Assembly (NCBI GenBank): GCA_963281255.1
Contig: OY725491.1
Span: 4,390,857 to 4,454,856 of the forward strand
DNA: 64,000 bases
Reading direction: 5' to 3'
Source of the DNA: Aphrocallistes beatrix
Taxonomy: Eukaryota; Porifera; Hexactinellida; Sceptrulophora; Aphrocallistidae
Shown here: piece after piece, positions 1 to 64,000 of the stretch
Layout: the number at the start of each line of letters is the position of its first letter
Numbering within the stretch: the first letter of the stretch is position 1
Position numbers and translations under genes: made by a program
Notes under the pieces: generated by a model
Told to the model about the DNA's origin: nothing
The model's input: only the letters and a program-made list of their open reading frames with translations
Database searches by the model: none

Positions 1-1785
1 GACAATGTACCATATTGGTCACATTTGATAATTTGTCGAATATCTCATAAACTATTGAATTTAGAGGTCGAAATTATATTATCGCTTAGTAGGAAGTAGT
101 ATATTCGCTATCAAATGGAATTACATTTGAATGTGTAGCCATTGCAGTTTTAAAGATATAACACCAACTGACCAAAACACGTTTCCATAGCAACACTGGA
201 ATGTACCAACATTCCATGAAAAAATTCCAAATTTTTCGTATTAATTAACCCATTAACATCTCAGTTCTATGCGAAAAATTTTACAATAAAAACACTTAGA
301 AGTGCCCCTAAACGGCCTCTGAAAATCACCAAATTTGTCACAAATATAACCTATTTCGCAACCATATGGTGACTAATCAAATTTTTACAGCGGATATGGG
401 TACTTTGACACCATATTTATATATGCTGATAATACATTCCTAAGCTCTATTGTGCTTTGTAAATGATTTTAAGGTTGGTGTTTCCCATGCGAAACTTGTT
501 TTTTATTAAAAATGTGCCCGAATTGCTTTTTTATCATTTTTAGATCCTTATAGGGGTTCTAAACAATAATCCCGATTTTTATAACTCCAGCCCCAATATT
601 TCGCCACTTTGAGCCACTTGTATCACCTGCTGTCACTCTAAAAACGACACATTTTAAATGCGAAATGTCCCACAGCTCTAACTGCTTTAAACAGTGCCAG
701 ATCATCTTTTTAATGCTGAATTCATGCTCAGCACTGGATTTCCAGCAATTTGATATATATATTGACCATATTTGGAAACATTTTTGTTTGACCGTGCCTA
801 GCAACGGCCAGGAATTTTTTAACATTCCTGACCGTTGCTAGGAAAAGGCAACCAAAAATATTTCCAAATATGGTCAATATATATATCAAATTGCTGGAAA
901 TTTAGTGCTGAGTACGAACTCAGTATTAAAATAACGACCTGGCATAGTCAAATAAAGTTATAGGTATGGGATTTCGGCGGAAACTATCGGACATGGTCAT
1001 TTTTGGGCCCCCAGTGATAACTGTCAACTTTTTCACACTTTTGAAGGTGTCATGATGTGAAAATATTTGATATGCCATATTTTGAAGTTAAGTACTACAA
1101 TAAGTTGTTGATTGAGGATGTTTTGATGTTATATATTATCAGAATTCCGTAAAAACAAATGGAAATCAAGCCTTTCCGAAGAAAATTGCTTTGTAGCATG
1201 TTTTTAACACTCAAAAAAATCAATTTTACAACGGAGGAATCTCTAGTTACAAAAGTCATAGAGTAAAAAACTCGATTGTTTTGGAAAGATCTCGTCACGT
1301 AGAACAAAATGATAGAGATAGATTTTCGATATTCTACTTTAGAAAAAAGTTAAAATATTTTTCCTTTCGAAAACCTGCCTCTAAATTTTGTATAAACGAA
1401 ATTTGAAAGAAAAAATTATTTAGGTTAAAATTGAAAATTCTATTCCTATTATTTTCTTTATTCAACCATTTTGTGTAAGAATAATTGAGTAAAAGAGGCA
1501 TAAGGCATTGAAGTTTCCTTGAATGTCCTCTATAAATTAGGTCATTTGGGAAAAAAATAATTTTTCTCTTACTTCTTGGGCTCCCGAAAAGTGTATTTTT
1601 GCAGATAACTCAACGAGAATAGTTTCCACAAAAAATTTCAGAAGAAAATAATGAAAACTTTAAAAGTTAGTTCTGGAAGGAAACACCAACCTTAAGCAGC
1701 TCATGTATTAGTTCAACGGTCTTCCTCCGCATCCCTAGTCCCAAATCCGCAAGTTACTGTGAGGCCTTATATACAGTAGGCTATG
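1..1785. mobile_element. Foldback element FB7, right arm only (copy 1)
   Basis: The window opens near the centre of a long palindromic element whose other arm lies outside. Bases 1-468 and 1696-1785 match, in the same order, the right arm of the complete copy at 6878-8705, and the end reads as the inverse of the family terminus CATAGCC. The arm is interrupted by the TTAA-flanked insertion at 473-1691. No coding capacity is visible; the small ORFs here are chance ORFs in repeat sequence. Confidence 0.75.
473..1691. mobile_element. TTAA-flanked non-autonomous element (piggyBac-like ends), copy 1
   Basis: The ends are the inverted repeat GGTTGGTGTTTCC / GGAAACACCAACC, flanked on both sides by TTAA (469-472 and 1692-1695). 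A second copy in opposite orientation lies at 26084-28967. TTAA duplication is typical of piggyBac and also of Kolobok transposons. Internal sequence has no convincing ORF and includes an inverted repeat of about 90 bp around 720-910. Confidence 0.7.
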
Positions 1786-2008
1786 CCAAATCGCTTTATT
1801 AATTTTAATTAATTCACATTTACGGTTTTTATAAGACCTATTTATATATATACACTTTTCATTTTATAGGGGACGACATTTTATGAGTTCGCTCCTCTCG
1901 CCGAATAATATGTCTACTGTTCGTCCATACGTCACTGATACTGCTGAATTTTACGATTCTGTCATATTGCTAATGTTTTTAGTATTTAAGAATTATTTTC
2001 TTCTTAGA
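1786..2008 (+). other. Possible 5' exon/intron of the TRP gene
   Basis: A short open stretch begins with ATG at 1882 after a possible 3' splice site (TTTTATAG near 1870). A polypyrimidine-AG acceptor (TTCTTCTTAG) ends near 2007 directly before sequence in frame with the TRP ORF. I could not find a donor that joins the two in frame, so the exon is only suggestive. The FB7 element ends at 1785, so the promoter side has been overwritten by mobile DNA. Confidence 0.25.
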
Positions 2009-2102
2009 AGTAGATGCTATACCTTGGGTCAATACAAAGGATCAAAATGAAAGACTTGTAAAGATATATAGTGAAGTTTCTTGTGCAGATGAGTTAAAAA
2101 GA

Positions 2103-4550
2103 ATGCTTATCGGTGGTGCACCTTATCTTTATTCTAAAAATGGGAGTAGCACGATTTTAGAGATGTGTGTTGCATTCAATCGTTTTGATATAATAAATGT
2201 TATACTAAAGAGACATCAAGAAGAGAAGACAGAAAAAGGAGATAAGATATTCCGTGTACACATCGCTAAAGCATTACTAATAGCAGCGAAGACAAATTTT
2301 GGCTATTTGGCAAGAAAATTCCTAGATGCTGGAACGAATCTGGGAGACATTGATTTGCATAAGATTGTTGAGTATGGAGGCTGGGAAGTTCTGTCTGAAG
2401 TAATGTCGTTCTATAGTGAATTATCTGTGGAGTCCATAGATTCTCCTAAAAATAGAAATACTATGTTACATACTGCAGCCAAGTATGGTAAAACACACAC
2501 AATTAAATTCCTTCTTCAAAGAGGCGCTGATCCAAATGCTTTAAACGTGAATAATAGAACACCCTTACATTTAGCTTGCAAATTCACAGATAATGAAATT
2601 GCATTGTCTATTCTAATAGAAAATACAAATGTAACTCTATTGGATAAGAAGGGTAAAGGTGCAGTTATGTTCTTAGCAAGAAGAGGAAAGGAAAACCTGT
2701 TTGCTCTATTAGCTTTGAGAGGGGCCAATTTCGATCAAAGGGATAGCGAAGGAAGGCTCCCATTAACAGTGGCTGCTGGCAAAGGGCATCCGGGAACTGT
2801 TAGTGCACTACTTCTGAATGGCGCTACATTTTCGGTAGTAGATGGAGCAAACCTTTCTCCATTGGATCATGCGATTAAACATAACAGGGATAAAACTGCT
2901 TCATTAATAATTAGAATGGATACAAACCCAAATTGTGTTGAGGCTTTTTTTAAAGAGAGACCTGATTTGATTCAAAAAGTTATAAAAAATAGACTCAAGG
3001 AAACATTGATTGCAATGTTAGATCGGTCAGCAATCGACGAAGGTTTAGGCAGTGAGAAAGTATATATACGTGTAAAAGATTGGGAAAATTTACAACTCTT
3101 AGATCGTCTATCAAAATGGGGAAATAAAGAAATATCTTATCATGGAACAATTAGGATATTGGTCAACACTAAAATGTCCAAGTTTGGCTATATATTGCTT
3201 ATTTTAAAACTAGCCTGGTACATTATTTTTCTGATGGCTCTGTCGTATAGTCTTATTCAAGCATCAACATTGCATATTCCTCGAGATAATTATATTGATA
3301 CACCCCTGAATATTTTAAGATTACTCACGGAATTGTTTGTTCTTATTTATTTCATCCAGAATATTGTAACTGAAGGTGTAGAAGTTTACCGCATAATGAA
3401 GGAGCGATATTCTTATTTGCGTGGTAAACAACATCTAGTTTCTTCTGAAAAATCCAGACTACGAAAGTTCACTAGTAAGCTCAACGATATATTTATATTT
3501 CGTATCTTTTCGGAATATTACCAACACAAATCCAATATATTTGACAGCCTGGCGATTTTCACTTTATTTGTCTTAATATTGCTCCATGTATCTAATCAAC
3601 CACTTCAGTGGGTATTTGCCACATTAACCTTTTTTATTAACGCAGTACGCCTTTTCAGATTAATAATTTTGATTCCTAAAATTGGTCCATATTCAACCAT
3701 TATATTTGAGATACTTGTAAAAGACGTGCCTCTATTTTTGTCTTTATTTCTAATAACATTATTAATATTTACTACTGGGTATTTTATTTCGCTGAGAACT
3801 CCTTATACACCAGAAGGATTTCGAAACGCATCTTTAATGCAGGATATCTTGCGAATTCCTGGCGTTGATAATGGAATACAATGGGTTTTCCTCACCGGGT
3901 TAAGGGTATTGCTAGAAGGAAACATTTACGATGATGTTTATTTATACCAACATTTAAATTGGTTATCTGCTAGTATATATGTTATTTTTCTCTTTTTAAC
4001 AGTTGTCGTATATCTCAACGTGTTTATAGCACAGCTCTCAGATCGATATGCAGAAGTAAAACAGCGTGCCAATCAAATACATTCACAAGAGTTGTTGAGT
4101 TTCATTGTTCAGATGGAGACGACATCTGTACTCTCATTATGTTATGGTTTTGAAAAGAATTCTAGTAATACCATTGAAATTGGTAGAAGGGAAATGCAAA
4201 AGTACTACCAAGTGTCACGTGCTTCTACTCTTAACTCGATCAAATTAAACCAATTTATCAATACTAAACTATCGCCATATTCCCATACTCACAGATACAG
4301 ATCACAAATACACAAATCTGGGGCAGAAAAATTGGAAGAAAATTCAGAGATGAGGCTCGAAGATGAAGAAGATTCGAGAAATTTGATAATTTCCAATAAC
4401 AAAGCCCTCTGTGAAATGAAAGTTAGACAGAGTGAAATGGAACATAGTATTAAAAAATTGAGCCAAATTTTGGATGATCGTACGAATGCAATTTTACATC
4501 TTTTAGAAAATACTAATATTTCGCTTCATACTACGAAGCAGGAATTATAG
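2103..4550 (+). CDS. Ankyrin-repeat TRP-family cation channel (TRPA/TRPV-like), 5' incomplete
   Basis: A predicted plasma-membrane, non-selective cation channel of the transient receptor potential family, possibly sensory. The 815-residue ORF has degenerate ankyrin-type repeats at about residues 119-276 (TPLHLA signature near 153), then six hydrophobic segments: S1 361-387, S2 403-424, S3 478-497, S4 503-525, S5 541-563 and S6 622-645, with a short pore-helix-like stretch near 591-606. The post-S6 sequence LNVFIAQLSDRYAEV resembles the TRP S6 end. A polar, partly coiled-coil tail follows. The frame stays open upstream of the first Met to an acceptor near 2007, so the Met at 2103 is probably internal and an upstream exon is missing. 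The frame is intact. TRPA channels usually carry many more ankyrin repeats, so this is either a short relative or the C-terminal exon. Subfamily assignment is uncertain. Confidence 0.8.
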   Translation: MLIGGAPYLYSKNGSSTILEMCVAFNRFDIINVILKRHQEEKTEKGDKIFRVHIAKALLIAAKTNFGYLARKFLDAGTNLGDIDLHKIVEYGGWEVLSEVMSFYSELSVESIDSPKNRNTMLHTAAKYGKTHTIKFLLQRGADPNALNVNNRTPLHLACKFTDNEIALSILIENTNVTLLDKKGKGAVMFLARRGKENLFALLALRGANFDQRDSEGRLPLTVAAGKGHPGTVSALLLNGATFSVVDGANLSPLDHAIKHNRDKTASLIIRMDTNPNCVEAFFKERPDLIQKVIKNRLKETLIAMLDRSAIDEGLGSEKVYIRVKDWENLQLLDRLSKWGNKEISYHGTIRILVNTKMSKFGYILLILKLAWYIIFLMALSYSLIQASTLHIPRDNYIDTPLNILRLLTELFVLIYFIQNIVTEGVEVYRIMKERYSYLRGKQHLVSSEKSRLRKFTSKLNDIFIFRIFSEYYQHKSNIFDSLAIFTLFVLILLHVSNQPLQWVFATLTFFINAVRLFRLIILIPKIGPYSTIIFEILVKDVPLFLSLFLITLLIFTTGYFISLRTPYTPEGFRNASLMQDILRIPGVDNGIQWVFLTGLRVLLEGNIYDDVYLYQHLNWLSASIYVIFLFLTVVVYLNVFIAQLSDRYAEVKQRANQIHSQELLSFIVQMETTSVLSLCYGFEKNSSNTIEIGRREMQKYYQVSRASTLNSIKLNQFINTKLSPYSHTHRYRSQIHKSGAEKLEENSEMRLEDEEDSRNLIISNNKALCEMKVRQSEMEHSIKKLSQILDDRTNAILHLLENTNISLHTTKQEL

Positions 4551-4930
4551 GATGGGCCAGAAGTTTTTAATATTCAGGAGTATTCTTTTATTCTAGATTT
4601 GCAAACCCAAAGGCTCTGCTGTATATTTTTGTAATAATTATCAACATTTTAAAACATTTATCAGGGATTAGCAGTGTAAATTTTTCCTTTAATTTATATA
4701 TGTTTAGAATATTGATTGAAACCATTTATATATGTACGTATATATAAAAGAAAGGGTAGGGGCATAGTGTATGCTTTTTTTGCGGCACCTACATAGTACT
4801 TGTAATATTGCGAAAGAATAAGAAACTCATGATAATAGAGAGAATTCAGAATCTATAAAAGGATTGTTTACCAATCCGTCAAGGAAAATGTTAGACGCGC
4901 AATGTCTTCGAGAATTAGTGGGAATTAGTG
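4551..4930. other. 3' flank of the TRP gene
   Basis: AT-rich sequence following the TRP stop codon, with ATATATGTACG-type stretches. I see no gene and no canonical AATAAA in the plus-strand sequence here. Confidence 0.5.
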
Positions 4931-5262
4931 AATTAGTAGATTTTTCTGGAAAACATCGTTGTCCGGTTGTACCTCTTACATCCAAATTTTCGATTGAATA
5001 TTTGTCGGATAACTCTGGCATATTCCACCACTTTGTCAAACTCGAAATTGACCAGCCTTTCCCTCAGGTCGGCAAGCAATAATATTAGACAATCTGATAC
5101 AGTTTCTGTCGACTTTTGAAAAGCATTAGTGCAAAAATCAGAGTAATCATACAGCCTACGAAAGAATACTAAATGGGTCGTAAATTTCTTAGTTTGTAGA
5201 GAACCTAGCAAAGATTTCGCTGTCAAACTTGTATCTGCATCATTTTGGTTTTCAAATATGCT
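4930..5262 (-). pseudogene. hAT transposase fragment (middle/C-terminal part)
   Basis: A minus-strand open stretch of about 110 codons contains ENQNDADTSLTAKSLLGSL followed by hydrophobic and charged helices. This order is typical of the segment after the DDE core in ZMYM1/DUF4371-type hAT transposases. The strand matches the larger hAT pseudogene at 8740-10575 and the content would follow it, so I infer one ancestral gene split by later insertions. There is no C-terminal dimerisation motif here. Confidence 0.45.
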
Positions 5263-5373
5263 TAAAGCAGGGGCTAGGTTTTATACTCTGGGTCGCACAT
5301 GGGTGGCAATCCTTCGCGATGCGGTCGCGGCCATCAGCTGCAGATCAAAATTATTTTTGATATTTGATTACTA

Positions 5374-5915
5374 CAAGCGCGCTTCACGGCTGGCGGACAC
5401 TTTGTGTCCGCCGGAGGCTCCTTTCGGTCGCCTGGGGTCACATTGGTTAAGTATAAGGGAGATAGCATCTCTAAATATGTCTGTCTTACTTATATAATCG
5501 ATATCACTTGAAAAATCACCAAATTTGTCAATTTAAAAATTTTTTAAATTTTCAATTTAAAAATTTCAATTTCAATTTCAATTTCAATTTCAATTTCAAT
5601 TTAAAAATTTGTAATGATGACGTCATAACAAAGTGATGAGTCATCATTTTTTATGATGGTTACATCATCATAATATGTGAGGTGTGTTAGTATACATATT
5701 CTATTAAAATTTCAGCCTTCTATCTCCTATAATGGCTGAGTTATGCTCGAATAACTGTATTGCTTAACTTTTAAAAATGTGACAATGACGTCATAATTCC
5801 ATGATGAGTCGACATTTACTCTGAGCTCAGAACTTACTGGAGCCATAACCAAAAGACTCCCACATGCCAAAAATCAGCTTTCTGCGCCCCGCAGTTTCTT
5901 CAATCAATTCGTTAC

Positions 5916-5961
<46 letters not shown>

Positions 5962-5984
5962 TAATCGAGTTTTAATAGTAAGGA
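5374..5984 (-). mobile_element. Helitron-like non-autonomous element, family C, copy 1
   Basis: On the minus strand the element begins TCCTTACTATTAAAACTCG, carries a (TA)n tract, then about 400 bp of conserved AT-rich sequence, and ends in GC-rich hairpins (GGCGGACAC loop GTGTCCGCC, then a CAAGCG/CGCTTG stem). There are no TIRs and no duplication. The TC..ATTAAAA start, 3'-proximal hairpin and insertion next to A/T fit Helitron-like elements. Copies recur at 14283, 14782, 15341, 41700, 48010, 56519, 58410 and 58894. A SINE-like origin is the alternative. Confidence 0.5.
5560..5606. repeat. (TTTCAA)n short tandem repeat
   Basis: Hexamer repeat of TTTCAA inside the Helitron-like copy. Confidence 0.8.
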
Positions 5985-6082
5985 ATAGTATTTAGACCAA
6001 ATGCTAAGTTTCAAGATTATTTAGTGTAGTGAATTGTGTTTACTGTTTAGAATGTCTTTAAGAATATTCCAGAATCGTAATC

Positions 6083-6877
6083 TTATATATTAAAACGCGT
6101 GTGTTTGTCCGAGTTGATTGAAGAATTGGCAAGTGGTAGATATATGAAAATTGGCATGTACGTGTCAATTGATATGACTATCTAAGCGAAATTTTCACAC
6201 CTCTACAAAAAAAATGGAAAACAATTGTTCCCACCTTTTTCTATACAAAATAGATTACTACACTATTACAATGGAAATCATTGTACGGCACTACAATAGA
6301 TTGTCATTGTTATTAATACTTCTAAGCCACAACTTATGTTTGATATCTTAAATGTATCATAATGTATAGCGATAAAAAAGATTAGGGGTGTATTTTCACA
6401 CCTTTATATACATATTTTTACTTCATTTGACGAATTTTGAAAAATATGCTAGCGACTAGATTCCAACAGGTGACATGGGTTTTTGAGGGGTGTAGATTTC
6501 GAATATAATATTTTCAGGTCTATATGATAAATTATTTGTTTACTTTTGTTTACATTAGACACATAAAGTAAACAAATCTCAAAATTAAGCTAGAAACTTA
6601 CTCTCAACGGTTGACATGGGGTTTTCAGGGGTGTAGATTTCGAATATCATATTTTCTATATGATAAATTATTTGTTTACTTTTGTTTGCAATAGATACAT
6701 AAAGTAAACAAATTACAAAAATAGGCTAGAGACTAGCTTCCAACGGATGATATGGGGTTTTTAGTGCTCTTTGATTTCGAATATTATATTTTTGGATCCA
6801 TATGAGAAATTATTCGTTTAATTTTGTATATAATATTTATATAAATGAAAAAAATTCCCAAAATTGGTTAGATTGAG
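6083..6877 (+). mobile_element. Second Helitron-like element, 5' part
   Basis: The sequence TCTTATATATTAAAACGCG following an A resembles a Helitron 5' terminus. Non-autonomous Helitrons often hold tandem repeats, as this one does at 6448-6860. The continuation after the foldback insertion is 8706-8740, where a CGCCC-GCA-GGGCG hairpin is followed by CTGG, fitting the CTRR 3' rule. The typical T after the 3' end is missing, so this remains tentative. Confidence 0.4.
6448..6860. repeat. Tandem repeat, about 135-bp unit, three copies
   Basis: Three diverged copies each contain a TCTCAACGG/TTCCAACGG-type box, a GTGTAGATTTCGAATAT-type box and a GTTTACTTTTGTTT block. The boxes resemble those of the 152-bp array at 20510-21690. 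Confidence 0.75.
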
Positions 6878-8705
6878 CATAGCCTACTATAATAAGGCCT
6901 TAGAGTAACTTGCGAATTTGGCACTAGGGATGCAGTAGAAGATGGTTGAAGAAATACATGAGCTACCTTAAATCATTAACCAAGCACAATAGAGCTTAGG
7001 AATGTATTACCAGCATATATAAATATGGTGTCAAAGCACCCATATCCGTTGTTAAAATTTAGATTAGTCATCAAATGATTTCGCAACAGGCTATATTTGG
7101 GTCAAATTTAGTGATTTTCTGAGGTCGTTTAAGGGCACTTCTAAGTGTTTTCATTATAAAGTAACTGAGAAGTGAATGTGTTAATACTAAAAATCTGGAA
7201 TTTTTTCATGGAATGTTCTTACATTCCAGTGTTGCTATGGAAACGTGTTTTGGTCAGTTGGGGCCAAGGTTGAGTCAAATCAATTTGATTTGAAAAAAAC
7301 TTCATTTTTTGATTTGATTTGATTGAGTTGGTTAATAAGAAATGATTGAGTTGATTGATCTGAATGTTGTCATTGAATAAAATAAAATGATCTGAATGAT
7401 CTGAATTTTCATTGAATTGAATTGAATTGAATTGAATTGAGTTGAATTGATTTGAATTGAATTGATTTGATTTGATTTGATTTGAGTTGAATTGATTTGA
7501 ACTGATTATAATTGATTCGAGTTATCTGAATTGATTTTTATTTGAATGACCGTAATCACCGTATATACTCGAATAGTTACCGGCCTTCGAACCATCCCCC
7601 TCCAAAAAGAGGGTTCTAAATTTATTGGTTCACTCGTGCGGTTATATTTATCGAAAGCTCTCTTGCATATGTATTGTGAAACATTTATTTTTCTTCAGGG
7701 GTTAAATGCTAAATGGGGCTAAAAATTATCTACGGTATCTGAATTGAATTAAATGATCTGAATTGAATTAAATTGAATTGATTTGAATTGATTTGAATTG
7801 AATTGAATTGATTTGATTTGAATTGAATTGAATTGATTTGATTTGATTTGAATTGAATTGAGTTGAATTGAATTGATTGATTTGAAATGAATTGAATGAT
7901 TAAAATGAATGAGCTGAACGATTTGAATAAGCGCAAATGATTGAATTGATTGATCTGGTGTGTTTTATGTAAATGATCAGATGCAATATTACAAAAAAAT
8001 AATTCAAATCATTGAGTTTGACACAACCTTGGTTGGGGCTATATCTTGAAAACAGCGATAGCCAGACATTCAAATTTAATCCCATTTGATAGCAAATAGG
8101 CTACTTCCTATTAAGCTATAATACAATTTCTATGTCTTAATTCAATAATTTATGAGTTATTAGACAATTTATCATATTTGTCACATTTGGTAATTTGTCG
8201 AATATCTCGTAAACCATTGAATTTAGACACATAAATTGTATTATAGCTAAATAGGAAGTCGCCTATTTGCTATCAAATGGGATTAAATTTGAATGTCTAG
8301 CTATCGCTGTTTTCAAGATATAGCCCCAACTGACCAAAACACGTTTCCATAGCAACACTGTAATGTAAGAACATTCCATGAAAAAATTCCAAAGTATTAA
8401 CATATTCACTTCTCAGTTCTATGCGAAAAACTTTATAATAAAAACACTTAGAAGTGCCCTTAAACGACCTCTGAAAATCACTAAATTTGACCCAAATATA
8501 GCCTGTTGCGCAATCATTTGATGACTAATCTAAATTTTAACAACGGATATGGGTGCTTTGACACCATATTTATATATGCTGGTAATACATTCCTAAGTTC
8601 TATTGTGCTTTGTTAATGATTTAAGGCAGCTCATGTATTTCTTCATCCATCTTCTACCGCATCCCTGGTAAAGTTACTCTTAGGCCTTATGTATAGTAGG
8701 CTATG
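6878..8705. mobile_element. Foldback element FB7, complete copy with insertion (copy 2)
   Basis: Both ends are CATAGCCTACT (inverted) and both are flanked by GATTGAG (6871-6877 and 8706-8712), a perfect 7-bp duplication. Without the 7265-8031 insertion the element is about 1.05 kb and almost entirely palindromic, with its centre near 8160. It has no ORF. A 7-bp duplication is uncommon; CA-initial termini with 7-8 bp duplications occur in P elements, so that is one possibility. Confidence 0.8.
7265..8031. mobile_element. hAT-like MITE with TTGAA pentamer minisatellites
   Basis: Inserted in FB7 copy 2 with the 8-bp duplication GTTGGGGC (7257-7264 and 8032-8039) and inverted ends CAAGGTTGAGTC / CAAGGTTGTGTC. 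Most of it is degenerate TTGAA/TTTGA repeats on both sides of a unique core (about 7550-7735). A second, 5'-truncated copy lies at 57721-58409. The 8-bp duplication points to mobilisation by a hAT transposase. Confidence 0.75.
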
Positions 8706-8740
8706 GATTGAGTAACTCTACGCGCCCGCAGGGCGAATCT
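8706..8740 (+). mobile_element. Second Helitron-like element, 3' hairpin part
   Basis: Continues 6083-6877 after the foldback insertion. It contains the stem-loop CGCCC-GCA-GGGCG followed closely by CTGG. Confidence 0.35.
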
Positions 8741-9445
8741 GGGGCAAGCAGCGCATCCACATGCGCTTTGAAATCCCCGATGCAATGGATCTACTAAATT
8801 GGTAGTTTTCAGCAATCCTTGTGCAACCAGATGATAACCGTCCCAAAGGTTAATCGGATAGAGTGGTGCATATTACATGAACTTGCAAATTGGGATATAC
8901 TCGTGCTGGACCTCTAAGAAAGCGGCGTGGTGCTTTGTTCCATTCAAGAACGAATGCGTCAAACTGAAATATCAAAGAAAGATTTGATTAAACGATGTCG
9001 TTTAGCAGCTGCAGTTAATACTAAGTAAAGCCTATGTGAAGCACAATGAACATATGTACCATTGCGATAACCTGCTCCGTTCATCCGTGCTTGGACTCCT
9101 CAGTCTATTCCTACATAACACTAGCCCCGTCGTAACCCTGCCCTACAGGTTTCAGAGGATCGAGCTCAAAAGGCTGAAGTAGCTTTATCAGTTTTTCAGA
9201 AATCTTGCCTGCATTCATGTCCTTCAATTCAATAAAGCCAATAGCTCTTTCTCTGACATTACCCTTATGGATATATCGCAAAGAAGCACCTAACAACTTC
9301 TTAGATACATCTTTCACTTCGTCAGCAAGAATAACATTATAAGTCGCATTTTCTTCATGTTTCACATGCTCAAGAAGCACCGAAGTAAGTGGTGCAAGTA
9401 AATCATTTTGAATATCTGGATTCAGCATCTTTGCATTTCCTGGAA

Positions 9446-9813
9446 CAAGGCTGGATTCGGTTAACCGGTTAACCGGCTAAACGCCGTCAATCACGGTTAA
9501 CGGTTAAGAAAATCTTGGATCGGTTAGCCGATCTGCTTTATTTTCTAAATATTTAGACTAATTTCATTGTTTTTCGATGAAGATTTATGAATATTACTTC
9601 AAAAATTTTGATATTACAATATTATTACAATTTTTCTGACCAAATAGATATTTCGAGACCACTCAAGATTGTAAATTTTTCAATATCAGGTTAAATATTA
9701 GTCGACAAATCCATATTTATTCTAATTAATATTGACATCGGTTAACCGGTTAACCGCCCTGGAGGAAACCAAAATAACCGACCCCAAATATCGGTTAACC
9801 AACCCCAGCCCTG
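9446..9813. mobile_element. hAT-like MITE with GGTTAACCGGTTAACC ends, copy 1
   Basis: Inverted ends CAAGGCTGG / CCAGCCCTG followed by GGTTAACCGGTTAACC-type palindromes. The flanks TCCTGGAA and GCCCGGAA match at 6 of 8 positions, suggesting an 8-bp duplication inside the hAT pseudogene. Further copies are at 13742-14109 and 40163-40524. Confidence 0.65.
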
Positions 9814-10003
9814 CCCGGAAGACTTTCGATCCTTTGTTACCTGACTATCATATTTTCCTAAAAGTTCTAATATTTCAAGAAAGTTCCCTTTATTGAGCGA
9901 CTGATTTGATTCATTTTCTCCTCGTGGGAGGATTTCTTGATTGGTATAAAAAATTATAACGTCGAGAACAGTAATTAAATGTTTCCGATTGTCATTAATG
10001 AAT

Positions 10004-10238
10004 GGCCATGCCTAATTTCAGGGACGGGACCGTCCATGGCCTACTTAATATAGGCCATGGACAGTATATTAAGTAGGCCATGGACCGTCCCGGAAAATCT
10101 AGATGCCTAATTTACAGGACGGTACGGGTTAAGATGCTTAATTTCCGGGACGGGTTAAGATGCTTAATTTCCGGGACGGGTTAAGATGCCTAATTTTTCC
10201 GGGATGGTCCCGTCCCGTCCCAGAAATTAGGCATGCCG
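10004..10238. mobile_element. MULE-type MITE, 235 bp
   Basis: Inverted ends GGCCATGCCTAATTTC / GAAATTAGGCATGCCG, flanked on both sides by the 9-bp repeat TTAATGAAT (9995-10003 and 10239-10247), the length made by Mutator-like transposases. Inside are tandem GGGACGGGTTAAGATGC-type repeats and a palindrome around CCATGGCC. Confidence 0.7.
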
Positions 10239-10575
10239 TTAATGAATTTCTCATTTCAAAAAATTGGGATCCAGTTGTTTATCAATCAGTTTCTACTTTT
10301 TGATGCATGGCCCAGGCTTTCTGTGTTTCAATAGCTACCGCATGACACACAGAACCATCGTGCTTTGTGCACTTGTCTCAAAGTTTCTTCCAATCACAAA
10401 ATCCTTTTGTTGAAAACTTCGCTTCAGTTTTTGTTCTTCCAAAAAGTCGACACGATTGGCAGAATACAGCGAGTTTTAGCTATACTCTATCCAGAATTGA
10501 AAATATCAATGAGCACCAATATGTCTACTACTTGTACATACCTGGTTTTGGGAACATAATAGAAGGTTGCCTCGG

Positions 10576-11033
10576 TTTCTCACCTTTTTTGGAAAAATGT
10601 TTCACAGTCACAAATAGTGATTGTGCATGAGTAGTTTAAAAACTCGGAGTAAACTTGGGGTACAAGAATCGGAAGTTGAATGCGTTTCAAACATGAAGAC
10701 TCGAGGTCTTTTACTCAAGTTTAAGTTTGACATTTCAACTTTGGTGCCCAACAAACTTTTGAAGTTATTTTTGGAACTATCTTGGATCGAGAATTTGTCG
10801 GCCTTAATCATATTTTTAATATCCCCGAATACAGCTGAACAAATTGGAGGTTTTATGAAACTAGTCATATCCATAGTGTTCAGTGAATGTCAGAAAGAGA
10901 AATAGAAATTATTAACTGATTGCAAACTGGATTAATAGCATTAGTCAGTGATTCAATGACCAGTCACTAACGCCCATTGGGGATGCAACTATCAGCTTAT
11001 AGCAGGATTACAATATGATATGTAAATGGTGAG
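10576..11033. other. Unassigned sequence
   Basis: Overlapping short ORFs exist on both strands (about 90 codons each), but neither resembles a protein I recognise and neither has a splice or start context that favours it. It may be the far 5' part of the hAT element. Confidence 0.4.
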
Positions 11034-11041
11034 GTTGCATC

Positions 11042-11535
11042 CAGGGCCGGCGACAGGGGGGGTAGCTTGGGGTAAAACCGGGGGGCCCGTGGTAAATAGG
11101 GGGCCCGGGGTAAATAGGGCCCCCAGGTCGGCATGTAATAGTTTCTTTAGGATTTAAGATGTCCATTGTAATTGTGTCTTGTATGTACATAATAAGCTTG
11201 TATCACAATATGAATTCCTTTGTTTCAGTTTTCACTAATAGAATAATTGCTATGATCAATATCACACTTAGCAAACAAAGGATTCTGTCATTAATAAATT
11301 GTCATCAATTTATTCCATTGTTTGAAACCTTATTATTAATCTAATTCTTTCACCACGATATAAAATATGGAATTATAGAAATTGCTCCATTTCAATTATT
11401 AAATATTTCAATATAAAGTCTATGTCCTACGTTCATAAATCAGGTGCGCAAAAACGTCAAGAGAAGCGGGTAAGAGATGGAGGGGCCCGGCCAGAAATCT
11501 TACTAGGGGGCCCGTAAATTCTGTCGCCGGCCCTG
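11042..11535. mobile_element. hAT MITE with CAGGGCCGGCGACAG ends
   Basis: Perfect 8-bp duplication GTTGCATC (11034-11041 and 11536-11543) and inverted ends CAGGGCCGGCGACAG / CTGTCGCCGGCCCTG. G/C-rich terminal blocks (GGGGGCCC) surround an AT-rich core without a gene. These ends are classical for hAT elements. Confidence 0.85.
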
Positions 11536-11543
11536 GTTGCATC

Positions 11544-11975
11544 TGATTATGACGAAGAAGATCCTCTGATATATTGGGCCCAGTCCAACACCGTCTCCTC
11601 CTCCTTGGAAAACTGGCTCGCCAAGTGCTGTACTGCCCGGACTCTTCAACGCACAATCAGAAGTGACTCTTCCCACACCGATCTAATACTAGTGTTGCTG
11701 TATTTCCCGGGAACTCAGGAAATGGATGCTTATTATTTGTACAAAGTTAATTTGTATATATTAAAGTTAGAGTATAAGATTTATTAACTATTATAACCAA
11801 ATACAAGAATGTCCACTTTGTGAATACAATTTTAAGCAAACATTCGTTTCATTTTATGCTTATTGATGCCTACAGTTTTTATACGTAATGCATATTGTGA
11901 ACTTCAGTCTGGGGCGCCGAGAAAATGGAGAGTTTCCAAGTACCTCAACATAAAAGATCTATATAATTTTATGCA
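11544..11975. other. Unassigned sequence
   Basis: No supported gene. Probably the 5' flank of the RAG1-like remnant that follows. Confidence 0.4.
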
Positions 11976-13600
11976 ATGGTCAATTTGGAAGCATTGAAGG
12001 TCCTTGAAGAATGCGGAAATAATGTCCGACTCGCATGTAAACATATTATTAATGAATTCGGACTTTGCCAAACTGAGTATAATAGCATTCGCTTTAAGTT
12101 TCAACACCTCAGAGAAATCGGAAGCAATTCGTGAAAAAAGGGACTCTTCAAGCTTGGGAAACTTCAGAGTTTATATCTCAGTCATCCAGGAAGCGCAAGT
12201 CGTCAGACGGAAAAGGAAGCTCAGATATCGGAAATTGAGGTGATTTTTCAAAGCTGAAAAAATTGTTAGCGGTCTTTCGTCACGAAACATATTTAATAAA
12301 TGAAATGTGATATTTTTCCAAAGAAATTGGTGAACCGGTTGGAATAATCCTTCCTTATCGATTGCTTGTTAGGCAAACTCTCCAAAAACTTTTGGAAACT
12401 GAGAGAGGATTACATAACGCCGAAAATCCACTTACTGTCAAGCTCTCTGATGGATTAGATGGTTCAGGATCGCACACGATCTACAACCAGAAGGAAATAC
12501 ATCCGGACCTAACTACTAAAAATTTTCTCCACTTTAGCTTTAAAATACTTGGGATTAAGGACTTATCGGGGAATACTTTTTGGAGAAATCCCTCACAAAT
12601 TCTCCTTTCGCTATCAGACCTGTAGCTTTATTGGCATTAGGAGAAAACGAAGAAAGCGTTAAGTTTTTAATGGATACGACAATAAATTCAGAAAAAAACT
12701 TTACATTAAATCGGAGTCGAATTAACGACGGGTGTAATCAAAATTGATATAACTCGATGTCTGTTCGATACGAAAATGGCAGCGATCCTTGACGGGACAG
12801 GTGGAGCAGCTTGTCATTTATGTACCTCCACCAGAGAGAAAATAAAGGACTTTGAACTTGTAAAGCATGGATTCCCGATTAATTGTATAATTAATTCTAC
12901 AATCCAGATATTTACAGAAGTAGATGTTGACGAAAATCTTTACTTCCTTCTAAAGACCGATTTGGTCTGACCCATCAACCAACATCAGAGAAAAATATTA
13001 TTTCTGCCTCTCCTCTCCACGGCTATCTGAGGGTATTTGGATAGTTTACGCAGCTTGTCTATCATTTACAAGCTGGAGAAACAAAATAGGCACCAACTTC
13101 ACCAAAGATTCGTCAATCAATGGAGTTTGTTCGTGAAATTCTATGGGAACGGCTCAGCATTCGAATCGACTACCCTACAAGTCCATGTGGAACAACATAT
13201 ACGGGAAACGTTGTCCGAATTTGTTTTCAAAGAAATAATGACAGCGACAGGGATTTCTTGTACTGGGTGACAACGCTAATCCATGGACAACATCTTCTGT
13301 CTCTAACATTAATACACACCAATCTCTCAGAAATATTGCGAATATTTGACTCGAAGAAAGAATTGACATCGAAAAATTCACAATATTGTGTCGAGATACT
13401 TATGAGCTGATATTAGAATCATTTCCTTGGGTTTGCATAACACCCACTTTGCACAAAATTTTGGCTCACAGTACACAGCTAATCGATGAGTATAATGAAG
13501 GTAGAGGCATGAAGTCCTTTTCAGAAGAGGGATTGGAAGCTTGTCATAAATACATAGGCGTTTTTGAGAACAATTATCAAGAAAGCATCATTCGATGATA
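11976..13600 (+). pseudogene. Decayed RAG1/Transib-like transposase
   Basis: Plus-strand homology continues across several frames. An N-terminal start at 11976 gives NLEALKVLEECGNNVRLACK; then KLSDGLDGSGSH (12440-12475), matching the first-Asp region of RAG1-like cores; then MAAILDGTGGAACHLCTST, a zinc-binding-like CxxC stretch; then GTTYTGNVVRICF, resembling the GNFARK-type segment; and finally TPTLHKILAHSTQLI with SEEGLEACHKYI, the C-terminal catalytic-Glu region. Stops and frameshifts break it at least five times. No terminal repeats were found. The assignment rests on motif order recalled from the RAG1/Transib superfamily; an unrelated DDE family is the alternative. Confidence 0.5.
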
Positions 13601-13741
13601 ATATAAAGTTTTTATTCGCCTTCTTGCACAATAAGATGTCTTCTCACTGTCCCAAAGAAAACTCATTGGCACAAAAAGAATTAAAAATCTCTTAAGCAAA
13701 TTTACCAGCATAATAAACTATTCAATAGCCAAGTTATATCG

Positions 13742-14109
13742 CAAGGCTGGATTCGGTTAACCGGTTAACCGGCTAACCGCCGTCAATCTCGGTTAACGGT
13801 TGAGGAAATCCTCGATCGGTTAACTGATCGGCTTTATTTTATAAATATTTACACTAATTTCATTGTTTTTCTACGGAGATTCATGAATATTACTTCTAAA
13901 AATATGATAATACAGTATAATTCCTATTTTATAATCATATAATATATTTCGAGAACATTGAAAATTATAAAATTATTAATACCAGGTTAAAGATTAGTCC
14001 CAAAATCCATATTTTTACTAATTTATATTTCCATTGGTTAACCGGTTAACCGCCCTGGAGGAAGCCAAAATGACTGAGCCCTAAAATCGGTTAACCAACC
14101 CCAGCCCTG
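13742..14109. mobile_element. hAT-like MITE with GGTTAACCGGTTAACC ends, copy 2
   Basis: Same ends as the copy at 9446 (CAAGGCTGG / CCAGCCCTG) and about 368 bp long. No clean 8-bp duplication; only ATCG is shared by the flanks. Confidence 0.65.
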
Positions 14110-14282
14110 ATCGTAGTAATAACGTTAGCGGTATCATTTGTCATCAAGTCTTTGGATAAGGGATTAAATTTTGGTCTCTTATACTCCAACATATTGCTTT
14201 TTTTAGTACTGTGTAGCTAAGTATTTACAAAATTAAGATTGAACTAGGAACTCTGTCATTCCTCAAACATTTTATTGCTCTA
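14110..14282. other. Unassigned AT-rich spacer
   Basis: No gene or repeat recognised. Confidence 0.4.
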
Positions 14283-14750
14283 CAAGCGCGCTTCGCTTGC
14301 TAGCGCTGCGCGGCTGGCGGACACTTCGTGTCCGCCGGAGGCTCCCTTCGGTCGCCTGAGGTCACATTGGTTAATTATAAGGAAGATAGCATCTCGAATA
14401 TGTCTGTCCTACTATGATAATCGATATCACTCGAAAAATCACCAAATTCAATTTTAAAATTTTTGAGGCGTAATGACTCATCATTTTTTGACGATAGTTG
14501 AATCATATGTGACGCATGTTAGTATACATATTCTATTAAAATTTCAACCATCTATCTCCTATAATGGCTAAGTTATGCTCGAATAACTGTGTTGCTTAAC
14601 TTTTAAAAATGTGACAATAACGTCATAATTCCATGATGAGTCGACATTTTGCTCTGAGCTCAGAACTTACTGGAGCCATAGCCAAAATACTCCCACATGC
14701 CAAAAATCAGCTTTCTGCGTCCGGCAGTTTCTTCAATCAATTCGTTACAG

Positions 14751-14771
<21 letters not shown>
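14283..14771 (-). mobile_element. Helitron-like family C, copy 2
   Basis: Starts (plus strand) CAAGCGCGCTTCGC, contains the GGCGGACAC..GTGTCCGCC hairpin and runs to a (TA)n tract; the TCCTTACT terminus is missing at the far side. It directly abuts copy 3. Confidence 0.6.
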
Positions 14772-14781
<10 letters not shown>

Positions 14782-15340
14782 CAAGCGTGCTTCACTTGCT
14801 TGCGCTGCGCGGCTGGCGGACACTTCGTGTCCGCCGGAGGCTCCCTTCGGTCGCCTGGGGTCACATTGGTTAATTATAAGGGAGATAACATCTCTAAATA
14901 TGTCCATCTTAGTGTTAAAATCGATTTCACTCGAAAAATCACCAAATTTGTCAATTTTAAAATTTTTGATGCGTAATGATGACGTCATAACAAAGTGATG
15001 AGTCATCATTTTTTGATGAAAGTCGCATCATATGTCAGGTATGTTAGTATACAGATTCTATTAAAATTTCAGCCTTCTATCTCTTATAATGGCTGAGTTA
15101 TGCCCGAATAACTGTGTTGCTTAACTTTTTAAAATGTGACAATGACGTCATAATTCCATGATGAGTCGACATTTTCGTCTGAGCTCAGAACTCACTGGAG
15201 CCATAGCCAAAAGACTCCCACATGACAAGCCTTCTGCGCCCGGCAGTTTCTTCAATCAATTCGTTACAGATATATATATATATATACAATAATCGAGTTT
15301 TAATAGTAAGGATACATTAATCGAGTTTTAATAGTAAGGA
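14782..15340 (-). mobile_element. Helitron-like family C, copy 3
   Basis: Complete from the CAAGCG hairpin end to the TCCTTACT end. The terminal ATTAATCGAGTTTTAATAG motif is present twice (15287-15312 and 15314-15340), and the second abuts the next copy with no spacer. Confidence 0.6.
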
Positions 15341-16660
15341 CAAGCGCGCTTCGCTTGCTTGCGCTGTGCGGCTGGCGGACACTTTGTGTCCGCCAGAGGC
15401 TCCCTTCGGTCGCCTGGAGGTGACATTGGTAAGTTATAAGGGAGATATCATCACTAAATATGTCCATCTTAGTTTTAAAATCGATATCACTCGAAAAATC
15501 ACGAAATTTGTCAATTTTTAAATTTTGATGAGTAATGATGACGTCATAACAAAGTGATGAGTTATCATTTTTGGGTGATAGTTACATCATATGTGAGGCA
15601 TGTTAGTATACAGATTCTATTAAAATTTCAGCCTTCTATCTCCTATAATGATTGAGTTATGCCCGAATAACGCTGTTGCTTAACTTTTAAAAATGTGACA
15701 ATGACGTCATAATTCCATGATGAGTCGACATTTTGCTCTGAACTCAGAACTTACTGGAGCCATAGCCAAAATACTCCCACATGCCAAAAATCAGCTTTCT
15801 GCGCCCGTCAGTTTCTTCAATCAATTCGTTACAGATATATATATATATCAAGGTTGAAACCGCTTCAACCAAATACCATTTTAACCGAATAATGGTCAGA
15901 CCAAATAATTTGGTTTTCCGAATAATGGTCAAACCGAATTATTTGGTTAACCGAATAATGGTCAGACCAAATAATTTGATTAACGAATAATTTGGTTAAC
16001 CGAATAATTTGGTTAACCGAATAATTTGGTCAACCGAATAATTTGGTTAACCGAATAATTTGGTTAACCGAATAATTTGGTTAACCGAATAATTTGGTCA
16101 ACCGAATAATTTGGTTAACCGAATAATTTGGTTAACCGAATAATTTGGTTAACCAAATTATTTGGTCAACCAAATAATACTTGATTATATTTTTGCATAA
16201 ATGTTTATATAAATTTTGTACAAAAATATATTCAAGTATAAGTAAGCCAATTATATTTATTTTTGTTCGGACCACTTCATGTAAGAACATGTGATTATTG
16301 TGTTGGGAAAGCATGCAAATTATTTGTTTGGCCAAATATTCGGTTGACCAAATTATTCGGTTGACCAAATATTCGGTTGACCAAATTATTCGGTTGACCA
16401 AATATTCGGTTGACCAAATTATTCGGTTGACCAAATTATTCGGTTGACCAAATTATTTGGTTCTCAACGGAATTATTTGGTTCTCAACCGAATACCAAAT
16501 AATGATATTTGGTTACAAACCAAATATCAATTATTTGCAAATAATATTTGGTAAAACCGAATAATCAATTATTCGGTTTCAACCCTGATATATATATATA
16601 TATATATACGTATATATATAAATAAATAAATATACATTAATCGAGTTTTAATAGTAAGGA
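15341..16660 (-). mobile_element. Helitron-like family C, copy 4, with insertion
   Basis: Begins immediately after copy 3 and ends at 16660 with the same terminal motif, interrupted in its (TA)n tract by the minisatellite element at 15849-16587. Confidence 0.6.
15849..16587. mobile_element. hAT-like MITE built of a 21-bp minisatellite
   Basis: Inverted ends CAAGGTTGAAACCG / CGGTTTCAACCCTG inside a (TA)n tract, so an 8-bp TATATATA duplication is possible but cannot be proved. The body is dozens of GGTTAACCGAATAATTT-type units on the left and GGTTGACCAAATTATTC-type units on the right, around a unique core (about 16180-16320). The short ORFs here are repeat artefacts. Confidence 0.7.
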
Positions 16661-16754
16661 TGTATGAGAATATAGTGACGTTATTTCCGGTATTACTGTA
16701 TTAATTTAGCTTTTCTCATCTATATTCTACAATTTATTTATCTTAATACACTTT

Positions 16755-17705
16755 GAATTGACCCAACTTCTGAAGAGAGAGACTATTAAAACATTGCTGG
16801 AACCCAATTAGCATGCACCAATAGAAATTTCTCAAATTGTAGATGTAAGCTTGTCTACAGTTTATTATGTTAGGTCAAGAATTGCGAAAGGAATCGATAT
16901 CACACATCAAAAAGATGTTGGAAGGCCAAGTTCTCTAAGGAATGGAATTAAACACTCGATTAGCCAACAGATAAGGCAGAAACCGTATTTGTCGTTAAGA
17001 ACATTAGCCAGTAGAAGTCCCATTCCAGTATATTGCTAGACAGTACGCCATCTGAGTTGTTCTAAGAGAGACCCGACAAAGAGGCCAATGCTTAGCGATA
17101 AGAATCGTTTGTATCGTATATAATGGGCGAAGAAATTCAAATACAGATATAATGGGCTAAGACAGTTTTTGCTGATGAGATGTCGGTATAGCTCTCCAGG
17201 GATCAAATTAAAATGTGGACAAAATCAGATTGAGAAAGATGTGTCCCCATGACTAAACATACGCCAAAGATTAACGTATAGGCTGCATTCTCTTCATTGG
17301 GGACTTCCCCCTTTGTATTTTCAATCAAAATATGGATAGTACCTTATTTCTAGACATCCTTCAAGGTCATCTACTTGCCCAGGCTTACGTTTTCCCTGAA
17401 AATTACTGGCAACTCGTAATAGATAACGATCCTAAAATACAGCAAAGGCCAAGCATTGGCTGAGCTCAAAAGTGCCCAAAGTACTTCCGTGGCCTTCAAA
17501 AACCCTGATATCAATTCTATTGTGAACCTTTTTGGTTGGCTAAAGCAGGAATTGCTTTAGCCAACCAAAAAGGTATAAAGGTTCACAATTCCAGAGCTAA
17601 AGAACATGTTAGAGGCCACCTGGAGCAGGCTAGATTCTAATTTTCTTAAGCCATACTGGTCATCAATGGGCGCAGATGTCAAATATTGTGAAAAGTGGTT
17701 CTAAA
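16755..17705 (+). pseudogene. Decayed Tc1/mariner transposase
   Basis: Plus-strand remnants in several frames: a helix-turn-helix-like part with VGRPSSLRNGIKHSISQQI, then FADEMSV (first Asp region), PKINVWAAFS and LVIDND (second Asp region), then WLAKAG-like sequence near the end. There are at least four stops. Clear TIRs were not found. Confidence 0.65.
17522..17588. repeat. Perfect hairpin inside the mariner remnant
   Basis: The segment TTTTTGGTTGGCTAAAGCA is followed within a few bases by its reverse complement, giving arms of about 25-30 bp. This looks like a local inverted duplication rather than an original part of the gene. Confidence 0.75.
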
Positions 17706-17983
17706 TCGTGAGACACACGACAAGAAAGAGAGTAGAGACCGGTCTATAATGGGGTCCGCGGGTTAGTGATTGTGATACAAAATGAGTTCACCTATATTTT
17801 TTGTGAAATTGATGTTAAATATAAATATATTCCCACCATCATAATATAATTAGGCATAAATATTGTTACAATTGATACTTCTGTAGATTTATCATTTCTG
17901 AATTCACTCAGGCATGCATAATATCATACATGGGCTATATTTTAGTCAACTTAATTCTAAAACCTTTTAGTGCTCTGTAAATT
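17706..17983. other. Unassigned spacer
   Basis: AT-rich, no gene seen. Confidence 0.4.
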
Positions 17984-18673
17984 GAGATACCGACAATTCG
18001 CACCACAATTGTTGTAATTACAACACAATAGGATACAATAGGATTGTTGTTGTAACCTTATTTTAGAATCTATTCCATCTTAACTGATTACAATAATCAC
18101 CACTTGTATGTGTTTACAAATAAACGCAGAATATCTGGCGCAAGGTACGGGCTGTAGGACTACCACTTGGACACGCCCTTCGGGATGCCCCGGACTACTA
18201 ACGCCGTGGAAGCATGGCACCGTAGCTTCAACGCCACTGTTGGGTGCCACCATCCCACAATATGGAAATTTATTGCCGCCCTCAAGCGTGGCAGGGGTTA
18301 GTGGAAGTGAGGCAGGCTAGGTTCCTTGCTGGTAACGCCCCGACAAAGAGAAAGCGGTCTCAAGCAAGTGAACAAGCCCTGATTGATTTAGTCTTGCACT
18401 ATTTGACGAAGATCGTACTAAGATGGAATTCTTAAGGGGTGTGGCACATTTCTGTTTGGGAGCGAATTAAAGTATTTAATTTTAAAATAGTAGAACATTA
18501 TACTTGTATGTACTCGTATAATAAATTAAATTGACCAATCAAAAGTGGTACGAATTGTCGTTGGTGCGAACTGTCGGGTGTGAATTGTCGTGGTGCGAAT
18601 TGTCGCGGTACGAATTGTCGTTGGTGCGAACTGTCGCGGTGCGAATTGTCGTGATGCGAATTGTCGGTGTTCC
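17984..18673 (+). mobile_element. Deleted Mutator-like element (MULE)
   Basis: Bounded by a perfect 9-bp duplication CTGTAAATT (17975-17983 and 18674-18682). Ends are GAGATACCGACAATTC and GAATTGTCGGTGTTCC; the right end extends into tandem GTGCGAATTGTCG units (18540-18673). It contains a transposase fragment at 18150-18435. Confidence 0.8.
18150..18435 (+). pseudogene. MULE transposase C-terminal fragment
   Basis: Broken frames contain a TNAVEAWHRSFNAT-like segment (in frame 2 around 18190-18240), HPTIWKF-like sequence and GLVEVRQARFLAGNAPTKR, matching the better-preserved copy at 30360-31040. Only the C-terminal third remains. Confidence 0.6.
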
Positions 18674-18714
18674 CTGTAAATTATCGAGAAAAAATTTTCC
18701 GAATTACAATGTAA

Positions 18715-18725
18715 AGAATTTATTA
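18715..18725 (-). terminator. Polyadenylation signal of the dispanin gene
   Basis: AATAAA on the minus strand about 100 nt past the stop codon at 18820. Confidence 0.5.
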
Positions 18726-18819
18726 TAACATAATACAGGAGTAATTCAGAATAATGACAATGACAAAAATAGTTATATTTACGATTATGACTGATCAGTA
18801 CTAATTAGTCAATAAGCAA

Positions 18820-19368
18820 TTAGTCTTTCTGATTCCAATTATCCCATCCGTATCTAGAAAAATCTTGCGGTATTGAGAATCGTAGTAAGATGTTGATACA
18901 TATGATTACAAATCCTAGTACTATAGAGAGTATTGATAAGATGCGAGCCGCTTTTGCATATCGAACCGCAACAGCTATTCTTCCTGCATACTCCTTAGAA
19001 CAAGCAATGATCGTGACTATTAATGCGATAAAGCCTAATATACAGCAGCAAAATATTGCGATAATGACTAGAATCCAGAGACAAGGTCCAACCACAACTG
19101 GCTCAAAATCCACAATATCTCTCACTTGATTTATTTTATCTCTATTTTGTCTAGAAAAATTGGGATGGGTAGATTCACTTTGTTTGACTCCAATATCGTG
19201 TCTTTGATCGGTTGTCTGTGGGTGATTGCATTGAAATACAACTGGCGGTTGTAATACTGGCTGTGCTTGGTAATTGGGAACATTAGGGTTATATGGAGGA
19301 GGGGGCGCGGACCCAATATTAGTACCATACTGTTGTTGTTGAGGGTAACCAAGATAATTGTCCATCAT
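18820..19368 (-). CDS. Dispanin / CD225 (IFITM-like) two-pass membrane protein
   Basis: An intact single-exon ORF of 182 residues. The N-terminus is rich in Pro, Gln and Tyr (PPPPY at 22-26, a potential WW-domain ligand), followed by a polar linker and a CD225 domain: TM1 about 94-122 with a Cys cluster at 107-109 (potential palmitoylation), the cytosolic loop CSKEYAGRIAVAVRYAKAAR with the AG..A..AKAAR pattern typical of the family, then TM2 about 142-163. Dispanins sit in plasma or endosomal membranes and influence trafficking or fusion; the specific role here is unknown. On the minus strand a good donor (GGTAAGTAG near 19720) and an acceptor (TTTTGACAG near 19556) upstream suggest a 5' UTR intron. 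This is the only clearly complete host gene in the window. Confidence 0.85.
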   Translation of the reverse strand: MMDNYLGYPQQQQYGTNIGSAPPPPYNPNVPNYQAQPVLQPPVVFQCNHPQTTDQRHDIGVKQSESTHPNFSRQNRDKINQVRDIVDFEPVVVGPCLWILVIIAIFCCCILGFIALIVTIIACSKEYAGRIAVAVRYAKAARILSILSIVLGFVIICINILLRFSIPQDFSRYGWDNWNQKD

Positions 19369-20490
19369 ATTTCATTTAATAGAATAAATCATCCTGATCT
19401 TCATTAATATCGTACTGAGTATATATCAATCGAATGATATTGAGCATACAACGATATTCGTAAAAAACATAATTTCAAAAGCTTCCTTTAGAAATGAATG
19501 TATTCTCATAGCGATAATCCTTATGCTCTCCCTTATCAGTTTCTAAAGCAACCTGTCAAAATAATTGTACTTCATTAAACGTTGGCAGTACTTGAATAGG
19601 TTTTTAGCATGACAATCTTATGGCTATAAGACCATAATTATACATATTATTTAGAAGAAAGTACAGCTAAAAAAATAAACGTAAACAAATAAAATTTAGA
19701 TGATACATTTACTACTTACCAAAAGTATTAATCCCATTCATAGAGAATAACATATAACTCGACTGGTATCCCACAGGATTAACATACAGATTCCTATAAT
19801 CAAAAACAGTGTTTCTTCTAGGAATCCGGGCGGAGTACACCGATATTTTGACATTTTATTCCCAGGCCCGATCCTAGCAGTAGGCGAGCTAGATAGTCGC
19901 TTATGAAATTGAAAATTGTCTAAATAGAGTAGGCTAAGGGCGACGTATAGTTGCGTCGTTGGAGGAGTATGGAAAAATGCTATAAAACTGAATTTAGAAC
20001 TAGTGTTATCTTAGCGGCGGATTAAATATGAATAACTCAGCAAGTAATGTCGAGGAAGCCTAATTATACCATTGTGTAGAAGAGCATTCGTGCATTCATA
20101 TTTGATATGTGAAATTTGAATATCCCGCATGATGAGTAAGCAGTGACACTCTTAGCCCATTCCACGTATCTGGTGGAATAACTCAGTAAGTATGAATGCT
20201 AGCAATTAGCCATTTTAACCGCATGAAGATGAGCTTTGGTGCACCCATGAGATCTATTTTCGAGACTAAATTCGTAAAACTGGCTGAATGGCAGGGGGCC
20301 AAAATTTGTATTTCTTAGTTTGGTAAAGGGCATAAACTTCATACTGATATCCAACTAGGATGTGATTTAGACAAACTTAGTTATTTATCCATAGTTATCT
20401 ATGCTCTAAATGAATGTCACTCAATTTATTTACACAATCGATGCATAATTCCTGGTCATTTCATAATTAATTAATTATTCCTCCTTTTTT
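19369..20490. other. Intergenic / 5' flank of the dispanin gene
   Basis: Likely holds a 5' UTR exon and promoter (see splice sites at 19556 and 19721 on the minus strand). No other gene or repeat recognised. Confidence 0.4.
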
Positions 20491-21706
20491 AGTGCAGCTC
20501 CTATAGGGAGATGTCGACTAATGTAGGGTATTTCACCACGTAGGATCCGATTTTCGCATTTTGAAAGTAATAATATAAATATTTTATGAGTTTTTAACAT
20601 ATGAATATATACATATTTTCACACCTTCGAAAAAATCTTCTTTTGAAATAAAAGCAAGTTCTCAACGGCTACTATAGGATATTTTAATGTGTAGATTCCG
20701 ATTTTAACACATTGAAAGTGGTAACCTAAGCATTTTATGAATTCCTAACATATGTATATATACATATTTTCACACCTTTTGGAAAAAATCTTATTTTGAG
20801 CTAGAAGCGAGTTCTCAACGGCGAATATAGGATATTTGAATATGTAGATTCCAATTTTCGTACTTAGAAAGTGGTAACCTAAGTATTTTATGAGTTCCTA
20901 ACATATGTATATATGCATATTTTCACACCTTTTGGAAAAAATCTTATTTTGAGGTAAAAGGGAGCTCTCAACGGCTAATATAGGATATTTAATGTGTAGA
21001 TTCCAATTTTCGTACTTAGAAAGTGGTAACCTAAGTATTTTATGAGTTCCTAACATATGTATATATACATATTTTCACACCTTTTAAAAAAGGTTTTATT
21101 CTGAGCTAGAAGCGAGTTCTCAACGGCTAATATAGGATATTTAATATGTAGATTCCAATTCTCGTACTTAGAAAGTGGTAACCTAAGTATTTTATGAGTT
21201 CCTAACATATGTATATATGCATATTTTCACACCTTTTGGAAAAAATCTTATTTTGAGCTAAAAGGGAGCTCTCAACGGCTAATATAGGATATTTAATATG
21301 TAGATTCCAATTTTCGCACTTAGAAAGTGGTAACCTAAGTATTTTATGAGTTCCTAACATATGTATATATACATATTCTCACACCTTTTGAAAAAATCTT
21401 AGTTTGAGCTAGAAGCGAGTTCTCAACGGCTAATATAGGATATTTGAATATGTAGATTCCAATTTTCGTACTTAGAAAGTGGTAACCTAAGTATTTTATG
21501 AGTTCCTAATATATGTATATATACATATTTTCACACCTTTTAAAAAAATTTATTTAGAGTTAAAAGCTAGCTCTCAATGGCAAATATAAGGTATTTTAAT
21601 ATATAGATTCCAAATTTCACACTTAGAATGCCCTAAAATGAGTATTTCCGCCGTATTCCGATATTTACATTTCATATTCCTTCGAGTCACTTCCTGGAGC
21701 TGCACT
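20491..21706. mobile_element. TIR element filled with 152-bp tandem repeats
   Basis: AGTGCAGCTCC at 20491 and its inverse GGAGCTGCACT at 21696 bound the region; a TCGGTC-TGTC-GACCGA stem-loop lies just outside the right end. Inside are about seven head-to-tail units; the anchor ACATATG/ATATATG falls at 20597, 20747, 20901, 21053, 21205, 21357 and 21509, a spacing of 150-154 bp. No ORF. The superfamily is uncertain (TIR or Helitron-like). Confidence 0.6.
20510..21690. repeat. 152-bp satellite-like tandem array
   Basis: Units share TCTCAACGGCTAATATAGGA, AGAAAGTGGTAACCTAAGTA and TATTTTCACACCTTTT blocks. They are related to the array at 6448-6860. Confidence 0.85.
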
Positions 21707-22257
21707 ATCGGTCTGTCGACCGACATTTTTTTAATTTAGATTCCAGCCTAATTAATACGAGTATGTATAAACCAAAGAACAACCAAAATTTATTATTCAC
21801 GAATAAAATTGTTAAAATGATAACCATATAAGGATTTTCTGTTCAAATCCTGCAAAATGTTCTAAAGGGGCTGTCAATAGGGCACTAAGTCGATCGTGAA
21901 AAAGAAGATCGAGATCCCGATCGTTTTTGTTACTTGACACATACTTTTTATTGGAACTAAAATTCGAAATACCTATCAAGCTGAGCTATCTGAATAGGAA
22001 TGGGGAATAAAGCCGAATTTTAAAACTAGAATAAGGCAGAATTATTTCAACACTGGAATACGGCAGAATTTTAAAAACTGGAATAAGGTCCATAGGCGTA
22101 ACATTTTAAGATAACAGAGAAAAATCTGGGGTGGTGAGATTCGCTTTTCATCTCGAGTTTTACGAACACTATCACTATACATTTATTAAGACCCACACAT
22201 ATTAGTAGAATATTGATGTAAGTTACCTAAACTGAATTTTAGCAACCCAGTCTCCTA

Positions 22258-23244
22258 CTACTTTGCAGGATGGCCAAATATGTTAACCCTTTGAGTCGTG
22301 CTGTCGATGAACTCGTTGATAATAGGGCACATATCCAGCATCCTCGCCACATCCCTATGTGCTGCCAGTACAGAGAAGTGGTTCAACCTCTGTTGTGTCT
22401 GCGAGTTTCGGAGGTATGTGTGTATTCTGCTCAACATACTAAAGGCTCTCTCAGCTTCGCATGTCGTCACAGGTTGGTACACATATATCACACACAACAC
22501 ACAATGAAATTTCAGTGACTCTTTCTCAGCAAATGTTTTTCTAAGAGTCGAAATGTTTGTCTCTTTACACATACCTTTGCATCGAGTGAACCAGTTATTT
22601 ATCTCATACAAGAGTTGACCGAGATTGATATCCCCATTATAATATTCTGCCAGCGTTGTGATATCCTCGTCGGTCATCGTGTCATCTTCCAGACACCTCC
22701 GTAACAACTCTACTGTAGAGAGATCGTTTTTTGAGTACCGGTCGATTAGAGCTTTCGCACCCGCCTCCATAACAGACCTGTACATGGATGTATAGAAGTC
22801 CTTGATCTGTTCGTCAGTTATAGGGCCAGCTTTTATAACACTACCATGTGTACGGTTCGCCCTAGGAAGTGAAGGTAGGTCGAGGTACAGCTCTTCAGTA
22901 GTCAGTGTCTTTACAGCCTCATACAGATCATATGAATTTAAATGACCCTGCCATTCAGCTGTGAGGGTAAGGATTCGAGTATTGACCCAGGTTTTAACCT
23001 GTCCTACAGTTGTTCCTATTCCCTGACATTGGACATGGATGGGACTAGTAGCCTGCGGAACCTTTTGAATTACTCTGAGACAGAAGTAGTTCTTGAAAGT
23101 CTCGAGGTTTCGCAGAAAGGAGTCAGCTTTCTCCCTATTGTTGGCAGGTTCAATATAATCTTCCTTGATAGACTCTAGAAACTCGAGTTTCGTGATAGTG
23201 AACTAGGAAGGTATCAACTGCGGGCAACCTCATGACCCACCGAG
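22258..23244 (-). pseudogene. hAT transposase, C-terminal half
   Basis: Continues the gene at 24381-25711 after the RAG1-like insertion: the interrupted motif LRPLCTTRW is split exactly at the insertion. After frame changes comes a 175-codon open part with TTCEAERAFSMLSRIHTYLR and QTQQRLNHFSVLAAHRD, the hAT C-terminal dimerisation domain. A close relative lies at 62334-62870. Confidence 0.75.
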
Positions 23245-23249
23245 TTGTG

Positions 23250-24375
23250 CACAATGGCACGATGGGTTGCTTTAGCATGAAATTTCATACTCTTCAATTT
23301 GTCTAAAAAGCTGTTTACCATATTCTAATAATATGAGAACCCAGAAATTCATCAAAACTATTTGCTTTAGACAGTCTTGTTCTTTAATTTTGGCATTCCA
23401 AAGTCAGGTAACCACAATAGATAAAATTAGAAATTCTTTGTGTTCAAAAGCTGAGTTTTGAATTCAAATTCTTATTCAACGAAAATTGAGTCAAGGCATG
23501 ATTATGGGCTCTCAACTATGTTCTATTTTGAGCTCTCTTTAAGATGCAATACATAAATAAACAAGAATGTACAGTGGGATGCAAATATTTATAGTATGAA
23601 ACCATTGTAATTTTTATGAATTCAATTATTTTTCATCATCTCTTAAAGTACCAGTACTAATTTTGCCTATTGTTGCGAGTTGGAATTTTGATATTTTATT
23701 GTTGAGTAGTCGATCTCGAATAAATAAAATGATTTCCAGCCCTACCGGAGTTTTCCCTAATAACCATTTAAATGTTTTTTCCAATCGACCGCCGTTAAAT
23801 CCTTCAAAAATAGGTTGAAAATTTTCCAAATTTTATTTTATGGTTGATTAGCAATTGGAAATTATAAGACTAGCACACACACCAGACATAATCTCAAGAT
23901 TCAATAATGGATTAGAGTTAGAACGATTATCGGAAGAAGGTCTTAAAGTGAGTAGTAAGTTATTCCGTCGATATAGAGAAATTTTATCTCACAAGTACAT
24001 CCTTGAAGATTACATTAAGGATGTTTTACCCGATTGCTGTATCAGAATGACCCACTCCTCTTATTTAATTAAGGATAAAAAATCAATCCCAGACGCTAGC
24101 GTGTTTAATTGAAGACATTAGTGATTTGTAAATTCACTTATCTTGCCAGAAGATGATTAAACATCTCATTATCTTGGATATATTGTAATTTACAAATATT
24201 TTGTAAATTGTAGCATAAATGCGATGACGTCATACTTATCTGAAGCCTTACAAATTTTCTGAACATCTCAATCGAATTAATAGGTTCGATAACCTATAGG
24301 TCAATAATACTTTTTTATACCCTATCATCAACAAAAAGTGTCAATGCCACCAAAATGAGGTTTCGTGCCACTGTG
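23250..24375 (+). mobile_element. RAG1-like/Transib element with RSS-heptamer-like ends
   Basis: The ends are CACAATGGCACGA and TCGTGCCACTGTG (inverted CACAGTGGCACGA), with the 5-bp duplication TTGTG on both sides (23245-23249 and 24376-24380), inserted into a hAT coding region. CACWRTG heptamer ends with 5-bp duplications are the signature of Transib/RAG transposons; CACAGTG is the RSS heptamer. It carries a RAG1-like C-terminal exon at 23852-24112. At 1,126 bp it is an internally deleted copy. Confidence 0.7.
23852..24112 (+). pseudogene. RAG1-like C-terminal exon
   Basis: After an acceptor-like GATTAG, the open frame includes LAHTPDIISRFNNG, SEEGLKVSSKLFRRYRE and a charged tail, and ends at 24112. 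The pattern (LAH..II..NG...SEEG....K.FRR.R) matches the catalytic-Glu end of RAG1/Transib cores and the same segment at 13440-13590. The rest of the transposase is missing, so this is a fragment. Confidence 0.55.
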
Positions 24376-24380
24376 TTGTG

Positions 24381-25711
24381 CATAGTGGGCGCAGCATGTG
24401 GTTGTCTTTTGGGAATGACAAGTCATCAACGGATGCAAAGTTTACGATGCTTTTAAATCTGTCCCACTTCTTAGGCGAGTTTTTGATGAATTGAACCACA
24501 GAGTGCATACGTTCCAGAGCGATTGCTACTTCCGGAATGGCTTTCAAGAAATCTTGGACAACCAAATTGAGTTGATGTCCAAAGCAGTATAGGTAAAGGA
24601 CTTTAGGATTTTCAGTCAATACCTTAGCCTGCAACCCGTTTTCTCTGCCAGACATATTCGATGCCCCGTCGTAACTCTGACCCCGAATACCAGAGAAAGG
24701 AAGCCCAAAGGTCAGCAGAGAATCCTTCGCGAGTTTGAGCATGGTATTAGCATCAGTCCTGGATGTCTGATTAAATCCAATAAACACCTCTTCACTATCC
24801 ATGTCTTTGTTGCAGAAACGTAAGCATATCGCGACTTGTTCAATTCTGTTAATGTCTGTAGTTTCGTCGATAATTATGGAAAATATTGGTTCTTTTGAAA
24901 GACCTACAGACTCAGCTCGAATTCTTGCAATAAGGCTTCTCAGCAGAGCGTAGGCCAGATCTTTCAAAATTTCGTTCTGTATTAATGGTGACAAGAACCT
25001 CTGCTTGAGATCTGACTGCAGGTACTTCTTTACTTGAGGATTAAATTTGGCTATCACATTCACAATGCAGTTGAAATTGGCTGAGACAGCTTCTTCTCTG
25101 TGACCCCTCATCGGGATACACTGGTGCCCACACAACCTCGCGGCTTCAAAGATAGCCTTCAAACCAGTCCTTGCAAGCTCAAATTTCGTATTTACAGACT
25201 CATTTAACATAACTTTTTGTTGAGCGGCATGCTTATCGCTATTCACGGCATACTCAGCCGTCTTGTGAATTCCACTATTCACATGCTTGTCCAGCCCAGC
25301 TTTCCCACTTTTGAATGTGGAAAACCCAGAGAGCTTGTTCTTCCAAGGATTGTTAGAGCAACTGGTTATATCTGAATGTTGGATACGGCGATTCTCAAAA
25401 GCCCAGTGACAGATGATGCAATATAATGATTTCCTGTCGTCACACATCTTAAGCCACGCATTTTCTGCAAACCACTGCTTTTGAATGGAGTGACCACTTA
25501 AGGACTTGGGCATCACCGATGGTAAGCATAGCATATCTTGCTCCTTTGGGAAATATACATCAGTACCAGGTTCCAAGCCGACCTCACCAGAAGCTTCACT
25601 GGAATAATCTGCGTTATCGAGCCTTGGATTTTTCGCGCCGAAGCTCACGATTATAGAAGGTTGATTCGTACCGGGATCTCTTATCCTCTTTACAGATCTG
25701 CTGGTAGCCAT
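24381..25711 (-). pseudogene. hAT transposase, N-terminal half (TTF zinc finger and DDE part)
   Basis: The Met at 25711 starts MATSRSVKRIRD; the frame is also open further upstream. Then comes a TTF-type zinc finger (CIICHWAFENRR...H...H), FSIIIDETTDINR (first Asp), GIRGQSYDGASNMSG (second Asp) and YCFGHQLNLVVQD. The frame runs without stops to the insertion at 24375, so this half decayed little before being interrupted. DNA cut-and-paste transposase. Confidence 0.8.
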
Positions 25712-26044
25712 CGTTGTAAATGTAAATTCCAAAGTTTGAAGTATTAATGTAGTATAAACTATATAGTATATTAGTATATTGTTTGAAGCCATAACTTTGA
25801 TGAAACCAATTAAGAAGTAATACATGCCATTGGCTGAAAGGTGTTTCAAAACACTCAATCATGAAAGGAAAGGTGAGTTAGATGGCATCATGAATTAATA
25901 TCAGTTACAACATTGAATTTTGAGACTAGAATACTGACCGTATCAGATGACTGATGTTTGACAACTTGGAGGAGTTTACTTTTAATTTGAAAGAAATACT
26001 ATTCTATTCGAAGCGGTTTCAACTCGAGCAAAATTCTAACAAAC

Positions 26045-26080
26045 CTGGGGTGGCGCCCTATAGGCCGCCACCCCTAACGT
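26045..26080. repeat. GGGGTGGCG hairpin
   Basis: GGGGTGGCG-CCCTATAGG-CCGCCACCCC forms a stem-loop just before the TTAA element; GGGGTGGTG near 22128 is a partial inverse partner. Confidence 0.5.
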
Positions 26081-26896
26081 TAAGGTTGGTGTTTCCTTCC
26101 AGAACTAACTCAAAAATTTTTCATTATTTTCTCCTGAAATCTTTTGTGGAAACTGTTTTCGATGAGTTATCTGCAAAAATACACTTTTCGGGAGCTCAAG
26201 AAGGAAGAAAATTTTTTTTTCCCAAATCACCTAATTTATAGAGAACATTCAAGGAAACTTCATTGGCTTATGCCTCTTTTACTCAATTATTCTTGCACGG
26301 AATGGTTGAATAAAGAAAATAATAGGAATAGAATTTTCAATTTAACCCAATTAATTTTTTCTTTCCAATTTCGTTGCTACAATATTTAGAAGCAGGTTTG
26401 GTAAGGAAAAATATTTTAACGTTTTTCTTAAGTAGAATATCGAAAATCTGTCTCTATCATTTTGTTCTACGTGACGAGATCTTTCCAAAACCGTCGAGTT
26501 TTTTACTCTACGACCTTTGTAACTAAAGTTTCTTCCTTTGTAAAATTGATTTTTTTAAGTGCTAAAAACAGGCTACAAAGAATTTTCTTCAGAAAGGCTT
26601 GATTTCCATTAGTTTTTACTGTATCCTAGTATTAAATAACATCCAAACATCCTAAATCAACAACTTATAGTAGTACTTAACTTCAAAATAAGGCATATCA
26701 AATATTTTCACATCATGACACCTTCAAAAGTGTGAAAGAGTTGTCAGTTATGACTAGCGACCTAAAAATGACCATGTCCGATAGTATCAGCTGAAATCTC
26801 ATATCTATAACTTTATTTGACTATGCCAGGTCGTTATTTTAATACTGAATTCATACTCAGCACTAAATTTCCAGCAATTTGATATATATATTGACC

Positions 26897-28087
26897 CATA
26901 GCCCACTCTAATAATGGCTCACAGTAAAATAACCTTGGATGCGGTAATAGCCGAATGGAATAATACACGATTGGCCTAAAATCGTTAACCATGTAGGATA
27001 GGTTCAAAGAATGTATTACCAGCATATATAAACATGACATCAAAGTGCATATATCCGTTGTCAAAATTTCGATTAGTCATCATATCAGTGCGCAACAAGT
27101 CATTTTAACCGTTAGATTACCTGGGGTCATTTCTATTTATAGCAAAGACCCCACACTTCTAAGGCTTCCCCACCCAAAATGACTGAACCGAAAATGAGTT
27201 AGCAAAAATCTAGGTCCATTTAAAGGTGTTAAGCACGATTTTGGAAAATTTCTAAGCTGTTTTAAGTCTACTTCTAAATGATATTAAGGTATATTTTTTG
27301 TATAGAACTAAGATTAATACGAGTTGATTTGAAAAAATTAGAATTTTTCGATGGAATGTTGCTAAGTTCCTACGTTGCTATGGTAAAGCATTTTGATCAG
27401 TTTGAGCCATATCCTTCAAACTGTAAGAACTAGGACTTCAAATTTGATCGTATTTGAGAGGCAATTGGCCACTTTCTATTAGGTAATAATACAATTTAAA
27501 CTTCTAAATTCAAAGAGTATAGAGTTATGCGACAATTTAGTGTTTTGGTCACATACTTAAAATCAACCCATAACTCAAAACTCGTTGAATTTAGAAGTTC
27601 AAGTTGTATTATCACTTAATAGGAAGTAGTCCATTGCCTATCAAACACGATCAAATTTAAAGATCTAGCTACTACAGTTTGCATGAAATGACCCAAGCTG
27701 ACCAAAATGATTTACCATAGCAACGCAGGAATGTAACAACATTCCATTGAAAAATCCTAAATTTTTCAAATCAACTCGTACTAATCTTGGTTCTATACAA
27801 AAATCACACCTTAATACCATTTAGAAATAGGATTAAAACAGCTCAGAAATTCTCCAAAATTGTCTTTAGAATGACCTGTTGCGCAATGATATGATGACTA
27901 ATCGAAATTTTTCCAACGGATATATGCACTTTGATACCATGTTTATATATGCTGATAATACATTATTAATGCCTATTCTGCATGGTTAACGATTTTAGGC
28001 TAATCGTGTATTAATACATTCGGCTACTACTTCATCCCTAGTCCATAATTTTCAGTCTACTGTGAGGCATTATTAGAGTAGGCGATG
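26897..28087. mobile_element. Foldback element FB7, copy 3
   Basis: Ends CATAGCCCACTCTAATAATG / CATTATTAGAGTAGGCGATG, with the perfect 7-bp duplication ATTGACC (26890-26896 and 28088-28094). Nearly symmetric arms of about 590 bp; no ORF. Confidence 0.8.
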
Positions 28088-28208
28088 ATTGACCATATTT
28101 GGAGAATATTTTGGTCACCATTTCCTAGCAACGGTCAGGAATGTGAAAAAATTCCTGGCAGTTGCTAGGCACGGTCAAACTTAAATGTTTCCTAATATGG
28201 TCAATATA

Positions 28209-28682
28209 CACTAACCGGACAAAAGTATTTGTACATTATATTATTCTCCACACAAATAGTACTAAATTGGCTTTTTCATGAAGGGAAAAGTATTCAAATC
28301 TAAGAGCTATTAAGAGTCAGATTTAAGATTCGAAATATTCACATTCGAATTAGTAATAGACTAATAGTTGAAGATTTCTAATAAATTGTTCAACCCAATG
28401 AGTAAAATTATCAACCTGTGGTACAAGAGGTAGTACATCACCGTTATGAATAGTGATAAAAAGGAAAATACGTGGCACAAAGTGGCAGTGATTGATGATT
28501 TGAAAACATTGGGAATTAATAATTGATTAGAAATTTCCTGCAATAACTAATTCGAATGCGAAGATTTCGAATTTGAAACCAGGTTAGTTATCACTTACCG
28601 TTTCTTTTTCATGAATAGACCCATTTCAGTATTAAATGCACTTGAGATAATGAAGTGTGCAAATACTTTTGTCCGGGTAGTC
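28209..28682. mobile_element. Tc1-like MITE
   Basis: Ends CACTAACCGGACAAAAGTAT / ATACTTTTGTCCGGGTAGTC flanked by TA. The ends resemble the MITE split at 32645 and 41693. Confidence 0.75.
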
Positions 28683-29059
28683 TATATATCAAATTGCTGG
28701 AAATCTAGTGCTGAGCATGAATTCAGCAAAAAAGATTATCTGGCACTGTTAAAAGAAGTTATAGCCGTGGGACATTTCGCATTTAAAATATGTCGTTTTT
28801 AGAGCGACACCAGGTGATACAAGTGGCTCAAAGTGGCGAAATTATGGGGCTGGAGTTATAAAAATCGGAATTATTGTTTAGAACTCCTATAAGGATCTAA
28901 AAATGATAAAAAAGCAATTTGGGCACATTTTTAGTAAAAAACAAGTGTCCCATGGGAAACACCAACCTTAAAATTCGTCTGATGAGGTGTTTTTAAGCAA
29001 AATGTATTTTTGATTTATTTTGCACTTTATTTCAGTATTTCGTACATATCACTTACTCT

Positions 29060-29290
29060 TTCCAGTTGTGAAAATTCGGCCAGTTTCCAGTTTTGATTAT
29101 TCGGCCTTATTTCATTGTTGAAATAATTCGGCCTTATTTCAGTTTTAAAAATTCTACCTTATTCCAGTGTTGAAATAATTCGTCCTTATTCCAGTCTTGA
29201 ATTCGGTCTTATTCCAGTTTGACAATTCGTCCTTATTCCAGTCTTGAATTCGGTCTTATTCCGGTTTGAAAATTCGGCATTATTCAGTCT
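29060..29290. repeat. Subterminal repeats of the hAT element
   Basis: About nine copies of ATTCGGTCTTATTCCAGT-like units, inverse of the shorter set at 22010-22095. Similar units (GGAATAAGACCGA) occur at 54920-55090. Confidence 0.6.
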
Positions 29291-29540
29291 GCCTATCAGA
29301 ATACGCAATAATCTTTTAGTGCTGAAAGAAGACTTAAATTTGTAACAGGATAGAAAAATAGAATAAGTTAATGTAGATGAGGAGAGAAGACATAAAAAAT
29401 TTCCAAAAATGTTCGGAAAAATGATCGAGCCAAAGAAAGGTTCACTATCTTCCATCCGATCGTTCAAAAAACGATCGCTGATTCTCATTCGATTGTCAAA
29501 ATAGGATCGCGATCAAAGATCGCACGATCCTAATGCCCTA

Positions 29541-29733
29541 GTTTTCGAGTATGATAATGAAAAACTCCAATGTTTGATTTGTAGCTGGTTTTATCAGCAT
29601 ACAAGGTAATAATATCCTTTATTGTTATTAATTATATGAGATAATCACCATATTAATTTTCTATTAACTCCTGAATCTACATTTATATTGCCTGCATTTA
29701 GCAATGCAAATATCCAAGAAAGTAGATATATGT
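29541..29733. other. Unassigned, possible MULE 5' sequence
   Basis: AT-rich, no frame that I can assign. Confidence 0.3.
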
Positions 29734-31276
29734 GGGATACCGACAATTCGATACACGACGGTTGGATACACGACAGTTCGATACAAATTTGATTGGTTAT
29801 TTATTACATACTTAAGATTATGAATGTAACCATTCAAATTACAGTATTTGTTTTGTAAATGTCATCTTAGTGTTTATAGTCTGACAGTTCTAATTTGTTG
29901 CATGTGTCATGTGCCGAATGAGCTCTTGAAATCTTTAAAAGAGATGAAAGTGAATTACTGTATATAAGCAACTACATGAAATTCATTAACTTTTTTATTT
30001 TTGGCAAAATATACTTCGGTATCTCTACTAATGGCCGAACTCGATCAGTCATATAGGCTAATTACATCAATCAAGGGTGGGCAAAAACTGAATCATAAAA
30101 CCTACACTTATGTAAAAAATAATTTTAGTAATGCTGTTAAAGTAAAATGAAATTCACACCCATCACCTGATTTTATACCTGTAATTACATTGGAAACTTT
30201 CAAGTAATGGCTGTAATGCCATTGCAAGAACAAGTGTTTCCATTTCTTCAAAATAATCTGAAGTGTAGCCAATCAAATTTGTATCGAACTGTCGGTGTAT
30301 CAAACTGTCGTGTATCGAATTGTCATGTATCGAAATGTCGGTATCCCATATCTTGTAGTTGTGCAATTTTTGATTATTTGATGATTATGGATTTCGAGAA
30401 GGCTGCACTAAACAGCTTTGAACAAGTCTGGCCAGATACGTTCCTAAAGTGCTGCTTTTTCCACCTCACCCAAAACATTTGGCGTAAGGTACAATCCGAG
30501 GGACTTCAATCAGATTACAACCAGGATGAAGAACTGGCAATACGCATCCGCATGCTACCAGCCCTCGCCTTCGCTGCACCACACGAGGTGCCCCATTTAT
30601 TTGAAGATGTTGTACAACAACTTCCAACTCCCCAAGCAACCGGTCTGATCCTATATTTTGAGAAAACATACATCGGACGTACACTACCAGGCGGCACTTA
30701 CCAGGAGGCTCTGTTCCCTATTGAAATGTGGAATCACCATTTCGACACTCCATTTGGTTTACCCCGGACAACTAATATCGTTGAGGCGTGGCACCGTTCT
30801 TTTAATGCCACGGTTGGGTGCCACCACCCTACCATTTGGAAGTTTGTAGCTTCCTTAAAACGGGAACAAGGATTAGTCGAGGTGAGACAGGCTAAATTCA
30901 TTGCAGGAGCTCAGCCACCTAAACGTGTAAAGCACAAGCAAACGAATTAGCGCTGAAGAATCTCATCGCTAGTTATTTCTATCGCCCTAGGATTGAGTTC
31001 CTAAGAGGGGTTGCACATCATTTCGGGATGGATGCCAACTAGATGATTGATGCTAACTAGATGATTGATGTTAACTAGAAGTTTTTGTGTTATTTTTATG
31101 ATTACTTTACAACATTCTGTGTACTGAAGTATGATGTTAGACAATAACTTTCAAGTGACTAGAATTGGTCAATCAAATTAGTAGCGAAATGTCACAGTAG
31201 CGAATTGTCTTGTAACGAATTGTCTGTAACCAAATGTCGTGTAACGGATTGTCGTGTAACCAAATGTCGGTATCCC
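29734..31276 (+). mobile_element. MULE region with three related terminal arrays
   Basis: A terminal array GGGATACCGACAATTCG starts at 29734; inverted arrays end at 30347 (..GTCGGTATCCC) and 31276. The short unit 29734-30347 could be a non-autonomous copy inside a larger element, or 29734-31276 could be one element with an internal duplicate end. The arrays are tandem GTATCGAA(C/T)TGTCG units. Flanking 9-mers do not match cleanly. Confidence 0.5.
30348..31040 (+). pseudogene. MULE transposase, C-terminal half
   Basis: An open frame runs to 30950 with IMDFEKAALNSFEQVWP (region of the second catalytic acidic residue), CCFFHLTQNIWRKVQ, then TNIVEAWHRSFNATVG and HPTIWKF. A one-step frame change leads to IASYFYRPRIEFLRGVAHHF. 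The N-terminal half and zinc finger are missing. Homologous to 18150-18435. Confidence 0.7.
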
Positions 31277-31335
31277 TTCCAGAAAAGATTCGGACTAACC
31301 GCAAGGTATGATAGTGTGAAAATAGTGTCTATATC

Positions 31336-31377
31336 CTGACTATTAAAACTCGATTAATGTATATATATCTTTGTATA

Positions 31378-31451
<74 letters not shown>
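31336..31451 (+). mobile_element. Helitron-like family C 5' end with (TA)n
   Basis: TCCTGACTATTAAAACTCG followed by a (TA)n tract of about 80 bp, in which the next MITE sits. Confidence 0.5.
31380..31450. repeat. (TA)n microsatellite
   Basis: Uninterrupted TA dinucleotides. Short Tyr/Ile ORFs across it are artefacts. Confidence 0.95.
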
Positions 31452-31454
<3 letters not shown>

Positions 31455-31934
31455 GTATCCCTCGCCGTTCGTGGGGGTTACGTTCCTGAGAATTGTCGCG
31501 AATGGCAAAATCGCGAACGGCAAGACGTTAGTTCAATGAGAATGGTGGGTTACGTTCCTAGATTATAAAAACGACGCTAGATACAGTTTGCTAAATACGT
31601 TATTGATTCAATAGTTGATCTGTAATACTCATACAAACACTGGCACAAGTAAAATGGTAGTAATAAATGAAGTGATAAATGAAAGATATAGATCCCCTAG
31701 TAGCAAACCTAAGTACCATACCTAAATAGTAAAGTCTAGCCTTTAGTACTAAACCTAAATTGTAGATACGTATAAGGTTATGGACTTATGCTAGCCCATA
31801 AACTACTGAAGAGAGTAACGAAAACCGCGAATAGTCGAGGGGACGAGTCGCGAATAGCAAAACAAGACTCAAAAATTCTTCCGCGAATAGTCGAAACCGC
31901 GAATGGCAAACCCGCGAACGGCGAGGGTTACCTG
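31452..31934. mobile_element. Tc1/mariner (pogo-like) MITE
   Basis: TA-flanked ends CAGGTATCCCTCGCCGTTCG / CGAACGGCGAGGGTTACCTG; the interior contains several CGCGAATGGCAAA-like repeats. No ORF. Confidence 0.75.
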
Positions 31935-31949
31935 TATATATATATATAC

Positions 31950-32629
31950 TAGGATGCTCCAAAAAAATCCAAAGTTTGAATCTTATGATGCATACTCTTC
32001 AAATAGTTTATCTTCATCACCAAGTATTCACCATAAAATTTTCATGCAATTTGGAGATGGTTTAGTGATCGCGCAGGGTAGCTTCCCCCTCGTGCTAATT
32101 TATATTGGATATGTCCGGGTTGAGGCCAGAAGTTGTAAAAAGCGTACTTCTGACATTTAAATATACTAGTAGCTTGATTTTTGTGATATTTGAGGGTGGT
32201 TTTATATCAGCAAATAATACATTTTGATAACCTAAAATCTACCGGTTCCGAGATATTGGTGAAAACAGTTGGGATCAGCCTTCATACTTGAAATTATTAA
32301 TGGTTCCAACTGTTTTCACCAATATCTCGGAACCGGTAGATTCTAGGTTATCAAAATGTATTATTTGCTGATATAAAACCACCCTCAAATATCACAAAAA
32401 TCAAGCTACTAGTATATTTAAATGTCAGAAGTACGCTTTTTACAACTTCTGGCCTCAGCCCGGACATATCCAATTATAAATTAGCACGAGGGGGAAGCTA
32501 CCCTGCGCGACCACTAAACCATCTCCAAATTGCATGAAAATTTTATGGTGAATACTTGGTGATGAAGATAAACTATTTGAAGAGAATGCATCATAAGATT
32601 CAAACTTTGGAATTTTTTGGAGCACCCTA
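31950..32629. mobile_element. Near-perfect palindromic element (MITE)
   Basis: Arms of about 310 bp are almost identical inverted copies, from TAGGATGCTCC to GGAGCACCCTA, with the centre near 32290. TA-rich flanks suggest Tc1/mariner mobilisation. The one ORF lies within an arm and is not supported. Confidence 0.8.
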
Positions 32630-33206
32630 ATATATACGTATATACACTACCTGGCCAAAAGTATTGGAACACATTCTAATCTGTGTCACCATATGCCATG
32701 TGGCATATGTGGCAGGGAAACGGGCCCATTGAAGGAAATCAACAAAAGTTTATTTGAAGAGGTCGGAGGGACAGTTTCTATTGGTATCACAATGTTTACA
32801 TTTGTTTAATATTGTATTCAATGGGTTGTGCTGTTTCGTGCGTTTTTAACTCACCGTGTGATTTTAACTCACTAGTATTACTGAACCAGGGATATCGTGT
32901 GATTTTAACTCACTCCGTGTGATTTTAACTCACTTGTATTACTGGACCAAGGATATCGTGTGATTTTAACTCACTCCGTGTGATTCTAACTCACTTGTAT
33001 TACTGGAACAGGGATATCTTCTACTAGTACTGTGTGATTTTAACTCACTAAATAAGTATAGGGATATCTGATACTGTGTGATTTTAACTCGCTGAATTGT
33101 ATAATATGACTGAAGATGTTAAATTGTTTCTAAATTGATTAGTATTTTTTATAATTTTCTCATGTCTCACAAAGTAATTCCTTTATTTAATTAAACCCCA
33201 TTTTAA

Positions 33207-35134
33207 GGATACCGCCCTCGAAAAACATCGCCTGACATAAAAAAAAATGGTGGAATTTTTTATTGTTAATTCCATTGGATTATTGAGTAGTCTACCATCT
33301 AATCGTACTTGTTGGACGGTATTTATTTTGATATTCTAGAAATTAGCACCTAAAGCCAGTAGTACTAAAAATCGGCTAGTTATTCGTGGTTTTGCGGGGC
33401 AATCATCAATTATTTTCCAGCTTATCTGATATTTTTTAAATTATATGAAACTCAAAATGGTTTTGGCCCCTTTAAATATTATAAAACAGATGAATTTAGA
33501 AAAAGAGGCACTTAAAATCCAATCAAAAATATCTTTATGAGGGACTTCATTTCTAAAATGCTCGGGAAATGGCCGTTGTGATATTAGCTATTGTGTATAG
33601 AAAAGAATTCGGAACATTTTTTTAAAAAATTTGTTCAGATCCGACCATTAGTTCGTAAGTTATAGTATATTGTAGGTAAAGTTCGGACATCAAACCTCTC
33701 TATGGCCCCGAAAGTGCTCGATGTAAATGCTTAAAAACTATTGATGATATGTAATCTATTATAATCTTAAATGAAAGGATATATATGATAATATATAGGT
33801 TCCTCAAACATCTCTTTGTCAAAAAGTAAATATTTTTTGACTTATCATCGATTTTATTGTAATACAAATTCTATGAAGAACTTTGAATATATTAGAAAAT
33901 GACGAATCTTGTCATTAAATAAGTTCCCAAAAGTAGCTATTATACTCAAAAAACAATGTAATAATCACTAGCAATGTATGCAGAAATTTTGAAGCACTCA
34001 ACATGATTATTTTGGAAGTGCAAAGCATTTATCTCCAAAATTCGGCCAAAGCCCCCCATTTATGGTCCAAAAACAGATTCCTCCATATCTCAGAAATATA
34101 CACCCAAATTCTTAGCTCTCAATTCCTAATATACTTTTCAAGACGGTATCTATCTGATTCTTATATAATAAGTGTACTACATGGAATGGAATGCTGAGTT
34201 TCAAATTTTTATCACGTGATGACGTAGCATTTTTCGAAAATCCTAACTTGAAAACTAAAAGTCGTAGACTCTCGCTCTAACTTCCTAATATACTTTTTAG
34301 AAGCTCTTTATTCATTCTAAACCGATGAATTATACTTTGTACTGCTAGGAATATGAATTATATTCCCTAATTGGTTCAAAATATTCGGGGTTAGAGGTCT
34401 CATGGTAATTTGTGAATTTTCAGTATAATTTTGCTATTTTCACCAAAATCTGTTGGAATACATCTAATTCATTAGTATACATGCGATTAAATGTCCATGG
34501 ATGCTTTTATTTATCGTTAATAGCTCATTTTAAATCGTTCTTAACATCAAAACTTCAAATCCCTATATCTCGGGACTTTAAAATTCCAAAATTGACTGTC
34601 TTTCAAAAATTTTAACTCAAAATTGCCTTGAGATAGAGGTCTGAAAATTTCACGAGTTGTTCCACATCATTAGGCGATGAGCGTAGGACCACTCGATTTT
34701 CGATATCTTACAAATTTGTCATTTTATTGCTGATTTCCATTGAAAATCGTGCTTTTTTCGCCGTTTTTTGTCCCTTTTTATTCGGACACCGATGAAATTT
34801 ACAATTTTTCTAATTTAAACTTTCTTCTGGTCCTATGAAGTGGCAAATATGATAGACTATCTATGAATAAATTTTCGAAGCATTTGATCCAAACATGTGC
34901 TTTAAAAAAATCACAGAGTGGAGGAGGGCTTACCATTAAGATGTGCTAGGGAAGAACTGAAAAAAACCGACTTTGAGACGCTGTAACTCAAAAACTAGAA
35001 ATGCCGACCAAAAACTGTTTGGCATGTCTCAATATTTTTTAATTGCACTACCTGCCCACGCTTAACATCTTATATATCTCTATTCTTGATATATGCTGTA
35101 AGCCAAACCTATGGATTTTTCACGGGCGGTATCC
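33207..35134. mobile_element. TTAA-flanked element with GGATACCGCCC ends, long copy
   Basis: GGATACCGCCCTCGAAAA at the left and GGGCGGTATCC at the right, flanked by TTAA (33203-33206 and 35135-35138). The 1.9-kb AT-rich interior has no convincing ORF. The last ~210 bp match the copy at 40935-41546. Confidence 0.75.
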
Positions 35135-35138
35135 TTAA

Positions 35139-35850
35139 TAAAGTCCAGTGCGGTTCAATGACAAATTATCCCTCTGATCCATACAAACCAACTTGTGATG
35201 AATTACTCTCTTAAGGAATATGAACTCATAAACGATCCATTCTTGTGTATATATGTATGGTATGTTAGAAGATTTATAATAATTCTTTAATTATAATGTA
35301 TTTTTTGAAACCCCTTTCACTAATAAACATTATATAACAAAAAGTCAGATTTTATCATTTATTGAGTAAATATAAGCATTCATTGTAAAGATATATCAAA
35401 AAAGTAACACTATTGATAAATCAAGTAATATTATTAAGAATATGCAGAATGTACAAGTATACATATTTGACAATTCAATAAAAATGAAAATGAAAACAAA
35501 GTTGAAATCAAATACGTGATGGCCTCCTCCTCCCCTTAAGCCATCCCTTTCCTCTCCAGATGTTCGTGTACTAAGTGTCTGTTTGTGTTTGATAATGTAT
35601 ATATGGAATGTACCATAGCTTGGACGAATTTTATTTGAACAGCGAGTTGGTATATTCCAGCTTTAGAGTAAAGTGTGTAATGTTGTGTGAGTTTACAGTC
35701 AATTCACCAGACAAGCCTCAACTCAGATGGTTCCCCAAGTCAGTAGATGTTTTAAAGCATTCAGGTAAGGGTAACATCACGCAAGGGTTGAGCCATGTAA
35801 GTGTGTACTGTCGACAGAGTCTATCTCTTATATACATTCATTAATAAACA
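35139..35850. other. Ginger internal sequence without gene
   Basis: AT-rich, no exon recognised; lies downstream of the OTU exon. Confidence 0.4.
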
Positions 35851-36245
35851 TAAAACTCCAGATGGTTACTCCAAGTGAAGTGTTAAAGTATTTAAGTTGA
35901 GGTACCGCCGCAAGAGTTTGTACCACAAGTAGCTATTATTAATTCAGTAATTATAAATTCATCAGACAAGCAGACAAACTCCAGATGGTTACTCCAAGTG
36001 AAGCGTTAAAGTATTTTAGTCGAGGTACCGCCGCGCAAATGTATTCCCTATTTCGCGCCGCGCGAATTTGTACCATAGTCGAGTAATTATAAATTCATCA
36101 GACAAGCAGACTAACTCCAGATGGTTACTCCAAGTGAAGCGTTAAAGTATTTTGGTCGAGGTACCGCCGCGCAAATGTATTCCCTATTTCGCGCCGCGCG
36201 AATTTGTACCATAGTCGAGTAATTATAAATTCATCAGACAAGCAG
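35851..36245. repeat. About 132-bp tandem repeat, three units
   Basis: One partial and two near-identical units, each with ACTCCAGATGGTTACTCCAAG, a GC-rich palindrome (TTCGCGCCGCGCGAA) and a CATCAGACAAGCAGAC block. Located 3' of the OTU stop codon in the Ginger element, possibly in its 3' UTR. Confidence 0.8.
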
Positions 36246-36498
36246 ACAACTGATTAACTCACGTGTACTTCATATTCTCATTCTTGTGTTTCGTCTCGGC
36301 TTAGACTCGTCAGTTGCGCTGCCTTTCTCGCAATACACTTGAGATGGTTGAGTGATGGAAAAGTGTTACTTTGGAAGTGATTCAGTCGGTAGAGCACGCG
36401 AAGAACAATCGGGTAAAAGGCAGGAGGCATTAAGGTGGTTTAAGTGGTAGATATGTGGTAGATATGTGGTAGGTAGGTGGTAGATAGGTGGTAGGTGT

Positions 36499-37194
36499 CT
36501 AATCGATGTTGATAATTTGGTCGGATTTGTCATCTTTATAGAATGTTGGAGTTAGGCTGTTCATCATTGTAGTTACAGGTTCATAATGGTCGTGGTAATT
36601 GGTGATGTAAATGGCGCAATCTTCACCTTTGTCATTAGACGCACATATGCGTGACCAGCGTACTTCTGGAATGAGGCTGTCCGGGGTTCTGTATATCCGA
36701 TTGGCAACATAGATGTCTGTCTTGAGTAGTGCGGAGGCAGCCATCAGTTCAACATCACTCCCCCATGTCCCTGCGACGTACATTGCACTTTGTCCAAGAT
36801 ATTCGGCGGGAGTGGTCGATAGAATCTGACTAAAGTACCAACTGATCTCGTCTTTCCCCTCACCGAGCATATAACGGCAGATTTCTCCCCGGAGCTTTGC
36901 GTGATCCTCCTCACTCCCCGAAATGACCTTAGACAGACATCTAAAGAGACAGTTGCCATCACCAGTAATAGAGGCGGACCTCCAAGGCTCAAAATTTCCC
37001 AACACTTGCCCCGCTAGGCTAGAGTGCTGGTCAGTTTGCTGTTGGAATTGGATACCTAACAAATCGCACTTTTCTTTCTGCCACTCGATCGTAATGGGGG
37101 ATATTATGGGATTGTCGGACTTTAGGTGATGGACGAGTTGTGGAAATCCATTCACATTTAGGGAGAATAACTGATTTTCGATGAACTCCAATGC
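36499..37194 (-). CDS. OTU-family cysteine protease exon of the Ginger element
   Basis: The last exon opens after an acceptor (TTTAATTTAG) at 37195 and ends at a stop at 36499, about 232 codons. The OTU signature GDGNCLFRCL gives the catalytic Asp and Cys; WGSDVELMAASALLKTDIYV is the usual central segment; NYHDHYEPV supplies the catalytic His. OTU proteins cleave ubiquitin or ubiquitin-like modifiers. Upstream exons at 37236-37366, 37517-37647 and 37727-37819 lie in the same direction, so the domain is either fused to the integrase or a second gene. The frame is intact. OTU domains are, to my knowledge, known accessories in some Ginger1 elements. Confidence 0.75.
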   Translation of the reverse strand, partial: ALEFIENQLFSLNVNGFPQLVHHLKSDNPIISPITIEWQKEKCDLLGIQFQQQTDQHSSLAGQVLGNFEPWRSASITGDGNCLFRCLSKVISGSEEDHAKLRGEICRYMLGEGKDEISWYFSQILSTTPAEYLGQSAMYVAGTWGSDVELMAASALLKTDIYVANRIYRTPDSLIPEVRWSRICASNDKGEDCAIYITNYHDHYEPVTTMMNSLTPTFYKDDKSDQIINID

Positions 37195-37235
37195 CTAAAT
37201 TAAATTTTGAAAGCGTGTTATATCAATCAATGTAC

Positions 37236-37819
37236 CTATGTAATACTCGGATGCAACTAACCACTCCATATAGAACTTTATCAACGTAGTCGCAGGTTCG
37301 ATAAGGTCCCAGCTCTGGATATATTTGCTTTGCGAACTCCACTAGCTTGTAATTAATCTCTCTCCTCTACCAACATAAGTATAGAATGTTAAAATTACCA
37401 CATTCAATTTCTGCTGAGTAGTTTTGTTACGCGTTATCCAAGTTCGTACTAACGAGAGTTACCGTATGGACCGTATGCATATCTATACATATTTATCTTT
37501 GAAAGGTTGTGCTTACCAAAGATTCGGAGCTGGAATCTTTCAGTACTTGGTAAACGATCACATTTGGGACATAGAATCCCTTAACATTTCGTGCCTTATC
37601 CAATTCCTCGTGAAGTATGGAGAGGTATACTCCACGCTTTTTGTGATCTGTAAACGCTAACTAAAGAACATTTGTCGAGTTATAAAATCAAGTCTATAAT
37701 CTGACTAGAAAGAGAAGAAAACTGACTTTGAAATTGTCCAATTCATTGAGGACTGAGTCCTTCGATATGCCAAATTTCCAATCGTTTGGATTATCGCGGG
37801 GCTTTGTCATTTCACTTTC
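37236..37819 (-). CDS. Linker exons between Ginger integrase and OTU domain
   Basis: Three short exons inferred from splice signals: 37819-37727 (starts ESEMTKPRDNPNDWKFG, donor GTCAGT), 37647-37517 (DHKKRGVYLSILHEELDKA, donor GTAAGC) and 37366-37236 (INYKLVEFAKQIYPELGPY, donor GTACAT). The phase between the first two does not fit cleanly, so the gene may divide here into integrase and OTU transcripts. No known domain. Confidence 0.45.
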
Positions 37820-37899
37820 CTATTAAAATTAAATGTAAAGTAGCAAATAATTTGCATATAAAATTCATGTCATAAAGTATATGTACAAGTAATTTCTAC

Positions 37900-40850
37900 C
37901 TTTAATTTTTTGGTTGCAACATCTGTAGGGAGATCAGTACACTTGCGTTTAGTCAGTTTGGCTTCTGACCGCGGAAAGTATTGTCTTGAGATGTGAAGTG
38001 GATATTTGCTGCATTTTGAATCACTGCCTTTCTTTAGAACCAATGCATGGCTATCTGTTACTTCAACTGCTGTCATAGGTCCGATATACTTCGCTTCTTT
38101 CTTGGTTCCAGGCATTCTCTTTGCTTTTCGCATGTTACGAACGAGTATCTGATCTCCTGGCTTTATATTCGAGCTGAACAGGATATTCAATAAATATCAA
38201 TCAAAGTTTGCCGCGACTAATAGAGTTTGACATAAAATTAAATGATCACCTGTTCTTCTTAACTTTTTTATCAAATATCAATTTTTGCAATTGCTGCTCC
38301 TTATGAATATTATCGCGAGCTTGTAATTGAGATTGTGCTTGAGTGTCTAGCAGAGGTTGTAGCCATGCATCTTGATTTTCAGGTTCGGGAGAGAATGCAT
38401 CTACTTCAGTTGTTTGATCTAACTCCTCCTCTTTATTCTCATCATCTAACACCAGGTTAGTGTGCGCCAGTAAATGTTCACTATTAGCTTCTCTCCCGAA
38501 CATCAGATAGAATGGTGAGTAGTTTGTTGACCTCTTCCAACAAGTGTTCGCAGCTAGCACAGCAGCTTGCAATTTGCTTGGCCATTCTGCTCCTGTTTGC
38601 TTAACCATTCTTTGTAGTTTGCTAATGAATGAGGAACTAAATAGAAACGAGATCTATTTTATCTATACTGGTAGTATGTTATACTTACGTTTTGATTATT
38701 TTGTTATGAGCTTCAACAAGCCCATTGCTCTGTGGATGGTAGGCAGCAGTCCTACGGTCATCGACTGCTAATTTTCGGTGAAATTCTTGAAATTCCTAAT
38801 TCAGGAAGGAATTAATCTGAGAAATATAATCTAATTGCTAATAAAAAAGTGAAATACCTTGCTGACAAACTCAGGTCCTTGATCATGCTGGATAACCTGA
38901 GGCACTCCGAGAGTAAAATAGATGCTCTCCAGCTGAGACAACACCTCACTACTCTTTTTCGTTCTCAAAGGGCGAACTGCACAGAATTTAGAGAGATAGC
39001 AAGCTGTGACCAGGAGGTGTTTGTAACCCTGAGAGTTCTCCTGCAAATCACAGACCAGATCAATACCGATGTGTTTCCAGGGTTGATCTGGGGGAGGAAT
39101 TGGTTGCAGTTTCCTTTGAGGTTGAGGTGGTAAATTAGCATCAGTCTGACAGTGATGACAAGTTTTTTTCTGAAGAGAGAAGATTGGTACGTCATAACAC
39201 AGGATGTTTACCGCAAGTCAACACAGTATCAGTTTCTATGTGACAAGTCATTGAACATGACTTGAGTCAAAAGTTCAAACTCTATTCAAGTCATGTTCTA
39301 TTACGTAATAGCTATGTATTCAATTTTGAATTCTACTTGGTGGGTCGTCTGAGAAAACAAGAATATCTGTTCTCGCACAAACTACGTGATGCGAGTACAA
39401 CAAATTTTGATCGTTTCGCAACTAAACAAACCCCTAATTCTCAATACATCAAGCAATCTAATTTAGCTACAGTTATCTCTCGTTAAAATACGAACACCTG
39501 GGGACCAATGAAATGCGTTCATATTATCCGAGATCTAATGGCGTGATTGGAATGTATATTCATTTGCGAGTGTGTGGGATACATAATTCGTTCGTCTTAT
39601 CCAGAGTTACGAATTACAAGTCTACTACAAATATATGCGTAATGCTCCATAAGTGAAACAAAGGTGTAATAAAAAACAAAGATGGAATAATTAACTCGAT
39701 ACTTACATAGTTTTTGATATCTTCATTCATTCCTGGCCAAACATATTTCTGTCTGATAGCTTTGATGGTGGCGTTGATGCCAGGGTGTGCAGGACCGTCA
39801 TGGTACAGTTTGAGTACATCTTCAACTTGACCTGAACACACTACTTCGTATGAAGTTACTTTATTTCCACTGATGGTCACCTACTCAAAATTAATATTTT
39901 TAAATTAAAATTATTTCAAATGTCATACATACAAACTATATCAGTATAACCGCACCTCTAGAAACCAGAGATCCAACTCCCATGGAATCACGGAGTTTAC
40001 AAAGATCTTACAGTAGCATGGTCTCAAACAATTACCCAATCTAAGAATTTTCTTATTTCAGCCCCAAATTAATCTCATAGAAATCGCTAAGGGGGAGGGC
40101 GGCATTTATTAGCAATTTTGTGATTATTCAATGAAGCGGCAAACAAGTTTCCAATCAATAAAGAGGGATGGGGTTGGTTAACCGATTTTCGGGCTCGGAT
40201 ATTTTGATTTCCTACAGGACGGTTAACTGGTTATTAACCGATGTCAATATTAATTAGTAGAAATATGGGTTTTTCGACTAATATTTAACCTGATATTTAA
40301 TTTTTAGTGGTCTCAGAATATACTTTTTAGTTAGAAAAATAGAAATAATATTGTAACATCGAAATTTTAGAAGTAATATTCATGAATCTCCATCGATAAA
40401 CAATGAAATTAGTCTAAATATTTAGAAAATAAATCAGATCGGCTAACCGATCCAAGATTTTCATAACCGTTAACCGTGATTGACGGCGGATTGCCGGTTA
40501 ACCGGTTAACTGAATCCAGCCTTGCAATAAGTTTGTTCCGAATAAACTATCAATAAAAAAAACAACCTTGAATATCTTGTTATCCTCTCCAATCTGATAT
40601 TGTGAAGCCTTTACCCGAAAGTTCTTCTTGGCGTGACATGTCTTCTTCGAATCGAGAACGTACTTTGGTACACATTGCGTGTAAGAAAGTCTGAGATTGC
40701 ACTGTACTCGTCTGCGTTCATCTTCGCGAATTACAATGCTGTTACTTGATACGTGCTGTGAAAATTCTGCTTTGGAAAGTCTGTTTCGGAAATTCTGCTT
40801 TGAAAAATTCTGTTTTGGGTAGTTGATACATTAAAGAATCAACAATTTAT
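37900..40850 (-). CDS. Ginger transposase: H2C2 finger and D-D35-E integrase core, multi-exon
   Basis: Exons read on the minus strand: N-terminal exon ending at 40567 (contains SIVIREDERRRVQCNLR and AKKNFRVKASQYQIG); 39880-39707 (YHDGPAHPGINATIKAIRQK, the two His); 39169-38858 (TCHHC, the two Cys; WKHIGIDLV, first Asp; QHDQGPEF, second Asp); 38795-38689 (AYHPQSNGLVEAHNKIIKT, the Glu exactly 35 residues after the second Asp); 38621-38250; 38173-37900 (IKPGDQILVRNMRKAKRMP, the C-terminal beta-barrel-like part). Most junctions have clean GT..AG and agree in phase. No stop is seen in these exons, so the enzyme could be functional. The start codon is not found; the first exon has no in-frame ATG. 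Confidence 0.7.
40163..40524. mobile_element. hAT-like MITE with GGTTAACCGGTTAACC ends, copy 3
   Basis: Lies in the first intron of the Ginger transposase. Right-end flank CAATAAGT and left-end flank CAATAAAG match at 6 of 8 positions. Confidence 0.65.
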
Positions 40851-40934
40851 ATTATCAACAACTAAAAATACCATAATGCAGAATATCCCTGTTCCAGTAA
40901 TACAAGTGAGTTAGAATCACACGAAGTGAGTTAA

Positions 40935-41546
40935 GGATACCGCCCTCGAAAAATCTTGACTGGCGTAAAAAAAAACTGTTGTTTTATTGCTAATTTTATT
41001 GTATTACTGATCGGTCCACCATCTGATAGCACTATTTGGACGGCATTTTTTTGTATTTTTTGCGAAATAACCCCCTAAAGTTTAGCGCTAATAAAAATTG
41101 AAAATTATTAGATGATTTTGACTCATTTACCAGTTAGTTTTTAACTTATTTGATATTTTTCCCCAAAAAAACAGACATTTTTGGCCCTTTTTTTTCGGAC
41201 ACCGATAAAATTTACAATATTTGTCATTTTAACTTTCTTCTGGTCCTATGAAGTTGCAAATATGGTAGACTATCTATGATTCGATTTTGGAAGCGTTTGA
41301 TTCCTTGGTATGTCCTAAACAATTCATTGAGTGCCTAAATTTCTACCATTAAGATGTGCTAGCGGAAAATTTTAAAAACAGACTTTGAGACACTGTATCT
41401 CAAAATCTAGAAATGAGAATCAAAAACGGTTTGGAATGTGCCAGTATTTCTTGATGGAGATACCTCCCCACGCTTAACATCTCTTATAGCTCTACTTTCA
41501 TCGTATGCTGTAATGCAAATCATATGTTTTTTCGAGGGCGGTATCC
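40935..41546. mobile_element. TTAA-flanked element with GGATACCGCCC ends, short copy
   Basis: GGATACCGCCCTCGAAAA and its inverse, flanked by TTAA (40931-40934 and 41547-41550). 612 bp, a deleted relative of 33207-35134, inserted in the Ginger right end. Confidence 0.8.
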
Positions 41547-41699
41547 TTAAAATCACACGGTAGTAGAATATCCCTGGTTCAGTAATACTAGTGAGTTAAA
41601 ATCACACGGTGAGTTAAAAACGCACGAAACAGTGCCACTTTGGCAAAAGTGGCACACATTAGAATGTGTTCCAATACTTTTGGCCAGGTAGTGTATATA

Positions 41700-41790
41700 A
41701 GTGGCTAGCAGACACTTTGTGTCCGCCTGAGGCGCCTGGGCTCACATTGAATAATAATAAAGGAGATAACATCTCTAAATTCTCTAAAAA
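41700..41790 (-). mobile_element. Helitron-like family C fragment (copy 5)
   Basis: Contains GACACTTTGTGTCCGCC and the GGAGATAACATCTCTAAAT block, then is cut off by the next element. Confidence 0.55.
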
Positions 41791-42338
41791 ATTTTTAATA
41801 ACTCTTCGTTTAGTTGATTGATCTTTCTAATTTTTATCTCAGATATTAGGTACAATATCTCATTTAATATATATCAAAACAAAACACATCAACTTATTTC
41901 TGTATGTGTTATTCCTTCCTAAATTTCGAAATCCAAAATATTTCATGTCATTCTTCAATGACCAAAAACTCAACGTCCAAAATGGTATCCATTTAACACT
42001 CCTACATTTCCTTAAAGCATTATATATTGTCTGACAATTTTCCAGTCTTAGTTTACAGATTAATACAAATAAATACTGCTTCAAAAGTTTACCTATAATT
42101 TTCGAGCATTTAATGAGATTACAGGTTTAATTTTAACTATCCGATGCGATTATGGTCATGTCCTATTTAAAAATGTTCTTAAATTTGTTGTTTCTAGCTG
42201 TGTGAAAATTTATTCTACTGTAGGAATTTCTAGATTTGCGTTACTGTAATAAATAGGCGGCTTTCGGACACATCCTACCCAGCCCCCCCTCCCCCCATAT
42301 GAAACATTGTTGTTGTCTCAATATATATTTCTCTACTA

Positions 42339-42512
42339 CAGTGGTGTTCCCTTAATAGCAAGTCGATTTTAGCTCGAAATTTGCTTGCTAATAAGCGAAC
42401 TTGCTAGTAGAGAAACGAAAATATACATAATAAGCACGCTTGGGACCTGAAAATAACTTGCTAATCGACGAATATTGCTATTAGAGCAATTGCTAATAAG
42501 AAAACACCACTG
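42339..42512. mobile_element. Mariner-type MITE, 174 bp
   Basis: TA-flanked ends CAGTGGTGTTCCC / AAAACACCACTG with TTGCTAATAAG-like internal repeats. Confidence 0.75.
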
Positions 42513-42534
42513 TATGTGATTACTAGTATACATA

Positions 42535-42765
42535 CAGTAGATATTGGATATAGTGATAGGACGTCTCGAGATATCCCCACCAATTTCCCATCCAAATTTT
42601 ATTGGTTATTGTGATATTATTTATTGGATATAGTGATAATTAAAAAATGAATTATTGGATATGGTGATAATTATAGTGATGGTTGGATGTAGTCATTGGA
42701 TATAGTGATAATTTGGCCAAAAATTCCGTGTCCCCGGCATTATCACTCTCCATCCAATATCACTG
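42535..42765. mobile_element. Mariner-type MITE, 231 bp
   Basis: TA-flanked ends CAGTAGATATTGGATATAG / CCATCCAATATCACTG; internal TTGGATATAGTGATAA repeats. Confidence 0.7.
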
Positions 42766-43108
42766 TAATTACTAATCTGGGAAAAATGTAAGTTCATTTA
42801 CATATTTCTCTCATATCTACAAACTTGAGGATTGTCTCATTTTGCACGGTCATTCGCGAGAGTATTTCATATGTAATTTAAACAGTTTAGTTGAATACAT
42901 TATTATTGCTTAAATTATGGAGATGAAACCATTGTGTTGTCTTCAGTTGAGTGGATTTTAGATCTAGTTTCAGATGATTGATTTGATTTGTATTTACTCT
43001 AACTCCATAAAAAATGTGGTGTATTTATATATTTGTTGTGGTTTCATTCACTAAAATTCCATTTTTCCTGAAAGTAAGTTACGTTAATTTAACTATGAGT
43101 ATACTGTA

Positions 43109-43456
43109 CAGTGGAACCTCCGTAATTCGACACCTCTGTAATCCGACATTTCTCTAAACCGACATTATTTCTGTTCACGGATCGTTTTTCTATAGAAAAC
43201 AATCTCTATAATCCGACACCTCGCTATTCCGGAATCCAACAATTTAATGATTTTCCAGTAATGCAAATTCGACCTGTATAATCCGACAATTTTTTCGTCT
43301 ATCAAATAATGTCTGATTATGGAGGGATTATTTTACCTCTTTGATCAGACAAATTATTCGTCTGTCAAATATTGTTTGATTGTGGAGGTTATTTTACCTC
43401 TATAATCCGACATTTTGCTGATTTTCCACAAATGTCGGATTATGGAGGTTCCACTG
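43109..43456. mobile_element. Pogo/Tigger-type MITE, 348 bp
   Basis: TA-flanked ends CAGTGGAACCTCCGTAATTC / ATTATGGAGGTTCCACTG with repeated TATAATCCGACA units. Confidence 0.8.
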
Positions 43457-45163
43457 TATATACTTACATATATATATATATATATATATACAAAACTGAA
43501 TAAATGAATGATATTATTCAATTATTCAATGCTATTTCGATTAACTTATGGAACTAATCACTCGTTGTTCTGTTGAGAAATTACTTCAAGACAATTGCCA
43601 TCAAACAAGATATACTAGGAAAAAGGGTTTAAAGAATGTTGTTGAAATGGAAACTGAATTACAGAATCTTCTGCAGGTGAGATTGAATCATATCTTTTCA
43701 CCGGATGATACTATTTGTCTACATCATGAGCAGACTTATATTTATAAAATTATAATTGGCAGTTAAAATGTTGTGATCCTTGGCAGTTGCATAAGAAAAC
43801 GGTTGCTTACAAATATCTTAGGACTATAAGTGAATTTGAAGCTGATACGTTTAATAACCTACTCAAATTATCTGGTGAGCTATCTGTCAAACCTGGTCAA
43901 AAATCTAAACGAATTGTATACTGTTTTTAAGAAAGAACATCCAGATATTACTATCGGCGTTTCAAAATTCTGTGAGCTTAGACCAAATAATTGCATTACA
44001 GTGGGATCTCGTGGTTCACACTCAGTATGTGTGTGTAAGATCCATCAAAATGTAAAGCTTATGATTTCAGCTTTGCCCCTGACTGATAAAGTTACGTACC
44101 ATAATCTACTTGAAGAACTGGTATGTAGTACTGAATCAGAGTTGTGCATGATCCATCGATGTCAGAACTGCCCTGGAACCTCTGCTTTGCAGCGTTATAT
44201 TGAAAATTAAGCCATTATCTGATTTTTTGAATATCTTAATTCAAGAAACAGATACGTTAACTACACACCACTATATTGCTAAAAATAAATCTAACTGCTT
44301 AAAATACCTGAAAGAAACCTTGAAACCTAATGAAGCAATAATTACGCTAGACTTTGCTGAGAACTATAGCTTTGTCATTCAGGATGCGATTCAAGGATAT
44401 CACTGGTATAATTCTCAAGCTACGCTTCATCGTTTACTATCGGGAAGATGAGGGCCAACTCTGCAATATCAACTTTAGTATCATAAGCGATTGCTTTAAA
44501 CATGATTCAGTCGCTGTTCAATCATTTATTGATGTCGTACTTCAATACTTAACCTCACAAACTTGCAAAATACTCTCAAAAGTATATTACTTTAGTGACG
44601 GAGCAATCTCACAATACAAAAATTACAAAAACATGTGTAATCTTGTATACCATCAGGAAGATTTCAAATTAGAAGCAGAATGGCATTTCTTTGCCACCTC
44701 TCATGGCAAAAACGCCTGCGATGAGATTGGTGGTACAGTAAAGAGAGAGGCAGGAAAAGCGAGCCTGAAAGCTACAACAACTGGTTTCATTCTTACTCCT
44801 AAACAACTCTTTGAATGGTGCATAATCAATATAACAGGAATAATTTTCTTTTACATTTCTAAAGAAGCAGTTGAAATCAATGCAAGTAAATTGGAAAAAA
44901 GATACAAAAATTTCAGGAATTCGAAGTTATCATTGCTTCATTCCCAATTTTGGAAAAAGATGAGGAGAATATCTGGCGATGACAATACAGATGAAGTTAA
45001 TAGCATCTCACTTGCTACCTGTAGTTCCCATCTCGATAAATTTACTCTTGGACAGTTTGTAGTGTGCAGCTATGATGTTGATCGCTGGATTGGAAATATT
45101 AAAGAGCTTTCCTTCGGAAATGGAGATGCATTAGTTTCATTCATGTCCGATAGTACATTCAAA

Positions 45164-46619
45164 CATAGCCTACTCTAAAAATGCCTCACAGTAGACCGAA
45201 AATTATGGACTAGGGATGAAGAAGTAGCCGAATGGATTAATACACAATTAGCTTAAAATCGTTAGCCATGCAGAATAGGCATTAAGAATGTATTATCAGC
45301 ATATATAAACATGGGGCCTTATTCACTAAGAAAACTTAAGATTTGCTTAACTTTTGAATCTTCAAAATTAGAAGAGATTTTTAAAGAATTCAAATAGATT
45401 GCATACTCTATTAATTTTAAGTGGTACAATTGAAATGCTTGACTAATTTTGACTCATTTGTTGAACTTTTCAGAAAGTTACGTAATATTTTAAGTTAAGT
45501 ATGACGTCATAATACTTAAGTATGACATCACGAATATTTCGAGAGTGACTTGTAATATTTCCAGTATTTAGGTAGTTTATATTTCTATTGGTATCATTGA
45601 ACATCTATTTACCCAAATCGTAATGCAACTCTTCAAAATTTCCACTATATAAAGTTATATAAAGTTAAGCAAATCTTAAGTTTTCTTAGTGAATAAGGCC
45701 CATGGTATCAAAGTACATATATCCGTTGGAAAAATTTCGATTAGTCATCATATCATTGCGCAACAGGTCATTCTAAGGACAATTTTAGCGATTTTCTAAG
45801 CTGTTTTAACCTGCTAAATGGTATTAAGGTGTGATATTTGTGTAGAACCAAGATTAGTACGAGTTGATTTGAAAAATTTAGAATTTTTCAATGGAATGTT
45901 GTTACATTCCTGCGTTGCTATGGTATAGCATTTTGATCAGTTTGGGCGATTTCGTGCAAACTGTAATGACTAGAGCTTCAAATTTGATCGTGTTTGATAG
46001 GCAATGGACTACTTGCTATTATTAGGTGATAATACAACTTGAACTTCTAAATTGTACGAGTTTTGAGTTATGGGTTGATTTTAAGAATGAGACCAAAACA
46101 CTAAATTGTCGCATAACTCTATAGTCTGTGAATTTAGAAGTTTAAATTGTATTATTACATAATAGGAAGTAGCTAATTGCTTATCATTTACGATCAAATT
46201 TGAAGACCTAGTTCTTACAGTTTGCAGGATATGGCTCAAACTGATCAAAATGCTTTACTATAACAACGTAGGAATGTAACAACATTCCATTGAAAAGTTC
46301 TAAATTTTTCAAATCAACTTGTATCAATCTTAGTTCGATACAAAAATTCTACCTTAATAACATTTAGAAGTAGGCTTAAAACAGCTTAGAAAATTGCCAA
46401 AATCTTGCTTAAAATGACCTGTTGCGCAATGATATGATGACTAATCTAAATTTTGACAACTGATATATGTACTTTGATACCATGTTTATATATACTGGTA
46501 ATACAATCTTAATGTTTATCCTACATGGTTAACGATTTTAGGCTAATCGTGTGTTAATTCATTCGGCTATTACCGCATCCTTGGTTATTTTACTGTGAGG
46601 CATTATTAGAGAGGCTATG
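45164..46619. mobile_element. Foldback element FB7, copy 4
   Basis: Ends CATAGCCTACTCTAA and inverse, flanked by ATTCAAA (45157-45163) and CTTCAAA (46620-46626), a 7-bp duplication with one change. It splits the transposase-like gene, whose frame resumes right after. Confidence 0.8.
45314..45701. mobile_element. Harbinger-type MITE, 388 bp
   Basis: Inverted ends GGGCCTTATTCACTAAG / CTTAGTGAATAAGGCCC with the 3-bp duplication ATG, inside FB7 copy 4. The termini and 3-bp duplication fit PIF/Harbinger; those usually prefer TWA, so the superfamily is provisional. Confidence 0.65.
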
Positions 46620-46763
46620 CTTCAAAGTATTTCCATTGGCCAGTGAGAGAGGATCTATGCTGGGTTCCAGCACAGAACATTATTGCAGCAATAAATCTTC
46701 ATTGGTTAGCAAAACAGGAAGGGTGCACCGTTTATCTCCCCCTGATGAAGTGTACAATATAAT

Positions 46764-47239
46764 ATAGTGAGTACACATTAGCTATATTTTGTGTACATTG
46801 TCTAACCACTAATTCTAATTAGGACCAGTGATTATAAAAATAGCAATTATATTCATAATGTGAGGTTTAGCGATTTTTTTAGGATAATCAATCTCAACAA
46901 AGAATCTAATGAGTTTATATATATATCCAAGATCAATAATGTAGGGGTTCATTTGGGTGGACCCCCATTTTTCCAATTTTATGAATTCTATTAACGAGTC
47001 CTCCCAAATTTGCGGGTGCCCCCTGCCAATTTTTAAAATTTATAAAATTGGGAAAATACAATTTAGTACCATAGTAAAGTAGGTTGTACCAATTCAACAC
47101 AAAAATGGATCCTAGATTAAAATAGGAGGAAGTTTGGAGGTTGCCCGTAATTTTTGGGTCCCACAATATAGGAATTCCAACTTTTATTGGGGCCCCCAAA
47201 CAGAATAATTATGTATATGTATTACTAATCACATAGTAG
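46764..47239. other. 3' internal sequence of the long-TIR element
   Basis: No further gene seen; a minus-strand ORF at 46933-47199 is unsupported. Confidence 0.4.
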
Positions 47240-47771
47240 AGAAATATAAATAGAGACAACAACAATGTTTCATACGGGGGAGGGGGGGCTGGGTGGGACA
47301 AGTGTCCGAAAGCCGCCTATTTATTACAGTAACGCAAATCTAGAAATTCCTACAGTAGAATAAATTTTCACACAGCTAGAAACAACAAATTTAAGAACAT
47401 TTTTAAATAGGACATGACCATAATCGCATCGGATAGTTAAAATTAAACCTGTAATCTCATTAAATGCTCGAAAATTATTGGTAACTTTTTGAAGCAGTAT
47501 TTATTTGTATTAATCTGTAAACTAAGACGGGAAAATTGTCAGATATACAGGACATATATAATGCTTTAAGGAAATGTAGGAGTGTTACATGGAAACCATT
47601 TTGGACGTTGAGTTTTTGGTCATTGAAGAATGACATGAAATATTTTGGATTTCGAAATTTAGGAAGGAATAACACATACAGAAATAAGTTGATGTGTTTT
47701 GTTTTGATATATATTAAATGAGATATTGTACCCTAATATCTGAGATAAAAATTAGAAAGATCAATCATTTT

Positions 47772-47848
47772 TTTGACGGCCCCTACCTTAAAATTTTAAT
47801 AACTCTTCGTTTAATTAAAATTTTAAGGTAGGGGCCGTCAAAAAAATG
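47772..47848. repeat. Hairpin, 29-bp arms
   Basis: TTTTTTGACGGCCCCTACC and its inverse flank an 18-base loop containing ACTCTTCGTTTA. The loop sequence also occurs next to the left end of the long-TIR element (41796-41812). Confidence 0.7.
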
Positions 47849-48048
47849 TACAAAATCCCAATGGGGCTGTATCTCAAAAACTAGTGTGAAACGAAGACTA
47901 ATATTACGGGTTCCTTCCAAAGACAATACAAATATTATTTGGTGAAAATCTCATAGAAATATGAGAGATGAGTGTATGACCACTGGTCGATTCCAAATGG
48001 AATGACCCATATATATATATATCTGTAACGAATTGATTGAAGAAACTA

Positions 48049-48342
48049 CAGTAGAACGTCAGTTATCCGAACACTTCAGTTATCCGAACCCCTTGGTTGA
48101 CCAAACTAAAATATACTAATAAATGTATAAATGATGCATCCTGAGTTGATAATTGAAATTATTACACTGCCATCATTTTATATACTATTGATGATACCTA
48201 CATAAGCTAATAAGTTTTTTATCCATATTCATCATTATGATTACTTAGTACTACTGACCAACTTTTCTATATAATCACATAACAACTTCAGTTATCCGAA
48301 CCCCCGCGGTCCCAACCCGTTCGGATAACTGACGTCCTACTG
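48049..48342. mobile_element. Pogo-type MITE, 294 bp
   Basis: TA-flanked ends CAGTAGAACGTCAGTTATCC / GGATAACTGACGTCCTACTG; internal TCAGTTATCCGAACCCC repeats. Confidence 0.8.
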
Positions 48343-48572
48343 TACCAGGCACAGAAAGCTGATTTTTGACATGTGGGAGTTTTTTGGCAATGGCTCCACT
48401 AGGTTCCAAGATCAGACGAAAATATCGACTCATCATGAAATTATGGCGTCATTGTCACCTTTTTTGTAATTAAAAATTTCAGTTTTTCGACCATAACTCA
48501 GCCATTTAAGTGATAGAATACTGAAGTTTTAATAGAATGTGTATATTAATATATCTCACATATGATACAACT

Positions 48573-48783
48573 GTGACAATGTTGATTAGGAATTTATTAA
48601 TCTACTGATAGAATAAATTCCAAGTGAACAAAGAGAGAAATACGTTAATAAGAAAGGACTAAATAGGAACCTAAACTGATCTAATAAATACTGTGTACGA
48701 TATCCGACTAGTTGGGTGGTCTAACAGAGTAAACTAAGTGCATCTAGTTTCTAGTAGTTCAACTCGACAATTACTCTATTACA
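48573..48783 (-). repeat. 3' LTR
   Basis: 211 bp, minus-strand start TGTAATA, end ATTGTCAC. Confidence 0.85.
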
Positions 48784-48815
48784 TCACATCCGCTTCTAAA
48801 GAATTCGTGGTGGCG

Positions 48816-50258
48816 TCAGGAGTCGTCCTGGACACCCTCATGCCACGCCTCTTGCAGCCATTTCGGAGCTCGCCGTGGCCTGGATGATCGTCGTACTTCA
48901 GGAGGCTCTGGCTCTGGCTCTGGCTCTAGGTCTCCTGATGCAATGGATTCCTCCGTCTGTTCACCTATCGGGTCTGTTTCGCTGAGTGATTCCGAATCAA
49001 TAACCGGATTACTTTGTGCATGTTGTTCTTCTACGTCAGACATCCCGAGTTGCCACTCTGAGTTTGGTGGCGGACATCGTTTGCATCTGTTTAGATGCAC
49101 AACTTTCTCTTTCCCATTATGCAGCCTTAGCTTGACGTTTGGGCCTCTCCTTGATATGACCATATACGGTCCTTCGTAATATGGGATTAGACCGTTTCCC
49201 CTCCTCTCATTCCTTAGGTACACCCAGTCGCCTGCTTCAGAAGGAGTATCCCTCTTACCCCGGTCGTATTCCGCCTTCATCTTGGCTCTTGCTTGTGCAA
49301 GATTGTCGTTCACCTGATCGTTTACGAGGGTCTCCGTCTCCTGCAGCTCTTTGACCCATTCTAAGACTGATTCGTAAGAAGCTTGTACTGCTGGTTCCAA
49401 TTCTGCTGCAGAAATAGGCCTAGGATCCACTCCAAACATGATTTTGTAGGGCGAGAAGCCGGTACTGGCGCTTGGCAGCGCGTTCAGGATGTAGCTCACG
49501 CGGGGAAGTAGAGCCGACCAGTCAGTTTCTTGTAATTCGTGCTCTGCGATTAGACATCGAATTATCTGCTTAACAGACCTGATTCCTCTCTCGGCTTGTC
49601 CATCCCCTTCTGGGTGATAGGCGGAACTACGTTTCTTAGTAATGTTGAGCCGTGCTAGGAATTCTCTAACCTCGATTCCATCCACACTTGGTCCCTGGTC
49701 ACTCAATACAGACACTGGGGGTCCATGGCGATAGATCCACCCGTCGCTCAGTCCCTGGATAATCGAGTGGGACTCCTGGTCGAATAGCGGGACCAGCTCG
49801 ATGAATTTGGAGAACGTATCTACTATCAGAAGGAAGTGCCTGTGATTCGTATTAGCATACGGTAGGGTAGCTATATCATAAGCAATAGCTTCCCTTGGCC
49901 GACTGGCTTGAATAGAAGGAACGAGCGTTTCAGGTGGCGCGTTCTTTGGCTTATTGCGGGCGCAGATAGAGCATTTTCTACAAAAGAAATCTATGTCCTT
50001 GTTCATCCCTCTCCAAAAGAACCTGGCCCGGGTAAGTAGTGTGGTTTTGTCGACTCCAAAGTGCCCTTCATTATGCACTAGACCGATTACCTCATCCCTC
50101 ATTGGCCGAGGGACTACCACCTTCCTACCTCTGTAGAGCAGTTCCCCAATAATCTGCATCCCGGCCTGCTTTCGGAACGGACCGTGATCTATCCTTTGCG
50201 ACTCTTGCAACTGCTTCTTTGCTGATGCAACTGTGGTATCGTTACTCTGTGCCTTCAC
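48816..50258 (-). CDS. Retrotransposon integrase (C-terminal part of pol)
   Basis: Open for 480 codons. H2C2 zinc finger (HNEGHFGVDKTT ... CRKCSICARNK); core with first Asp in IAYDIATLP, second Asp in SDQGPSVDG, and Glu in GDGQAERG exactly 35 residues later (D35E); then the SGYSPYKIMFG-like and GPYMVISRRGP segments of the C-terminal domain and a polar tail with SRRAPKWLQ. Inserts cDNA into the genome. This is the best-preserved part of pol. Confidence 0.9.
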   Translation of the reverse strand: MKAQSNDTTVASAKKQLQESQRIDHGPFRKQAGMQIIGELLYRGRKVVVPRPMRDEVIGLVHNEGHFGVDKTTLLTRARFFWRGMNKDIDFFCRKCSICARNKPKNAPPETLVPSIQASRPREAIAYDIATLPYANTNHRHFLLIVDTFSKFIELVPLFDQESHSIIQGLSDGWIYRHGPPVSVLSDQGPSVDGIEVREFLARLNITKKRSSAYHPEGDGQAERGIRSVKQIIRCLIAEHELQETDWSALLPRVSYILNALPSASTGFSPYKIMFGVDPRPISAAELEPAVQASYESVLEWVKELQETETLVNDQVNDNLAQARAKMKAEYDRGKRDTPSEAGDWVYLRNERRGNGLIPYYEGPYMVISRRGPNVKLRLHNGKEKVVHLNRCKRCPPPNSEWQLGMSDVEEQHAQSNPVIDSESLSETDPIGEQTEESIASGDLEPEPEPEPPEVRRSSRPRRAPKWLQEAWHEGVQDDS

Positions 50259-51039
50259 CAGTTCCGTCTGGAGTGAACCGCTCTCGGATAAATATATATG
50301 CCTTTCAAAACATTGATCCTCGTCGTTAACTCCCGAGTCAATCTCACATTTCTCTCTTGAGAGATAATCCGCACTCGAGTTGTCGGTTCCTTCGACGTAC
50401 TCCGCTTTCTAAGCCACACGAGGGGGTTGTGGTCAGTTTGGATTTTCACGTGAGTAGCTGCTCTTTAGTATTTACTAAATTTCCGGGTTGCTGCAACTAC
50501 AGCCCAGCACTCTAATTCCCCGGCTGCATACTTCCTTTGAGAATCTGTTAGTCCGGATTAAAAGTATGCTATTGGGTGGATCTCGCCTTTGTCATCGCAC
50601 TGAGATAAAATACCCCCAACAGAGGTGGAAGATGCGTCCGTCTGTAAGACAAATTCCTTTTGCCAATCAGGAAACGACAGCGTTATTGGATTTTCGGAGA
50701 GTTGGTTCTTTAGTGTTTGAAATGCTTTTTCTTCCTGTGCTCCCCATGTCCATTCCACATTCTCCCGTGTAAGCGCGTATAATGGTTCGGCAACTGTAGC
50801 AAACTATGGTATGTACTCTCTGTAGAAGTTGGTTAGTCCCAGAAATCGTTGCAACTGTTTCCTACTGGTTGGCCTGCGAGTGCCTTTAGGGTAAGTTTCA
50901 GGTCCGATAGGTGCTGCTCGAAGTTTTCAGAATGTATACAAGTGTCGTCTACAAATGGATCAGCCCTGTCTATGTGCTTGAGTGATTCATCCATTAGCCT
51001 TTGATATGACGCCTGACTGTTGACTAGGCCGAATGACAT
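50259..51039 (-). pseudogene. Reverse transcriptase C-terminal and RNase H segment, frameshifted
   Basis: Frame breaks near 51030, 50830, 50555 and 50450 separate MSFGLVNSQASYQRLMDE (RT), DPFVDDTCIHS (FVDD active site, YxDD variant), EWTWGAQEEKAFQTLK and LQTDASSTSVGGILSQ (RNase H Asp). Together with the upstream ORF this would be the polymerase. Confidence 0.8.
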
Positions 51040-52214
51040 CCGTACAGGCCCCTCTGAGTTACGAATGCGGTCTTATGCTTGTCCGATTCTTCGACTTCGA
51101 TCGACCAATAGGCTGAAGCTCCGTCGACAAAGGAGAAATATCTGTGGTTACACATCCTGTCCAGGATATCTTTCGCGTTTGGCATTGGGTAAGAATCGAT
51201 TCGAGTCGCTTCGTTCAGCTGTCTATAGTCCACGACAAAGCGTTTACTTCCGTCGCGCTTAGTTACAAGCAGAACGCGGCTGGACCATGGTGAATTCGAT
51301 GGTCTACAGATGCCGTTTTGAAGCATTTCGTCGACTATTTTGGATATTTCGTCTTCCACGGCTGGTGCAACCGGTATTGGTCTCTGTTTGGACGGGAGGG
51401 CCGATCTCGTGTCTATTCTATGGGTAACTCCATTCGCGAGTCGAGGACTTTTCGGATTCTGGGCGAACATGTGCTCAAAAGTGTGTAGTAGATCCGATAG
51501 GGCTGCCTTTTGTTCTGGTGGGAGATCGGGGACGATCACGTTTCGGGGAATTGTTTCCTCCGGGTCCGCTGCGTCTTCCAATATGGCAACGCTTTCCCTC
51601 GTAATTGGTTCCCCCCCTTCAATCATGACCTGAGAACTCTTCCATGTGGTGCCTAAACGGACTTGTTGGCTTTGCCAATCGAATTCTGTGGTCCCTAGTT
51701 TCTTCAGCAGGTCCCGTCCCAGAATACAAGTAGCTCCCGTGTTCTTTAGCACCTCGAACGTATGCTCCAGGACTTGTTTGTCGCCTAAGTGCACAGTAAG
51801 ATCTAACTTCCCCATAATGTGAACCGGTTCCCGTGAGATGCCGTAAACGCGCCCATCCTTGCTCTGCACTAGCTCTTCTAGTCCCAACGCTCGCACAGTT
51901 CCAATATCGATGACCGAAGGGCCGGCGCTGCTGTCTACCAAGCCGCTTGTCGGCATACCATTGAGCTTTATCGAGATTAAAACGGACAGCTCCGCTCCTG
52001 TGCCATCTGTTTCCGCCTTCAGCACTGAATCCTTGTCTTTGTGCCCCGTACTGCAATCCCTGATGGGGTGGCCCTTCTGGCCGCACGACGGGCAACGTTT
52101 ATCAGGACAAAATTTCCAAAAATGCTTCCCGCCACAAATATAACAGCTTCCCCCTTTCTTGACGTTCTGGCCATCGCTGTTTCCTATACCCTTGCTTAAC
52201 TCTGGCATATGCAA
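51024..52214 (-). CDS. Zinc knuckle, protease and N-terminal reverse transcriptase
   Basis: A 396-codon frame: two CCHC-like knuckles (CYICGGKHFWKFC, CPSCGQKGHPIRDC), protease region with SGLVDSSAGPSVID, linker, then RT with NGICRPSNSPWSSRVLLVTKR and YFSFVDGASAYWSIE (first RT Asp). The protease active site reads DSS where DTG or DSG is usual, so the protease may be inactive. The frame ends where RT shifts at about 51030. Confidence 0.85.
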   Translation of the reverse strand: MHMPELSKGIGNSDGQNVKKGGSCYICGGKHFWKFCPDKRCPSCGQKGHPIRDCSTGHKDKDSVLKAETDGTGAELSVLISIKLNGMPTSGLVDSSAGPSVIDIGTVRALGLEELVQSKDGRVYGISREPVHIMGKLDLTVHLGDKQVLEHTFEVLKNTGATCILGRDLLKKLGTTEFDWQSQQVRLGTTWKSSQVMIEGGEPITRESVAILEDAADPEETIPRNVIVPDLPPEQKAALSDLLHTFEHMFAQNPKSPRLANGVTHRIDTRSALPSKQRPIPVAPAVEDEISKIVDEMLQNGICRPSNSPWSSRVLLVTKRDGSKRFVVDYRQLNEATRIDSYPMPNAKDILDRMCNHRYFSFVDGASAYWSIEVEESDKHKTAFVTQRGLYGCHSA

Positions 52215-52272
52215 CTCTGTTTTCGGAGGTGAGTGATCCGGGCTGTTCTGACACGTCTGCGTCTTCCTTACT

Positions 52273-52853
52273 TTATTTGACTGCGGAGATCCTTGCGTTA
52301 TTGGCTATTCCCTGCCTAGCCCCAAGGTTCATAGCGAATCCCTTTTCCGAAAGCGAGAATTTGACTTCAGTAACGAATTTGAACGCATCAGGGTGATCAA
52401 GGTTATCGTTGATCTCACTAACTGTAGTCTTTACTCGGTTTTGAACCTCTTTAGGTAGCTGGGATGATACCATCGACGCTACAAATTTTAGCGTCGTACC
52501 TGCGTGAGTAGCCTTACGTCTTGCCAGGAAGAAGTAGTCTCCGATGTCTTGTCCGGGTAGCCACTGAAGCTTGACCAACTCTTGCATAGATATGAACGGG
52601 TCGATCGGGGTGTCTATTACTTTAGTCAATTCGTCCAGTGCTTCTTTCAACGTCGCTGCTCTCTTCATTACAACTTTAACAGCTTCCATATCCGTAACAG
52701 AGCGATTATATAGTTTGGAAGGAGCTGTATCACTTTCTTCTCCGAAGCCTCGTCTGTGCGAATGTGCTGGGTTCCACTTTCAAAAAGAACTCGCCAGTCA
52801 GAAATCCTATCCCCTTGCAATAGCGCTGGTATTGAAAGTGGAGCTGCCGCCAT
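52273..52853 (-). pseudogene. Gag, frameshifted
   Basis: Starts MAAAPLSIPALLQGDRISDW at 52853; a frame change near 52680 leads to EAVKVVMKRAATLKEALDEL and WLPGQDIGDYFFLARRKA, with a stop at 52273, before the knuckle ORF. The sequence resembles capsid regions of Ty3-type Gag. Confidence 0.7.
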
Positions 52854-52878
52854 TGTGACTTTATATTAACGTATTTAT

Positions 52879-53089
52879 GTGACAATGTTGATTAGGAATT
52901 TATTAATCTACTGATAGAATAAATGCCAAGTGAACAAAGAGAGAAATACGTTAATAAGAAAAGACTAAATAGGAACCTAAACTGATCTAATAAATACTGT
53001 GTACGATATCCGACTAGTTGGGTGGTCTAACAGAGTAAACTAAGTGCATCTAGTTTATAGTAGTTCAACTCGACAATTACTTTATTACA
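52879..53089 (-). repeat. 5' LTR
   Basis: 211 bp, about 98% identical to the 3' LTR. Confidence 0.85.
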
Positions 53090-53336
53090 CAACTATCATT
53101 AAAAAATGATTACTCATCACTCTGTTATCACGGCATCATTACGCATTAAAATTTAAAAAATTGACAAATTTGGTGATTTTTCGTGCGATATCGATTATAG
53201 CAGTAGGACAGCCGTATTTAGAGATGTTATCTCCCGTATAATTAATCAATGTGATCCCAGGCGACCGAAGGGCGCCTCCGGCGGACACAGTGTTCGTCAG
53301 CAGCGCAGCGCAAGCAAGCGAAGCTCGCTTGTTCTT

Positions 53337-53630
53337 TATAGATATGTTTCACGCTCTCTACACTTCCAGGCATGACAACAAAAGAGAATGAGTTTATTCA
53401 ATGCAAATACAGCTGCTGATATTTATTTGATAAAGAACAGTAAGTGCTATGAAGAGGTAAAAAGAAAAAAGACAAAAACAACAGGAATACAAAATAAAAA
53501 GGTCATATATATATATTTGAATCTTATTTAATGGGTTTAATTGAAGAATTGGAATACTCAACAAACAAAACAGGATCATAATGACAATCAGTATTTTGTA
53601 ATCTAAAAATAGAGGAACAGTCGAGAAATC
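53337..53630. other. Unassigned spacer
   Basis: No supported gene. Confidence 0.35.
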
Positions 53631-53634
53631 AATT

Positions 53635-53812
53635 TAACTTTTCCCCTTTACCAGAAAATCCAACCCAGCGTGTACCCCCAGGTCCTAAATATATCCAAAT
53701 AACTGTTTCAAAAAGTAACGCTGTTGCTAATACTTCCAAATCCTTTGCCCACTTCCCACTCTTATCCATCCCAGTATTAATTACCCAATCCTTCACACTT
53801 TTGTACTTACTG
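53635..53812 (-). CDS. Partial OTU-like exon
   Basis: After a strong acceptor (TTTGTTTACAG) the minus strand encodes SVKDWVINTGMDKSGKWAKD, EVLATALLFETVIWIYLG and RWVGFSGKG, then stops. The pattern (GxWAxDxEVLAxALLFxTxIWIY) resembles the central part of OTU cysteine proteases, as in the OTU exon at 36499. The catalytic Cys would be in an upstream exon, which I could not find. Host gene or transposon accessory; uncertain. Confidence 0.4.
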
Positions 53813-54184
53813 TAAACAAAAAACAAAAATATTAACTACTGTTGCGTATAATTTTAAGTGACATTATTAATTGTATTAATAAACAATGGATCCCGTAGAA
53901 ATTTGAGTGAGCCGTAGAATTTTGATTGAGAATATTAATTATGGGAAATTAACGTCAAAGAATTTAAAGCGATTTCGACCTAATCGCGTGAATCTGGCGT
54001 GCGTTAATTTCCAATAAAATATGGTATAATGTACAATTATAACCCCTGTTTACGAATAATCAGTTTTCCCAAAACATAGGGATTTCCAATCAATTAATAA
54101 AAGAAGAGCATACAGCAATTGCTATATTAATACTACTAGTAGTATCGACAAAAATATTGTTTCTATGATCATTCAAAAAAAACA
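53813..54184. other. Unassigned AT-rich sequence
   Basis: Would contain any upstream exons of the OTU-like gene; none recognised. Confidence 0.35.
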
Positions 54185-54192
54185 CCCTAGAT

Positions 54193-54357
54193 CAGGCGTT
54201 TCGGATAGTGGGCCAATTTCATAACCCCAGCTCTTCCCCGGGCCATGATAGAAACGAATAAATTTTAACTACTGATTCATTCAATTATAATATTTTTTCG
54301 CAACTGGTTGGCGGGCCACCACTGAGCAACCAGCGGGCCACCAGTTTGACACGCCAG
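54193..54357. mobile_element. hAT MITE, 165 bp
   Basis: Perfect 8-bp duplication CCCTAGAT (54185-54192 and 54358-54365). Ends CAGGCGTTTC and inverse of CTGGCGTGTCAAACTGG, with GGGCCA/TGGCCC blocks as in Charlie-type hAT ends. Confidence 0.8.
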
Positions 54358-54369
54358 CCCTAGATAGTA

Positions 54370-54460
54370 GATACAGAATAAGTTCAAAATTTGAAGTAGG
54401 AATTAGTCCGAAAATGAAGTAGGAATAAGTTCGAAAAGCCTTTAAGTAGGAATAAGTTCG
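54370..54460. repeat. GAAGTAGGAATAAGTTCG repeats
   Basis: About four units; related in form to 54920-55090. Confidence 0.6.
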
Positions 54461-54919
54461 TGAGAATGGTGATTGGATATCATAATTTAATATTAATAGC
54501 ACATACAAACTACATTATGTATACAAGTACGTATAACATAATTAGTAGAAATACAACACACAACAGAAATAACAACTCTCTCCTCATTCGGACTCTAGCT
54601 AACTAGCTAGTGCACTAGTATGCATTCAGTTTATAATAGATAAAATCAAGGACACCAAGAAACTACATACTAGAAATAAGAATTAACAAAGTAGTACAAA
54701 TATACATAGTAAGAAATACAGAAGTAAAATAATAATCAAGAAAATTTCATAAATTTGCGCTTTTCTACAACTTTCGTAAGAACTAGAGAATGATAATTCT
54801 TGACTTGATTTACGAGAAAGTGATTCGCTGCCCGTAAAAACAAGTTTCTGCAAGATGCTCCAATTGAATACTTCACAGTAAAACACAATCACGATTATCA
54901 CTATCTTCCAAGGGGAAAC
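54461..54919. other. Unassigned AT-rich sequence
   Basis: No gene recognised. Confidence 0.4.
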
Positions 54920-55090
54920 ATGAATAAGACCGAAAGGAATATGACCGAATGGAATAAGACCGAAAATAAATTAGGACTGGAATAAGACCGAAAATTTATT
55001 CTGCACTGGAATAAGACCGAATTATCAAGACTGGAATAAGACCGAATACTCAAGACTAGAATAAGACCGAATACTCAAGACTGGAATACT
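54920..55090. repeat. GGAATAAGACCGA repeats
   Basis: Seven units spaced about 13-30 bp, like the subterminal repeats of the hAT element at 29060-29290. Confidence 0.75.
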
Positions 55091-55335
55091 ATGAACATTT
55101 TGCAACGAAGTAACTTTTTAGTCGCATTATTTTAACTTATTTAAAGTGTATTTTAACGTATTTTAGCAAGTTATAATACATAATTTACATGCACTTACTT
55201 ATAGATTCAACAACGAAATTTAATAATCACTATATCTCTCATTTTTTGAAGGAATTCTTCGGCCAATTGATTTAAGAATAATTTTTAATTAAGAACAACA
55301 TATGTATTCAATAGTAGTCATAATGAACGTACAGA

Positions 55336-55505
55336 ATTGGGCGCGCTCTATTAATAACTATCCAGGATACCGTTATTATAATAAGGAATATATGTATAAA
55401 TATTATATATATCAGATAATTGGGCGCGCTCTAGTAATAACTATCCGATACCGTTATATAATAAGGATATATGTATAAATAGTATATATAGCAGATAATT
55501 CTGCA
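55336..55505. repeat. About 85-bp direct duplication
   Basis: Two copies starting TTGGGCGCGCTCTA, with AATAACTATCC and CCGTTAT blocks, lie directly upstream of the FLYWCH-MULE ORF and could be its promoter or terminal region. Confidence 0.7.
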
Positions 55506-55526
55506 TAATCTATTTGAGTTGTTTAA

Positions 55527-56474
55527 ATGATGGAAAACTACGAAACTTTGGAAGGTCATCGTAAAAGTTCATTGGTTTATCGATACGAAACACATTGTTT
55601 TAGTAAAGACAAAGATCAAAATGGCGTGCGATACTTAAAATGCGTCAAATATAAGGACGGATGTCCCGCTCGGGCAAAGTTGCATTTAGAATTGAATGAA
55701 TTTTCAGTTATAAAAGAACATGAAAATCACCTATCTACTGAAAGGGATATTGAAATACTAAAGGTTAAATCAAAGCTCAAACGCAAGTCAGAATATTCTC
55801 AAGGAACACTTCGGGAAACATTTGATAATAAAGTAAATCAATCTGAGGTTGGTGGCTATATAAGCTTTGCTCAGATAGAAAGCACAATGTATAAAAGAAA
55901 AAGACTTCATACCTCACAAGTCCCTTTAAATGCTGAAAATGCGATCTCATTAATGGAAGATTCCAATGATGAATATAAAATGTATCATTCTTTTTCTATT
56001 TATTAATCCGATGAAGTAGCGATTGGATTTATGAGTCCCAAATGGAAAACCTATTTGTTTCCAACAGATCAATCATAATTGCAGGCAGATGCTACATTCT
56101 ATGTAGTTCCCAAACAGTTTTATCAACTGTTAAATATATTCCTGCAGTACAAATCTCATTCATTACCTGCCATTCAAATATTTTGATGTCAACAAAAACA
56201 GGGACGCTATATGATAAAGTTGTAGAGAAAATTAAAGAAATTCTTCCATTCGTTGCAATTTATCATCAAGACAGATTTTGAAAGTTCATTATACAATTCG
56301 TTTTCAAAGAATTTTCCGAACGCGAGAGTCAGTGGTTGCTCATTCCACTATGATAGAGCACTATACAAAACTGGAATTGTCAAAAATGGTTTGGCAAATA
56401 TATATATTTCAAACCCAGAATTCAGACAATGGATAGAACTCTTAAAAACCCCCGGATGGCTTGGGGTATTTTAA
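55527..56474 (+). pseudogene. MULE transposase with FLYWCH-type zinc finger, decayed
   Basis: The first 159 codons are open and contain a FLYWCH-like finger (RYLKCVKYKDGCPARAKLHL ... HENH). After the stop at 56006, broken frames give ADATFYVVPKQFYQLLNIF (first catalytic Asp), TKTGTLYDKVVEKIKEI, SGCSFHYDRALYKTG and FRQWIELLKTPG, in the usual MULE order. The protein ends abruptly near 56474, where Helitron-like sequence starts. The zinc finger would bind element ends. Confidence 0.75.
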
Positions 56475-56518
56475 TTTAGCAACTAATTTAGGTACTTTTG
56501 CACCATATTTATATACAT

Positions 56519-56790
56519 ATATGTGAGTTATATTAATATACACATTCTATTAAAATTTCAGCCTTCTATCACCTAAAATAGCTGAGTTATAGTCGGAAAA
56601 CACAAATTCCTAATTATAAAAAAGGTGACAATGCCGTCATAATTCCATGATGAATTGACATTTTCATCTGAGGTCAGAACATAGTGAAGCCATAACCAAA
56701 AGACACCCACATGCCAAAAATCTTCTTTCTCTGCCTGGCAGTTTCTTCAATCAATTCGTTACAGACACAATCTATATACACATTCTTTCT
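56519..56790. mobile_element. Helitron-like family C, partial copy 7
   Basis: Contains the CTATTAAAATTTCAGCCTTCTATC to TTCTTCAATCAATTCGTTACAG part of family C, followed by a terminal TATTAAAACTCGATTAATG in opposite orientation. Confidence 0.55.
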
Positions 56791-56842
56791 ATTAAAACTC
56801 GATTAATGTTTGTTTGTTTGTTTGTTTGTGTATATGTTAGGA

Positions 56843-57720
56843 CAAATTTGCGAAATCAACAATTATGCATAATTGTCGACAATTATGCATAACTGTTCAT
56901 TTCGCAACAATTATGCATAATTGTTGATTTAATACGACAATTATGCATAATAGTTCATTTCACAACAATTATGCATAATTGTTCATCTAATACGACAATT
57001 ATGCATAATTGTTCATCTAATACGACAGTTATGCATAATTGTTCATCTAATACGACAATTATGAATAATTGTTCATCTAATGCGACAATTATGCAAAATT
57101 GTTCATCTAATGCGACAATTATGCAAAATTGTTCATTTAATGCGACAATTATGCATATTTTTACAATTTCGTAGATATTTACTGCACTTTTCGAGCCATT
57201 CTTTTTAATTTATTATGCCATCCCTCTAGTTTATCATTAGTTCTAGGGCAGTGTGTGTTCGTAGAATATATTCCACAAAATGAGTGAAAACTGCCCTACC
57301 AACCAAGTTTCTTCAAATTATTCTATAAATCCTTATAGGAAGATTCAGGTCTAAATGCTAGGGTTAAAATTCATTTAGACCCAAACTTCTGGGTGAAGAT
57401 GTTACCAGTAATACCGAAAATCAACAGAATGTTTATTCTGAGTTTCTCATTGACTATCCAATTAGAATTCTAATTAGATATACTACATGTTTAGCTTGTC
57501 TAATTTTTTGATACAATACATGCATCCTCAATTGGAGAAATCGGGTTAACTGTGAAAAGAATGGTCCCCCGGACCAATATTCCATGGAAAATTTGTCCAT
57601 GCAGGATCAAAACTTTCAGCATTGAACCTTGTCGCATTAGATGAACAATTATGCATAATTGTTGTGAAATGAACAATTATGCATAATTGTCGTATTAAAT
57701 GAACAATTATGCATAATTGT
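56843..57720. repeat. Minisatellite of an 18-bp perfect palindrome
   Basis: The palindrome ACAATTATGCATAATTGT recurs about every 30 bp, separated by TCATCTAATGCG-type spacers: about ten units at 56860-57160, and three inverted-order units at 57625-57720. The unique sequence between (57170-57620) has no gene. The arrangement suggests a TIR-type element whose ends are minisatellites. Confidence 0.75.
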
Positions 57721-58409
57721 CTGATTTGATTTGATTGAGTTGGTTGATAAGAAATTATTGAGTTGATTGATCTGAATGTTGTCATTGGATGAAATAAAAT
57801 GATCTGAATGACCTTTAATTTCATTTAAATTAATTGAATCGAATCGAATTGAATTGAATTGAATTGAATTGAATTGATTAAATTGAATTGAATTGATTCG
57901 AATTGATTTAAATTGAATTGATTATAATTGATTCGAGTTATCTGAATTGATTTATATTTGAATGACCGTATATACTCAAATAGTTGCCGGCCCTCGAATA
58001 ATCGCCCCCCAAAAAGAGGGTTCTAAATTTTTTGGTTCACTCGTGCGGTTATATTTATCGAAAGCTCTCTTGCATATGTATTGTGAAACATTAATTTTTC
58101 TTCAGGGTCTAAATGCTAAATGGGGCTAAAAATTATATACGGTATCTGAATTGAATTAAATGATTTAAATGATCTGAAATGATTAGAATTGATTTGAATT
58201 GATTTGAATTGAATTGAATTGAATTGAATTGAATTGAATTGAATTGAATTGAATTGATTTGAATTGAATTGAATGATTAAAATGAATGAGCTCAATGATT
58301 TGAATAAGCGCAAATGATTGAATTGATTGATCTGGTGTGTATTATGGAAATGATCAGATGCAATATTACAAAAAAAATAATCCAAATCATTGAGTTTGAC
58401 ACAACCTTG
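57721..58409. mobile_element. hAT-like MITE with TTGAA minisatellites, 5'-truncated copy
   Basis: Matches 7265-8031 from its TGATTTGATTTGATTGAG part to the terminal CACAACCTTG. The CAAGGTTG left end is missing at the junction with the palindromic minisatellite. Confidence 0.7.
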
Positions 58410-58881
58410 GTCTGTAAGGCCCAGAAAGCTGATTTTTGGCATGTGGGAGTCTTTTGGCTATGGCTCCACTAATTTCTGAGTTCAGAGCACAATGTCGACT
58501 CATCATGGAATTATGACGTCATTGTCACATTTTAAAAAGTTAAGCAATACAGTTATTCGAGCATAACTCAACCATTATAGGAGATAGAAGGCTAAAATTT
58601 TAATAGAATCTGTATACTAACATACCTCACATATGATGCAACTATCATCAAAAAATGATGACTCATCACTTTGTTATGACGTCATCATTACTCATCAAAA
58701 TTTTAAAAATTGATAAATTTGGTGATTTTTGTGCGATATCAATTATAACAGTAGGACAGACGTATTTAGAGATGTTACTTCCCCTATAATTAATCAATGT
58801 GACCCCAGGCGCCAAAAGGGCACCTCCGGCGGACACAAAGTGTCCGCCAGCCGCGCAGCGCAAGCAAGCGAAGCGCGCTTG
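58410..58881 (+). mobile_element. Helitron-like family C, copy 8
   Basis: Plus orientation, ending ..CGAAGCGCGCTTG at 58881. Lacks the TCCTTACT end. Confidence 0.6.
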
Positions 58882-58893
58882 TATATATAAATT

Positions 58894-59345
58894 CAAGCGC
58901 GCTTCGCTTGCTTGCGCTGAGCGGCTGGCGGACACTTTGTGGGCGCCTGGGATCACATTGATTAATTATGACGGAAATAACATCCCAAATACGTCTGTCC
59001 TACTGTTATAATCGATATCGCACGAAAATTTGTCAAATTTTAACATTTTGATGCATAATGATGACGCCATAACAGAGTGATGAGTCATCATTTTTTGATG
59101 ATAGTTGCATCATATGTGAGATATATCATATACACATTCTATTAAAATTTCAGTCTTCTATCACTTAAAATGGCTGAGTTATGGTCGAAAAACTGAAATT
59201 TCTAATTTTAAAAAAGGTGACAACGTCGTCATAATTCCTTGATGAGTCAACATTTTCGTCTGAGATCAGAACTTAGTGGAGCCATAGCCAAAAATCAGCT
59301 TTCTGTGCTTGGTTGTTTCTTCAATCAATTCGTTGCAGATATATA
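58894..59345 (-). mobile_element. Helitron-like family C, copy 9
   Basis: Minus orientation; its hairpin end faces that of copy 8 across a 12-bp AT spacer. Confidence 0.6.
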
Positions 59346-59355
59346 TACCCACATA

Positions 59356-59690
59356 CTCTAGGAGTCCGAATAAACGAGGGGGTTGGAATAGACGGGGGGG
59401 GCTGAAAATTCTCAATAATTAATATGCGGGGGGGGTCATGCTAATAGGATTTAATTGTTATTTAATTATTAAAATCAACAAAAAGAAATTCGAGCATATA
59501 TTTACGCCTACTTAATTAGAATAAAATACAATATTATAGTAGAGAATTCTAACTGATTCAGAACATCAAGTCAGAAAATATGGTTTGGTAAAAATTTAAG
59601 TTTCAATTAGTATAATATTTAATAAACGGGGGGGTGGAAATTTTTTCAAAAATTAATAAGCGGGGGGCCCGTTTATTCGGACTTCTAGAG
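59356..59690. mobile_element. Mariner-type MITE, 335 bp
   Basis: TA-flanked ends CTCTAGGAGTCCGAATAAAC / GTTTATTCGGACTTCTAGAG, with G-rich blocks (GGGGGGG) inside. Confidence 0.75.
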
Positions 59691-59895
59691 TACATACTAT
59701 ATACATATATCCTTACTTTTAAAACTCGATTAATGTTTATTTGTGTATACTTTAAAATTGATACATTTAATTTTGGTTTGACAATAAATCCATCTTCGAC
59801 CGCATCCCTGGTCTAATTTTGAGGTTTAGATGGAAGACCTTATATACAGATGGCTATAACTTGTATTATATTAGTAACCTTTCAAGTTAATTAAA

Positions 59896-60778
59896 ATGGC
59901 ATTAGGATTTCCCACTCCCGCCTCACATCCTATGAACATAGAAGTCCATCTAAGCCCAGTCTTTGACCACGTGGTCGCTTGTGCACCAATCGGTCGAGCA
60001 GCTGGTGAGCTCTATTATCCTCACGGTGTCGCTGTAGACCCATCTTCTAACTACATATATGTTGCTGAAGGAAATCGACTTTCTCATTTTAAATATACGA
60101 GAGTGTCTATCTTTTCAGATACAGGAGTATACCTAAATAGCTACACTCATGAACATATGATGATTATGGGGTATCGCTATACATAGAAACAACTTGTATG
60201 TAACGGATTGGGAAGCACACGCTGTGTTCCACTTGATGATAAAGGATGACTACTGTCTGGTGGATAAACTAGGAAGCAGAGGATCGGGAGTGGAACAGTT
60301 TGATGAACCACGCCAACTAGCCATCTCTACTAGCGGAGATGTATATATAGCTGATAGTAACAATGACAGAATTATAATATTAGATCCATCTCTTCATCCG
60401 ATTAGACAGGTAGCACATCCATCCATGCACAGACCTTGTGACGTAAAATTAAAGACAGAAGAGATATACGTTCTTAGTTTAGAAGATTCTCCTTGTGTGC
60501 ATGTATTCACTGATACCGGACTCAAGTTGCGTTCCTTAATCAGACGTGATGATGGAATTCCGGTGTATTGGCCCTTATTCTTTTGTCTCAATGCGAATAA
60601 AGAATTAATTATCGGCGATGAATATACTCATCAGATTAAAGTATACTCAAATGATGGTATTCTCCTTCAGACACTAGGAGAACATGGACACCAGGTAGGA
60701 ATGTTTAATTATCCACAAGGATTAGCTTTAACTTCAAATCTTAAATTAGTTACCTTGTCAATGAACAATACCTTCTGA
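59896..60778 (+). pseudogene. NHL-repeat protein (TRIM-NHL-like C-terminus), one frameshift
   Basis: Residues YYPHGVAVDPSSNYIYVAEG, then after a one-base frameshift at about 60165, WGIAIHRNNLYVTDWEAHA, then FDEPRQLAISTSGDVYIAD, HRPCDVKLKTEEIYVLS, LIIGDEYTHQIKVYSNDG and FNYPQGLALTSNLKLVTLS, six blades of an NHL beta-propeller ending at 60778. NHL propellers bind proteins or RNA, often in TRIM ubiquitin ligases, but no RING, B-box or coiled coil precedes it here. Apart from the frameshift the gene is intact, so a sequencing error or a very young pseudogene are both possible. Confidence 0.75.
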
Positions 60779-61067
60779 CTTCAAATATTTTCTTTCCTAT
60801 AAGTTATGTACGTGTGATTATTTGTTAATTTTTATTTAGTAATTAATTATATTTTACTTTTTCCTATTTTTTATGCATCTCGAGTTCTAAGCATTCGATT
60901 TATTTGATAATTGATGCGTCATGATGGTGAAATAATTTAATGATGACTCTTCATTAGCGGTTTATGTTGATAGTAACATATAGGAAATATTATTATACAC
61001 CTTTGATCTAAATTTCAACCCTCTATGTGGGTTAAACTGGGTTAATCCGGGTTTACTCTCATTATTA
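60779..61067. other. 3' flank of the NHL gene
   Basis: AT-rich, no gene seen. Confidence 0.4.
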
Positions 61068-62305
61068 CAGTATGTCCCATAATTATTGGCAGTACAATTT
61101 TTAAATTTTAATTGTTACTTGACCACTTTTTGACACATCAAATGTTTAATTCATATTCTTAAACTGAGTATGGAAAAGAAGCATATTTTATACGCCCTTT
61201 AACTATTGTGATTTGAAATATTCGGTTTTCCTATTTTTAGACACATATTTACACCTTTATTTTCCAATCAACCCATTGTTATTTGATCTATGGCTTGTTT
61301 ACAAACACAACAAAAACGCCGATTGGAAGTTCAGACTCTCTACAATGCTGGAATTACCAATGCCAAGGATATTTCCTCCAGGATTCATGTCCCAGAGAGG
61401 ACGGTTTTTCGGGTTCTTGCTCTCGTAAAAAAGAATAAAGGTCTCGATCACAGACAGGGTGCTGGTGCCCCGAAGAAAATTCCACCAAACGACAAGAGGA
61501 GGATATCAAATATCCTGAAGTCAATTCCTAGGATATCTGTGCGACAGTTAACAACACAATTGGAGTCGAATGTCGGGAAAAATACGGTACATCGATACCT
61601 AATGAAGGAAAATTTCGTCAAATCCCCGGCGATTCGAGTTCCAGCCCTAACCGATCTCCAGATCCAAAAGCGTATCAAATGGTGTAAAGAAATGGAAGGA
61701 TTTGATTGTCCAAAACATTCTTTACGGACGAATGCTCAATTTAGCTTGACTCAGGAAAGGTTAAAGTGTGGACAAAGAAGGGTCAGCGGGTACAATTACC
61801 TTCCTACCGACACCCATCCAAAGTTCATGTTTGGGGTGGGATTTATGTAATGGGGATTACCCTTTGTGCATTTTTACCGAGAACTTTAATCAACAACGGT
61901 ATATTTCTACCCTCAACGGCTTCCTAATAGAACAGGCTAAGGCGCTCTATGGTAGTGAATGGACCCTGCAAGAGGATAATAGCTCTATCCACACAGCAAA
62001 GGCGGCAAAGGCATGGAGGACCGAATTTGTCCCCCTCTGGATCGATTGGCCTCCTAACAACCTTGATCTTGCTCCAATTGAGAATCTCTGGGAAGTCTCT
62101 AAGAGCATAGGCGGAAAGTTTTGTCAGAAATCGATAATATCTGGGGAAGCGACCCACTCATAAACTAGTATAAATTTTTTGGCTCATATTGTATTTAAAT
62201 CAATTAGTTTTTTAATTAAGCAGTACTATGTTGATAGTCAGGTAATTAATATGTAATGATAAGTACCATCTAATTAGCGCAATAATAGAGTGGGACGAAA
62301 TAATG
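61068..62305 (+). mobile_element. Tc1-like element
   Basis: The left end CAGTATGTCCCATAATTATT follows TA. A diverged inverse (CAATAATAGAGTGGGAC) near 62275-62303 is the probable right end. Contains a broken transposase. Confidence 0.55.
61290..62163 (+). pseudogene. Tc1 transposase, frameshifted
   Basis: Helix-turn-helix N-terminus (NAGITNAKDISSRIHVPERT, VFRVLALVKKNKG), then broken frames with FTDEC-like sequence around 61725 (LRTNAQFSLTQERLKCG), PSKVHVWGGIS, TLQEDNSSIHTAKAAKAW (second Asp) and NLDLAPIENLWEV, whose Glu lies 34 residues after that Asp (DD34E). At least two frameshifts and an internal stop near 61850. Confidence 0.75.
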
Positions 62306-62333
62306 AAGAAGCTGTGTATACTCAGACAAGCGA

Positions 62334-63277
62334 TTAATTAAGTGCTGGCCCGAAAATGTTCTTTCTTTGTACTGTTTTATCGACAAATTCATCTGTGAGA
62401 GAATCAAGTTCCATTGTACGAACGATATCCCTGTGTGCAGTCAAGATTCCGCAATGGTTCAGCCTCTGTTGAGTCTGACTGCTTCGTAAATATGTGTGGA
62501 TCCTACGTAACATGCTAAACGAACGTTCAGCTTCGCATGTACTCACAGGCAGGCAAATAGATAACACATAATGAGTGCATATTGGGGATCATCCATTTCA
62601 ACGCGTCTTCATCGACAAGTTTCCTTCTCAATATATCAACCGTCGTTGAGGCATTCTCCTGACGGCACCTTTCAAACCACATATTCCCCTCGAAGCGCAG
62701 ATTATCAAGATGGACCTTTCCATCATAAAAGAGTACCAGCCTTGTCAGGTCTACATCTGTCATCTTTTTCTCTTCAAGAGTGCAGCGAATCAGTTCCACT
62801 ATGTCGTGATCTTGCTTTGAGTAACGCTCAGTTAGGGTCCTTGAACCTGTTTCCATCACCGATATATAAGCAGAGTGGACCATGGGTCACTAAGTGACCC
62901 ATGACCCATCTGACCCATTGCATGCGTGACCCATGACCCAGTGACCCAGTGACCCAGTATGTGACCCATGACCCATCGATTTATGTGGCCAATGTGACCC
63001 ATGACCCTGTAATCCAGTGACCCAGTGACCCAGTGACTGGGTCACTGGGTCAAGAGGTCGTGACCCATGACCCAACTGACCCAGCGATTTAAGGGACCCA
63101 AGTGACCCATGACCCATGACCCAGTGACCCATGGTCCACTCTGATATAAAGATCTGTGTAAAATTCTTTAATTTGGTCCTCTGTTGTCCTTAGGTTTCTT
63201 GGCGTAGTAGACCTGAATCAAGGGCTGACCATCTGAATCGGAAGAATCTCGAACTCGTTTAGAAGCCATTGTGATAA
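62334..63277 (-). pseudogene. Internally deleted hAT transposase
   Basis: Reading from ATG at about 63270: MASKRVRDSSDSDGQPLIQ, a start like that of the hAT gene at 25711, joined after about 30 codons directly to the C-terminal part (EDQIKEFYTDLY, VMETGSRTLTERYSK, then TCEAERSFSMLRRIHTYLR and QTQQRLNHCGILTAHRD). The zinc finger and DDE core are gone. A MITE (62871-63143) interrupts it. Confidence 0.7.
62871..63143. mobile_element. hAT-like MITE made of TGACCCA minisatellite
   Basis: Inverted ends CAGAGTGGACCATGG / CCATGGTCCACTCTG. The flanks TATATAAG and ATATAAAG match at 6 of 8 positions. Body of (G)TGACCCA(TGACCCAG) units with an inverted centre near 63035. Confidence 0.7.
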
Positions 63278-63396
63278 ATCAAAGGGAGTAAGAAGCGAAT
63301 CTAACTGGTTACAACAATAACCCATTTATAAGATTAATCACAAATGATGTACTTATACATTGCAACACCTCATGGGTAGGTATTCTAAGGATGAAT

Positions 63397-64000
63397 CATA
63401 GCCTACTCTAATAATGCCTCACAGTAGACTAATTATGGACTAGGGATGAAGTAGTAGCCGAATGGATTAATACACGATTAGCCTAAAATCGTTAACCATG
63501 CAGAATAGGCATTAAGAATGTATTACCACCATATATAAACATGGTATCAAAGTACATATATCCTTTTGAAAAATTCCTCATTTCTAAATGGTATTAAGGT
63601 GTGATTTATGTGTAGAACCAAGATCGGTATGAATTTATTTTTCAATGGAATGTTGTTACATTCCTGCGTTGCTATGGTAAAGCATTTTGGTCAGTTTGGG
63701 CCATTTCGTGCAAACTGTAGTAACTAGATCTTCAAATTTGATCGTGTTTGATAGGCAATGGACTACTTCCTATGAGGTGATAATACAACTTGAACTTCTA
63801 AATTCAGCGAGTTTTGAGTTATGAGTTGATTTTAAGAATGTGACCAAAACACTAAATTGTCGCATAACTCTATAGTCTGTGAATTTAGAAGTTTAAATTG
63901 TATTATTACCTAATAGGAAGAAGCCAATTGCCTATCAAATACGATCAAATTTGGCATTTTTTTACGCGGGCCCATATTACTGGTCTGTGCAAACCATGCC
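63397..64000. mobile_element. Foldback element FB7, copy 5 (truncated by window end)
   Basis: Starts CATAGCCTACTCTAATAATG after GATGAAT and follows the family arm to about 63950, where different sequence (GCGGGCCCATATTAC) begins, probably another insertion. Confidence 0.75.

Follow-up and report, generated by a model that had tools for sequence, protein, structure and literature searches.

Introduction

RAG, the recombinase of antibody-gene assembly, and its relative Transib share a biochemistry in which DNA is nicked next to a CAC, hairpins are formed on the flanks, and integration takes place with a 5-bp stagger. Transib and RAG1 were reportedly first linked in a paper of 2005. Target-site duplications of 5 bp are typical of Transibs (PMC4411706), and most Transib families are described as having symmetric ends, with spacers of 27/31 bp given for ProtoRAG (PMC8289069). 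A few Transibs with a spacing of roughly 12/23 have been described, which means that ends both spaced and asymmetric are in themselves no novelty among Transibs (PMC8355894). One published survey, which includes bacterial Transibs, describes Subgroup I Transibs by asymmetric ends, an α11-12 region and a CTT1 tail; it describes part of Subgroup II as asymmetric too, so asymmetry alone assigns no subgroup (PMC9435367). The same source gives the ends of AanRAGL, from the pelagophyte alga Aureococcus, as 13 bp, a 4- or 13-bp spacer and 10 bp. Judging by title and abstract, we found no report in the literature of a Transib or RAG1-like transposon from a sponge (Porifera); the words "sponge" and "Porifera" are absent from the main text of PMC9435367 (supplement aside), and RAG1 is absent from the main text of two glass-sponge genome papers (PMC10280926, PMC10282587).

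Here we describe a 1126-bp insertion in a 64,000-nucleotide stretch of DNA, hereafter the window. We are highly confident that it is a non-autonomous Transib DNA transposon which arose by internal deletion of a longer element and was most likely moved in trans by cut-and-paste.

Results and discussion

The host genome

The genome that we searched comprises 100.5 Mb in 28 contigs. In the mitochondrial contig (C28, L052; 17,996 bp), COX1 contains 11 TGA, 0 TGG, 11 AGA and 36 ATA codons. Across its GIKIFSW motif, which we take to be invariant, the readings are Ile for ATA, Lys for AAA, Ser for AGA and Trp for TGA; A+T content is 70.8% over 4341 mitochondrial bases. The Aphrocallistes mitochondrion is described as reading AGR as Ser, favoring AUA for Ile, using almost no UGG and having 70.7% A+T, the AGR change being unseen in demosponges and other lower metazoans and known in some bilaterians (PMC2267718). 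The COX1 code of the present genome, with no TGG and with AGA read as Ser, probably points to a hexactinellid (glass) sponge.

Boundaries and target site of the insertion

The insertion occupies positions 23250-24375 (plus strand, 1126 bp) of the window, exactly to the base where the first-pass annotation had placed it. Its ends are CACAATGGCACGA and TCGTGCCACTGTG. The 5' tip element is located at 23250-23262 (plus strand), and the 3' tip element, at 24363-24375 (minus strand), reads CACAGTGGCACGA on the other strand; the two tips are complementary at 12 of 13 positions. The right tip contains the heptamer CACAGTG, and the ends of this family resemble this RSS heptamer. We found the CAC tips in other copies in the genome as well, in agreement with the RSS-heptamer-like ends originally proposed. 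The perfect TTGTG duplication that had also been proposed is present directly outside both tips, at 23245-23249 and 24376-24380.

The element interrupts a hAT-type transposase gene on the minus strand. Pfam analysis of the flanking minus-strand frames identified DUF4371 in the upstream part of this gene (24341-25858; E = 2.9e-20), the stop-to-stop frame of which extends into the element's right end, and the hAT dimerisation domain (Dimer_Tnp_hAT) in the downstream part (22258-23202; E = 5.6e-4, just under the cut-off). Two further copies of the hAT gene (L062 and L063, on contigs C7 and C18) are uninterrupted at this site and carry a single TTGTG each, so that both the filled and the empty site of the insertion are at hand. 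These two copies have frames that are interrupted at other places, the longest being 250 and 372 codons. A tandem array at 20546-21628 (152-bp unit, 7.1 copies, 89%) adjoins the hAT gene, and each of three successive units contains a 58-codon open frame on the minus strand.

Copies of the element and their target-site duplications

Searching the genome with the element as a DNA query, we obtained at least 52 matching stretches (40 scored of 64 candidates). Among the matches listed, at least 12 stretches, one of them in the window, span all 1122 bases of the query. A 25-base degenerate pattern built from the ends had 44 exact matches in the genome, compared with 0 for the reversed control. When the 12 copies were aligned, 11 differed from the column majority by 1.2-5.2% and one (L045) by 11.7%, and the low divergence of these 11 suggests a fairly recent spread.

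We scored target-site duplications in 16 copies with both ends, namely 15 of 20 loci and the window; L031, L032, L033, L046 and L047 were excluded because they are without two usable family A ends. The 5-bp duplication was perfect in 6 of the 16 copies and agreed at four or more of five bases in 11, as compared with 1 and 3 of 240 swapped flank pairs. With the family C element (see below) added and up to two extra junction bases allowed, 11 of 17 duplications were perfect (7 exact, 4 with extras; swapped flanks: 1 of 272), and among the six without a perfect 5-mer even with extras, five were one base off and L038 had none. These counts and the empty site are evidence for the 5-bp duplication of a Transib. 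Together with the pattern matches and the complete copies, they answer the suggestion made in the first-pass annotation that the assembly be searched for shared ends with 5-bp duplications.

The extra one or two bases lie between tip and duplication in L035, L037, L040 and L044, and L035 may alternatively be read as having a 6-bp duplication. At L038 (positions 1054-2185; contig C19), a 1.1-kb family A copy lies within a family B Transib transposase frame, and here 5 bp of the target are missing and there is no 5-bp duplication, as might result from trimming, and not filling, of the staggered ends.

Full-length relatives

A genome search with the 86-residue piece encoded by the window element (see below) returned 73 matches, and the Pfam RAG1 profile gave three weak matches over the genome, none above the cut-off. 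The families that we read were A (L029, L032), its near relative A' (L033, L049), B and C. Full elements were found for three of them: a 3005-bp family A element on contig C17 (L029; duplication TAGCC, open frame of 727 residues), a 3424-bp family B element (C2:2076520-2079943; duplication CAAAT, 734 residues) and a 3065-bp family C element (C4:3643123-3646187; duplication TTAAG, 761 residues).

When compared with solved structures, the L029 protein matched HzTransib of Helicoverpa zea best (6pqn and others; 6pqn, E = 2.8e-25), followed by lancelet RAG1L (6b40, E = 1.3e-9) and mouse RAG1 (E = 2.9e-6). A profile of seven sponge sequences gave the same best match (HzTransib, E = 2.3e-45; best RAG1 chain, 4.4e-16; RAG1L, 1.9e-14), and HzTransib also ranked above RAG1L and RAG1 for L054 and for the L038 frame of family B, the start of which is replaced by an insertion. 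L029 residues D291, D396 and E653 align with RAG1 D600, D708 and E962, presumably the catalytic residues, and all three are also present in L053 and L054, so that a Transib/RAG1 core with its D, D and E is found in each of these sequences. The longer relatives are possibly working elements. From the ends, the duplication, the empty site, the copies and the full-length relatives, we conclude that this genome contains a RAG-related transposon family, as had been claimed, and that the family is Transib. The full-length RAG1-like frame that was to be sought is that of L029, closest to HzTransib.

CAC tips are not unique to Transib, and taken by themselves they would also suit another superfamily with such ends, such as CACTA or Chapaev. 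The probability of this is negligible in our view, given the 5-bp duplications and given that the solved-structure matches of the full-length frames were only to HzTransib, RAG1L and RAG1, no unrelated chain scoring better than E = 0.1. Among solved structures, no other transposase family matched better than Transib/RAG1.

We also considered whether the parent element was, instead of a Transib, a RAG-like (RAGL) transposon with RAG1L and RAG2L genes. Counted on alignments, the stretch between CxxC and LH spans 66 (L029), 66 (L054) and 67 (L053) residues, which is long as in ProtoRAG RAG1L (61) and unlike the short stretch of HzTransib (31). In addition, families B and C have a C-terminal tail, Cx2Cx3GHx5C, which is close to the CTT motif of RAG1L and whose last gap exceeds that of the published Cx2Cx3GHx4C by one residue (PMC7204232); there is no such tail in L029 (family A). 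However, both the stretch and the tail are also described for Subgroup I Transibs (PMC9435367), and HzTransib outscores RAG1L and RAG1 for the L029, L054 and L038 frames. Furthermore, the three full elements (3005, 3424 and 3065 bp) contain one frame of more than 150 codons each and no RAG2L gene; judging from these frames, none of the three has room for a RAG2-like gene. A search with Pfam PF03089 (RAG2) gave no match in the genome, but the control genomes were likewise without a match. Thus, the RAG2-like gene for which the first-pass annotation had recommended a check was not found in the full elements or by this profile, and we consider a RAGL origin very unlikely. Frames outside the elements at L046 and L047 were tried as second genes and rejected (best E = 0.2, no match); the L046 frame lies beyond the end of its element.

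The internal deletion and the remnant frame

Bases 1-615 of the window element can be aligned with one end of the 3005-bp L029 element (91%) and bases 622-1126 with the other (84%), and about 1.9 kb of the latter element is absent. The junction of this deletion, with about 6 bp of filler, is at 23865-23870 (plus strand), within an 86-codon open frame at 23852-24112 (plus strand). This frame opens with QLEI like the L029 frame, retaining the initial 4 codons of the transposase frame, and then passes into the C-terminal part (about 80 codons), which makes it a fusion created by the deletion. The region had been annotated as a RAG1-like C-terminal exon: the Transib/RAG1 C-terminal sequence is indeed there, but it does not constitute an exon, no Met occurs before residue 66, by which point the conserved part has ended, and it has Lys in place of the third catalytic residue, the Glu equivalent to RAG1 E962. 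That Lys is found in 11 of the 12 1.1-kb copies, with Glu in L044 only, and the Transib transposase with D, D and E is itself deleted from the window copy. Taken alone, the frame has low scores (E = 0.027 against Pfam RAG1, below the cut-off; E = 1 against RAG1 chains), and its identity as Transib/RAG1 C-terminal sequence is drawn from the full-length relatives.

The 86-codon frame is kept in 6 of the 12 copies, as might be expected if it were maintained as a small protein, for example a repressor competing with the transposase. We regard this as extremely unlikely, since the first Met lies beyond the conserved part, the frames of the other six copies have 41-93 codons and altered ends, and most copies would be young enough for frames to be open by chance.

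For the non-autonomous Transib proposed here, we envisage that an internal deletion of a longer element removed almost all of the transposase gene and kept both ends with their second elements (see below). Transposase encoded by a family A element that is still intact, of which the 3005-bp one on contig C17 is an example, would then bind both ends in trans and cut 5' of the CAC, leaving hairpins on the flanks, and the element would be joined to its target in the hAT transposon gene with a 5-bp stagger. Both the mobilization in trans and the nick-and-hairpin chemistry are what we infer by analogy with RAG and Transib. The L029 element need not be the actual helper, its divergence from the window copy being 9% in one part and 16% in the other.

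Two-part asymmetric ends

In four families, both ends contain a second element, about 10 bp in length, which begins near base 18 at the 5' end and near base 27 at the 3' end, giving a layout of 13 bp, a 4- or 13-bp spacer, and about 10 bp. In the window, the 5' second element TTGCTTTAGC is located at 23267-23276 (plus strand) after a 4-bp spacer, and, reading from the right end inward, the 3' second element TGGCATTGAC follows a 13-bp spacer and occupies 24340-24349 (minus strand). The 5'/3' second elements are TTGCATTAGC/TGGTATTGAC in family A, TGGCTTTTGG/TGGCATTGGC in family A' and AGGGAGTTGA/AGGGAGTTGG in family C, and family B has AAAGAATAGG at both ends.

To score this arrangement, we used an offset test of the two ends. 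At a shift of 9, the best 10-base windows matched at 7 (A), 8 (A'), 10 (B) and 9 (C) positions, summing to 34. The shift of +9 was the best of 41 (the runner-up summed to 26), and a total of 34 was attained at no shift by any of 1000 shuffles. The four families are not four independent cases, because A and A' are related; families B and C alone match at 10 of 10 and 9 of 10 positions. The A' ends are a composite of an L033 5' end and an L049 3' end, since the L033 3' end is without bases present in L049, and the ends of L033 itself score 1 of 10 at 18/27. A family on contig C12 (L055), represented by its 5' end only, was left out of the test.

For family A alone, another pairing equals the score at shift 9 (7 of 10); the ends of the window element and of L029 score 6 of 10 when placed exactly at 18/27. 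In 10 of the 12 1.1-kb copies, at least 8 of 12 positions match between 5' bases 16-27 and 3' bases 25-36. By a longest-common-word test, a second end element is unsupported in family A (the observed value was reached by 328 and 493 of 500 shuffles) and supported in family C only (9 of 500 shuffles); the claim of second elements is carried by the four-family offset test. The nonamer-like block that had been suggested as a check is therefore present in one respect, as a second, spaced end element, but its sequence is not that of the RSS nonamer. We regard the second elements as putative binding sites, and a requirement for one end of each kind would be hypothetical.

Comparison with described systems

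As judged against the published description of Subgroup I Transibs (PMC9435367), the elements of this sponge host are alike in CAC tips, 5-bp duplications, a single gene, asymmetric ends in all four families, and a stretch of α11-12 length, the last recognized between CxxC and LH in L029, L053 and L054 by length and alignment. The CTT1 (CCGHC-type) mark is where the families part, with a C-terminal knuckle present in B and C and absent from the window's family A. On the marks of that subgroup, families B and C appear to fit and family A has two of three. If this holds, family A, with no knuckle yet with asymmetric ends and the α11-12 stretch, separates features that have been grouped for Subgroup I. 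From HzTransib, the best structural match, the sponge elements differ in the long CxxC-LH stretch and in their asymmetric ends, those of HzTransib being described as symmetric (PMC8289069).

AanRAGL, as published, shares the end layout (13 bp, 4/13 spacers, 10 bp) and 5-bp duplications with the sponge elements, but differs in its element sequences and in carrying RAG2L, the three full sponge elements having no second gene (PMC9435367). The window element is thus of a known kind, and asymmetric Transib ends as such are already known; what is new here is that 4/13 two-part ends, a layout published for AanRAGL (PMC9435367), are common to four Transib families of this genome. We think the chances even that the broader picture is right, namely that several families of Transib exist in a glass sponge, that the frames of some are intact, and that the families have two-part asymmetric ends with the 4/13 spacing of the algal RAG1L-RAG2L transposon. 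If true, this form of asymmetric two-part signal is independent of RAG2.

The right-tip heptamer CACAGTG and a second element at two spacings are features shared with the V(D)J signals of vertebrate RAG, from which the sponge ends differ in that the spacers are 4/13 and not 12/23, the nonamer sequence is lacking, and the setting is a transposon and not an immune locus. The comparison bears on how signals that act in pairs and have spacers of two lengths, which underlie the 12/23 rule, came about. In this genome, from an early-branching animal group, related Transibs with a single gene have ends that are spaced and asymmetric, and only some of them possess a C-terminal knuckle, so that one can test whether one end of each kind is already required by a transposase without RAG2. 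The interest of the window element itself is modest; its main value lies in the ends and in the full-length relatives reached through it. Scans of bacterial and viral sequence collections for relatives yielded no confirmed match.

GC-rich targets have been reported for Transib and ProtoRAG (PMC8289069). In contrast, eight exact duplications in this genome are not GC-rich, as 15 of their 40 bases are G or C (window GC: 36%), with no GC bias. At C20:635809-638535, we observed three identical family A right ends at a spacing of 1351 bp and in one orientation, which might reflect a tandem array containing a Transib end.
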